Below, in pieces: positions 1-64,000 of a stretch of DNA of 64,000 nucleotides. Both the position numbers and the translations under genes were made by a program. The DNA is from Glandiceps talaboti. Lineage: Eukaryota > Hemichordata > Enteropneusta > Spengelidae. The DNA lies in assembly GCF_964340395.1 (NCBI RefSeq), contig NC_135555.1, forward strand, positions 15,787,246 to 15,851,245, written 5' to 3'. The notes under the pieces are model-generated. The model searched no databases, was not told the DNA's origin, and was given only the letters and a program-made list of their open reading frames with translations. Numbering within the stretch: position 1 is the first letter of the stretch; every line of letters starts with the position of its first letter.

Positions 1-1686
1 GGCTAGTCTGTGACAATAAATGGAGCCAATGTCAAACGTGGAGTTTGCACCATGCAGTTTCTTCATGAGATACTGGGAGATGCTATCAATAACGCAATGT
101 GGGACATTATCTCTGTGTGTTCCAACAAGGAAAATTAATGAACTTGGATTTGGACTGTGCATCAAAATTGAATGCATCCAGAATATCAATCTATCCAGTG
201 CTCCATCTCTATCACCTACGTTTTGGAATTTTCTGAGATCAAATGTCAAGAGGTATATACCATAAGTCGATATTAACACCCGATGTGTATGGTAGTGTAG
301 GTCGCCCCCACTGAAATAAGTCAACATCAGAGTTACAGGAAAAGGCTCTCTGCCCATTTTGTGATACATTGTGACATGCTTTGCAATTTCATCGACGGGC
401 ATTGACTTATTGAAAATCAGTTGTCGATAAAGTTCGACCACGAGCATGATCAGAAATGTTATTATAGCAACAGCTGATTGGATACAGTAATTTGTTGGCA
501 ACTGCCAGCCGATCAAGTGCCCAAAGTATCCACCAACAGCGATCGTTAATGGGAGATAACGAAGACCGGAAAAGTGCCAGATAATGTTCACTCTGGCACC
601 ACATGGTAGGGTTATGCCAGTGATGAAACCAGGCACGAAACCGGCTACCAAAAGTGTTCCTAGATCTCCAATATTGAGGGCATCAACATTCCAGTAGTGT
701 ATTATGGGGAAGAACAGAAGACTAAGTGCCGCCATCAACTTATGCTTAGTTTGCCACGTAGCTGTCCCTATTTGGAAGATAATGTTTGTCATACCACCTA
801 GGATTGCCCCAAACATTACAACTATCTGTTGACACAATGAACACGCGGACATCTGTATACATGCACTGCATGTGTCGTCGACATTTTCATGTGATATCTT
901 GGGAGCTAGCATACCGCAAAACGCAATGACTACTCCATAATGAAGACTTGACTTTGAGAATACTCCATTTATGAACCCAAATGACATGAGAAACAGAATA
1001 AACAAAATATACGTGCTCGGGCTTGCTGCATCACCATTTAGGAAGATTTTGTGACTAACAAGTAATATTGGGTCCATTGTAACCAGGTACATGGAAAGAC
1101 AGCCGGATATTATATATGTCCCGACTGGACCGTATATAAACGTTCCAACAAATAAACCAGTCAGGCAAACCAATGCAGCAATATTTCTGTTGAAGACATT
1201 CCGATCACTAAGGTACATTAACCATACAATTAAACATAAGCTAAATATACCAAGATAATACTTCAGTTCCCAGTTATTTAAGCCTTGCAGTTCTAAATCT
1301 TCCTTAGCTCTGGTATCTGCTATTTGCTTCGCCACATACTTTATTAGTCTATCTTCGTATTTACAGTAGCGTTCTGGGACAACACGAAAGTTTGTGTCCA
1401 CCTCAGCCCGGTGAACGTTTGTATCACATTTATTCGTCTCCTCAAGAGCATCTACACTTTGTCCAGTCAGATTCTTCCATAGAGCTCTTTTACCAGAACC
1501 GGTATCTCCAAGTATTGCGACGTTGATTCTATCAGACTCAATATGTCCCTCTGTTATTGCTTCATGGTAATGGGCTTTTGCGTCATCAATTTCGGAATCA
1601 GACAGATCACTTACGAGAAAAAATCGAGCTCGTTTGAACTTGGCCTTCTCCTTTTGGCCATCTGTCACCATTTGATACATTTTCAT
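1..1686 (-). CDS. Roc-like GTPase with a polytopic membrane region inside the G domain (partial, C-terminus outside window)
   Basis: Read on the minus strand from an ATG at 1686, the frame stays open for 562 codons to the window edge. An in-frame TGA lies just upstream, and a splice acceptor (TATTCACAG) lies between that and the ATG, so the exon probably begins with a short 5'UTR. Residues 56-66 read VAILGDTGSGK, a P-loop (G1). Residues about 85-95 (NVHRAEVD) resemble the switch-I region of metazoan Roc-like GTPases. Residues about 139-421 are strongly hydrophobic, with 8-10 likely transmembrane helices. The G domain then resumes: G3-like SGGD (459-462), a YGIYLLTFDLRKF strand (about 475-487) and G4 VGTHRD (521-526). 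Oddities: the P-loop Ser/Thr is Arg (GKR) and the G3 Asp is missing, so nucleotide hydrolysis may be impaired. The family call rests on motif order seen by eye. The downstream COR or effector part is not in the window. Confidence 0.7.
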   Translation of the reverse strand, partial: MKMYQMVTDGQKEKAKFKRARFFLVSDLSDSEIDDAKAHYHEAITEGHIESDRINVAILGDTGSGKRALWKNLTGQSVDALEETNKCDTNVHRAEVDTNFRVVPERYCKYEDRLIKYVAKQIADTRAKEDLELQGLNNWELKYYLGIFSLCLIVWLMYLSDRNVFNRNIAALVCLTGLFVGTFIYGPVGTYIISGCLSMYLVTMDPILLVSHKIFLNGDAASPSTYILFILFLMSFGFINGVFSKSSLHYGVVIAFCGMLAPKISHENVDDTCSACIQMSACSLCQQIVVMFGAILGGMTNIIFQIGTATWQTKHKLMAALSLLFFPIIHYWNVDALNIGDLGTLLVAGFVPGFITGITLPCGARVNIIWHFSGLRYLPLTIAVGGYFGHLIGWQLPTNYCIQSAVAIITFLIMLVVELYRQLIFNKSMPVDEIAKHVTMYHKMGREPFPVTLMLTYFSGGDLHYHTHRVLISTYGIYLLTFDLRKFQNVGDRDGALDRLIFWMHSILMHSPNPSSLIFLVGTHRDNVPHCVIDSISQYLMKKLHGANSTFDIGSIYCHRLA

Positions 1687-3321
1687 AGTTCTTCAGTCTG
1701 TGAATATATAATGTGTTATTTATAAACAAATGGGGCTAATTTTACATACACGCGCGCGCACATACATACATACATACATACATACATACATACATACATA
1801 CATACATACATACATACATTGTTGTTTATCTTTCCACCGGTGTCTATTGTAGGTATGCCCGACAAGTTCACAGGATAGCAGGATTAGTCGATCTCACTCT
1901 GGCTAGACTAGATTTAGATACTAATAAAGTACTCACTGCCTCCAGTATCGTTATTTTGCAGGTCGACAGGCCTAACTGCGGGTCGATCTGCGGGTCAATT
2001 TGCAGGTTAATTTGCGGGTTGTTCAAAACGACAATTATCTGTATAAAATCAACCAAATATATATGTTTACAAAAATAATGACAAATGAATACATATACAC
2101 GCAAATAATCCATATAAGTACATAAGTATTCCGTCAATGGTGATCAACCTCACTATGATGATGATTACATCTTTTAGTATTATAGTAATGACATGGATAG
2201 AATACAGTACAGGGAGCTCTATTGTGACAATAATAGAGACAAAATTACTGGATGTACTGATTATTCAATTATTCATTATTCACTTTCAAGATTGTGGCCG
2301 CTCCACTATTCCTTTCTGTTCCTAAGTGATGTGACTATGGCCTAACTACTGGTTGTCATCTTACTGTGGTCAGGGTAGTGTGTGGAAGCCATTGTGTAAC
2401 TAGTCAGACTAATTTGATTGTATAAGATAGATTTCAGCCATAATCTTTACTTGATGTTTTTTTTAAACAACAGGACCACTTCCTGTTATCAGTAAGAGTT
2501 GTTTCAGAGATAAGTTGGTCCACTGTCATCTCTGTTACAGTAAATAGTTAATGTTATGTAATCATTTAAAGTACATTGTAATAGTGGAATTGGGATATTT
2601 TCTGAGGTCAGTGCTATGCTAACTATGATCATTTAAAAAAAATAGCCACCACGTTTAGGGGTGGGGGTATAATACACAAAATTATGTGTTCAATTAGCCC
2701 AGCACATAGGTTCTAACGAATAATACAGTGCATGTCGCATGTGACCTGCACAATAAGTTACCCCCAGTGGCCAGCCAACAAGTTTCTTTGATTTTGAAAA
2801 GTGAGTAATAATAGCAACCTACAGCCCGCACAATAGTTACACTCACTTCCCCACAGTAATCCGCAGCGGCCCGCAACCCACACAAGTTACAGGCCTGCAG
2901 CGACCCGCAGCAGCCTGCAACCTGAACAAATTAATGTGACCCGCAACAGCCCGCAACCTGAACAAAGTGACCCGCAACGGCCCGCAACCCGCACAATACA
3001 CTCCACTGCCTCACCCCTTGCCAGGCTAGGTGATGATATTACTGAGATCAAAGTGTACACATTCGGATGTGGACACACACAGCATGCATTGTTCACGGCA
3101 AAACAAATAAGCCATGCAACATTCACAAGCCCTGATAGGGTTGAACAACGAGACGTGTCTTATAGTGTAGCTCATATCAATACCTGTCTAAAATTCTTTT
3201 GAATGGTAACAGTTGTGCCCTCCTTCCTTCAAGCCTTACTGTACAGTCGCTACTCCATTCATGGTATGACTTATTTTTGTTCAAGGGTAATAAGAACGTG
3301 TATTTGACGCCGAAACACGTC
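1687..3321. other. Intergenic, no gene seen
   Basis: Contains a (CATA)n microsatellite at about 1760-1818. Short imperfect repeats follow at about 1975-2025 (GCGGGTCAATTTGC-like) and about 2890-2995 (CCCGCAACAGCCCGCAACC-like). The small open frames here look random. Confidence 0.6.
1760..1818 (+). repeat. (CATA)n microsatellite
   Basis: Uninterrupted CATA tetranucleotides just upstream of the GTPase exon. Confidence 0.9.
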
Positions 3322-4449
3322 GTAAGGGACCGGTCAGTTTCTTCAGCCTGGGGGGTGCGGTGGATTCTTAAATTGGGCAGACAAAAAGTCACTGACCCCC
3401 CCCTATCTGTAAAACCAAAAACAGGCTGACCTCCCCCTATCACTTAATTCTAAAACATGATGACCCCCCCCCCCCCCATATATATAATATTCACATGACA
3501 GGTATGTTTTGATCATGACTCAGTGTGGACTGCTTGACTGTCTTGCATCTACTTTATAAGATCCCGGGTTAGCACTATCATAATTATAATTATTGACTAC
3601 ACAAGGTAAATATATTCCAAAAGGAGTTTAATAGCATCTTGACAGTAAAAGGTATAGGAAAGCTTGGGCAGGGAATATGTATGTCTCTTATGGGGGGTCC
3701 TAGGGTCTCCCCCTAGAAGCCCTGGAGGTTTTTTAATCTGAAAAGTCAATTTTGAGACTATTCAAGCCCTTTCAGAGAATAATTTCCAAGCTTTACAAGA
3801 CAGCAACAACATGTAAAATGAAAAATATTTTTGAAATATTAAGTTTGATAGCATCTTGACAATAAGAGGTAGGGGGAAGAACTTGAAACTGGGATGTGTA
3901 CACCTCATGTAGTGGGGGTCCTAGGGGGTGTCCCCCTAGAAGTCCTGGAGGTTTTTAACTATGAAAAGTCAATTTTGAGACTATTCAGACCCTTTCAGAC
4001 AATAATTTCCAAGCTTTACAAGACAGCATCAACATGTAAAAAACAACTACACAGGGTTGAAATACCTTTGAAATATACGTTGATAGCATCTTGACAGTAA
4101 GAGGGGAAGAACTTGAGACTGGGATATGTCCACCTCATGTGGGGGGGGGGGGTCCATGTGGTGTGGTAGCTCGGTAATACATGTATATGTATATTTATAG
4201 TTATGCTTGAACTAATAAGTAATATTAAAGAATTCATGTAAGAAACAGGGAGAAGAACAAATATTGACATGTACCACATTTCAGACAAGGCTATATGCCA
4301 TTGTAGAAAAAGGATTTTTTCTTCCATCACAATCCAAAACACAATGACCCCCCTATCCACAATTCTGAAAACAACATGACCCCCCCCCCTACTGCCAATT
4401 TCAAAAACAGAGTGACCCCCCAGGCCGAAGAAACTGACCGGTCCCTAAG
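3322..4449. mobile_element. Non-autonomous element with long inverted ends (TAAGGGACCGGTCAGTTTC)
   Basis: The left end (TAAGGGACCGGTCAGTTTCTTC, 3322 on) recurs inverted at about 4425-4449. Both ends continue inward with degenerate tandem units of GACCCCCC spaced by short AT-rich stretches, so the similarity covers over 100 bp per arm. No transposase is visible. The interior holds tandem copies of a roughly 220-bp repeat, listed separately. The right end abuts the next element at the small palindrome TCCCTAAGGGA. I see no clear target duplication and cannot assign a superfamily. Confidence 0.55.
3614..4290 (+). repeat. Roughly 220-bp direct repeat, two full copies plus a partial, with a dispersed inverted relative
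   Basis: Units start at about 3625, 3847 and 4083 with TAGCATCTTGACAGTAA. They run through a GGGGTCCTAGGG...CCCCCTAGAAG segment and end near CAAGACAGCA(A/T)CAACATG. A diverged inverted relative with the same landmarks occupies about 43200-43835. Confidence 0.6.
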
Positions 4450-7062
4450 GGAGCGATCAGTTTTTACGGCCGGCAAATCAGAGGGGGGGGGGTCACCTTA
4501 ATTTGGGACTCAAAGAAGGGGGGGGTCATCATTTTTACGAAGTGAATAAAGGGGGGGGGAGTCACCATGTTTTCAACTAAACAAAATCATGAGCCACGCT
4601 CCTACATTTGATATCATAACTAGGCCAAAGCCCCTAAGCTCGCACAGCTGGGTAGATTCATTTTTGTGAGCGGCTGCCTCACGATATCATAGATAGCGCT
4701 CTCAGTGTGGAGATTGCACTTCATACATAGAACGTGCATGCGTAGTCATTGTACCGCAATGCATCCTTGGGTAAAACCACCAAAAAACATTGCAAAGTAT
4801 ATAGGACACGCATGTTGAGCCGCTATGCTGAAGCTTGCAGGCACTGTGCGAGCTGTTAAACAAAAAATGTATGTGCATAAAATAAACTGGGGACAAATAG
4901 CTATAGATATACATATAAATAATAAATATAACAAAAACTCTGTCTCTTGATACATCCAATACATATGGTATGGCATCACAACACTGCACCATGGCCACCT
5001 TTAAGCAACAGTTATTTGTTAGAAATGACTTCTCGCTATTGCATGCCATGAGTTGCATTGTGTCATCTTGTGGTAGAAAAACTTGCATGTGTAGCTGTAC
5101 ATGTAGCACATAAGAAATGAAATACCTTAAGATTTACTGGCTCTAAAATCTGTTCCTTCATTGACCTGAACATGTGGAATTGTGCACAAACATAACCAAT
5201 TTAAGACACTTTGAAATAATATGTGGCAAACACTGTGACTGAAAGTGCCTGACCCAGCCTGTGTCTAGATATTGGATATTCAATGTCCATGTATATAGTT
5301 AGTCTAGTTCCTATATATTTTTGTACATCTAAAGTATGATAACTACAATCATCTCCATTAGTAGTCCCAAATTGATTTATGGTTGAGATTAATAGTTCAA
5401 TGTAGGGTAAAAACTAAATTCTTTTTGTGTGGGGTGGGGGTGAGAGGAGGTCTTTTATAATGAAATCTGTTTTGTGCCCAACACAAACAATTCTAAAAAT
5501 GTCAGATTGAAAAATGGCAAAAAAATTGTTATACATGGCACTAAAATACATTTATTGGGCCAATAAAAGAGCATATTTTCCTTACTACATACTGGCTTTG
5601 TATTCATAGCACTGCATAATACTACATACTGATTTGAAATTGATTGTGCTGTGTGAAACAATTTTACCAATTTAGTTAGAAGGGGATGGGGAAGTGGTTC
5701 TGAGGCCTTACAAAAAGAATTAGTTTTTTTACCTACTGACCTCACCCCTAATGTGTTGATTTATCATACATGTACAAACTATTGAACTGTTACTTTGCAT
5801 AGCTATAGTACGAACTACATATCTTATCAAAAATGTCTTTTCAGTGTTTGTTTTTCACACCATAAACTACCAAGAAAGAAAGAAATTCCAAGGTAAACAC
5901 AATATTAATTGGATTCTCGGAGAATATATATTATGTGAATGACTGATAAACAAAGTTATAAACACAGATTTGTTTGATGATGATCTAGTAGCCAGGACTT
6001 CTATAGTACTGACATGGTGCAAAGTTATGAGGAAAATTAGATTTTACATCTCCCCTGGAATATCTAGTATCCACATTGAGTGACTGTATACTGCAAGTAC
6101 AATTTTGTCAGCAGATCATAATATTACATTTCCTTGGTATTAGAATGTATTTATTTTCAAGGCTATCATCAGCAATATACTGGACAACATAGCCAATAGT
6201 AAGTGAATTAAATTAGTAATCTAGTTAGAAACTGCTGTAGTACAGAAAACATTTTTATGACATTTTTTAATTTCTATTTTGAAACCAATGACATTTATCA
6301 CATTTCATTATTCAAAACCTTTCAAAACTATTTTGGTTAAAATTAGCAGTGTGGTCAATGAAAGGGTGGGTGGGGTTTTGAGTCAGTGCCAATTATGAAC
6401 AGGACAAACCAGTGCCTTGAGGAGTGCAAACGTGTACATTTATGGAAAGCCGCAGTTGAGTTAAGTCTAAAGAAAACAATACATTGACTAATATGATGTG
6501 AACATATCTTTATATGATGTAAACAATTCATTATATGATGCAAGTACATTATGTGTGACAGTTGACATGGGTTTACAAGTATGTTATCTCCATTTATAAT
6601 ATTGTACTTGATAATTAGCTGAATTAATCAATATTAATAGTTCACTCAATCTAAGAGATATCCTAGAACTTTTGGTTACTAAAACATGAATATTTTGTAT
6701 GTCAGTGAATCGAACAGACAATCATACTTCTCATAGGGTTCCTATCTAAAGAGCTTTATACATGTGAAACAATGGATTTGGGATAGCAATTTACCAGATA
6801 CACTTAAAATTACTGAAAATGTAACATGTAAAATGAACTATGCAGTGTGCAGTTTATGCTTTGAGAATAGAGTGTCTTTTGCACGAACAAAAAGAGTGTT
6901 TCTTGTCAACAGATGGGTCATTGCGTTTCTTTTATTTGTCAGAGAGGGGGGTTGGATTGTTTTGTGGATGAATTGCAGGGGGGTCACTATTTTTAAGGAC
7001 AACAAGAACAAAAAGTCACCGGCCCACCCCCGGCCGTAAAAAACTGATCGCTCCCTAAAGGA
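4443..7062. mobile_element. Inverted-repeat-flanked element (AAGGGAGCGATCAGTTTTTACGG ends)
   Basis: The left end at 4443-4475 (AGGGAGCGATCAGTTTTTAC) recurs inverted at about 7030-7062, next to G-rich/C-rich subterminal repeats like those of the neighbouring element. The 2.6-kb interior is AT-rich. Its open frames (longest 135 codons, 4702-5109 minus) resemble nothing I recognise. It is either one non-autonomous element or two related solo ends bracketing unrelated DNA. Confidence 0.45.
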
Positions 7063-7164
7063 CGTCAAAAGCCTGGGTCAAAGGTCACGCCTGTCACCAG
7101 CACGTCGCTGGGTTCCAGCACGACGTTCTGGTGACAGGCGCCTGTCAGCAGACTCGGCCATTTT

Positions 7165-7216
7165 TAGCACAACTGTTCAGTAGTGCTATTGGGATCGCCC
7201 GGTGTCTGTCTGTCTG

Positions 7217-7298
<82 letters not shown>

Positions 7299-8689
7299 CA
7301 ACTTAAAGTCAAAAACCGCTGAACCGATTGCCATGATATTTGGTGGGTCCATTACCTTGGATGTCTAGTTGGGAAATTGTTCAAATCAAAATGATTGCAT
7401 CACAGGTGTGGGATTTGGGTAAAAAATGTGATTTTTGGTCAAAAAACTTAAACTCAGAAACTACTGGGCAGATTGGTGCGAAATTTGGTGGGAACATTCT
7501 TAAGGGGATGTAAAGTAAGATTTGTTCATGACATGATGATTCCATCAGTGATATGCAAATTAGGGCTAAAAATGTTTCTTTTTGGTTGAAAAGCTATAAT
7601 TCCAAAACTACTAAGCAGATTGGGCTGAAATTTAATTGGAATGCATCTAGGGATGTATGGATGAAGAAATATTAAGCATACAATGATTCCATGAGTGATA
7701 TGCAAATTAGGTGTAAAAATGTTCATTTTTGGTCAAAAACTTATATCTCAAAAACTGCTTGGTCACCGAGTCTGAAACTTGGTGAGTTGTTTATGAAAGT
7801 GTTATTCTGCACATTTTCTTCAAAACATTTTGACAAAATTGGCCCTAGCGACCATGACCAAGCCCTTAGCAACAACCAAATGGCAGTATATTTTGGTCAA
7901 ATAACAACATCATCTGGTAGGCAAATGAGTAAACATTCAAAAAATGTATGCAAATACACTAGCAACCATGACCACGCCCATAGCAACAGCCAAACGGTCG
8001 TGGATTTCACAAAGATAACAACAGGGATTGATAGACAATTGAATATACATTCAAAAAATGTATGTAAATTTGCCTAGCAACAAGACCACGCCCATAGCAA
8101 CAGCCAAATAATCACGTATATTGCAAAGATGACAACAGGAATAGAAAGACAAATGAGTAAACATTCGAAAAATGTATGCAAATGTGCCTAGCAACAAGAC
8201 CACGCCCATAGCAACAGCCAAATTATCACATATATTGCAAAGATAACAATGGGGATTAATAGACAATTGAGTAAACATTCAAAAATGTATGTAAATTTGC
8301 CTAGCAACAAGACCACGCCCATAGCAACAGCCAAATAATCACATATATTGCGAAGATAACAACGGGGATTAATAGACAATTGAATAAACATTCAAAAAAT
8401 GTATGTAAATATGCCTAGCAACAAGACCACGCCCATAGCAACAGCCAAATGATCACGTATATTGCAAAGATAATATCAGGAATTCATACAGAAGTGAACA
8501 AAAACATACAAAAAATTGTATGCAAATATATCTAACAACATGACCTTGCTCATAGCAACAGCCAAATGATAGCATATATCGCAAAGATAGCAACATGGTT
8601 GGATAGGCAACTTATTGTTAGCATGGACTACCATATGGATAACATTTTTAAAAACTACAGTTGTGCTACAACGCTATATTGGCGGTATT
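7165..8689 (+). mobile_element. (GT)n-bearing TIR element, full copy with about 7 internal 115-bp repeats
   Basis: Terminal inverted repeats TAGCACAACTGT lie at 7165-7176 and, inverted, at 8657-8668, followed by an AATACCGCCAAT outer end. Next to the left end is GGGATCGCCCGG, then (GT)n at 7219-7295. After it come units containing 'AAACTACTGAGCAGATTGG'-like text and about 7 tandem copies of a roughly 115-bp unit (TAGCAACAAGACCACGCCCA..., 7848-8600). There is no transposase. Relatives in the window lie at 39448-39714, 40988-42304 and 57577-58356. Confidence 0.7.
7848..8600 (+). repeat. Tandem roughly 115-bp repeat, about 7 copies
   Basis: Each unit begins TAGCAACA(A/T)GACCACGCCCA and ends in ACATTCAAAAAATGTATG. 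The first and last copies are the most diverged, the middle ones nearly identical. The array lies inside the element at 7165-8689. Confidence 0.8.
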
Positions 8690-9468
8690 TTTGATACTAC
8701 TCGCCACAACTATTTTTTTGCCGTAATTAAGTTCTCGTCGTAATTTCGGCAAACTTTTTTGGTCCGGGCCGGCCGTACACTTGCATTTCATTCTTTAGAC
8801 CTTGGAGTAATTATACTTATTCCAAGTTCAGACCATGGAGGCTTCCCTTATACTTCAATGTTCAGGCATATGGTTTCTGACTTTGCTGGACTGATAACAG
8901 ATTTATCATGTACTTGCTTACCTGCAGTCAAGCTCGTGACTCAAGAACAGGAAACGAAACTTGTATGGGCGTTTTATATAAAGCATAGTGTCATAAGATT
9001 GGTATGTCATCAGCAGCCCTAACTGGACGGCACCAAAAGAACTCCTACCTATACTAAGGTAGGAGAGTGGAGGCCAGTGTAGACGTAAACTCGTTGAAAT
9101 GTCCTGAACCGCCCTGACATTAGGACACCTCTGAGGTTTCCTGAGGCCCTCCTGACTCCGTCCGAACGAAGTGCTTTTTATGTTAAAAACATAATGCGTG
9201 ATGTCGCGATTACTTTGCTTTCCTTGTCAAGACGCAACATTTAATCATTAAGGATGGGTAAAGCAGCTTGCCAAATACAACCACACACACACACACACAC
9301 ACCCTTCACCCACGACATATAATGAGTTCATCATTTCATGTACTATTAGTTAAAACTTGCTCTAGCAAGTACATCATGCTACATGTCTGAAAAGTTGTTT
9401 ACACAAACTATAGACGCCACACGCACATACATGCCTAAATAAATACCTGCCTACATGCACACGTATGT

Positions 9469-9508
<40 letters not shown>

Positions 9509-9825
9509 GACACAAATTACCTTATTATAGATACAAATAAACCACCACAGTAACTTGTTGAATTGCGGACAGTGCCGTTACTGTTCAAATCATGATATAA
9601 TGTACCAATAACAGGTCTGTGAGCTATCAGTGTCTGCTGTTCATACAATTAAAATAGTAACAGGAACGTGGTCAGACTCAACAATAATCTTACATTGCTA
9701 GTTTAATTGTCTGGCTTCAGAAAATTTAAGTACAAGTGTTATATTTTAATATAATGATAATATAATAATAATGTTAATATAAGAATAATATAATAATAAT
9801 GATTGATTAAAACAGTCGAACTTAC
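8690..9825. other. Intergenic, no gene seen
   Basis: Holds CA microsatellites at about 9286-9301 and 9473-9507, a small hairpin (CCTAC...GTAGG) near 9046-9064 and an AT-rich (ATAATA) stretch at about 9735-9800. No supported coding region. Confidence 0.5.
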
Positions 9826-9921
9826 CTGTTGATTGTGTTCTTCATAGACACCGAACTGAGTTTGAGTTACTGTTGCAGGCCACAAAAGTACTGAGAGATA
9901 TACACAGTACGTCTTTATATA
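9826..9921 (-). promoter_or_regulatory. Candidate TATA promoter and short first exon
   Basis: On the minus strand a TATATAAAG box (9913-9921) is followed about 90 bp later by a consensus splice donor, CAACAG|GTAAGT (exon end 9826). This repeats the layout of the five zinc-finger promoters in the window, although the sequence differs. The next minus-strand gene is the GTPase at 1-1686, about 8 kb downstream, so this may be its 5' exon. The link is positional inference only. An ATG within the exon would be out of frame with the GTPase start if the two were spliced directly. Confidence 0.3.
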
Positions 9922-12900
9922 CTACCTGTTTACAATACTCCTGACACATTAGTAATGCATGTCACACTTAAAGTTGATCACGTGAAGTATTTCACCATCG
10001 TATGCTGTACATAGTCATACGTGCGTGATACCTGATCAGGGGTACAAAATGACATATAGTATGCGGTAGTCGATAGTGAGGTAATCGGTCACACTCTGAT
10101 GAAGAAAGACAACACATGTATGTCCATACATTCGCATCCGGTTTCGCATAACCAAAGATCCACTTTTTGTTTACCCATACCTTTGAGTTAATCTCACCTA
10201 TAATTGTACACATTTGTTTAGCAAATTGTGCAAATAGAAACACACTTTAAAAGTGCAACGAATCGGTGAACAAATGAACGAAAGCAGTCGCCAGTTCCCT
10301 TAGTCAGTTATTTTTCTAAATGGTGGAAACAATAGCAGGCAAGTTATTAGTACTGTCTTCTTCTACTGTAAAAATGTTTCATTTCTCTCAAAGCCTACGA
10401 GTTCCACATGTTAATCAATACTATATTTATACTTTAGCGAAACTCCGAGTATGAATGCATTAGTGAACGCAGTCGGTAAAACCCAACATCCCCCCACCCA
10501 CCACCCACCTCTTGAATAAATATGATCAAAATAGGATTATTGCACATAATATGATGAGTAAAACATGCATGAACTAGAATGAACTGATGCCTTCCCGCTA
10601 GGCCAAACCATAGATTTTCCATGTTTTTTTTCTTAAAAATTCTGAGCTATAGCTATCATAATGATGTGGCCCTTAATTTGAAAATCGTTAATTACTAGTA
10701 TGTATATGAAATTTGAAGGCATCCTAATTATCGAAAAATCATTAATTATGTAAATTATGCATCACAAGATGTTATTACACAGATAGACAACTGTACATTC
10801 ACCTCCATGGTCCAACATGCATCACTACTTTTCGCCATCTCATTTATATCTTGCAAGTTAACATTGTGCACAATAGCAAGCAGTGTATAATCTGTTAATC
10901 TCAAAAGTTAACATTCAAAGGTACATGTACTTGTATACACATACATGTACAGTATAGTGTGGCAGTATCAATAAACGGCAACAGTATTTCAAGAATTTAC
11001 TTCCTTAATTCATATATGCATCATGTCTGCCTACATTTCAACAATAATTACTGACCGGTCTGTCAGAATGTTTGAGCTAACCAATCAAGTTTCCGATTTG
11101 CATTTTCAGTGTGTCATCATACCATGGCATAAAAACTGTCAATGATGTTTATTTAATTAAAAATCAAACATGTATTGAAATATGTAGTTTTCTAAATATA
11201 ATCTGTGTGTGATAGAACAGCATCTTTTTACTCTCTGTATTACCCTGTGCGAAAACCAAACAGAAAGTTGTGGCATCACAAGTTCACCATTGACATAAAA
11301 CAAATCCGGACATCTCAAAGAAGGAAAGAAAAAAAGTTGCCCGCATAGGCGAAGGAGGAAAAAAATAATTCACAGGCAAACAGGTGGGAAAAATAATGAC
11401 TCTCCAACAATCTTCCAAGGCCCCCTCCAGGATATCAAATGGTCTACCCCTTAGGATATGCCTCGTTTGGTCTAAATTTACCCAACGCATGTGTATATAT
11501 ATGGCCAAATAATTAATGCAAACCATATTAAAGTCTTCAAGAGATGTTACCATGCCCTAAAGACTATTCTCAAAACATTGATAAATGATCACTATGAATC
11601 CTAGTTATTTATGAAATGCAGACTGTCGTCTCATGTACTCGAGTACGCTTGGAATCTTGTGTGGTCTGAATCCGATATCCTTGAGAGAGTCTGGTGACCT
11701 TTCAGTCTAAGTGGGATAAGCGTTGTAGTTAAAATATTGAAATTACTAAAATTATGAATATGTCATCTGTGACACTAGCTTCAAACGTAAGATGATTTTG
11801 TACATACATGGACAGCCATTCAGGAGAATGTCCTATGGAAGTTTGTTGTGGTATTGAGTTAGTCTGTAGTCATTTGCATAACGATTGAAATTAAAGAATT
11901 ATGTATACAATGTACATGGCATTCACTTTGAAGTTCACATTCTGAAACAATATTGTAACAAGTCAAAAGTATTTTGTCCTTACTTTAGGCACTGAGGTCA
12001 TATCAATTTCAACATTGTGTTACGGAAGACTTCCGTTTACATTTATTATTTTCAATTAGAGTAAAGTTTGATCTTTGATTTCAGATTGTGCCAGTTTCAG
12101 GAAAACAACAATGTGGTTGTAATCCACATGGATTTCAATGGAAAGGGGTTGTTCAAGGATAGACCAAATGTTAAAATATTGTTTCCATTAGAGTGAACAT
12201 GAAACAAATGAAAATGAGAGTGACATCGTATTTAAATTTCCTAAATCCTCGTCCTGCCCATTGCTGTCAATATGTAAATATCTTTTTTGTGTGTGATTTG
12301 ATAACTTGTTGCTATCTTGTTTCTTGTTTAGTATTGTTCATTTGTTATGTTATGTATACAAATGTAAATAAGTATGTGTATTTGAATATTTATTTATCAT
12401 TGATATGTACACCTTGTATTTAGTTATTTCCAATATTTGCCAGGACCATGGAGTACATTAGTTTCAGGTGAACTATTTCCATGGTCCTCACCAGAAAAAT
12501 TTCTTATTAGTGATATTTTCTTTTGTATTGTTATTATCTTAAGTTTCTGGTGAAAATAAATAAATTCAAAAAATAAAAATAAATTCAGAGACAATCCGTT
12601 GGGTTTGAATCTGAAGATCTCTTTAGATGGAGCATGAAAAACCGTCTGACAATGTTAATTTCCTTTGGCGTCCTCAAAAACAATCATGTATGGTTCTATC
12701 TTTACCGTTCACTCTATATATATGTATTAAAGAGAGTCCTGACGGAGTATGAAGAAGATGAAGAATATCAGGTGTCGATCTGTTGATCTATGAGGACGTC
12801 AGAATGTAGTTCTTGATTAAAGAAAAGCAGATGCCTGGTGAGAAATCTGACACTGATATTTCCCTAAGTGATAACACTGTATTTTCGAAGCTCTAAAGCA

Positions 12901-13080
12901 ATGTCAATGTCCCCTCAAATTAAATGAACTTCATAACTTCCGTAGCCGCCCCCCCCCCCTCCCTCACTGAGCATTGCTTAGGGGAGGTTGTGAATTGAAA
13001 ATTGTATAAGGACATGTATGGGTCATTCAGAGCACAATATAAGTGTACATTAATTCGACAAAACCACATGAATGTTGTAA
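9922..13080. other. Intergenic, diverged copy of the zinc-finger-unit upstream region
   Basis: From about 11490 on, the sequence resembles stretches upstream of the zinc-finger promoters (about 26540, 38400 and 46900), for example TGATAAATGATCA(C/G)TATGAAT. It is a diverged copy of the unit with no finger array attached. The segment at about 12730-12900 recurs at about 27550, 39780 and 42390. No gene is seen. Confidence 0.5.
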
Positions 13081-13089
13081 ATACTAGTA

Positions 13090-14103
13090 TATCAAACGAC
13101 CGGCCCTAGGGTGAAATTTGGGTCAAAGAGTCACATACCAAGCCAAGAGTACATGCCTAATTCATTTCTCCCGGCCCTTTCAGACCATCAGAGGTCCAAT
13201 GACAAACTTTGCACTTCCAATTTATTTTGTGGCCACCCTATGTTCTCTGCTCCGCCATATATTCCACCGGTTCCGCCATATATTCCACCGGTTACTTTAT
13301 CATTTCATACAATCAGTTCACAGAGTCAGGTTGATGAGAATTTGGTATTTATTTCGTATTTTGAATTATTAAAACAACTACTATCTATGCACTGTATGTT
13401 TTCTACTTCAAATAACAAACGGTCACAGATCAGTCCTGTGCTTTTAACGCACATAATTACATAAATAGCACTAATGGTGTTGTAGAACAACTTTAGAGTT
13501 TGAACAATAATTACCATGCACAATCCAAGTTTTAAACAAACAAAAATATGGAATATATACTCTGGTCGTTCTATGTCATGACAACGCGTGTCTACGTCAC
13601 TGGTTCTGCTGTGTTCGAAATGTGAGTCAAAACGTTCACAATTGCCATTACATCAATTTTCTTTGACACTACTGGTGCTGGTATAATTATTGATACACGT
13701 ACTCAAACTCGACAAATACACCCTTCAATCGGATGCATGTGTTTCCACTGGAATGTCAAATTTGCCAGACTATACTTCGTCTTTTCTGTCAGTAAGTCGC
13801 TGGTATGCACTTTACTACTGTCTCTCTGGCGATGTTGAGTTGAGTATTAATTGTCCCGAAGAGTACATAGTTAAAGCTATGGCATAACTATGTTATTCTC
13901 CAATGTTTTTCTTCAATCAGCCGGAAAATGCTCGTGACCTAAGGGTTGTTACTACTCGTCTAGCGACTCATAGGTCACTCGTATTCATTTTGAAATTCCT
14001 TGGCTGAACGAAGAAATTATGCCTTTTCAAGGGGTTTGATCGGTCGGATATTATTCTGTCTTAGCAAGTGGTATCCTACACATCCCTGTTGTTATCTCTG
14101 CAC
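13090..14103 (+). pseudogene. Retrotransposon relic with a degenerate 2A-like motif, first part (unit A)
   Basis: This region is paralogous to 27890-29100. Near 13840 the frame reads CLSGDVELSINCPEEY. That resembles the GDVExNPGP 2A-like motif found near the start of some invertebrate non-LTR retrotransposon proteins, but the NPGP core is lost. Stops and frame breaks surround it. The relic resumes at 16382 after a DNA transposon insertion. The retrotransposon family is not certain. Confidence 0.4.
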
Positions 14104-14768
14104 ACGATGCTGAAGTTGTCTGCAAAAACGAATTGGAAAACACATTCAAAAACGTAAACGTAAACGTATTCGGGTAACTGACCGCAACTGACCTTTTTCA
14201 GTTCAAATTTCGAAAACAACTTTTAAATTGTAAATGTTAATAAACAGTATTGTACTTTTATCGTAATGACTATGACTAAATCATTTTAATAATGTAGACA
14301 ATTCACTAAAAGGTGATTCCTTTAATGAGTTTTTATGAAAGCAAGTTATTTTTTCATTGATTGGAGGAAAGATCATAAACACACAAACATTTGTCCTGTC
14401 GACATTTGTCGTCGTGTGTTGAATTTGTTTACATGATGGAAACGTTGTTTAAAAAGGAACTACTCTCGAAAGAAGTTTACCGACCCGTCCAAGTTGGAAG
14501 GTTAGGAATATTGGGAGTAGGATATGAATTGAAAATGAAAATTCAATTCTTATATTACTCAAATCACACAATCAGAGATAGATGTATTACAATGGCAATG
14601 TCACTTATAAAGTGACATTAATTAAGTAGATTTCCGCCCCCACATCCTCTCAACCATCCACTTTCTTGACATTATTTGAATAATTATTGCTTGTGTGGCT
14701 TCCGTGCAAAGTTTAGAATTAATTACTTCTAGAGACTTTCCACCTGGCTCGCATGGGTTGATATTTAG

Positions 14769-14820
14769 GGAGTGTCCAGATTTTACTTCCAGGGGGACGC
14801 TGGAGGATTTCCAAGTCCTT

Positions 14821-14874
<54 letters not shown>

Positions 14875-15640
14875 ATGTATGTATGCATGTATGCATGCAT
14901 GCATGCATGCATGCATGTATTGTGCTAGTTGTTATACTTTGATAGACAAGTTTTATTTCTATTTCGAGTATTAGGGGATTTCACTTGGCAAAATATCAGA
15001 TCAAAACATTGGGAACAGCAACAAAAAAAATGAGAAAACAAGAAATATAATGACTATGACTGGTTGAAGTTGTTCTTGAATGGAACTCATGAAAAAATGA
15101 AAGTGAAAGCGTTAAATAAATATCTTGATGAGCATTGATTACCAAAACACAGAAAATTAAAAAGAGAAAAATTAGACATAATATCCATTCACATAATAGG
15201 AACACCAGAATTTAGATCTAAAAAAATGACTGCAAATGAAAACTAATAAAATTAAAACTAATATCATGGGTATGAGTGAAACAGATAGTTGTGACTCTGA
15301 GACTGAAAGTGACACTTCTGTAATGCATGTTCTAGGCAGTGGTGGAGACAATTGTGATACTGATAGCTCAGAAAATTCATGTACTGATGATAACACTGAT
15401 AGTGATTGTGATGAAACAAGTCTTGCACATCCTCAGGGACAAGTTACTTTGAGAAGTGCCAGAATTGCAGATCGATTGATATTACATTAAATAATCGGGG
15501 GTTTTTTCCATGACCCCGCCTAAAAAAATGTGAATTTTTTTTAGACACCCTCTATTTTTCCTGTGAAAAATTCAGTGATGCCCCCCCCCCCCGAAAATCC
15601 TCCGGACCCCCTGGAAGTAAAATATGGACACTCCCTTACA
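14769..15640. mobile_element. Nested inverted-repeat segment inside the MULE
   Basis: The segment at 14769-14812 (GGGAGTGTCCAGATTTTACT...) recurs inverted at about 15594-15640. The left arm is followed inward by (GT)n at 14822-14871 and an ATGC/ATGT run. The right arm is followed outward by (CATA)n at about 15640-15680. This is probably a second transposon nested in, or captured by, the larger element. Confidence 0.45.
15236..15490 (+). CDS. Small acidic open frame carried by the MULE, function unknown
   Basis: An 84-codon frame in the element interior. The N-terminal 18 residues are basic and hydrophobic. The middle (about residues 13-62) is extremely rich in Asp, Ser, Glu and Thr (for example SETDSCDSETESDTS). 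The C-terminus is more ordinary. Acidic tails like this occur in N-terminal parts of some transposases and in many unrelated proteins, so it could be a transposase fragment, a captured host fragment or a chance frame. No catalytic motif is visible. Confidence 0.2.
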   Translation: MKTNKIKTNIMGMSETDSCDSETESDTSVMHVLGSGGDNCDTDSSENSCTDDNTDSDCDETSLAHPQGQVTLRSARIADRLILH

Positions 15641-15671
<31 letters not shown>

Positions 15672-16381
15672 CATACATCCATCCATGTGACATTGCAATC
15701 TTTTCCTTGTGTCTTGTGTATGATTCATATTTATTTGCGACAAAAATATTAATTGTTGGAAAAAGTTGCCAGAGATGTTACAAAAGAATACGTAAAAATC
15801 CTAGTATATACTGAGGTACAAAGACTTCGCTACTTCAGATCTCATCAGACGCATAAGCTATCATCAGTCCATTGACGAATACGTGACGGAGCGCTGATCA
15901 TGATCGCATATTCCAGAGCTAAAGTTGTACTAACTTACGACCTATGTACATATACGATTCCTAACCTTCCAACGTGGGGTCGTCTCAGACCACTAAAAAG
16001 AGGTCTGAGGGGTCGGTAAACTTCTTTTGTGACTAATTCCTTTTTAAACAACGTTTCCATCATGTAAACAAATTCACGAATGTCGACAGGACAAATGTTT
16101 GTGTGTTTATGATCTTTCCTCCAATCAATGAAAAAATAACTCGCTTTCATAATAACTCATAAAAGGAATAATCTTTTAGTGAATTATCTACATTATTAAA
16201 ATGATTTAGTCACAGTCATTACGATAAAAGTACAATACTGTTTATTAACATTTACGATTTAAAAGTTGTTTTCGAAATTTGAACTGAAAAAGGTCAGTTG
16301 TGGTCAGTTACCCGAATACGTTTACGATTACGTTTTTGAATGTGTTTTCCAATTCGTTTTTGCAGACAACTTCAGCATCGT

Positions 16382-16720
16382 TCTCTGCACAATATATATG
16401 GACCGGGTGTGTCTGTATGTTATTTCTTAATCCCTATATATATTGCTCAAGTCATTTTTGTTGACTTAGCAAAGAGCTTAAGATTTGTATCAGGCTATAA
16501 CTATGGTGGTCTTAACTTCTAGGCATATATTAGATCATTATTTGAATGTTTATCTACATTCCCACCCTTTTAATTATCAGAGGAATAGAGAATACCGTTT
16601 GGCTATTACTATCATCGTCGCAAACCACTGTCTGTTTTACGGCACCGTTCTTAACGTGCCGTCCCACTTTGTTTCGAAGTGTAGCGGAACGAATAACAGC
16701 TCTGGTTTGCGATAATGATT
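16382..16720 (+). pseudogene. Retrotransposon relic, second part (unit A)
   Basis: This continues the relic interrupted by the MULE and matches 29040-29100 plus 31885-32060 in unit C. Several stops fall in each frame. It lies directly before the decayed fingers of gene A. Confidence 0.35.
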
Positions 16721-16899
16721 ACTATGAGCATGGTCGTGTTCCTATGCAGGTGTGTTTTGTCTTGAACAATATCCTAACCAGCGACTTAAAGCAAAATAAA
16801 CTTCCCCGTCGTTAAAACAGTATTTTCAATCAAACTCCAAAAGTTTATTAATATTGGAGCCATAACCAATACCAGTAGGTGTGCATTACCCGGTAGATG

Positions 16900-17069
16900 T
16901 TTTATTCATTTCATGACACCAATAACACAATAGCATTTAAAGTCTTGCCTTACATCAGGAACTTCTTATTTAAAAAAAATATATATAACACAATAACATT
17001 TGAAATCTTGCCCTATACCGGAAGCTCTTCCTATTTCATGTTGCCGAAGAAATGTTTTCCTCATTCTTG
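16900..17069 (-). pseudogene. Decayed C2H2 fingers downstream of zinc-finger gene A
   Basis: Right after the gene A stop the minus strand still reads as a finger, with the two zinc-binding Cys codons changed from TGT to TGA (K*QE*GKHFFGN). Weaker finger-like text follows (GTA-GGCAAGA-TTT twice). The gene was longer and was truncated by point mutation. Confidence 0.6.
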
Positions 17070-18140
17070 TCATTTGTATGGCTTCTCACCAGTATGGATT
17101 CTCATATGTCTTGTCATACTTCTTTTCACACTGAATGTCTTGCCACACACTTCACATTTACATGGCTTCTCACCAGTATGGATTCTGATATGTTCAATTA
17201 AAGAACAAGTATAAGGAAATGTCTTTCCACATATTTCACATTTGTGTGGCTTCTCACCAGTATGGATTCTCCTGTGTTTTGTCATGTGTTCTTTGCGGGT
17301 GAATGGCTTTCCACATATTTCACATTTGTATGGCTTCTCACCAGTATGGATTCTCCTGTGTTTTGTCATGTGTTCTTTGCGGGTGAATGGCTTTCCACAT
17401 ATTTCACATTTGTATGGCTTCTCACCAGTATGGATTCTCACATGTGTAGTCATGTCACCACTATTAGTGAACCTCTTTCCACACACTTCACATTTGTATG
17501 GCCTCTCACCAGTATGGATTCTCATATGTATGGTTATGCCTGTTTTCGAAGTTAATGTCCTGCCACATATTTCACATTTGTATGGCTTCTCACCAGTATG
17601 AATTCTTTTGTGTGGGGCCATGTGTCGTTTGTGAGGGAATGTCATGCCACACACTTCACATTTGTATAGCTTCCCACCAGTGTGGATTCTCATATGTCGA
17701 GTTAAATTTTCTTTACAAGTAACCGTCTTTCCACACACTTCACATTTGTGTGGCTTCTTGCCAGTATGGATTCTCATATGTCGAGTTAAATGCCAGTTAC
17801 AAGTAAATGTCATGCCACACGCTTCACATTTGTATGGTTTCTCACCAGTATGGATTCTCATATGTCGAGTTAAGTGCTGATTACAAGTAAATGTCTTTTC
17901 ACACACTTCACATTTGTAAGGCTTCTCACCAGTATGGATTCTCATATGTATGGTCACGTGTGTTCTCCATTTAAATGTCTTTCCACACACTTCACATCTG
18001 TACGGCCTTTCACCAGTATGGATTCTCATATGTCCAGTTAACACATGCTTACAAGTAAATATCTTGCCACACACTTCACATGTGTGTATCTTCTCACCAG
18101 TATGAATTCTAAACGATGCAGTGATTTGCACATCTCCCAT
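17070..18140 (-). CDS. C2H2 zinc-finger protein A, 12 fingers
   Basis: A 356-residue single-exon array starting [17 protein letters not shown], the leader shared by all five cluster genes. Twelve fingers of form C-x2-C-x12-H-x3-H are joined by TGEKPYK linkers, typical of sequence-specific DNA-binding nuclear proteins. No KRAB, SCAN, BTB or ZAD domain is visible. Fingers 9 and 10 are identical in protein (GKPFTRKEHMTKHRRIH) and nearly identical in DNA (about 17230-17420), a recent 84-bp duplication. The ORF ends after KPYK where Cys TGT has become TGA. The start is the first ATG after a conserved acceptor-like CACAACAG or AACAACAG. The conserved TATA box and noncoding exon at 21030-21141 probably supply the 5' end. 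Confidence 0.85.
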   Translation of the reverse strand: MGDVQITASFRIHTGEKIHTCEVCGKIFTCKHVLTGHMRIHTGERPYRCEVCGKTFKWRTHVTIHMRIHTGEKPYKCEVCEKTFTCNQHLTRHMRIHTGEKPYKCEACGMTFTCNWHLTRHMRIHTGKKPHKCEVCGKTVTCKENLTRHMRIHTGGKLYKCEVCGMTFPHKRHMAPHKRIHTGEKPYKCEICGRTLTSKTGITIHMRIHTGERPYKCEVCGKRFTNSGDMTTHVRIHTGEKPYKCEICGKPFTRKEHMTKHRRIHTGEKPYKCEICGKPFTRKEHMTKHRRIHTGEKPHKCEICGKTFPYTCSLIEHIRIHTGEKPCKCEVCGKTFSVKRSMTRHMRIHTGEKPYK

Positions 18141-19741
18141 TATTTCCTGTTGTTTTCACAGATCAAATCTCTTGATAATCGAATATTTACTATGTCGTCC
18201 GTTCTCCACGTCTGTTCCTCTTTAGTCATTTACCTACAAAAATGAAAGTATACTGAAATGTTAAGGCGAAAAAAATGATTGTGTGTTTCCAATAACATGC
18301 CCTGAGAAAATATGGTAGGTAGGGATTTTATTTTATTTTTCTTTTTTCTTTTTTTTTTGTTTTCTTTCTTTTGAAAAATGTCAGCCAGAATAGTTGGATG
18401 AGATATGTATAAGCATTACTGTGGAAAGGGAAACAGAGGTTCATGATGGCTAAGGCGATAAAGAATAGTAAATGTTTATAAAATGCTCCTGGTCGGTACC
18501 TTACACTATTTAGAGTCGATCGGTTGTCGAAAACACAATTTTTTATTTGTGAATTTCATGAAGTGTGTGTCTTCAGCTGCAGATGAATATTAAGCTAAAA
18601 AATGTATTTATACAGTAAATGTTGATCAAATTTACATGTATCAAAAAACTAATTGGTGTGCATATGTTCCACATGATATGTTACCTATGTGCTAGGTTGG
18701 GATAAACATTGAGCATTGTATTTGAGAAATGACGTATTAGAGACGCTGGGACGGACGAGTGAAGGGAGCAGTCAAATTTACATATATCAAAAACTAATCT
18801 CAGGGGTGGAAAGTAAAATCTGAAGTTTTCTGAAAGGAAGGTCTAAATATTCAACAGTCACTGCAATTAAGGAAGGTAAGGACAGAGTCGTGGAATTCAT
18901 TTCACCACAAACATGATATCACTTCGATACCTCAGCTCATTAATTTGAATATATTAGCTGTAACTATACTATTAACTCCTATACCAGTAATCCTGTGAAT
19001 GTTTGTAAATTGAAAAAAAAGTGACATCTGACTGCAACAACAACACTAACATTTCATAACAACAGTGTTGTGTCAAGATAATATCACTCAAATTTGAATA
19101 CAAATACATGTTTATCAAGTACACTAGATGAACAAAAGTGTAATATGGCATATCAAAGCCATGTCAATATTCGAGTTTCATCATCACATTTTATCATTAT
19201 TACAGCTGTTTTCCGTAGACCGAGTCCAAACCATTGAATGAACTATCAAGATCAGTGAGCCTGATCACAAAGTTTCATGTCGAGATAGAGATAGACACCA
19301 AAATGATAACACATAAACATCACTTACACTGTGTGGACTGTGTATTTAGTTAATGATATAAAAAGTAATATCATGCATACTACTACACAAGGTATAATCA
19401 TTTGAAATTCAAACAAAACCTATGGTCACCAGCCAGTGAAAGTTGGTAGAATTTAGAATAGCAAAATTCTTACATATCGTTTTAAACTTCAAAATTTACA
19501 GTATTGTCTAATTACCGAAAAAATCATCAAAATAATACAAATATGAAACATATAGATTATACACTAAATGAACAACCATTATCAATGAGGACAAATGTAC
19601 TTTCTTTCTAATTATTCAATGTAATAACCAAATAATATATAATTTGAAAATTGCATTCATATTATTTGACCTTGCTAAATTATCAAAATCATTAATTACG
19701 CAAATATACCGTGATGCCGTGTCCACAGACAGACTGCTGGA

Positions 19742-19743
19742 CA

Positions 19744-19780
<37 letters not shown>

Positions 19781-19806
19781 AACAAACAAACACACACACA
19801 CACATG
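19742..19806 (+). repeat. ACAG/ACAA/CA microsatellite
   Basis: Compound tetranucleotide tract in the gene A intron. Confidence 0.85.
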
Positions 19807-20559
19807 GCAAAAAAACAAGCATACAAACAAACAATCTATTAATCAATCATAACAACCATTCCTTGCGAATGGTAAAAGTCAACTGACGTCGTACCAGCGT
19901 TAATCTGCATCATTCACCAACTAAACTTCATTTCAAGTGAAATCTGTCTTTTCCTTCACTTTTCATACAATTGAGTTTTCTTTCCTCATTTATAAAAACT
20001 GAGTTAGACAGAGTACAACATAAATAACCTGTACGTGAAATCCTAAAATATGTTTAGTACCGTTTATAACCGTTATAAATGGTAATTTCAGTGAAAATAA
20101 AATATTCTACAGTACTTTCTGCTCGATGGACATTCTTATGAAACAATATATTGAAGCCAATGACTGGTTTCAGTATGTACCGGTATGTCATACAGGTAAA
20201 TATTTGCATGGAAATCGCGTGTATGGCTTATATGCACATATTGCGCATGTATGGCAATGTATATGCATTTTAAAACAATAGGCAATGTGCAGCTTGTCCT
20301 CTGTCACATGACACATTCCCAAACAGCCAAGCTACACAAGATGTCATTAGGACTTATTTGGTATGAGGGAAAACAGTAAATTGTAACTACATGCAGTTTA
20401 GCTAAATGTGAGCCCTTAGTTTGAAGGGATATGTGTTGTTTCTCTCAAAATTGTAGACTTTGTTTGAAATAGTGGAGAGTGCATTTTACAAGAATTACAT
20501 CTTCCCACTGTATTGTCATGACTCTACATGTTTAGTATTTTAAATGATAGCATGGCTGG

Positions 20560-20815
20560 AAAATGATTGGCCTCAAGGCGCCCATTTGTTTCAAATTCAC
20601 GGACGTAAGCGTCGTTAACGTAATTTACATATTCGTGTTTACACAATAGACATTCCAAGTTTCCCTGTGAAGTGAATTTAAGTTAGTCGAACTTGGGGTC
20701 AGGCTGCAGGCCGAACCGTCAGGGCCTTGATAAATAAAGCCCGTGGTTCCAGTTTATACCTCATACATCGTCTCGTGTGCAATTTATCCTACAACAACAA
20801 TACTGGCTGTCGACG
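20560..20815 (+). repeat. Possible LTR-retrotransposon LTR end
   Basis: An AATAAA with downstream GC-richer text ends in ATTTATCCTACAACAACA. It is followed by CTGGCTGTCGACGGAG, which resembles the LTR/primer-binding junction of some Gypsy-type elements. No matching second LTR or coding region is seen, so this is tentative. Confidence 0.25.
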
Positions 20816-21029
20816 GAGAAAGATTTGATAGTATGGTGACATACTTAAACAAGTACAATCCAGGTAGGTCATAAAATCTGAGTCAACATAAAATGTTACC
20901 CTCCCCCTGGACGGGTTTCTGAAATATGACCTTCCCACTAATCCCCCGGCCTATCCCCTCGTAATTACTTCTTCTTTAAAAAATAATGGTCTTTCACAAC
21001 AATGCTAAAAGAGGTCATGGAAAATTTAC

Positions 21030-21141
21030 CTTTTGAAAACGTCTTGCATAATCGAATCCTTTGATAAATAAAATCTTCACTTTTCCACGGTTTAACTTCC
21101 ACTTTTGAAAATAGGCGTTCTAGATACCACGCAGGTTTATA
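21030..21141 (-). promoter_or_regulatory. Conserved TATA promoter and noncoding exon 1 of zinc-finger gene A
   Basis: On the minus strand a TATAAACCTGCG box (TATAAA at 21136-21141) is followed about 100 bp later by the donor TTCAAAAG|GTAAAT (exon end 21030). Upstream of the TATA lies a conserved block including GGAACGCGAACGTACAGGCG (about 21202-21221). The same arrangement precedes all five finger arrays. Confidence 0.6.
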
Positions 21142-22606
21142 TCCTAGGCCAGCAGTGGCAGAAGAATAAGAATGTACTGTTCTGTATCCGATCGCTTGTC
21201 TCGCCTGTACGTTCGCGTTCCGAGTAACTCCGTATTAGTGCCTACGCCTTAGTTTTGAAGGATAGATGTGCAAATTTACACAACGAACGGCTAAAATAAT
21301 TAAAATCTCAACCATATACAGTCGCGAAAAGAAGTTGTCATGCCCTTTGACCATTGATATATGATCAGTATGAATTCTAGTTATGTGAGGAATGTATGCT
21401 ATTACTAAAGGGTTTTCTTAACTGGTGAAGGACAAATGGGGCCTCTTTTCATGACACGGAGCGCAGTTCAATGACCCCTCAATTAATGTAGGACATACTG
21501 TGATCAAACTATGGAATTTATCAATATTCCGTAATGTAGCAACTGTACAGCTGACCTGGCCATAGAGTGGCTGGTGAGGATGGGATTACTCTAGATTGGA
21601 AGCTATGGGTATATATTTTGGTTGTATAATTCAAAAAATTACATTAAATAGGGGCCCTTTACTTACCACAAAGACCCTCACCTCTTGTCTGTCTGTCTAT
21701 AGGAATTGTTCTGATTAAAGTTAACATATACCATGTACCTACTAGATATGTACATACAATGAACAAACAAGTCACTCTGTTATCTACGGTGAAAATAATA
21801 ATTCAATGTCAAATACAATAAATGTACAAAGTAAATATCTATGGATGACATTTTGACAATGGGGTATTTGGATAACTATTTTGTAAAAATAGTTAAATAG
21901 TAAAAGTACTCTTTTTCATTGAAAAAATAATATGGAAAAACTTATCATAGCTAATCTCGACTTAGTAAAACAATAAATTGCAACAAATTACAAAGTGTGT
22001 AAAATGTTTGTTATTGAAATTTGTAGTACAACTGTTACATTTTTCTTTTAGCATCTTGCAATGTTAATTGAATTTATGCCCCCAAATGCACAACAAGTGA
22101 CATATTGGTTGTGAAATCGATGTTTATATGTTTTCTAGAGAAATCAGTTTGTTGATAATCAAATTAATTTAGCTAAGATCTCTAATATATATTATTTTGT
22201 TATGTGCTTGCTAACTAATTGGCTGAATCGCTAACTCACCCACCCATTCACTCACTCGCTCACTCACTCACTCATGGTAACTCACTCGCTTCCTAGCTCG
22301 CTCACAATCAACCTCCTCGCTCGCATACCCATTCGCTCGTCACTCAATCGCTCAGAAAATAACTTAGCATTCACCATCACAAACAACTAATTCATTCGCT
22401 TGTACACTTGCGAAAAGTAACATTCAAGAACCAGATAAATTCAAGATAGAAAAAAATTATTGAAATTACTTTATTGCATTAATTATTCTCTACTCCCCCC
22501 ACGCGCATCCGTCTGTAAGTCAATCAGTCAGTCAGTCAGTCAGTCAGACAACCAACCAACACGTCCGCCAATGATTAAAACGTACATTCGTTCATTCAAG
22601 CACGAC
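21142..22606. other. Intergenic between unit A promoter and gene B
   Basis: Contains the proximal promoter block (21142-21260) and the shared upstream region (about 21300-21500). Simple repeats follow: ACTC/TCGC at about 22240-22340, (CAGT)n at about 22522-22550. No gene is seen. Confidence 0.5.
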
Positions 22607-24145
22607 CTATTGATCAAGTGATGGATTGATTATTTGAACTGATTGGTTGGTACATGAGGCGTACGAGGGTACTGCTGGGTTGATAATGTAGGAAATAGTA
22701 GGTGAGTAATCAAATAAATAGGCAGGTACATAAATAATTTTAGTATTCACTGATTGATTGGTTGATTGATTAATTGATTGATTCACAGATTGATAGATTG
22801 ATTGATTAATTGATTGATTCACAGATTGATTGATTGATTGATTGATATGGATTCTCTTATGTGTAGCCAAGGCACCAGGGTAAGCGAATGTCTTTCCACA
22901 TACTTCGCATTTGTATGGCTTCTCACCAGTATGGATTCTCATATGTGTAGTCAAGACATTATGATAAGCGAATGTCTTGCCACATACTTCACATTTATAT
23001 GGCTTCTCAGAAGTATGCGTTCTCGTGTGCATGGTCAATTGATTTTTCGAAGTGTATGTCTTGCCACACACTTCACACTTGTATGGCTTCTCACCAGTAT
23101 GGATTCTCGTGTGTATGGTAATTTGTTCTTTGCATCTTAACCTCTTCCCACACACTACACATTTGTATGGTTTCGCATCAGTATGGACTTTCATATGTCT
23201 AGTCAAGGCACTATTACAAATGAATCTCCTTCCACACACTTCACATTTGTATGGCCTCTCACCAGTATGGATTCTCATATGTCTGTTGAAAGCACTATTA
23301 CACGTCGACGTCTTTCCACACACTTCACATGTGTATGGCGTCTCACCAGTATGGATTATCATATGACTGGTCAAGACATTATGATAAGCGAATGTCTTGC
23401 CACATACTTCACATTTATATGGCTTCTCAGAAGTATGCGTTCTCGTGTGCATGGTCAATTGACTTTTCCGAGTGAATGTCTTTCCACACACTTCACATTT
23501 GTATGGCTTCTCACCAGTATGGATTCTCATATGTGCAGTCAAGACACTATTATAAATGAATGTCTTGCCACATACTTCACATTTATACAGCTTCTCACCA
23601 GTATGGATTCTCGTGTGTATGGCCACTTGTCCTTTCGAAGTGTATGTCTTGCCACACACTCCGCATTTGTATGGCTCCTCACCAGTATGGAATCTCATGT
23701 GTATGGTAATTTGTTCTTTGCATCTTAACCTCTTCCCACACACTACACATTTGTATGGTTTCGGATCAGTATGGACTTTCATATGGCTAGTCAAGGCACT
23801 CTTACAAATGAATCTCCTTCCACACACTTCACATTTGTATGGCCTCTCACCAGTATGGATTCTCATATGTTTGGTGAAAGCACTATTACAAGTCGATGTC
23901 TTTCCACACACTTCACATGTGTATGGCGTCTCACCAGTATGGATTACCATATGTCTGGTCAAGGCACTATGATAAAAGAATGCCTGTACACACACTTCAC
24001 ATTTATATGGCTTCTCACCAGTATGGAGTCTCATGTGTTTGGTCACGGTTCCTTTCTGCGTGAATGTCTTTCCACATACTTCACACGCGTGTATCTTCTC
24101 ACCAGTATGACTTCTAAACGCTGCAGTGATTTGCACATCTGCCAT
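22607..24145 (-). CDS. C2H2 zinc-finger protein B, 15 fingers, NQSI-repeat tail
   Basis: A 512-residue protein starting [17 protein letters not shown] at ATG 24145. The frame extends a few codons upstream to a GTG, which I reject as a start. Fifteen C2H2 fingers with TGEKPYK-type linkers fill most of the protein. Fingers 2-6 and 9-13 are a near-repeat of the same five-finger block (YHxxLTxHM, STCNSAF, RRFICx[20 protein letters not shown]), so the array grew by block duplication. The last finger runs into about 80 residues beginning [12 protein letters not shown], translated from a TTGA/CAAT microsatellite (22741-22847), then a Tyr/Pro/Ser-rich end. The conserved promoter and exon 1 lie at 26258-26376. 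Confidence 0.85.
22741..22847 (+). repeat. TTGA microsatellite, coding for the gene B tail
   Basis: Imperfect GATT/TTGA units. Read on the minus strand, 12 nt give the four-residue repeat NQSI. Confidence 0.9.
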
Positions 24146-26257
24146 GGTATTGCCTGTTGTGTTCACAGTTCAAATCTCTTGATATTTATATGTTGCTCTC
24201 CACGTCCGTTCCTCTTTAATCATTTAGCTAAAAAGATGAAAGTATACAGAAAGGTTAAGGCGATGAAAACTAATTGTGTGCTCCGATTATATGAGGAAAT
24301 GGAGTAGGTTGGGATGTGTACAAACATCACTGGGGAAAGGAGAGGTGCGTGGGGGACAAGAAGATGAAGAATTGTAAATTTTTAAATAATGCTCCTGGTC
24401 GGCAGCTTAAACTAGAGTCGGTTGGATTGTCGGAAACAAATACTTTTTTGCCTAATGAATTTCACGAAGTGTATGTCTTCAGCTGCAGATGCATATGAAG
24501 CTATCCAAATATTGATAATAAGTAATTTTATGTGCATACATATATTACTATGTCCATTGTTAAAGTTATGACCTTTATAATTAAAAAAATCAAATGAAAA
24601 TCCTTCCTTCCATGATATACCTATAATTTTCAACATATGAAATATCTATTTTGGGACACATATAGTCATACACAAATATAGTGAAAAAAAGTTTAAACTA
24701 AGCAATTTGAATTGGGGATAGACACTTGAATGTAGTTTCTATGTACTAACGTTTTAGAGTGATATGGTAAATCATGATTTTGCACTACTTAATATGAATG
24801 CTTTTGAGTAAGAAGTTATGTGCGCACCAGAAATAATACATACATTTGTCTGTTTATCTGGTATACATACTGCATTATATATAGACATGATCTAGAAGAT
24901 ATTAGCTTGCATGTGATTGTAAATATTTAGACACTTGAATAGAGTATATGTATTGAAGTTCTTGAGTTATGAAGTAATAATACAACGATTTTTACTACAA
25001 ATATGACTGCTTCTGTATTTCAATATTACTTGAAAACATTATTTAAAAGAAATTGACATGTAAACATTACAGTGTGTCTGTAATAGTCAGGTAGGAATTG
25101 GCTTGGTTTTGATAATTCAAAGTTCAAGCTCTCAAAATATAGTTTGCACCTGATAATATGGGTTAGACACTTGAATGGCGTCTCTAAGTATTATAAGTCT
25201 TGAGTTCTGCAGAAAATAATGGTTTTTAACTGCAAATATGGCTGTCATTCAGTAAAATTTAAAGTGATATAAGCACCACAAAGTCTCCGTAGAAGACGCA
25301 TCCCTCATTGTGTCTGTGATAGGCAGGAATTAGCTTGATTTTGATGATTGACCCTGAAGGTCAAGGTCAACGTCTGAAAAGTTAGCTTTTAATGGAGTGT
25401 CTCTGTATTACAGTTTTTAACTCAACAAATATTGCAAAAAATACAAACATGGTTGGCATTCTGTCAAATTTGCATATGTCAAAAATCGAATTGATTTGCA
25501 TATTCCCCATATCATATGTCACTATTATGCCACATTTGTATGAAATCGGATATTGCATGTTTGAGAAGTGATGTATTATAAACGGACCGACGAACAGAGC
25601 CCGCCGCAATAGACCATGCGTTCGGGGGCATAGTCCTATCCACCCTTACAGGAACTCTAACAACATTAAAATCTATCACATGTTTACAAAGCAAATGCCT
25701 TCCATAGGGGCAACGGCTTCGGAGTTTTGTTCCTACACCTTTTATAAAAATGCAAAATTCTTACATATTATAAATGAAGTACCATAAATAGATAAATCAA
25801 TTATACCAAACAAACAAACAAACAAACAAACAAACAAACAATCAATCAGAATAACCTTTCCTTGCAAAATGTGAAAGGCTGAGAGACGTCTGTCGTACCA
25901 ACATTAATCTGCATCATGTTTCAATAAGAAATTTATCATCAAGAAATTGTCATCAATATTTCTGCATGTACGAATGTAACACTACAGTCAGTCCTGATAG
26001 AATGTTGAACTTATGAAATGAGTAAGTTATCAAATGAAAAACAAATGTCGTTGTGACAAATCTAATTCAACTCAGCATATAATCTGCCCACTTATCGTTA
26101 ATCGGATAGATAGTCTACTTTAGTCAGGGATAGACAAGTGAAAGATCGTAATTACTCACTGTTACTCTTGTCAGGAGAAGTATTCTTTGAAGAATTAACG
26201 GTGTGATCGATTTGGGTTGTCCAGCAGTGTTAATAAAAGATGTCATTAAAACTTTAC
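24146..26257 (-). other. Probable 5' intron of zinc-finger gene B
   Basis: Contains about four diverged copies of a roughly 230-bp unit (about 24711, 24935, 25160 and 25385). The recurring text is TTAGACACTTGAAT...TTTTTAACT/ACT...AAATATGGCTG. An AAAC run lies at about 25808-25842. No gene is seen. Confidence 0.5.
24700..25480 (+). repeat. Diverged tandem repeat, roughly 230 bp, about 4 copies
   Basis: Copies share GACACTTGAATG(T/G)xGTxTCT(A/C)xGTA and a later AAATATG(A/G)CTG(C/T) segment. Similarity is partial and boundaries are approximate. Confidence 0.4.
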
Positions 26258-26376
26258 CTTTGAAAAATGCTTGCATAATCTTCGAATTTCATTTACAAAA
26301 TGTCCATTTCCCACCATATCACTTCATATTTAGGATATAGGCAGATTGAAGTTATTAAACACAGCGCAGGTTTATA
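26258..26376 (-). promoter_or_regulatory. Conserved TATA promoter and noncoding exon 1 of zinc-finger gene B
   Basis: TATAAACCTGCG on the minus strand (TATAAA at 26371-26376) and donor TTTCAAAG|GTAAAG (exon end 26258). The upstream GAACGCGAACGTACTGACG block is preserved. Confidence 0.6.
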
Positions 26377-27889
26377 TCCCAAGCCAGCAGAAGAATGTAC
26401 CGATCACTCGTCCCGTCAGTACGTTCGCGTTCCTAGTATTCCGTACCAATGCCTTCAAGGCCCACTCCTTAGTTTATACTGATAAATGTCCAAATCTACA
26501 TATCAAACGTGAGTGGCTAAATAATTAATCTCAACCATATACAGTCATGAAAAGGAGTTGCTATGCCCTTTGACCATCTCAAATAACATTGATAAATGAT
26601 CAGTATAAATTCAAGTTATGTGAGAAATGCAAAGCGTTTTCTTGACTGGTGAAGGACAAATGGGGCCTCTTTGCTTGACACTGAGTACAGTTCATTGACC
26701 CCTCAATCAATGCAGGGCATATTGTGGTTAAAATGTGGAAATTACCAATATTACGTATAGGTTATTCGGAGGAATATCTTGAAAAAAATACAAGCATAAA
26801 CTTTCACATAATTTGTTGCATACGTCGATGATAAGAAACAGCAATTACAACGATTGTTGTTGTTGTTGTTGTTGTTTTTTTGTTTGTTTTTTTTGTTTTT
26901 TTTACTTTGAAGTCATTGGCACATACTTTCATTACATTGTGTAATTAGGCAAAATACTAAAATGCTAGCTTCACATATAATATAATTTTGTACATGTAAT
27001 GCGAAAGCTTGTAGTATTTAGTTAGTCAGTAGTCATTTGCATAACGTTGAAATGAAAATTGTGTATGAAATGTACATGACTTGTTCACCCTGAATAATTT
27101 CACATTCTAATACGATATTGTAACAAGTCAAAATTATTTAATGTCATTACTTTAGGCATTAAGGTGATATGATATCAACTTAGTATTCTTTTACGGAGGG
27201 CTTCCATTTACATCTGTTATTTACAAATTAGACTAAAATTCGACAGATTGTGTCAATTTCAAAATCAACAATGTGGTTGTAAACCATATGTATTTCAATG
27301 AATATGGGATGTTCAAGGATCAGCCAAATGTTAAAGTTTAATGTTTCCATTAAAGTGAACATGAAACAATGAAACTGACTGAGAATGACATTGTGTTTAT
27401 TTTTCTAAATCCTCGTCTAGAGACAATCCGTTGTGATTGAATCTGAAGATCTCTTTAAATGGCGCATGAAACACCGTCTGTTAATTTCCTTTCGCGTACT
27501 CAAAACAATCATGTATCATTACCATTCACTCTATACACATGTAAGAGAGTCCTAACGGAGTACGAAGAAGATGAAGAATATCAGGTGTCCCATTTTTGTT
27601 GATCTATGAGGACGTCAGAATGTAGTTCATGATTAAACAAAAACAGATGCCTGATGAGAAATCTGACACTGGTATTTCCCTAAGTGATAACCCTGGATTT
27701 TCGAAGGTCTAAAACAATTTAAATCTCAGTGAACATTGCATATGGGAGGGTGGGTATTGTCGGGGGGGGGGGTGTATTGTCGCTCTCATCAATGAAATTA
27801 GAAAATTGAACAAGGTCATTGAGAGCACACTACATGTACATGAGTGCGACAAAGTCACGTGAATGTTGTAGATTTACATATTAAACGTC
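26377..27889. other. Intergenic, shared upstream region of unit B
   Basis: Paralogous to 11490-13080 throughout. Contains (TTG)n at about 26856-26876 and poly-T at about 26877-26901. No gene is seen. Confidence 0.5.
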
Positions 27890-29100
27890 CTGTCCTAGGG
27901 TGAAATTTGGGTCAAAGAGCCACATACCAAGAGTGTATGACTAATTAATTTCTCCCTTTCAGACCATCAGAAGTTCAATGACAAACTTTGCACTTCCAAT
28001 TTATTTCGTGGCCACCCCATATTCTCTACTCCGCCATCAATCTGATTAAAATCCGATGTAGATGTCGGCTAATCGTTCATTGCTATTTTACCTTCGTTAT
28101 TTTGCCTGAATTGACCTTCTTGGTACATGTTTACATTTTTTAGCCTGATCGCCTCCTCTATCAGGCTAAAAATGTACCAAGAAGGTCAATTCATCAGGCA
28201 AAATAACGAAGGTAAAATAGCAATGAACGATTAGCCGACATCTACATCGGATTTTAATCAGATTGCTCCGCCATATATTCTGCCGATTCCCTTACTTTAT
28301 CATTTCATACAATCAGTTCACAGAGTCAGGTTGATGAGAATTTGGTATTTATTTCGTATTTTGAATTATTAAAAGAACTGCTATCTCTGCACTGTATGTT
28401 TTCTACTTCAAATAACAAATGGAATAGAACAACTTTAGATTTCTGACAATGATTGATTATACCATGCACAAGCCAAGTTGAACAAAAGATATGGAATGTA
28501 TACTCTGGTCGTTCTACATAACGACAACACGTGTCTACGTCACTAGTTCTGCTGTGTTCGAAATGTTAGTCAAAACGTTCAAAATTGCCATTACATCATG
28601 TTTTCCCCTTGATACTAGTGGTGCTGGTATAATTAATGATACAAATATATCCTTCAATCAGGTGTATGTGTTTCCACAGGAATGTCAACTTTATCTGACT
28701 ATAGAGACTTGATTTCGCTGGTATGCAGTTTACCACATCTTTCTGGCGATGTTGATTTGATTCATGGTCCTGCAGAGGATATTCTTAAAGCTACTACGTT
28801 ATTATTATGTTATTCTCCAATATTTTTCTTTGTTCAGTCGGAATATACTATGGTTTGTTACTACTCGTCTAGCGACTCGTAGGTCACTCATACTCATTTT
28901 CCTTGGAAACACATTGTGGAAAAATATCTAATCATGCCATTTTCAGAGGTTTCGGTCGGATATTATTCTGTCTTAACAAGTTGTATCGTACCCATCCCTG
29001 TTGTTATCTCTGCACAAGATATCGGTACTCTTATCTGTTTATATATATGGACCGGGAGTGTCCGTATGTTATTTCTCAACTAATTCAAGTGTATATATAT
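27890..29100 (+). pseudogene. Retrotransposon relic with a degenerate 2A-like motif, first part (unit C)
   Basis: Paralogue of 13090-14103. Around 28733-28770 the frame reads LSGDVDLIHGP, again close to GDVExNPGP but with the NP lost. A TTTCCACAG acceptor-like site precedes it. The copy is broken by stops and by the palindromic MITE at 28038-28265. It resumes at about 31885. Confidence 0.4.
28038..28265. mobile_element. Palindromic MITE, 228 bp, 9-bp target duplication
   Basis: Two arms of about 95-100 bp (CAATCTGATTAAAATCCGAT...) are near-perfect inverted copies around a short loop. Direct repeats CTCCGCCAT flank it at 28029-28037 and 28266-28274. Paralogous unit A has the uninterrupted site (CTCCGCCATATATTCC near 13252). 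The 9-bp duplication and long TIRs fit a Mutator-type MITE. Similar end sequence recurs near 59466 (AATCTGATTAAAATCTGATG). Confidence 0.85.
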
Positions 29101-29422
29101 ATCTTCTTTTTTTTTCTTTTTAAAAAAAAAATTATTCCCTGTGCTCAAGGGTCAAAAGAAAAAGAACAAGAAAATACAATAGATACAGAAAATGACAAAA
29201 AAAAACAGGACAAAGAATAAAAGAATGTACATAGCTTTGAAAACATCAATCTGTTATTCATTACAAAAAATCTCAATATTGTTCCATTTAATTCTAAATT
29301 TGTGCATTGAATTGATATTCATACTATTTGTTTTTCTAACTGATAATGAAATGTAATCCAGTATTTAAATGAGTCAAAAGTTGGGGCACGTTTATGAAAT
29401 CTACTTGCATTGATCACCTTTT
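29101..29422. other. Insertion flank with poly-T/poly-A tract
   Basis: Sequence absent from unit A between the two relic halves. It contains (TA)n, T- and A-runs at about 29105-29135 and a long A-rich stretch to 29220. Nothing coding. Confidence 0.4.
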
Positions 29423-31742
29423 TAGCTCCGCTGTCAGCGAAAGCTGAAAGCGTAGCTTTAGGTATAGGTGGGTATTGAGGTATAGAGAGTAGAGTGAATC
29501 ATAGGTGTCCGTCAAACTTTTATATTTTTACTATCTACTCCGGAAGTGACAGTCGGAATTCTTCGATATTTGGTGTGCATGTTCCCTGGGGGAAGGCTAT
29601 TCAGATTTGTTCATGCCAAGTTGATCTGTGCCATTTTCAATTTTTTATGATTTTTTTTCATAAAATGTCATTTTCATCAACTCCTTGAAAACCTCTTATT
29701 AGATTGCTTTGATATCTGGCGTGTTGATGCGCAGGGGGTAGCTTACTCAGATTTGTTAATTTCAAGTCAGCACATCCTCATTTTTATTTTTTATGATTTT
29801 TTTTTTGTAATTTGAAAAAAAATGAATATGTTAATGAGTATAATGACCGACGCCATATTGGAAATCAGTCGACGAGACTTTAAGTAAACTGCCACTTTTC
29901 AAAAGACACTATTGACGTCAAACAAGCAATGTAATATGTGCTATAGTCATAATTCTACGCATTGGGCGCCCAAATGACAAGCGTTTGTTCGAAACAGGGC
30001 TGTAAACTTCAAATCCAATTCTGCACCCTTCTACATAATCAGCCAGTCCGCAACATCCTCATTTGCATACTCTATCCTGATTCGACCAGAAGCTGTAGGT
30101 GACCTCATTTGACCGAGCGATTTTCCACAGCAAGTATCTTGAGTATCAACACAGGACGTTCTTGGTACTCACTAAAATCACACTTCAGACCCACTATAAA
30201 AGTGTGATGTTTTCAGATAACATGTAACTTGTGGTTAATTCTATATTGTCGTGCAATTTGGAATGACAGTGAACCAGAATTCAGACAACTTGCGTAAGGA
30301 AGGGCATGCCAGGCATGCGGTTGAAGTTATGGCCGACAGTTCACATGTAAAGTTAAACGACATGAACGTGTCTTGCCTTTCCAAAATGCAAATATTTGGC
30401 AAGTAAAAATAATTAAAATAATTACAACTTTAATTTGGCTTCAGACTTTGCATTATGTTTTGCGTATCTTTCCCCGTTTTACATGTAAATCCGAAAAGGT
30501 TCTCTCTCATCATGTCATCAGTGTCAGTGATCATACCGCGCGGGGCTGCTTTGAGTACGAGCGAAGTGAGGCATGTTGAGGTATTTTGTTGAGGATTATA
30601 AATATTGCGAAATGTCAAGTACAAGGTTTAAATACAATGGAATGATGAAAAAAATGGCAGAGTCTGCTGACAGGCGCCGGTCACAAGAAACACTGTGAAT
30701 TAAAATATCAGACGATGTATGTATTAATCGCCGACAATCCACCCGTATGCACGAGGGACTAACCCGGAAGCAAGTCGTTGTCAGCCATACGTTACAGTGG
30801 TATTAAACATCGTCCGAGAAATCGCTGCGTTCAGAGTGTCATTATTCACAGAATTGTTGTTTTCGAGTGAAAACCCGTCTTGAATTGTATAACTCTAACA
30901 AATGAAGACATGTCAAGTTATATTTTGAAAGTTGTATCGCTAGTTTGAGACGATTTTCTCACGTACTATAGTACTATCGAGGCTTACTTGGAAGTAGTAG
31001 GACCTTACTCCAGTTCATCGGGAAGTTTAGCCAGTCCGATAATTCTTTCTGGTTTAGTTTACAACACTTTTGATCACGCAGATTTTGTTGTTGTGATGAA
31101 AAGAAATAAAAAAAAAGATCATTTCAACCATTTCGTTGTGTTTTCTTTGTGAAAGGTAACCGAACATGAACGAGTGTTACCACTGTAACGTATGGCTGAG
31201 AATGACTCTCTTCCGGGTACTTGAGATTGTCGCCGTACGGAAACTAAGATGGCGATTAATACATTTCTTCCCTATATATATCTACCACAACTAGTACAAG
31301 TTGAATGTTGTTGACTTTGTAAATTTGTTAGAAAATTGAAATTCAAATTGCGTCAAAATTATTTTAGATCCCTAGTTTATTTCATTCATCATTAAAATTT
31401 TCCAGGGTTACAGCTGTAAGACACTGGAATTATTTATAGCCAACCTCAAAATCCTCTTTTTTTCTTTTTCTTGTGTGCATTTCCCAGTCATTTTTTTCTG
31501 AGATTTTGTGCAATTTTTCATAACAGTAGATTTTTGTCATAAAATGGTGACTATGGTATAAAAGTACAATACATTACCAACTTCTGTGTAAAATGTGTTT
31601 TATAGTGAGACATCATATGAAACCACTAACCACTTTATTGCATCGCTAAAACAAAACTGCATAGTGAAGAGCTGAAGACCTGAACCACTTCTACATGTCA
31701 CCAAAATAAAAAATTAAATTAAAAAAACAAACAGCGGAGCTA
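29423..31742. mobile_element. Element with TAGCTCCGCTGT terminal inverted repeats
   Basis: TAGCTCCGCTGT (29423-29434) recurs inverted as ACAGCGGAGCTA (31731-31742). The block sits inside sequence that is continuous in unit A (relic halves 29100 and about 31885), so it lies within a unit-C-specific insertion. The interior lacks a recognisable transposase and carries a nested fold-back at 30717-31262. Part of it near 30655-30690 matches 7130-7165 in inverse orientation. Confidence 0.5.
30717..31262. mobile_element. Nested inverted-repeat element, roughly 545 bp
   Basis: ATGTATTAATCGCC near 30717 and its inverse near 31262 start imperfect arms of about 110 bp. Both contain CCGGAAG and CAGCCATACGTTACAGTGGTA. 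The ends include TTAA/TAA, so the target duplication is ambiguous. No coding region. Confidence 0.6.
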
Positions 31743-31884
31743 TTCTGACCGATAGGTCGCTTGTTAACTAAAGTAAGACACAGATTTAACAATGGGTCTG
31801 ACCCGAATCCCAAGATGATGTTCTTGTAGATGAGTTCTACATCAGTATTGAAGTATGTTTTATACCATGTATTAAAGTCTTTCC

Positions 31885-32080
31885 AGTCATATGTATATAT
31901 TGCTTAAGTCATTTTAGCTGACTTAGCAAAGAGCTTTAAGATTGGTATTTGGCTATAACTGTGGGTTGTCTTAACTTCTAGGCATATATTAGATCATTAT
32001 TTGAATGTATATCTACTTTCCCAATAACAGCTCAAGTTCTGGTTTGCGACATTGATTCCGGTATATTATTTTTGTGTCGT
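31885..32080 (+). pseudogene. Retrotransposon relic, second part (unit C)
   Basis: Matches 16430-16720 (for example TAGGCATATATTAGATCATT). It confirms that the intervening 29.1-31.9 kb is inserted DNA. Confidence 0.4.
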
Positions 32081-32169
32081 CTGTGAGTAAATGTTCTCAA
32101 CAAACCAATACCTCAAACATAAATATGGTTTCTCATTTGTCACATGCATGCATTCTCAAATATATTATA

Positions 32170-32547
32170 ATGTTTTCTTTTTGAGCGGACGTCTTTCCAC
32201 ATCTTCATATCGGTTTCTCAACAGTATGGCGTCTCATATGTACAGTCATGTCTCCATTCCGAGAGGAGGTCTTTCCACACTTCACATATATGTATGGATT
32301 CTCACAAGCAAGCATGCTCATGTGTATGTTCGTTTCATCTTTCCGAAGAAATGTTTTTCCACATTCTCCTCATTGCATTGCTTCTCACCAGTATGAACTC
32401 TCTGCTTATGTCCAGTCAAGGTACTAATCCACATGTACAAGTGAATCTCTTTCCACACGATTCACATTTGAACTACTTCTCACCAGTATGGATTCTCATA
32501 TGTCTAGTCAAGATGAATTTATATGTGAATATCTTGCCACACACTTC
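32170..32547 (-). pseudogene. Decayed C2H2 fingers downstream of zinc-finger gene C
   Basis: After the gene C stop (Cys TGT to TGA after SSEKPCK) the minus strand continues as recognisable fingers: EVCGKIFTYKFILTRHMRIH, then a Tyr-to-stop linker, then KCESCGKRFTC, then frameshifted fingers to about 32170. At least four former fingers are disabled by stops and indels. Confidence 0.75.
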
Positions 32548-33786
32548 TCATTTGCATGGCTTCTCACTACTATGGATTCTCGTGTGTATGATCATTTGTC
32601 CTTTCTGAGTGAATGTCTTGCCACACACTTCACATATGTATGGCTTCTCACCAGTATGGATTCTGATATGTTCAGTTAAAAAACTACTACAAGTAAATGT
32701 CTTTCCACATATTTCACATTTGTACGGCTTCTCACCGGTATGGATTCTCTTGTGTTTTGTCATGAGTCCTTTGCGATTGAATGCCTTTCCACATATTTCA
32801 CATTTATGTGGCTTCTCACTGGTATGGATTTGCACATGTACAGTCAGGGCGCTATTACAAGTAAATGTCGTTCCACATATTTCACATTTGTATGGCTTAT
32901 TACCAGTATGGATTCTCGTGTGTATTGTCATGTCCCCGCTCTGAGCGAATGCCTTCCCACATATTTCACATTTGTATGGCTTCTCACCAGTATGGATTCT
33001 CACATGTCCAGTCAAGGCACTATTACAAATGAATCTCTTTCCACACACTTCACATTTATATGGCTTCTTACCAGTATGGGTTCTCATATGTGTGGTTATG
33101 TCTATTTTCCAAGTAAACGCCTTGCTACATATTTCACATTTGTATGGCTTCTCACCAGTATGGATTCTCATATGCCCAGTCAAAGTACTATTACAACTGA
33201 ATGATTTTCCACACACTTCACATTTGTATGGCTTCTCACCAGTATGGCTTCTCGTGTGTATGGTCACTGATTCTTTATGAATGAATGTCATGCCACATAT
33301 TTCACATTTGTACAGCTTCTCACCACTATGAATTCTCGTGTGTCTCTTCATGTGCCCATTCTGAGTGAATGTTTTTCCACATATTTCACATTTGTATGGC
33401 TTCTCACCAGTATGGATTCTCATATGCCCGGTCATGTCTCCTTTCCGAGTAAATGTCTTTCCACACACTTTACATGTGTGTGGTTTCTCACCAGTATGGA
33501 TTCTCATATGCCCAGTCATGTCTCCCTTCTGAGCACATGTCTTTCCACACACTTTACATTTGTACGGCTTCTCACCACTGTGGATTCTCATGTGTACGAC
33601 CATGTGTCCTTTCTTAGAGAATTTCTTGCCACACAGTTCACATCTGTACGGCTTCTCACCAGTATGGACTCTCATGTGTATGGTCATGTCTCCTTTCTGA
33701 GTGAATGTCTTGCCACATACTCCACATGTGTGTATCTTCTCACCAGTATGAATTCTAAACGCTGCAGTGATTTGCACATCTGCCAT
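32548..33786 (-). CDS. C2H2 zinc-finger protein C, 14 fingers
   Basis: A 412-residue protein starting [17 protein letters not shown] at ATG 33786 (the upstream in-frame GTG is rejected). It has fourteen C2H2 fingers with TGEKPYK linkers and no effector domain. Adjacent fingers 3 and 4 are close copies (KGDMTGHMRIH). The array stops prematurely relative to its ancestor, since finger remnants continue for about 380 bp beyond the stop, as in gene A. It shares its 3' flank with gene A and is more distant from the NQSI-tailed genes. Promoter and exon 1 lie at 38079-38182. Confidence 0.85.
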   Translation of the reverse strand: MADVQITAAFRIHTGEKIHTCGVCGKTFTQKGDMTIHMRVHTGEKPYRCELCGKKFSKKGHMVVHMRIHSGEKPYKCKVCGKTCAQKGDMTGHMRIHTGEKPHTCKVCGKTFTRKGDMTGHMRIHTGEKPYKCEICGKTFTQNGHMKRHTRIHSGEKLYKCEICGMTFIHKESVTIHTRSHTGEKPYKCEVCGKSFSCNSTLTGHMRIHTGEKPYKCEICSKAFTWKIDITTHMRTHTGKKPYKCEVCGKRFICNSALTGHVRIHTGEKPYKCEICGKAFAQSGDMTIHTRIHTGNKPYKCEICGTTFTCNSALTVHVQIHTSEKPHKCEICGKAFNRKGLMTKHKRIHTGEKPYKCEICGKTFTCSSFLTEHIRIHTGEKPYICEVCGKTFTQKGQMIIHTRIHSSEKPCK

Positions 33787-35235
33787 AGTATTATTTGGTG
33801 TGTTCACAGTTCAAATATCGTGATATCTATATATTGAATATACACCATGTCGTCCGCTCTCCACGTCCATTTATCTTCAATCATTTAACTGCAAAGATGA
33901 AAGTATACTGAAATGTTAAGGCGATAACATGAATATGTACAGGCATCACTGGGGGAAAGAAACAGGGGTGCATGAAAGAACGAAAGATGAAGAATTGTAA
34001 ATGTTTAAAAAATGCTTCTGATCGGCAGCTTGAACTACAGTACGTAATGTTGTCGGAAACACACATTTAATTTTATTTTATTTGTGTCTAGCGAATTTTA
34101 CGAAGTGTGTGTCTTCAGCTGCAGATGCATATGACGCTATCCAAATATTGTCAATGAGTAATTTGTATGCCAATACATGTATTAGTATGTTTAATGTTAA
34201 AGTTATGACCTATACTAAAAAGCGTTTTTTTCCATGAGATAAATATAATTTTTAACATACAAAATGTATGAAAAATCTATTTTGGTACACTTATAGTCAT
34301 ACACAAATATAGCACAAAAGGTGATGTAGCATTAGCCTATCCACTACCCTGTTAAGATTCATCATTTGCTTAAATTTGATGACATGCACAAGTATCCGTT
34401 ACTATGAACTCATACAGACTAGTAGACATTTTGTAACTTCGATCAGCACTTTAAAAATTTAACATGATAAAATGCCAAAAGAACTAATCTCGATGATGTT
34501 GACCAAGGTATATCGGAATCATAGATTTTCGTACAATACAAAATACCAATTCAGAATGAATGTCATCCTTATCAAAATACAATTGAGGTATGCTTTGCCG
34601 ATGTTAAGTATCCTCAATATGAATAAACATGAACTCATAAATACTCAAGTTTGAAAGTTGTGTGATCACAGTATGGGCATACCAGACAATCATATAATTG
34701 AAATGTGAAAAAGCAACTTGTGTGCTATATGTCAATGACGTCACAGGTGTTGTCAGGTCAATGCCAACATAGTTCAATTAAACTAATTCTAATCTCATTT
34801 TAATAATATATGATCAAACTATTTTCAACTTTAGCACACAAATAAGCACTGTTATTCTCTTAAGTCTGCTATTCAACGTTTATCTTCAAGTTACAGTAAT
34901 GAGCCAGATGTTGCAGTCATTATGAAGGATTAAGAATAACTTCAGATCCACCAACACAACTGTCTTGAATTAAGCCACACGTCATCATTGAAACGTTATA
35001 GGCGTCTCAGTTGTTTACCCATGTCTAAACTTTGACATAGCTGGCCTGTTAACGACCTTTACTGGTTTAGTACGAACATTAACATTACTCGGATAAGTAA
35101 CTTGATCACAATAAGTAGGTTGGCAGACATCCCTTGCAATTCAGTACATACGACATTCGATAATACTACACAAGAAATATAACTGTCACGACACAAATTC
35201 TGTTCCTGTTTCGATTCGGATCGAATTCAGTTCTC

Positions 35236-37020
35236 CTGTCCCCATATGCCCTTAAATCGGTTGTAAACCGATTTAGTTGAACCGGTTCGAAACTACCTCA
35301 GGGGGTGGTTTCGATTCGGTTCAAAGTAAATCGGTTCAGGTTTAACTTGTCGTAGTTAGGACAGGAAAAACCGACTTAGAACCGATTTAATTTGAATCGG
35401 TTCAATGTCCATTTAATACCCACAGCTGCGCACTTGAATCTTGACCTCCAGGTTAAATTTTGCAAGTTTAATACACGCTTTGTACGCCGACACCATCACT
35501 TTGGAACACAAGCAACTGGAGTACGTGAAGTATTTATTCAGCACAAGATGGCATCGCTTGAGCATGGAATGTTCAGCAATAAATGAGTGACAAAAACAAC
35601 CACTTGATTGCTATAAAACACCTAAAAAGAAGTCTTTTTGCCAATCGCAAAATTTCTCAAATTGATAGACACTTCTTTCCCATTTGGCGGTAGTTGTCAC
35701 GATCGCGATCGTGTAGTATTTGACGAACTGGCATCGATTAAGGTTAACCCCACGGCCCGGGCACGACTTTCTACTTGTTATATTGCTAAAATTACTTACC
35801 TGTCCCAATAATTTCTCGGGTTTTAAACATCCGATACACTTTTAAGGATCATTTGAATCCAAAGTCAAGACGGGTTCGCTCTTGGGACACATCGAACAAC
35901 ATAGAGATAAACAACGCCGTTTACGATATGTCATGTGACTCTTGTTAACGAATAGGCCCGACACGCGACATCGTAAAACTTACACGAACGACAATCCGGA
36001 AATTACCGATATGCGATGTCACGCATTTGAGGTCAACTCTGAAGTCTCGGAGACAGCCTGGTTCAGCATAATTAGATCCGTTTATTGAGGTGAAAATAAA
36101 AGTACCGATCGTCAAAAATAATTATTCGGCAGTGGTTTTAGTTATTTTGGAGAGTTTGTACATTTTTTCACGTGATATTATTGAAATACGTGAAAGCCGT
36201 CAAGGTCAATGCTCATCGCTGTTGTTATGCAGTGCCTGTTTTGAAACTGTTTTGAGTGTCCATGTGCGGAAACGGGCGAATAAAACCACAGAAACAGCGT
36301 GAAGATTCTATAAAAAGCACGAGGACTGGTAAATTCAATTTCCTGTTGAAATAATGTTTTGCAGAGATAATACAATGTTTTAAACTTTGAATGAATTTTG
36401 CTAGTTAGTTTGCATAACGATGACGATGTAAATGGGTGCACGAAATAGTAAGCATTGCGATAGGAAAATCGTTCATGTTCCCATTTCCTATTACGAACTA
36501 AAACAAATGAATTACGTTTCTTATGGGCAGTAAGAGGTGGCAAAGGTGTACAAGTATCGATCAAAGTCCGTATACACCTGTCAGCTATTCTCGATCATCC
36601 TAAACTTCAATCATATTTATTTAAAATTAGGACCAATATTACGTCGCTTGGTCCAAATCGATCGTGGTATTGCTTCATATAGCAGTCAACATCCAAATGT
36701 TCCTTCGTCAAGTCAAAAAACTGTTGAGTTCTGACAGCCCTCGCTTTGACGGATAACTTTGACAACAACTCCACAACGTTATTTCCCGCGAAATCCTTCA
36801 TGTTGATTGCGTGTCGTCATAGTAATGCACTGTGGCTACGTCATCGAATCAAGTATTAAAACAGGATCAAATTTAATGTGTCGGGACAGTACATCAAACT
36901 AAATCGATTCAAATCCATTTCTAACATTTCGTGTCGGGACATAAACTGAATTTAAACCGGTTTATCGGATCGATTCGATTCAATTTGATTCGATCTGAAA
37001 TCGATTCATATGGGGACAGG
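35236..37020. mobile_element. Element with CCTGTCCCCATATG ends and arrays of AATCGGTT/AATCGATT motifs
   Basis: CCTGTCCCCATATG (about 35236-35250) and its inverse CATATGGGGACAGG (about 37007-37020) bracket 1.8 kb. About 200 bp at each end is crowded with short AATCGGTT, AACCGGTT and AATCGATT motifs, and TCGGGACA recurs near the right end. The interior is GC-richer, with a 64-codon frame (36607-36801 minus; VKARAVRTQQFFDLTKEHLD) and a second 64-codon frame (35392-35586 plus). I recognise neither. No target duplication is found. Confidence 0.45.
36607..36801 (-). CDS. Hypothetical frame inside the 35.2-37.0 kb element
   Basis: 64 codons starting MKDFAGNNVVELLSKL with predicted helical, charged text and no known motif. 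It lies next to the most CpG-rich part of the element. It could be a first exon of an element-encoded protein, a captured gene fragment or chance. Confidence 0.2.
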   Translation of the reverse strand: MKDFAGNNVVELLSKLSVKARAVRTQQFFDLTKEHLDVDCYMKQYHDRFGPSDVILVLILNKYD

Positions 37021-37325
37021 GCTATACACTCAGCATAACTTAAGATAAGGCAAATCTACGAAAACATAACAGACAACTTGACTTTCACACATATCGAAAA
37101 AAATAAAGGTTTTCCTGCATAACAAAGACGTTGTTAACTCGTTAAAAATAGTTAATTATGCAAATGACTTATTACAATTAAAAATCGCATCTAAATAGTA
37201 TACAGAGCACGCTACTGAATAATATGAAATGTAAAGCTTCTATTCTTAAAATAAAGCATACATACGAAAAATCAATAACTATGTATTAATCTTTAACAGT
37301 AATAGAGGAGTCTGTAAATGTGGAG

Positions 37326-37450
37326 TCATGATGGGTGAATGGTTAGCGTGACCGGCTTGGAATCTACAGGTTGCAGGTTCGAGCCCCGTCGCTGCCTGCT
37401 GTTTGTTTCTGAGTGGCTAAAGACAATTAACATAGTGATGATGTGTAGCA
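37326..37450 (+). repeat. tRNA-derived SINE
   Basis: A box TGGTTAGCGTG (37340-37350) and a perfect B box GGTTCGAGCCC (37376-37386) are spaced like an internal RNA polymerase III promoter, but no complete tRNA fold is evident. A unique-looking tail follows. This is typical of a tRNA-derived SINE head rather than a functional tRNA gene. Confidence 0.6.
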
Positions 37451-37518
37451 AGTTTGATTAGAATTTATGCAACTGTCTTTTAGACAGTGTGTACACAACT
37501 TTTTTAGATATCGTGGTC

Positions 37519-37693
37519 ACAGACAGACAGACAGACAGACAGAGACAGATATGCAAACATACAAACAAACGGACAGAGACAAACGGACAGAGACAGACGG
37601 ACATACAAACAGACCGACAGACAGACAGAACGACCGACAGACAGACGGACAGACAGACAGGCAGTCAGACAGACAGACAGACAGACAGACAGA
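37519..37693 (+). repeat. (GACA)n microsatellite
   Basis: A long CAGA/GACA tetranucleotide tract with scattered substitutions. Confidence 0.9.
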
Positions 37694-38078
37694 ATAACCT
37701 TTCCTTACAGAAGATAAAAAGCAACTAACTTTGTACCAGCATCAATCTTTACCTGTTTCATCTAACAACACTCGGCTTAACAGAAATGTAAGATAACAAC
37801 ATATCAACAATGTTTCTGCATGTACGATCGGCAAATGAAGCACCCACTCAAACTGCAGTCAAAATGAATAAGTTTTTACAAGAAAAACATGTCGTTCTCA
37901 CATATGTGATTTAACTCAGCATATATATCTGCCCACTTATCGTTAATCGGGTAGTCTGCTCTAGTCATGGAATGGAAATTTAACGATCGTAATTGTTCAG
38001 TGTTACTCTTGTCAGGAGTGTGGTATGTTTTCATGTGTTTTGTCCAGCAAATGTTAAAAGATGTCATTAAAACTTTAC

Positions 38079-38182
38079 CTTTTGATTACTTCTTGCATAA
38101 GCGATTCCTTAATATATTCACTTTTCCACGGGATCACTTCCACTTAAGAAAATAGGCTTACTAGACACCACGCAGGTTTATA
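38079..38182 (-). promoter_or_regulatory. Conserved TATA promoter and noncoding exon 1 of zinc-finger gene C
   Basis: TATAAACCTGCG (TATAAA at 38177-38182) and donor AATCAAAAG|GTAAAG (exon end 38079). The upstream block is retained as CGGAACGCAAATGTACAGG. Confidence 0.6.
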
Positions 38183-39447
38183 TCCTAGAGCAGCGCTGGC
38201 AGAAGAATAAAGCATCTACTGCTCCAATCACTCCGATCACTTGTCTCGCCTGTACATTTGCGTTCCGAGTAGCTCCGTACCAATGCGTACCCCTTTGTTT
38301 TGACCGATATATGTCCAAATTTACAGAACGAACGTGAATGGCTAAAACAATTAATCTGAACCATATGTGCAGTCACCAACGGAAAGGACTTCCATGCCCT
38401 TTGACCATCGATAAATGATCAGTATGAATTCTAGTTTATGAGAAGAGTATAGAATGCAAAACAGATGGGACCGCTTCATGACACTGGGTATAGTTCATTG
38501 ACCCCGCCAATAAACCTCAGACTTAACTTGTGAAAATATGGAATTTACTGATATTAAGAATAGGTTATAGGTAACAATATCTTGAAAAAACAACACAAGC
38601 ATGAAGTTTTATATAACTTATTACATACGTCGTTGATAAGAAACAACAATTACAACGATTGTTGTTGTTTTAACTTTGAAGTCATATACATTTAATTACT
38701 TTTTGTAATTAGGCTAAATCCTCAAAATGCTAGCTTCAAATGTCATATCATTTTGTACATACAAGGACAGCCATTAAAGAGAATGTCCTATGGAAGTTTG
38801 TTGTAGTATTTAGTTAGTCTGTGTGAGTCATTTGCATAACGATTGAAATGAAACGTTTTGTATACAATGTACATGACTTGTTCACTCTGAATTCCACATT
38901 TCGAAATTAAGTGATTCTCCTTTTTTGCTATGCTGTAGCAGACAAGTAATCCTTTTGGGTATCAGTTGGAATTTAAACAATCAACCCATTAAAACACATT
39001 GAGACCCTGGAGACCCTGTGTGGTCATTTTGGTGTCAGTTACCCTCGACTAGAGAGGAGGATAAAATGACACTAAAATTACCACACTCAATGAGTTTATG
39101 AGGTTAAAAGTTTACTTTCCAACTGATAACCAACAAGATTCCTTGTCTACTACAACTTGGCAAAACAGACAGTCTATTAATTCTACCAGTATTTTCAATT
39201 AGACTAAAATTTAAATTACAGACTGGGCCGGTTTCAGGAAAACAACAACGTGGTTGTAATCCTCATGTATTTCAATGAAAATGACCTTGTTCAAGGATAG
39301 ACCAAATGTTAAAGTAATGTTGCCATTAGAGTGAACATGAAACGATGAAACTGACAATGACATGGTATTTAATTTTCTTATTTCCTCATCTGGAGACAAG
39401 CCGTTTGGTTTGTATCTGATGTCTTCCTCTTTAGATGAAGCATAAAA
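38183..39447. other. Intergenic, shared upstream region of unit C
   Basis: Paralogous to 11490-12600 and 26540-27400. It is interrupted at about 38905-39190 by unit-specific sequence. No gene is seen. Confidence 0.5.
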
Positions 39448-39614
39448 AATACTGCCAATGGAGTTGTAGCACAACTGTACAGTTTTTAAAAATATTTATC
39501 CATATTTATTTTACTCAAAACAATCATGTGTGGGCCTATCATTATATATATCACTATATACTCTAGTCTGTAAGGTACGCCGTGACGGTGCACCCTCAAC
39601 CATCGGCCAACCCC

Positions 39615-39693
<79 letters not shown>

Positions 39694-39714
39694 GACGCCG
39701 GGCGATCCCTATAG
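39448..39714 (-). mobile_element. Deletion derivative of the (CA)n TIR element
   Basis: Keeps the AATACTGCCAATGG outer end and the GTAGCACAACTGT TIR at the left. At the right it keeps (CA)n (39619-39688) and GACGCCGGGCGATCC. All internal 115-bp repeats are missing. Confidence 0.6.
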
Positions 39715-40987
39715 CGTGAGAGGAGGCCGGTGAGGGCGAAACGTCACGACGTATCTTACAGTCTATATATACTCATGTTAGAGAGTGCAAAAGGAGCACG
39801 AAGAAGACGAAGCATATCAGGTGTCACATCTGTTGATCTATCACTGGCAGAACGTAGTCTTTAATAAAAGAAAAGCAGATGACTGATGAGAAATCTGACA
39901 CTGACGATTTCCTTAGTGAAAAAAACTGTAACTGAAGTTAGGGCGGGATCAGAATGTACAGAGGAGGGGGGGGGGGCAGTGGGGCTGGGGAGAAATTGGA
40001 GTACCATGGAAAAATTGAGGGTTCAAAGGTAGGGACATGAAAAGTTTGATGGTCTGTAAGGGGGTCTCTCTCTCTCAAAAATGAACGAATGAACGAATGA
40101 ATGGAGGGCTGAAAGAATGAATCGAATGATTAACTAATCCATCTATTAAATAATCAATTACTTACTTACTTACTTACTTACTTACTCACTTACTCACTCA
40201 CTCACTCACTCACTCACTCACTCACTCACTCACTCACTTACTTACTTACCTACTTTACATTTCATTTATCTATAATTCGAGGTGGTAGTTTTGTCAGGAG
40301 ATATGTATTGAGTGTGCCACTAATTTACGAACCCATTTTCTACTATCGAAAGAAACTAGAGTGGGTCATATACACAACTTTTATGCATGATAACCCATTT
40401 TTTTACTTAATCAAGTCTATAGTCAAGTCATGGTATCCACAGATACACCATGTTCAACAAGAGCAATGTCGAATCGCTGAGAGATATTATGACGTATTGT
40501 ATTTGTCCTTTTCTGTAAGCCTCATGAATACAGAAAAGATTTAGTAAACTTAACATTTTCATAGTCTGATCGTCATTGGCAATATAACAGGACACGGAAT
40601 ATAGTTGATTAATAAATGTGATTATAGCATATAATAGATTCAGTTTATACTCAAGTCTGCCTTTTCTGTAGTAGTTAGCAGCTACTGCCAATATGCTATT
40701 GAATGGTGATATAATTCAATTCAATTCAATTCTTTCAGGATGATAGAGATCACATATGAGAATGAAGAAAAATCCAAATTGTATGAACAAAATGCAATGT
40801 TTGAACAGTAACAATAGGGGCTCTGTGCTTACATTTTTTTGATGGATGTTTACCTCTACTTTTTTGTTTACATATTTTTGCTTTTTAAAAATAACTGCTC
40901 CCTACATGCTATGTAATAAAGCAATGATTTAAAAAGTTGGTAATGTATTTGTTTGTGTAAATCAATGTTCACTTACAAATAAATAAA
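39715..40987. other. Intergenic with CACT/ACTT tetranucleotide array
   Basis: A shared unit segment lies at about 39775-39920, a G-run at about 39965-39976, and (ACTT)n then (ACTC)n at about 40148-40250. The small frames at 40308-40691 resemble nothing known. Confidence 0.5.
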
Positions 40988-42180
40988 AATACCGCCAATG
41001 GCGTTGTAGCCCAACTGTACATTTAAAAAAAAATATTTATCCATATGCTAGTCCATGCTAACAATAGGTGTTCATTTGCTGAATAACTATCCAGTTGCCT
41101 ATCAAACCATGTTGCTATCTTTACAATAAATGCTATCATTTGGCTGTTTTCTATGGGCGTGGTCATGTTGTTAGATACATTTGCATACATTTGTATATGT
41201 TTTTGATCCCTTGTGTATGAATTCCTGATATTGTCTTTGCAATATGATCATTTGGCTGTTGCTTTGGGCATGGTCTTGTTGCTAGGCAAATTTACATACA
41301 TTTTTTGAATGTTTATTCATTTGTCTTTCTATTCCTGTTGTTATCTTTGCAATATACATGATTATTTGGCTGTTGTTATGGGCATGGTATTGTTGCTAGG
41401 CAAATTTACAAACATTTTTGAATGTGTATCCAATTGTCTATTAAACCTGTTGTTATCTTTGTGAAATACACCACCGTTTGGCTGTTGCTATGGGCGTAGT
41501 CATGGTTCCTAGGGTATTTGCATACATTTTTTGAATGTTTACTCACTTGCCTACCAGATGATGTTGTTATTTGACCAAAAATACTGCCATTTGGTTGTTG
41601 CTAAAGGGCGTGGTCATGGTCGCTAGGGCCAATTTTGTCAAAATGTTTTGAAGAAAATCTGCAGAATAACAGTTTCAGAAACAGCTCGCCAAGTTTCAGA
41701 CTCATTGACCAAGCACTTTTTGGGATATAAGTTTTTGACCAAAAATGAACATTCTTACACCTAATTTGCATATCACTCATGGAATCATTGTATGCTTAAT
41801 ATTTCTTCATCCATACATCCCTAGATACATTCCCATTAAATTTCAGCCCAATCTGCTCAGTAGTTTTGGAATTATAGATTTTTAACCAAAAAGACACATT
41901 TTTAGCCCTAATTTGCATATCACTGAGGGAATCATTATGTCATGAACAAATCTTACTTTACACCCCCTTAAGAATGTTCCCACCAAATTTCGCACCAATC
42001 TGCCCAGTAGTTTCTGAGTTTAAGTTTTTTGACCAAAAATCACATTTTTTTTACCCAAATCACACACCTGTGATGCGATCATTTTGATTTGAACAATTTC
42101 CCAACTAGACACCCAATGTAATGGACCCACCAAATATCATGGCAATCGGTTCAGCGGTTTTTGACTTTAAGTTGTTTACA

Positions 42181-42250
<70 letters not shown>

Positions 42251-42304
42251 GACAGACGCCGGGCGATCTCTATAGCAGTACTGAACCTCAGTTCAGTTGT
42301 GCTA
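40988..42304 (-). mobile_element. (CA)n TIR element, inverted copy with about 5 internal repeats
   Basis: The reverse-orientation counterpart of 7165-8689: outer end AATACCGCCAATGG at 40988, about five copies of the 115-bp unit (41060-41640), the internal conserved body, (CA)n (about 42178-42245), GACGCCGGGCGATC and the terminal CAGTTGTGCTA (to 42304). Confidence 0.75.
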
Positions 42305-42670
42305 AAAAAACGTTTGAAAATGTTTATTTTCTTTTGGCATACTCAAAACAATCATGTGTGGTCCTATCATGACCGTCACTATGTACAAAGAGAGTCCTAA
42401 CGGAGTACGGAGAAGACGAATCATATCAGGTGTCACATCTGTTGATCTATCACAGGCAGAATGTAGTTTTTACATGTAATAAAAGAAAGGCAGATGCCTG
42501 ACGAGAAATCTGAAACTGACGTTTCCCTCTCGGTGAGAAAACTGTAAATGAAGTTAGGCTGGGATCAGAATTGACGGAGGGGGTGGGGCTGGGGAGAAAT
42601 TGGGGGAACATGAAAAAATAGAGGGTTCAAAAGGGGAGAAGCATGAAAATTCAAATGGGTCGTAAGGGGG

Positions 42671-42758
<88 letters not shown>

Positions 42759-43899
42759 CCTACCTACCTCGAGACTGTTTGGAACATTCAAACCGCAGGA
42801 GAAGACATTAACCGTGTAATTTGTAAAGACATTCACTTCATTTACCCCCTGGGTGCTCCCACTTATTTGGTATACGTATATGTTATCTATTGGTAAAGAA
42901 ATCTCTCCGCATGCTGTGCATGGACGCTCACGTTGATTTGGACTGTTAGGGGTGTACCATTTGATATGGGGGGGGGGGGCTTGGAAGATTGAGGGGGGGG
43001 GGAAGATGCCAAATGGAGTGCCTTAAAAAAAATCCGGATATGAGAGGGTGATGGAAAAAAATGATTGACCACTGTTGCTAGAAAAAATGTCCTGGCAGGG
43101 AAATGATGCACAAGTTCGAGTGTACTGTTCAACCTGCTCGTCCCTCTCCAACCAGGACACTTGTCAAATCATGACAAATATTTTCAAACACATGTCTGGG
43201 ACCAGTCAGTTTTGTTGGCCTGTGGTACATATATATATTTGTTCTTGTCTCTGTTTCTGTCATAAATGTTTTAAATATTACTTCATGTTAGGGTTCAAAC
43301 ATAAAATTATACATATATATATACATGTATTACCTAGCTACCATACTAGTTACAGAACATGCCATGTCAATGTTTGGCTGTTTCACAATCAGTGCTTCAC
43401 TTCACTTGCACTTTGGGGCAAAAGTGAACTTGAAGGTTTTGTAATGGTAATCTTCATACTATTAGATAGTTTATAAAAGTACTTAAGCTAAATTGTTCTA
43501 TAGCTAGTCAGTATTAATTTTTCAGAAGGGATGAATATACTATGAATATATGATCTGCCAGGGGGAAACTCCTTGGACTCCATCACCCCAGAGGCCACTC
43601 ATTTGTTAAACCAACAATAAGATTCACCACAATTGGTTAAAAACTTCAAAAACCTCTTACTGTCAAGATGCTATGAAACTTTATTTCAAAAATATTTCAA
43701 CCCTACGTAGTTGCTTTTTACAATTGTTAGAGTTGTTTTGTAAAGGTTGCACAGTATTGTCTGCAAGTGTCTGTGAATAGCCTAAAATTACCTTGAGGAG
43801 TAAAATCCTCCAGGGCTTCTAGGGGGAGACCCCAACCAACCAATCAACCAACCAACCAACCAACCACTTATCATTTGACAAAGTCAATTCAGCAATACG
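42305..43899. other. Intergenic with (CT)n and an inverted relative of the 3.6-4.4 kb repeat
   Basis: A shared unit segment lies at about 42385-42545 and (CT)n at 42672-42753. From about 43185 to 43835 the sequence is the inverted, diverged counterpart of 3610-4290, including CTTCTAGGGGGAGACCCC. The frame at 43075-43476 lies within that repeat and is not a supported gene. Confidence 0.5.
42672..42753 (+). repeat. (CT)n microsatellite
   Basis: Perfect dinucleotide tract. Confidence 0.9.
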
Positions 43900-44100
43900 T
43901 CCACCAATGAATAAAATATACATTCGTTCATTCAAGCACGACCTATTGATCAAGTGTTGGAGTGATGATTTGAACTGATTGGTTGGTACATGAGGGGTAA
44001 GAGAGTACTACTGGGTAAATAATGTAGGAAATAGTAGGTGAGTAGGTAAGTAAATAGGTAGGTACATAACTAGATTTGTTATTAACTGATTGCATGATTG

Positions 44101-44125
44101 ATTGATTAATTAATTAATTGGTTGG

Positions 44126-44178
<53 letters not shown>

Positions 44179-44195
44179 CGATCGATCGATCGATA
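44101..44195 (+). repeat. TTGA/TCGA microsatellite, coding for the gene D tail
   Basis: Gives [12 protein letters not shown] on the minus strand. Confidence 0.9.
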
Positions 44196-45151
44196 TGGAT
44201 TCCTTTATGTTTAGTCAAGACTCTGTGATAAATGAATATTTTTCCACATACTTCACATTTATATGGCTTCTCAGAAGTATGCGTTATCGTGTGTATGGTC
44301 AATTGACATTTCTGAGTGAATATCTTTCCACACACTTCACATTTGTGTGGCTTCTTGCCAGTATGGATTCTCATATGTCCAATTAAGGCACTAGGGTCAA
44401 TGAATGTCTTTCCACACACTTGACATTTGTATGGCTTCTCACCAGTATGGATTCTCCTGTGTATGGTCATTTGTCCTTTCTGAGTGAATGATTTTCCACA
44501 CACTTCACATTTGTGTGGCTTCTTGCCAGTATGGATTCTCATATGTCCCGTTAAAGAACTATTAACAGTAAATGTCTTTCCACATATTTCACATTTGTAT
44601 GGCTTCTCACCTGTGTGAACTCTCAGATGTGCAGTTAAGGCACCATTACCAGTGTATCTCTTTCCGCACACTTCACATTTGTATGGCTTCTCACCAGTAT
44701 GGGTTCTCGTGTGTTTTGTCATGTGTGCTTTCATAGTGAATGATTTTCCACACACTTCACATTTGTATGGCTTATTGCCAGTATGGATTCTCATATGTCC
44801 CGTTAAAGAACAAGTTAATGTCTTTCCACATATTTCACATTTGTATTGCTTCTCACCAGTATGGATTCTCATATGTCTAATTAAGGCACTGGGGTCAGTG
44901 AATGTCTTTCCACACACTTGACATTTGTATGGCTTCTTGCCAGTATGGATTCTTCTGTGTAAGGTCACGTGTCCTTTCTGAGTGAATGGTTTTCCACACA
45001 CTTCACATTTATATGGCTTTTCACCAGTATGGATTCTCGTGTGTTTTGTCAGGTGTCCTTTCCGAGTGAATGTCTTGCCACACACTTCACATGTGTGTAT
45101 CTTCTCACCAGTATGAATTCTGAACGTTGCAGTGATTTGCGCATCTCCCAT
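44114..45151 (-). CDS. C2H2 zinc-finger protein D, 11 fingers, NQSI tail
   Basis: A 345-residue protein starting [17 protein letters not shown]. Ten normal C2H2 fingers with TGEKPYK/TGKKPHK linkers, plus finger 4 ([15 protein letters not shown]), which lacks two residues between the Cys pair and the His pair (x10 instead of x12). The same short finger occurs in gene E, so the deletion predates their duplication. That finger may bind zinc or DNA poorly. The last finger runs into [16 protein letters not shown], encoded by a TTGA microsatellite (44101-44195), and ends in NQPTN. The start follows the conserved CACAACAGGCAATA acceptor context. Promoter and exon 1 lie at 49239-49355. Confidence 0.85.
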
Positions 45152-46509
45152 TATTGCCTGTTGTGTTCACAGTTCAAATCTCTTGATATTTTATATGTTG
45201 AGTATTCACCATGTCACCACTTTGTCTCAATCATTCCTCTTTAATCATTTAACTGCAGAGATGTAAATATTCAGAAAGGTCAATGAAAAGTTCTTTGAAT
45301 TTAACAAAGTGCGTGTCTGCAGCTGCATATGAAGCTTACCCAAATTCCTATAATTGCCATATTCGCATAATAATACCCATACAGAAATGTTCAAATTCAA
45401 GATTATAAGCTTTATATTAGAAAATTCAATGAAAAGAGATTCTTCCATGAAATCAATATAATTTTAAACATATGAAATATGCAATTAATACATAAAAGTT
45501 AAATGCAACATGAACAAGAAGGACATATGTTATACATCAATGTACACACCCATTCATCTGGGATTCCAAGCATACATTGGGCATGCACGCATATGGTCAT
45601 ACACAAAAGTAGTACTAAAAGTGATGTACATAATTGATGATTTTCGGAAATTAGGCATTAGCTCATGCCCATCGTTTGCTTCCTATCCCAAATGATTTGG
45701 AGTTTACATTGATGTATTGCATGTGTCCTTCTAGTTCATGTACTATTTAACTTGAATGAGTCATTTGCATATTTATTTCTTGTTATCAATCGGGCAATAT
45801 CTTGTGAATACATGCTTTGTATTACGTATAACGTGGTGGGGCATGTGTCCTATACAGCTCCGTGTAAAGTATGATGTTATTATGAGTCCTTTGCATACTT
45901 AGTGCTTTTTAACAATATCTTCTGAAAGTATCCAAATTACATATAAATTAATGTATACATTTGCACATTGATGATCGCAAAGGATATGTGGCATATAAAG
46001 CTTGTTTATTGGATTTTAATGAGTACTGATCATTTGGTAATTAGACAATATTATTACTTTTGACACCTGCACCCAACAGATATAATATAATATGTAGATC
46101 ATGTAACTAATACAGGTTCACTATCACATTGTGACGAACTTCTACACGAGAAAATATGATATTTAACACCTAATTAAAAAATACTAAAATAGATCGACTA
46201 CGAAGTCTAGTCTTAAAGTGGTAGCGTTAGTAGGCATTCAGAAGCGTGAAACACCCGCTCCCTCACACCAATTGCAAGATGTTCGATAAACTTTGTGCAT
46301 GGCACTCTAAAACACTGTACAGACACACTTGTCAATGCCAGCGTCTCTCAACCACGGCACAAGCCAAGAAACTTGAATTATCATTACCAACTCGTGAAAC
46401 CAACGACACAACCTCACAGAAATTAATTGTACAAAAAACGTTTCCCGAAAGGAAGAAAAAGGTTTTCACAAAAAAAAAGTGAAAACAGCGGTAAACCAAG
46501 CAATTATGT

Positions 46510-46640
<131 letters not shown>

Positions 46641-47586
46641 GGGGGAGAGGGGGAGAGGGGGGGGGGTGGCAGAAAAGCGATGCTTTAGCTATCTGACCAG
46701 GTGACCAAGACTCCGCCCCTCAGAAACTGGCTGGAATATGAAAAAACCTGCTTCGGATGATAATACATGGGATACCTAGACCTGGAAAGCAGAGAAATGT
46801 CTCATTTTTCCCGGTGAGGTACTGAGATGCTAAGACACAGGATTACTAGAGCATAATGTGAATGGATATTCAACTGATGAACACGATAAGAGTATTGAGA
46901 GGTAGTTGCCGTATTCTTTGACCATCTCAAATAACCTTGAAAATTGTTAATATATGAATTCTAGTTATGTAAGAAATGTATACTGTTTTCCTTAACTTGC
47001 TTTATGGCTCGTAGAGGCCTCTTGTCATGACCCAGAATTTAGTTATTGACCTTCAATTCAGTCAATATAGGACATAATATGGCCATATAAATTATGTATA
47101 TGTTATCGGTAACATTGACCCATAGTATAAAGTATCTCAGGGGAGGAAAGTAATATTTGAAATGTTCTGAGATGAATGTCTAAATATTCAACAGACACTG
47201 AAATTAAAGAAAACCTATGAAATAAAGCTATGGCATTTTTCGATTGATAAAGAATAAAGTTATATTCGTAGTCGTCCACTAACTTAGACGCGTGGAATTA
47301 AATAACTTCATTATTTGAATAAGCATATCAGTTTCATCTTTAGCCTCAGAAATAGGAAAGGGCTATGGGACTGATGGAAATTACTATCTTAAATACGTAA
47401 TCAGATACACCCTTATCATCATCGTCCACTTTAAGAAATGAATATATAGAAAATGGAAATATAAATAGAAAAGTAAATTTTAGTACCAAATATTTCCTGA
47501 GTGAAGTAAATTTTTGGTGTCCAATTATGTCCAAAATATATGGTGACTGGCCAATCTTCATTGACACACAAGTATCCCTTGAAGTG

Positions 47587-47922
47587 ACCATATGGATGAG
47601 GATTGGGTATTTATTTTCAATTTTTAATTTACAAAACAAGTTTGTCGTGGTTTTCCTCTTTAAATCAACATTGACAAAGTCTGTGTTTGCAACTAAATAT
47701 ATTGCAAAAAGCTAACAAATGTGTAAAAAGTTTGTTATTGTATGTACAATAACAAATATTTTACACGTTTATCAATCTTTTGCAATGTTTTGGGATACCA
47801 ACAATGACTTGGCATAGGTTGTTTCACATTGATATTTGAAGTAGGAAGTCATGATAATAAACTTGTTTTAGAAATTAAATTATACAAGATAACTTTCCAA
47901 TCCTCATCATGATGATCACTTT
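47587..47922. mobile_element. Fold-back element related to 50168-50510
   Basis: The ends GTGACCATATGGATGAGGAT and ATCCTCATCATGATGATCAC are imperfect inverses. The centre TTATTGTATGTACAATAA is palindromic and nearly identical to the centre of 50168-50510. The arms are more diverged, so it is older. Confidence 0.5.
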
Positions 47923-48727
47923 AATAGCAACTCATACAGATTGGTATACAATTCGTAACTCCAATAAAAAAAATGAATACTTTAAATGAACATCGATCAT
48001 AAAACGCAACAAGAATTAAGCTTTCATAATGTTGACTAAGGTATATCGGAATCATAGATTTTCATACAATACAATAACAACTTAGGATTTAAAATAGCTG
48101 ATGAATGTCAGCCTTATCAAAATACAAAGGACGAACGAATACATTAAGTATCCTCGATATGAATAAACATGAACTCATAACTACCCAAAATTGAACTTCT
48201 AAAGTTGTGTCAGATTAGAATATAAAAATCTAAGTTGAATTTCTTACTCAAGACAGAATTGAAAAATAAAGGAAACAACTTGTTTGTCTTTCGTCAATGA
48301 CGTCAGAGTGTTGTCAGGTCATGATCAATGCCAGCACGGTTAAGTTAAACTAATTCTTTTAATTTTAAAGATATTAACAATATGTGAACAGAGTCTTCGT
48401 AAACATTACACACAACTAAACACGATTATTCCCCCACAGCTGTTAAACTTCTATCTTCACGTTACAGTAATGATCCAGATGTTGCAGTCATTATGAAGGA
48501 TTAAGAATAACTTCAGATCCACCAACACAACTGTCTTGAATTAAGCCACACGTCATCATTGAAACTTTATAGGCGTCTCAGTTGTTTACCCATGTCTAAA
48601 CTTTGACATCTCTGGCATTTAAACGAGTTATATCACCAAAAGTCAACTCACTTTTCATTTTATATATAAAGATGTGCACTTTGTTATGAATAATTGTGTG
48701 TACCAAATTTTAAATGATACAAAAATT

Positions 48728-48841
<114 letters not shown>

Positions 48842-49238
48842 AATGAATCTTCGTTTTCGGAAGGTTAGAGTCAGAACTTGTTACCAATGCACATTAATCA
48901 ACGTCATGTTTTAACTAACGTATTCAGTTTAAAATTTATCAATAGCTTCATAAGAACTTTATCATAAACAATAGCTTCATAAGAACTTTATCATAAACAA
49001 AATGTCATCAATATGTTTTTCATGTATGTGTGCCAAATATGACACCCATGGGTTGTGAAATAATGTTCAGCTTATAAAATGAGTACTAAGTAATCAAACA
49101 AAAAAGATGTGTGGCGGTAAACTGTAATGTAACTCGGCACATAATTTGATAAGTGTTACTCTTGCCAGGGGGTTTATGTTTAAAGAAGTAATGGTATGTT
49201 TGATCCGTTTTGTCAAGCAGTGCTAAATTAATTTTTTA

Positions 49239-49355
49239 CCTTTGAAAACTTCTTATATAATCTTCGATTATATTCTTTTCATGAATGAAATCTCCACAGG
49301 ACCACTGCAACTTAGTAGAAGGAGATAAGCGCAGTAGACACAACACAGGTTTATA
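49239..49355 (-). promoter_or_regulatory. Conserved TATA promoter and noncoding exon 1 of zinc-finger gene D
   Basis: TATAAACCTGTG (TATAAA at 49350-49355) and donor TTCAAAG|GTAAAA (exon end 49239). The upstream GC-richer block is partly lost compared with A and B. Confidence 0.55.
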
Positions 49356-50167
49356 TCCTAGACCAGCAAAACACTAAGCATATCTGGTATTCCACTCGTC
49401 TCGTCTGTACGTTCCTAATTACTCAGTCCCAGGGCTGCTCAGTCCCACTGCAATGCCTACTCCTTAGTTTATTGCATTAAATCTCCAAATTTACATAATG
49501 AACATGCGTGGATGGCTAAAATAATTAATCTGGACCATATAGAGTCACGAAAGGGAGTTGTCATGTCCTTTGACCTTCTCAAATAACATTGATAAACGAT
49601 CAGCCTGAATTCTAGTTATGTGAGAAATGTATAGCATTTTCTAACTGATGCATGACGGACACATGGAGGGGGGGGGGGGCTTTTTTCATGACACTGAGTA
49701 CAGTTCATTGACCCCTCAATCAATGTAGAAGATAATGTGGTCAAAATGTGGAAGTAACAAATAAGTTATTGGTAAAAACTCAGGCATCAACTTTCATTTA
49801 ATTACTACTACATGTATATATAAAAACTTTTGACCCTGTACATTTTTAATACCAAAATTGATTTTGCTCAGCGCTCGGATTACAGATCGTAGATTCACGC
49901 CGTTTTCGGCCACCAGCTGCTACAGTACAGGTCCAGACACCTGCCGGTGAAGAGTAATGCCATTCACTGTCATAGGATTCACTTCCAACCATTCTTTTAT
50001 GTTTTGTTTTGTTTTCATTTTTTGTATATATATGGTAAAAAGAAGCATGCAGCTGATTGACATCTGTGTACCAAAGTTTTGATGAAAATACATTGAACTT
50101 AAGGTGAACAGCGTCAAAACAATATCTCCAAACAAATCTTCCCGCCTAAACCTTATGTGAAAATCTG

Positions 50168-50510
50168 TGGCCATATGGATGAGAATTTAGTATTCATTTT
50201 GGATTTTTATATGATAAAACAAATTCACTATGTGTTTATACTTGAACAAATAATGCGAAAGAGCATATACCAAGTCCATGTTCATAACTCAATACATTGC
50301 AAAAAGATGGAAAAAGTGTAAAAAGTTTGTTATTGTACGTACAATAATAAACATTGTATACATTGTTTAATGTTTTGCAGTTTATTGAGTAATGGACATA
50401 GACTTAGTATATGTTATTTCGCATTATTTGTTTCAAGTATAAACACATAGTGAATTTGTTTTATCAAATAAAAATCCAAAATAAATACCAAATTCTCATC
50501 CATATGGCCA
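50168..50510. mobile_element. Long palindromic fold-back MITE, roughly 343 bp
   Basis: TGGCCATATGGATGAGAATT at the left is matched inverted at 50491-50510. The arms pair for about 165 bp each around TTATTGTACGTACAATAATA. Copy E lacks it and has about 100 bp of different sequence at the corresponding place (about 56968-57065). Confidence 0.75.
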
Positions 50511-50751
50511 CTTTAACTATTTAAGGGTTTTCATAAATGCTCAAATTCGATTTCAGTTTAACGTACAAGCATTCTTAAATCCACGTCTATCAGTTCATTT
50601 ATCACATGTGTAGTGATTATAAAACGGCCAACAGATGGTGATGTCAATCTGTTAGTCACTTTTTACAGGAGGGCATATACAAATCAAATGCAAGGCAATA
50701 AAATGTCACTCTAAACACCCACCCTTTCCTTACCTGGTGTGCAATCGATAC

Positions 50752-50889
50752 TTAACATAACATAACATAACATAACATAACATAACATAACATAACATAA
50801 CATAACATATACTAAGTCTATGTCCATTACTCAATAAACTGCAAAACATTAAACAATGTATACAATGTTTATTATTGTACGTACAATAA
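50752..50889. mobile_element. Small templated insertion with 10-bp target duplication
   Basis: The insert consists of (CATAA)n (about 50754-50806) followed by about 80 bp identical to the inverse of part of the nearby fold-back (about 50337-50420). Direct repeats CAATCGATAC flank it (50742-50751 and 50890-50899). Copy E has the empty site (CAATCGATACC near 57297). Confidence 0.7.
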
Positions 50890-50923
50890 CAATCGATACA
50901 CATATTTATAAAAATGGATGATT

Positions 50924-51154
50924 TTATTTAGCTAGAGGCATGATTTGGCAAGTGTAGAAGGACGGACAAGTGGTAGGTATCTTTATAGTTTTGTAACAAG
51001 ACCTTGCATCTGGGCTCAGAAGGTTGATATCAATAGCTGATGATGACAGTACCACTGAGGGCAGATGGTTGCCATCAATGGCTGAGGATGACAGTACCAT
51101 TGGTGCAGTACTTCTATGTACAAACAAACAAATTAACACAACTGCAATACACAC
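50924..51154 (-). CDS. Candidate terminal exon encoding a single-pass membrane segment (D copy)
   Basis: The frame contains a hydrophobic stretch (CIAVVLICLFV) followed by basic HRST and two imperfect 16-residue repeats (VLSSSAID-NHLPS / VLSSSAIDINLLSPD). It ends at a TAA that overlaps an AATAAA polyadenylation signal. A good acceptor (TTGTGTGTATTGCAG) lies inside the frame, so the coding part may begin at about 51139. The E copy at 57343-57573 keeps the frame. No upstream exon was found. It may be a relic or a chance frame conserved only by recent duplication. Confidence 0.3.
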   Translation of the reverse strand: MCIAVVLICLFVHRSTAPMVLSSSAIDGNHLPSVVLSSSAIDINLLSPDARSCYKTIKIPTTCPSFYTCQIMPLAK

Positions 51155-51157
51155 AAA

Positions 51158-51187
51158 AATACCAACAATGGTAGGTTCAGTTGTGCA
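51158..51187. mobile_element. Residual or empty site of the CA-repeat element
   Basis: AATACCAACAATGG...GGTTCAGTTGTGC lies where the E copy has the full element (57577-58356). It is either the original target or an element deleted down to its two ends. Confidence 0.4.
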
Positions 51188-51199
51188 AAAAAACCTCTA

Positions 51200-51949
51200 T
51201 CAATGACAGTACATCCATGACACTCAGTGTATTGTTTGATCATGACAGTTTTAATTACCATCCAATTTCATTTCATACAAAAATTACCCTCTGACATGAA
51301 AATTACCCTCTGACATTGAAGTAATCTATACATTTTGATGTTGTCAATCCTTTATTCATTGATGACTAGTAATATCAAACATTCTCCAAATTATGTACAT
51401 GTACTGTTTATTTACATGCACTATATACAGTATTGACTGAGACATTTGTCATTGTATGCACTACAAACATGTCAAAGTTGCACTAGGTGTAAATGCAAGA
51501 TCACTTTTTTTTATCAGACAATTGTGAAAATAATAACGATTCAACATTATATGACATGTTAATGAGAGAGGTTGATTTCATCCATAGGTATAGTCCAGTA
51601 AGGACTGAAGTGGGGGGGGGGGGTAACTATCTAATTACACATTAAAGTATGTGCAGTCGGGTGGGGGCTACGGTAATTCATGGGTTCATTTCGGGGTAGG
51701 CCTAAAACGATTTGAGAGCACAGAGTGGCTGTGATAAAAATTTGACAAACATAATTTCTTCCCCACATTCATCCATAACTCACTGTCGCACAGAAGATAA
51801 CACAGCGTTCACCATGCATCACAAACAACTCATACATTCATTCGCTTGTACACTAGAGAACTAGATAAATTCAAGTTAGAAAACAGTTATTGAAATTATT
51901 TTATTGCATTGTTATCTACCTTCCATATGCCCGTCCGTCCATCAGTCAG
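51200..51949. other. Intergenic between the two duplicates
   Basis: The duplicated part ends at about 51602. After that there is a G-run (about 51612-51622) and then unique sequence with CCAACC repeats at about 51960-52000. No gene is seen. Confidence 0.5.
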
Positions 51950-52233
51950 TCAACCAATCTATCAACCAACCAACCGACCAACCAACCAGCCAACCAACCA
52001 CTTATCATTTGACAAAGTCAATTCAGCAATACGTCCACCAATGAATAAAATATATATCGTTCATTCAAGCACGACCTATTGATCAAGTGTTTGAGTGATG
52101 ATTTGAACTGATTGGTTGGTACATGAGGGGTAAGAGAGTACTACTTGGTAGATAATAGTAGGTGAGTAGGTAAGTAAATAGGTAGGTACACAATTAGATG
52201 TATTATTAACTGATTACATGATTGATTGATTAA

Positions 52234-53238
<1,005 letters not shown>

Positions 53239-54263
53239 TCACAGTTCAAATCTCTTGATATTTTATATGTTGAGTATTCACCATGTCACCACTTTGTCTC
53301 ATTCATTCCTCTTTAATCATTTAACTGCAGAGATGTAAATACTGAGAAAGGTCAATGAAAAGTTCTTTGAATTTAACAAAGTGCGTGTCTTCAGCTGCAT
53401 ATGAAGCTTACCCAAATTACCATAATTGCCATATTTGCATAATAATACCCATACAGAAATGTTCAAATTCAAGATTATACGCTTTATAATAGAAAATTCA
53501 ATGAAAAGAGATTCTTCCATGAAATCAATATAATTTTAAACATATGAAATATGCAATTAATACATAAAAGTTAAATGCAACATGAACTAGAAGGACATAT
53601 GTTATACATCAATGTACACACCCATTCATCTGGGATTCCAAGCATACATTGGGCATGCACGCATATGGTCATACACAAGGTAGTACTAAAAGTGACGATT
53701 TTCGGAAATTAAGCATTAGCTCATGCCCAATGTTTGCTTCCTATCCCAAACGATTTGGAGTTTACATTGATGTATTGCATGTGTCCTTCTTGTTCATATA
53801 TTATTTAACTTAATATGTAATGCCATATGCTTGTTATTAATAAGGCAATATCTTGTGAATACATGCTTCGTATTACGTATAACATGATGGGGCATGTGTC
53901 CTATACAGCTCCGTGTAATATATGATGTTATTATGAGTCATTTGCATACTTAATGCTTTTAATATCTTCTGAAAGTATCCACATTATATATAAATTAATG
54001 TATACATTTGCATATTGATGATCACAAAGGACATGTTTCATATAAAGCTTGTTTATTGTAATGAGTACTAATCAGACAATATTATTACTTTTGATACCTG
54101 CACCCAACAGATATTATATAATATGTAGATCATGTAACTAATACAGGTTCACTATCACATTGTGACGAACTCCTACACGAGAAAATCTTATATTTAACAC
54201 CCAACAAAAATACTATAATAGATTGACTACGAAATCTAGTCTCAAAATACGAAATCTAGTCTT

Positions 54264-54372
<109 letters not shown>

Positions 54373-55543
54373 ATGGCAGAAAAGGGTTGCTATAGCTATC
54401 TGACCAGGTGACCAGGACTCCACCCGCAGAAACTGGCTGGAATGTGAAAAATCAGCTTCGAATGATAAAACATGGGATACCTAGACCTGGAAAGCAGAGA
54501 AATGTCTCATTTTTCCCCGGTGAGGTACTGAGATGCTGAGACACAGGATTACTTATGCATAATGTGAATGGATATTCAACTGATGAACACGATAAGAGTA
54601 TTGAGATGTAGTTGCCGTATTCTTTGACCATCTCAAATAACCTTGAAAACTGTTAATATATGAATTCTAGTTGTGTAAGAAATGTATACTGTTTTCCTCA
54701 ACTTGCTTTATGGCTTGTAGAGGCCTCTTGTCATGACCCAGAATTTAGTTACTGACCTTCAATTCAGTCAATATAGGACATAATATAAAAAAATGAATAC
54801 TTTAAATGAACATCGATCATAAAACGCAACAAGGATTAAGCTTTCATAATGTTGACCAAGGTATATCGGAATCATAGATTTTCATACAATACAATAACAA
54901 CTTAGGATATAGAATAGCTGATGAATGTCAGCCTTATCAAAATACAAAGGACGAACGAATACATTAAGTATCCTCAATATGAATAAACATGAACTCATAA
55001 CTACCCAAAATTGAACTTCTAATGTTGTGTCAGATTAGAATATAAAAATCTAAGTTAACTTTCTTACTCAAGACAGAATTGAATAATAAAGGAAACAACT
55101 TGTGTGTCATTTGTCAAGGACGTCACATGTGTTGTCAGGTCATGATCAACACCAGCACGGTTCAGTTAAACGAATTATTTTAATTTTAAAGATATTAACA
55201 ATATATGAAGAGTCTTCGTAAATATGGCACAACTAAACACGATTATTCCCTCACAGCTGTTAAACATCTATCTTCAAGTTACAGTAATGATCCAGATTTT
55301 GCAGTCATTATGAAGGATTAAGAATAACTTCAGGTCCACCAACAAAACTGTCTTGAATTAAGCCACACGTCATCATTGAAACTTTATAGGCGTCTCAGTT
55401 GTTTACCCATGTCTAAACTTTGACATCTCTGGCATTTAAACGAGTTATATCACCTAAAGTCAACTTACTTTTCATTTTAATATAAAGATGTGCACTTTGT
55501 TATGAATAATTGTGTGTACCAAATTTTAAATGATACAAAAATT

Positions 55544-55655
<112 letters not shown>

Positions 55656-56044
55656 TAGAGGGAGAGAGAATGAATGAATCTTCATTTTCGGAAGGTTAGA
55701 GTCAGAACTTGTTCCCAATACACATTAATCAACGTCATGTTTTAACTAACGATATTCATTTTAAAATTTATCAATAGCTTCATCAGAACTTTATCATAAA
55801 CAAAATGTCATCAATATGTTTGCATGTAAGAGTGCCAAATGTAACACTACCCATGGGTTCTGAAATAATGTTCAGCTTATAAAATGAGTACTACATAATC
55901 AAACAAAAAAGATGTGTGGCCGCAACGTGTAATGTACCTCGGCACATAATTTGATAAGTGTTACTCTTGCCAGGGGGGTTATGTTTAAAGAAGTAATGGT
56001 ATGGTTGATCCGTTTTGTCAAGCAGTGCTAAATTAAATATTTAC

Positions 56045-56160
56045 CTTTGAAAACTTCTTATATAATCTTCAATTATATTCCTTTCATAAATGAAATCTCC
56101 ACAGGATCACTCCAACTTAGTAGAAGGAAATAAGCTCAGTAGACACAACACAGGTTTATA
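56045..56160 (-). promoter_or_regulatory. Conserved TATA promoter and noncoding exon 1 of zinc-finger gene E
   Basis: TATAAACCTGTG (TATAAA at 56155-56160) and donor TTCAAAG|GTAAAT (exon end 56045). Confidence 0.55.
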
Positions 56161-57342
56161 TCGTAGACCAGCAAAACACTAAGCATATCTGTTATGTCCA
56201 CTCGTCTCGTCTGTACGTGACTCACTCAGTCCCAGGGCTGCTCAGTCCCACTGCAATGCCTACTCCTTAGTTTACGGCTGTAAATCTCCAAATTTACATA
56301 ATGAACGTGCGTGCATGGCTAAAATAATTAATCTGGACCATATAGAGTCACGAAAGGGAGTTGGCATGTCCTTTGACCTTCTCAAATAGCATTGATAAAC
56401 GATCAGCCTGAATTCTAGTTATGTGAGAAATGTATAGCGTTTTCTTAACTGATGACGGACACATGGGGGGGGGGGGGAGACTCCTTTCATGACAATGAGT
56501 ACAGGTCATTGACCCCTCAATCAGTGTAGAAGATAATGTGGTCAAAATGTGGAAGTAACGAATAAGTTATTGGTAAAAACTCAAGCATCAACTTTCATTT
56601 AATTACTACTATATAAAAAAACACTTTGACCCTGTACGTTTTTGACACCAAAATTGATTTTGCTCCGCGCTCGGATCACAGATCCTTAGATTCACGCCGT
56701 TTTCGGCCACCACCCGCTGCTATAGTACAGGTCCAGACATCTGCTGGTGAAGAGTCATACCATTCACTGTCATAGGATTCACTTGCAACCATTCTTTTAC
56801 GTTTTGTTTTGTTTTTAGTTTTTGTATATATATGATAAAAAATAAGCATTCAGTTGATTGACATCTGTGTACCAAAGTTTTGATGAAAATACATTGAACT
56901 TAGGGTGAACAGCGTCAAAACAATATCTCCAAACAAATCTTCCCGCCTAAACCTTGTATGAAAATCTAAATGTAGCAGTAATCAATGAGAAGCTATCGGC
57001 TTTAAGACGTCTATCATATCCAGGAAGATAGAATACAGCAAAACAGAAGATTTAAAAGATTTCATTTTAACTATTTAAGGGTTTTCATAAATGCTCAAAT
57101 TCGATTTTAGTTTAAAATACAAGCATTCTTAAATCCACGTCTATCAGTTCATTTATCACATGTGTAGTGATTATAAAACGGCCAACAGATGGTGATGTCA
57201 ATCTGTTAGTCACTTTTTACAGGAGGGCATATACAAATCAAATGCAAGGCAATAAAATGTCATTCTAAACACCCACCCTTTCCTTGCCTGGTGTGCAATC
57301 GATACCTTGTTAATACACATATATATATAAGAATGGATGTTT
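56161..57342. other. Intergenic, shared upstream region of unit E
   Basis: Paralogue of 49356-50923 without the fold-back and the templated insertion. G-run at about 56465-56477. No gene is seen. Confidence 0.5.
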
Positions 57343-57573
57343 TTATTTAGCTAGAGGCATGATTTGGCAAGTATCGAAGAACGGACAAGTGGTAGGTATC
57401 CTCATAGTTTTGTAACAAGACCTTGCATCTGGGCTCAGAAGGCTGATATCAATAGCTGATGATGACAGTACCTCTGAGGGCAGATGGTTGCCATCAATAG
57501 CGGAGGATGAAAGTACCACTGGTGCAGTACTTCTATGTGCAAACAAACAAATTAACACAACTGCAATACACAA
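57343..57573 (-). CDS. Candidate terminal exon with membrane segment (E copy)
   Basis: Same frame as 50924-51154 with about nine amino-acid differences and no stop or frameshift. The TAA/AATAAA overlap and the acceptor (TTTTTTTGTGTATTGCAG) are kept. The CA-repeat element is inserted a few bases upstream of that acceptor. Confidence 0.3.
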   Translation of the reverse strand: MCIAVVLICLFAHRSTAPVVLSSSAIDGNHLPSEVLSSSAIDISLLSPDARSCYKTMRIPTTCPFFDTCQIMPLAK

Positions 57574-57576
57574 AAA

Positions 57577-58276
57577 AATACCGCCAATGGCGTTGTAGAA
57601 CGAATGTAGTTAAAAAAATGTTTATCCATATGCTAGTCCATGCTAAAAATAGGTGTTCATTTGTTGTTATTTGGCCAAAATATACTGCCAATTGGTTGTT
57701 GCTAAGGGCGTGGTCATGGTTGCTAGGGCCAAATGTGTCAAAATGTTTTGAAGAAAATCTGCATAATAACACTTCTAGAAACATCTCGCCAAGTTTCAGT
57801 GTCATTGACCAAGTACTTTGTGAGATACAAGTTTTTGACCAAAAATGAACATTTTTACACCTAATTTGCTTATCACTCATGGCATCATTGTATCCTTAAT
57901 ATTTCTTTATCTACACATCCTAGATGCTTTCCCATTAAATTTCAGCCTAATCTGCTCAGTAGTTTTGGAATTATTGACGTTTGCCCAAAAAGACACATTT
58001 TTATCCCTAATTTGCATATTACTGATGGAATCATGTCATGAACAAATCTTACTTTACACCCACTTAAGAATGTTTCCACCAAATTTCGCACCAATCTGCC
58101 CAGTAGTTTCTGAGTTTAAGTTTTTTTTTTTTTTACCAAAAATCACATTTTTTGACCCAACACAAACCGGTGGTAAGATCATTTTGATTTGAACAATCTT
58201 TCATTAGAACACCATAAGTAATGTCCCCACCAAATATCAAGCCAATCGGTTTGGCGTTTTTTTTTACTTTAAGTCG

Positions 58277-58317
<41 letters not shown>

Positions 58318-58356
58318 ACAGATGCCGGACGATGCCTATAGCGTTCAGTTGTGCTA
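57577..58356 (-). mobile_element. (CA)n TIR element, short copy with one internal repeat
   Basis: Outer end AATACCGCCAATGG, one 115-bp unit (about 57660-57740), the conserved body, (CA)n (58279-58320), GATGCCGGACGATG and CAGTTGTGCTA. Absent at the same position in copy D. Confidence 0.75.
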
Positions 58357-58775
58357 AATAAACCTCTATCAATGACAACACATCCATGACACTCAGTGTA
58401 TTGTTTGATCATGACAGTTTTAATTACCACCCAATTTCATTTCATACAAAAATTACCCTCTGACATTGAAGTAATCTATACATTTGATGTTGTCAATCCT
58501 TTATTCATTGATGACTAGTAATATCAAACTTTCTCCAAATTATGTACATGTACTGTTTATTTTCATGCACTGTATACAGTATTGACTGAGACATTTGTCA
58601 TTGTATGCACTACAAACATGTCAAAGTTGCACTAGATGTAACTAGATCATTTTTTTTATCAGACAACCAACAAAATAATCTCATCGAAAATTGTAAAAAT
58701 AATAACGATTCAACATTATATGACATGTTAATGACAGAGGTCGATTTCCTCCATAGGTATAGTCCAGTAAGGAGC

Positions 58776-60200
58776 TGACATATTGTGATTGCACTGGAGC
58801 CACTAATTTTAGGGTGTGTACCCAAAATTAATTTGATGGGATTTCTTGTACATTTTTTTTGTACCATGTTCATATGTGTACAGATACACAGAATCATTTA
58901 CCCACAGGTGATTCACCACTGCTCAGGGGTGTACAATATGTGTTAGTCCATAGATCTTGGAGCGGACCCATGTATGTAACGGGCGTTCACAAAAGAACAA
59001 ACGACAGTAATCATAACAGCCAAAAAAGAAATCGTGCCATGTACACTACATTGGATCTTAATCAGATTGGGACCCACCAAGATCTATGGGTTAGTCATTA
59101 AATCGAACAAAACAGTTTCAAAAAGGGTTCAAGTTAGAGCTAGTGCAGCTTTAGAGTGATGATTGACAGGAGTAGCAAGAATCACAAATCTTTCAGACTG
59201 TAGCATACAATACTATAATTAATCATCTGCTCACAGAAACTCATTTCTGTGCCTCATATTAGAACTAAGAATTCATTTCAAAGATAACTTAAATACAAAC
59301 ATAATACCAACACAGATGAATGTAATATTTAACAATCCAAATACAATGTAAACATTATTGCATTGCTAGTAAACCAAATCGCTAGACTTCTACAAACTTA
59401 GGTAGAACACACCTAAGGGACCAAATTCCCCTGAAAATGAAAGTTCTTGAACTCTGTCCAACGCAATCTGATTAAAATCTGATGTAGGAATATGGCTTTC
59501 TTTCTTTCTGGAACAACAAAGTAAACGATGATATATATATAGACAAAAACAAAGGTAAGTACAGAAATCTATCAGATTTGCTCAAAACTTTGTCATACGA
59601 AAGCTTCTTTTTGGTCACAATTGAATAATAAAAAGAAATACAGGGTTCACTCTCCTGTTTTCAAGGAAATCAACAATCTTTTTATTTTCTCAAAAAATTA
59701 ACACAGTATTCAGCAGCCATGTTGGATTTTAAAATGGCTTAATTTTGACAAACTTTTCAATGCTATATCTAAAATTTTGTATATTGACTTCTGATTTCAA
59801 ATGAGGATTGGTTTAAGTTTTAATGAACAAAAGTTACTCAAGGCAGGTACATTTGCTATGTTAAGTCGTATAAACCTGTTTAGTTTCCCATTATTGTATG
59901 ATTCTTGCCATATTTGAGGTACAAATGTAAGGATCAACATTATTACTACTTTAGTGTGGTACACACTGAAATGAATCTAATTCTTAGGTAAAACTCCCTG
60001 AAAGAATGGTAAAAACTATGTACATCAAATTTGAAAACTTACAACACCATGCGTGAATTGGGAAAAAGTCCTACACTTCAAGCTAACACTCACCAATTCA
60101 GAAAACTTTGGAAACTAAAGAAATGTTAGAAAATCTAGTAGGCTATGTTTTAAGCCTTTATCAGAGAGCGGCTGTACATCATGGTGTGAGTTTAGAATAA
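58776..60200. other. Unique intergenic DNA downstream of STMP1
   Basis: Contains the small MITE at 58941-59097 and, near 59466, an AATCTGATTAAAATCTGATG segment like the end of the 28038 MITE. No gene is seen. Confidence 0.5.
58941..59097. mobile_element. Small inverted-repeat MITE, roughly 157 bp
   Basis: TTAGTCCATAGATCTTGG near 58943 and the inverse of CCAAGATCTATGGGTTAGTC (59078-59097) form imperfect TIRs of about 28 bp. No coding potential. Confidence 0.55.
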
Positions 60201-60204
60201 TTGA

Positions 60205-60545
60205 AATCTGATTGGTTCAATACATATGTGTCCATGGTGAATGACATCATCTTATGTTTCCATATTTGGTAAGGAGCTGAATGCAGATTGGTACAATACT
60301 AATGATGTAATAGCCATGGTGAATGACATCATCTTACGGTTCCATATTTTGGTAAGGAGCTGGATGGTGATTGGTTCAATACAAATGATGTAATAGCCAT
60401 GGTAAATGACATCATCTTATGTTTCCATATTTGGGAAGAATCTGAATGGTGATTGGTTCAATACAAATGATGTAATATCCATAGTAAATGACATCATTTT
60501 ATTGTTCCATATTTGGTGAGGATCCGAATGCCCATTGGTGAATCA
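60205..60545. repeat. 82-bp tandem repeat, about 4 copies, in the STMP1 3' region
   Basis: The shared (A/G)AATGACATCAT starts at 60239, 60321, 60403 and 60485, an exact 82-bp period. Each full unit also carries GATTGG(T/A)xCAATAC, AATGATGTAAT and TTCCATATTTGG. A more diverged copy lies at about 60620-60740, just before the STMP1 stop codon. Confidence 0.8.
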
Positions 60546-60752
60546 AACTTCTTGATGAAGCCTATTGAGGTGTGAAACAAGTCAAAGATTCAAGCTGTTT
60601 TGGTACTCATTTACTGAAGATTTTCATGACGAGTGACATCATCATACCATGATTCCATATTTGGTATTAAAGGGTCTGAATTCTGATTGGTTGATTAGAT
60701 GCATAAATGTATTCTGCTATGTACAGTTCCATATATGGTATTGACATTATCA

Positions 60753-62339
60753 TCAACTGTCCTTTTTTGGTGATTCTTCTTTCTTTTCGTACTTCTTCAT
60801 AACCCCTTTGAGATCACCAAAAACGTCCTTAATTTGTGGAACCTGAATAAGAAAACAATCAATAATCCATCATCCAACATGATACATGGAACTAATAACA
60901 GGAGCTACTCAAATTTACATATTTTTTGTAATAAATATCGATCAAATAGCATGCAACAACAAGTTGTATGCACACATACACACTCACACACACAGACACA
61001 GACACACACAGACACACACACATACACACACACAGACATACGGTACACACTGAAGGATGACATATAATGTTCACAATGTAGGTTCTCGACTTGATATTGA
61101 TCACATTAAAATTTGGATCAAGTACAATCAGGTGGACTCCTTGAGTCCTTGTGTACTCTTCTAGTACTGTATGGGTAAGTCAGGCCCTTTACAATTATTA
61201 CATACACTGCTGGTATGAAAATAAGACTCTGGTGACTGACTATGAGTGATGCCAACTGTGAGGCAAGAGAAGTCAAAATCTAAGTCAAATATTGTTTCTA
61301 TGACATCACAAATTATTATACCTCATGATGATTGGGTTACAATATTAGGTCAAGATTTTGCATTCATATTTTTGAAGAAATGTGATGACTTACTTCGTAA
61401 TTCTGAGCTATATATGTTCCCAATAGTCCTCCAACCACCACGCCAGCCTACGAATAGAAATAAGACTATAATGAATACTAAAAAAGCATTGAAATAACAT
61501 GATTGGTGGAAGAAATTCTAAATATACACAGTCCATGAAACTCTTGTATACAAATTATCTCCCCAAGTGTTAATTGTTTTGCAGTAACTAGTTTTGGTGC
61601 AAGCATGGAGGTACATGGGGAGATACCTCCATGGTACAAATTCAATGCACTACACTGTTGTACACACAATGACAACCTGTAGACAGTGGTACATACCCAA
61701 AACCCCATGCCGAATGGACAACCTGTAGACACGTTATCAGTTGTACATACCAAAAAACCCATTCTGAATGGTTCTCTACTATTAAAACTCTGGTGTATTT
61801 GTCACAATGATGACGATACCGAAGTGGATTTGGCTATTCAGTATTCCCTATATTCTTGTTCATCAACAACAGTTCCACCTCTGTCTTCTTTTCAAATGTT
61901 TCTCTTCTGTCGTCGACTTTTGAAGTAAAAGTGATTCAAGTTCACTATCACAGCATACTGACGACGACACTTCACAACTGACTTATATATCATCTTGACA
62001 CAAAGCAATGTCTCTAAGACGACGTATCCCTAAATTCTATTTATAGACATGTGGCGTAATGTATTTATATAGCATTCGCCATGCAAACCATGTCGTGGAT
62101 TTCAACAGCAATGACGTGCAATAACCCAAATGTTTACTCAGCCTCGAGTGTGAACAAAAGAAAGGGGTTGCACGACCTTGGGGTGACCCCACGTTCGTGA
62201 GGCTGATGAAACAAGCGAAAGGTGTTACCAATCGCGTCTTTAATAATAGACACCTCTAGGCGACAAGTAACAATCTCATTGCTAATATTCTAATTTTACA
62301 AAGGATAATGAGAAATTATCTTACCGCAAATCCAAGCAT
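60753..62339 (-). CDS. STMP1: STMP1, short transmembrane mitochondrial protein 1 (three coding exons)
   Basis: Three coding exons on the minus strand join to 52 residues. Exon 1 is 62325-62339 (MLGFA, donor GCG|GTAAGA). Exon 2 is 61394-61447 (acceptor CGTAG, donor GAA|GTAAGT). Exon 3 is 60753-60842 (acceptor TTCAG, stop TGA). Residues 6-19 form a glycine-rich membrane segment, followed by the family signature AQNYEVP and a Lys/Glu-rich tail ending PKKDS. Vertebrate STMP1 is 47 residues with the same order: short hydrophobic N-terminus, AQNYDIP, lysine-rich end. It is an inner-mitochondrial-membrane micropeptide linked to respiratory-complex activity and mitochondrial dynamics. All splice sites are canonical and all junctions are in phase. 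The gene shares a promoter with MRPL38. Confidence 0.88.
60843..61393 (-). other. STMP1 intron 2
   Basis: Bounded by GTAAGT and TTCAG. Contains a CA-rich microsatellite at about 60967-61040. Nothing else coding. Confidence 0.75.
61448..62324 (-). other. STMP1 intron 1
   Basis: Bounded by GTAAGA and CGTAG. Contains an imperfect direct repeat at about 61670-61765 (GGTACATACC(C/A)AAAACCCAT...GAATGG...). No gene is seen. Confidence 0.75.
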
Positions 62340-62487
62340 TATCTTTGTTTTTAGCGTTTTACTCTAATAACGGTATCCTACGAACGACAAACGTGAATGT
62401 CCTGCTTGCACTATCCCGGAAGTCCTTCGCCACATGCTCGCGCCCTCTCGAGGTCATGAGTTCATTATGCAAATCTACAAATCAAAA
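62340..62487. promoter_or_regulatory. Bidirectional promoter of STMP1 and MRPL38
   Basis: Only 148 bp separate the two start codons. Within it lie an ETS/GABP (NRF-2) consensus CCGGAAGT (62416-62423) and an octamer ATGCAAAT (62467-62474). The MRPL38 start sits in AAAATGGCTGCG, a YY1-like motif. The sequence is CpG-richer than its surroundings and has no TATA box. Such elements are typical of divergent nuclear genes for mitochondrial proteins. Confidence 0.65.
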
Positions 62488-62662
62488 ATGGCTGCGCCCT
62501 TGGCATGCATTGCCCGTGCATGGACGGGATCGTTAGTGAGGGGTTGTACGTCAAACAACTTCATAATCTCCAATTATAAGACGTCATTACAAAGTGTGCG
62601 ACACCGTTGTGTAGGAGGTTGGTGTTCTCTCAATTATATCAGAATCCATTGTTTGTATGGAA
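62488..62662 (+). CDS. MRPL38: MRPL38 (mL38), first exon, mitochondrial targeting region
   Basis: The start at 62488 (AAAATGG, good context) gives MAAPLACIARAWTGS, an Arg/Ala-rich amphipathic N-terminus expected for mitochondrial import. Two upstream in-frame ATGs (62434, 62467) are less likely. The 3' boundary is uncertain. A donor at GGA A|GTGAAC (end 62662) would give the phase needed by the exon at 63220, but other GT sites exist. The middle N-terminal segment of vertebrate mL38 was not found in the window, so an exon may be missed or absent. Confidence 0.5.
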
Positions 62663-63219
62663 GTGAACCACTATTTCTTCATCTGCTCACTGCTGCTGGG
62701 GTAGCCGGGGTCTGATGGGGTGGGGTGGGATGGGGGTTGCAGCGGAAAGAGCATTTTGGCAAATACTATTTTGAAATGGATTAGGTTGTATACATATTTA
62801 TGTGTATGTGTACTGTATGTATGTATTTTGTTTGTTTGTATGTATGTATGTATGTATGTATGTACATTTGTATGTATGTATGTATGTATGTATGTATGTA
62901 TGTATGTATGTATGTATGTATGTATGTTTGTTTGTACAAACCCAAATATATTTACATTGACACATGCACACACAGTGACAGAAGTACATGTACACAGTAC
63001 ACTTTTGTATTTGCATTGTTAATGCATTCTATAATGTAACAATTTGTTAAGATTATGGTATCCCTTGCAAAGAAAATGCAGCTATAGATGTAACAAAGAA
63101 TTTTTGTTGACCCAGAAGATAAAATGTGACAATGTGGGTAAGATTTCTCTCAAGCCAGAGAACACTTTCCAATGAATGGTTTCTGCGGTTACACATGATG
63201 TATGATTTTGTTATCATAG
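62663..63219 (+). other. Probable MRPL38 intron 1
   Basis: Contains a long (GTAT)n tract at about 62815-62935. No further exon recognised. Confidence 0.45.
62815..62935 (+). repeat. (GTAT)n microsatellite
   Basis: Long tetranucleotide tract in the presumed MRPL38 intron. Confidence 0.9.
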
Positions 63220-63351
63220 CATCTGCAGGTATTGATATTGGATTACCCAAAGTAAAACCATCCAGGACAAGAGAGAGAAGAGAAAGAAAAGTGTACCTTG
63301 CAGAGAAGAAGAAGGACCCAAAGCTAGAACAGGCAGCCAGACTTCAAACTT
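63220..63351 (+). CDS. MRPL38: MRPL38 (mL38) internal exon
   Basis: The acceptor is TTATCATAG (or the nearby TCTGCAG, start 63229). The exon reads GIDIGLPKVKPSRT, then a basic segment, then EQAARLQT, and ends at the strong donor CTT|GTAAGT (63351). Vertebrate mL38, a large-subunit mitochondrial ribosomal protein with a PEBP-like fold, has IDIGLPPPKVSRT...ERAARLRT at the same place. That match supports the identity. The PEBP-like domain exons lie beyond the window. Confidence 0.75.
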
Positions 63352-64000
63352 GTAAGTATTCACAGGGGTTTGGAGTCATATAATTGAGGAAAACAACACT
63401 ATGGGCAGCTTTAATATTATGTTTCTCCTGAGTATGACCCAACCAGCCATTTATTTCTTCATCCTGGCGATTTTTTTTTTAAATTGATGGCAAAATTGAA
63501 AAGAAAATCACATGATTTTATTACTGACATACATGTACAGGAAATTGAATGATAATCCTGCCATCGCCAATTTCTTTTACATGGACTTGACATGAAGAGG
63601 GTTCATGAAACATGTGGTTGTTTACAGAATGAATATTGTGTGGGGTACTGCATTCATGCAATTGACAGCTTTTTGATGGAGTGTGTAGACACTTCACAAT
63701 GCATATCCAGCCAACATTTTCAATACATGTAGTCACCAAAACAACCATTTTCAGATTTCTTTCCAGTCTATTCCTAATACTGTAGGTCAACATTAGGAGA
63801 TAAAAAATCTGTAGTACTCTGTAAAACTACACCTCCATAGGCAGTCTAGAAGAGTGTTACACGGTCAAAGTCATCTAGCATAATGAACGCCATCTTAATC
63901 TGACCCCTATTTATAGTGAGATTAGGTCATGAAAGAAGCAGACCTGTTTGATTTAACTAAAAACATTGTTGACACAGCCATGAAGAGATACATGGATTTT
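63352..64000 (+). other. Probable MRPL38 intron, with an open frame at the right edge
   Basis: No exon matching the next part of mL38 was recognised. From 63929 the plus strand reads MKEADLFDLTKNIVDTAMKR, open to the edge. It does not resemble mL38, so it may be an unrelated exon or chance. Confidence 0.35.

Follow-up and report, generated by a model that had tools for sequence, protein, structure and literature searches.

Roco proteins (LRRK1/2, DAPK1, MFHAS1 and the bacterial and archaeal Roco proteins) carry a Roc G domain followed by a COR domain, which serves for dimerisation in other Roco proteins. G proteins normally act beside membrane receptors or channels and are not wrapped around them. 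In FeoB, mitofusins and atlastin, where a single chain holds both a G protein and membrane helices, the membrane part lies outside a contiguous G domain. Membrane helices inside a P-loop NTPase nevertheless have a precedent outside GTPases, since they are found in the KAP P-loop NTPases such as Kidins220/ARMS; Aravind et al. 2004 is said to be the defining paper on these proteins, which to our knowledge are not Ras/Roc GTPases and have no COR. Within the accessible part of the source, four membrane segments are placed inside the KAP-NTPase domain of Kidins220 (PMC4632323). The first-pass annotation of the DNA discussed here knew of no described family with a G domain split by membrane helices. 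Among the titles and abstract openings listed by our literature searches (several listings capped, coverage incomplete and few subscription journals) none describes this for a GTPase, but the general trick is preceded by the KAP proteins as far as that source shows. A review of the Roco family distinguishes three groups by domain topology; in the accessible part of its text no membrane helices are named and the word 'transmembrane' is absent (PMC6337361).

The proteins described below, called split-Roc proteins, share the order Roc then COR with the Roco family but differ from it in that their Roc domain is interrupted by a membrane cassette of about 300 residues in the β2-β3 hairpin. They resemble FeoB, mitofusins and atlastin in the combination of a G protein and membrane helices, whereas their membrane part sits within the G domain; like the KAP proteins they have membrane segments inside a P-loop NTPase domain, about ten helices compared with the four reported for the latter. 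No KAP match was obtained for the part of the gene in the window (Pfam, E ≤ 10) or for the full-length protein (E ≤ 1), and its G domain matches Roc/Rab rather than KAP by both family profile and fold. For the other members, the Pfam comparison covers 25 of the 35 families matched. The likeness to Arf/Arl/Sar proteins is mechanistic only, and we know of no such insert in the interswitch of Arf. In the accessible part of a paper on the Arf family, the interswitch toggle is a movement by two residues, between nucleotide states, of the strand carrying the DxxG Asp (PMC3012027).

The window copy and its gene

The window, the whole 64,000-nucleotide stretch of Glandiceps talaboti DNA that was analysed, begins within a split-Roc gene. 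The minus-strand frame 1686..1 is uninterrupted over 562 codons; when the bases of these 1,686 nt were shuffled 2,000 times, the longest stop-free run in that frame was 178 codons. These are the first 562 codons of a single-frame ORF of 958 codons (locus L001, G000:C8:15786058-15788931), the remainder of which (G000:C8:15786058-15787245) lies beyond the window edge. The landmarks read from the frame at first sight were all found, namely the P-loop GDTGSGK (residues 60-66), a switch-II-like segment (approximately 455-468), YLLTFDL (478-484) and the G4 motif THRD (GTHRD, 522-526); the hydrophobic stretch between them, put at about 280 residues, is present as well, although it measures about 290. 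The G1 Lys and the G3 position are 390 residues apart in this copy (Table 1).

Only about 50 residues precede the G domain of L001, and neither LRR nor kinase is among the Pfam matches listed for it. COR-A is recognised at residues 647-783 (Pfam, E 1.3e-9; 38.5 bits versus a cut-off of 35.3). The Pfam Roc score of the window part alone (E 0.076, 13.7 bits) stays below the cut-off of 27, and L001 is the sole member among 19 ORFs without a Pfam Roc match at E ≤ 1.

Table 1. Features of the split-Roc copy at the start of the window (residues numbered along the L001 protein)
Feature	Window position	Strand	Basis
Codons 1-562 of a single-frame ORF of 958 codons; degenerate split-Roc member	1..1686	-	frame analysis and genome search
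G1/P-loop GDTGSGKR, residues 60-67; Arg replaces Ser/Thr after GK	1486..1509	-	sequence
Switch I region and strand β2, residues 78-96 (β2 predicted 91-96); Thr of T-x-G-I/V missing	1399..1455	-	alignment and AlphaFold
Predicted juxtamembrane helix 1, residues 110-133, linking β2 to the first membrane helix	1288..1359	-	AlphaFold
Membrane cassette, residues 137-425, about ten helices	412..1278	-	hydropathy, dN/dS, AlphaFold models
Cassette helix cores, first five: residues 141-159, 168-180, 192-211, 225-244, 249-260	within 412..1278	-	cores used for charge-bias count
Cassette helix cores, last five: residues 287-307, 316-333, 343-360, 376-391, 404-421	within 412..1278	-	cores used for charge-bias count
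Predicted juxtamembrane helix 2, residues 431-444, linking the last membrane helix to β3	355..396	-	AlphaFold
Strand β3 and G3/switch II, residues 451-462; YFSG here, DFAG or DFGG in most paralogues	301..336	-	alignment and AlphaFold
Strand β4, predicted residues 477-483; YLLTFDL = 478-484	238..258	-	AlphaFold and sequence
G4 GTHRD, residues 522-526	109..123	-	sequence

The split-Roc family in the genome

The search of the 590-Mb assembly (47 contigs) returned 24 matches with the window protein and 50 with its paralogue L014. At least 23 split-Roc loci were recognised on 10 contigs (L001-L024, with L007 and L021 taken as one), counts of large families being lower bounds; the remaining matches of the L014 search are COR-like ORFs, one LRR-Roc ORF (L028) and extra pieces of the same loci. 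The 19 loci with a complete ORF (846-988 aa) were aligned, including L005 despite its early-diverging C terminus, while four of the 23 were left out of the counts: L007/L021, L023 and L024, which look broken, and one locus that is partly N. Within the match of L023 (G000:C7:12427736-12430572) there is a TAG, and the middle piece (12429171-12429824) is inverted between two plus-strand pieces.

The order G1, switch I, hydrophobic cassette of about 300 residues, G3, G4 and COR is common to all 19 aligned ORFs. At E ≤ 1, Pfam Roc matches 18 members (best 6.6e-21) and COR-A all 19, COR-B only two; the L001 model aligns to LRRK1/2 and C. tepidum Roco as far as residue 958. In the tree of the G3-to-COR part, the 19 split members are separated from four non-split Roc-COR ORFs by one branch (support 92/99, short of the level that the tool stars, with long branches for the non-split ORFs). 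The cassette tree contains the clades L001-L004, L005/L006, L008-L010, L011/L015, L012/L014 and L013/L020, with L016, L018, L019 and L022 not placed in clades, and the main clades are common to both trees. A single insertion followed by duplication would be the simplest reading of the family's origin, though not a proven one. No prokaryotic or viral relatives were confirmed, a negative of little weight, since it is close relatives that such searches pick up.

The same genome contains Roc-COR genes without the insert (L034, L053, L038 and L041), with LRR-like stretches visible by eye. These too occupy one long open frame each (789-1099 aa), so that a long single-frame ORF does not set the split family apart from other Roco genes. 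A further 15 ORFs of about 430-580 aa, at G000:C4:15.6-16.7 Mb and C12:16.4-17.4 Mb, are weakly similar to the COR part of the family and have no Roc match among those listed (150 of 281 Roc-search candidates scored). They possibly represent another expanded COR-containing family.

Site of the insert and the predicted G domain

The first reading put G1 and G3 of ordinary Roc/Ras-like domains only about 40-60 residues apart. In 13 of 14 contiguous Ras/Roc ORFs of the same genome the spacing measures 37-53 residues; these 14 were picked, from 30 Roc-matching loci, for a match covering the Roc profile end to end, which makes them contiguous by selection, and several of them belong to the Ras-like type and not to Roc. 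For the last of the 14 (L029) the pattern hit the wrong DxxG. The distance from the P-loop Lys to the G3 position is 367-427 residues in every one of the 19 split ORFs, hence their Roc domain is not contiguous. The family profile matches the LRRK2 Roc (E 4.6e-22) in two stretches, profile 32-85 and 451-551, of which the first stops just past the switch-I T-V-G-I-D and the second resumes eight LRRK2 residues on. By this sequence comparison, the insertion site is the β2-β3 (interswitch) hairpin, between switch I and switch II.

Structure prediction had been set in advance as the check on whether the two halves belong to one G domain. AlphaFold folds both into one Ras/Roc fold, with a single G domain rebuilt across the insert and 161 of 162 Rab6 residues aligned at 2.6 Å. 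The full-length model (pLDDT 71, pTM 0.62, from 12 sequences) is of moderate confidence, which drops to low values in parts of the cassette. Both by sequence and by predicted fold there are matches to LRRK2, LRRK1, C. tepidum Roco and M. barkeri Roco2. The Roc/COR layout together with one predicted G domain across a cassette of about ten predicted helices points to a Roco branch that is integral to the membrane.

The membrane cassette

The estimate of 8-10 hydrophobic helices made at first reading is borne out by the mean hydropathy of the alignment, with nine peaks and one shoulder in the cassette, and by the ten membrane helices read in both AlphaFold models, each of which lists 12 cassette helix elements, the shortest being ignored or merged. 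A Kyte-Doolittle threshold applied to single sequences yields only 5-8 segments per whole protein. In both models the fifth helix has just 11 residues, perhaps too few to span the membrane, so that an even number of crossings is not secure. The cassette loops display a net positive-inside charge bias, calculated with model-dependent helix cores; in two of the four inner loops K/R occurs in only 4 of the 19 members each. The proposed location of the two G halves on the same membrane face would fit the ten-helix count and the net charge bias, both of them model-dependent. An internal 5+5 repeat, hinted at by the helix pattern, received no support from a profile comparison of the halves (probability 0.2%), nor did amphipathic juxtamembrane helices, no excess amphipathicity being found.

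The comparison of the cassette with Pfam, NCBIfam and PDB sequences gave no convincing channel, receptor or transporter family, and that with PDB folds no convincing match, which leaves the channel- or transporter-like core once suggested for these proteins without a convincing counterpart in those collections. The NCBIfam matches to nqrD (2.9e-4) and CydD (8.9e-4), each seen in a single member of the 19, are probably fortuitous similarities between hydrophobic helices. As no known fold matched convincingly, a structure of the cassette would be informative by itself. The genome search for a free-standing cassette gene with the L062 cassette returned 12 matches, 11 within split-Roc loci and the last at E 0.258; having reached only 11 of the 23 loci, this search could miss a distant free-standing relative.

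Cassette dN/dS is 0.15-0.36, compared with 0.08-0.38 in other regions where computable, and on these ratios, well below 1, the cassettes are under purifying selection. In some pairs the value is above that of COR (0.33 vs 0.22, 0.36 vs 0.19). Of seven pairs, three show a clearly higher divergence of the cassette than of COR, one a slightly higher divergence and three about the same; the cassette and COR identities in the pairs with little or no difference are 0.71 vs 0.72, 0.83 vs 0.80, 0.48 vs 0.48 and 0.61 vs 0.67. The main rival to a receptor-type role, rather unlikely in our estimate, is that the cassette is a mere elaborate membrane anchor, by which a Roco scaffold is held at one membrane with no sensing and no transport. 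Such an anchor would suit a cassette that resembles no convincing family or fold and has a mean column identity of only 27%. However, about ten helices go far beyond the needs of an anchor, selection on the cassette is in the range of its flanks, one Gly (G241) is invariant in 19 of 19 members, and the interswitch hairpin is an odd place for a passive anchor.

State of the G motifs

Of the 19 ORFs, 18 retain the P-loop GK[ST], 15 the switch-I Thr, 16 DxxG and 16 TH[RK]D; all four tested motifs occur together in 12, L009 and L014 among them. In the window copy Arg stands in place of the P-loop Ser/Thr (GKR), the switch-I Thr is absent and the G3 Asp is lost (YFSG for DxxG), so that it is a probable pseudo-GTPase with a degenerate G domain, from which GTP hydrolysis is probably not to be expected. 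Its initial description as a GTPase with a split G domain is thus right about the architecture, which is real in 19 of 19 ORFs, but this copy is probably inactive, though the majority of the family retains the motifs.

Motif losses extend beyond this copy: the switch-I Thr is absent throughout the clade L001-L004 and DxxG in three of its four members, and the G4 Asp is missing in L005, L006 and L010. They would be consistent with a family composed entirely of pseudo-GTPase scaffolds, whose split G domain survives as a leftover of structure and does not cycle, yet the joint conservation of all four motifs in 12 ORFs renders this improbable. That the hydrophobic stretch is an intron, a chimera or an error of assembly joining, and that an ordinary Roc domain is present in the mature protein, is very unlikely, because, although three of the 23 loci look broken and L023 has an inverted piece, the family is spread over 10 contigs, the frames are open through the cassette at 19 loci (chosen for complete ORFs), cassette dN/dS is well below 1, and the cassette and G3-COR trees agree on the main clades.

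Possible coupling of membrane and nucleotide state

The explanation we regard as fairly probable is an integral-membrane Roco protein with a bundle of about ten helices in the Roc interswitch hairpin, followed by the COR dimerisation domain, with receptor-type coupling inferred. The computed layout, shared by all 19 complete ORFs among the 23 loci, the constraint on the cassette and the predicted rebuilding of one G domain place these proteins most fittingly within the Roco family, as a new variant that is integral to the membrane and whose function is inferred.

Both strands of the interswitch hairpin would be physically tied to the membrane bundle, and hence a change in the bundle caused by a ligand, a lipid or another stimulus could shift the interswitch and switches I and II and thereby set the nucleotide state, to be read out via COR dimers. 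Equally, the nucleotide state could gate the bundle. A receptor-type input is favoured because the family is multi-copy and the cassettes diverge faster than COR in some pairs; a variable membrane sensor would then serve as the input and a more constant G protein as the output. L001 and its three sisters (L002-L004) have lost catalytic motifs and probably act as pseudo-GTPases that partner or regulate the intact members. Agreement in the G fold is no proof of a movement of the cassette during the nucleotide cycle.

The layout suggests that a G protein and its membrane receptor or channel may have been merged into one molecule. In the strongest form of this reading, which we consider possible but doubtful, the G protein would be its own receptor, channel or transporter: an undescribed fold of about ten helices in the interswitch hairpin would be directly opened, closed or read by GTP binding and hydrolysis, without the help of another receptor or effector, and multiplication of the gene in this lineage would have produced a set of receptor-like proteins, pseudo-GTPase partners among them. 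Tolerance of a polytopic insert at this site would mean that the interswitch hairpin can serve as a mechanical port, and would offer a direct test of the coupling between membrane and nucleotide state in Roco proteins, including the Parkinson's protein LRRK2.

Other features of the window

Elsewhere in the window, five minus-strand C2H2 zinc-finger ORFs of 329-519 aa (17070-18140, 22607-24166, 32548-33807, 44114-45151 and 52234-53223) share 84-bp finger repeats and similar starts and form a tandem zinc-finger gene cluster. Adjoining tandem repeats of about 147 bp and about 112-114 bp are found at 7422-8610 and again, in the opposite orientation and alike by eye, at 41110-42049. The two repeat pairs are possibly copies of one mobile element.
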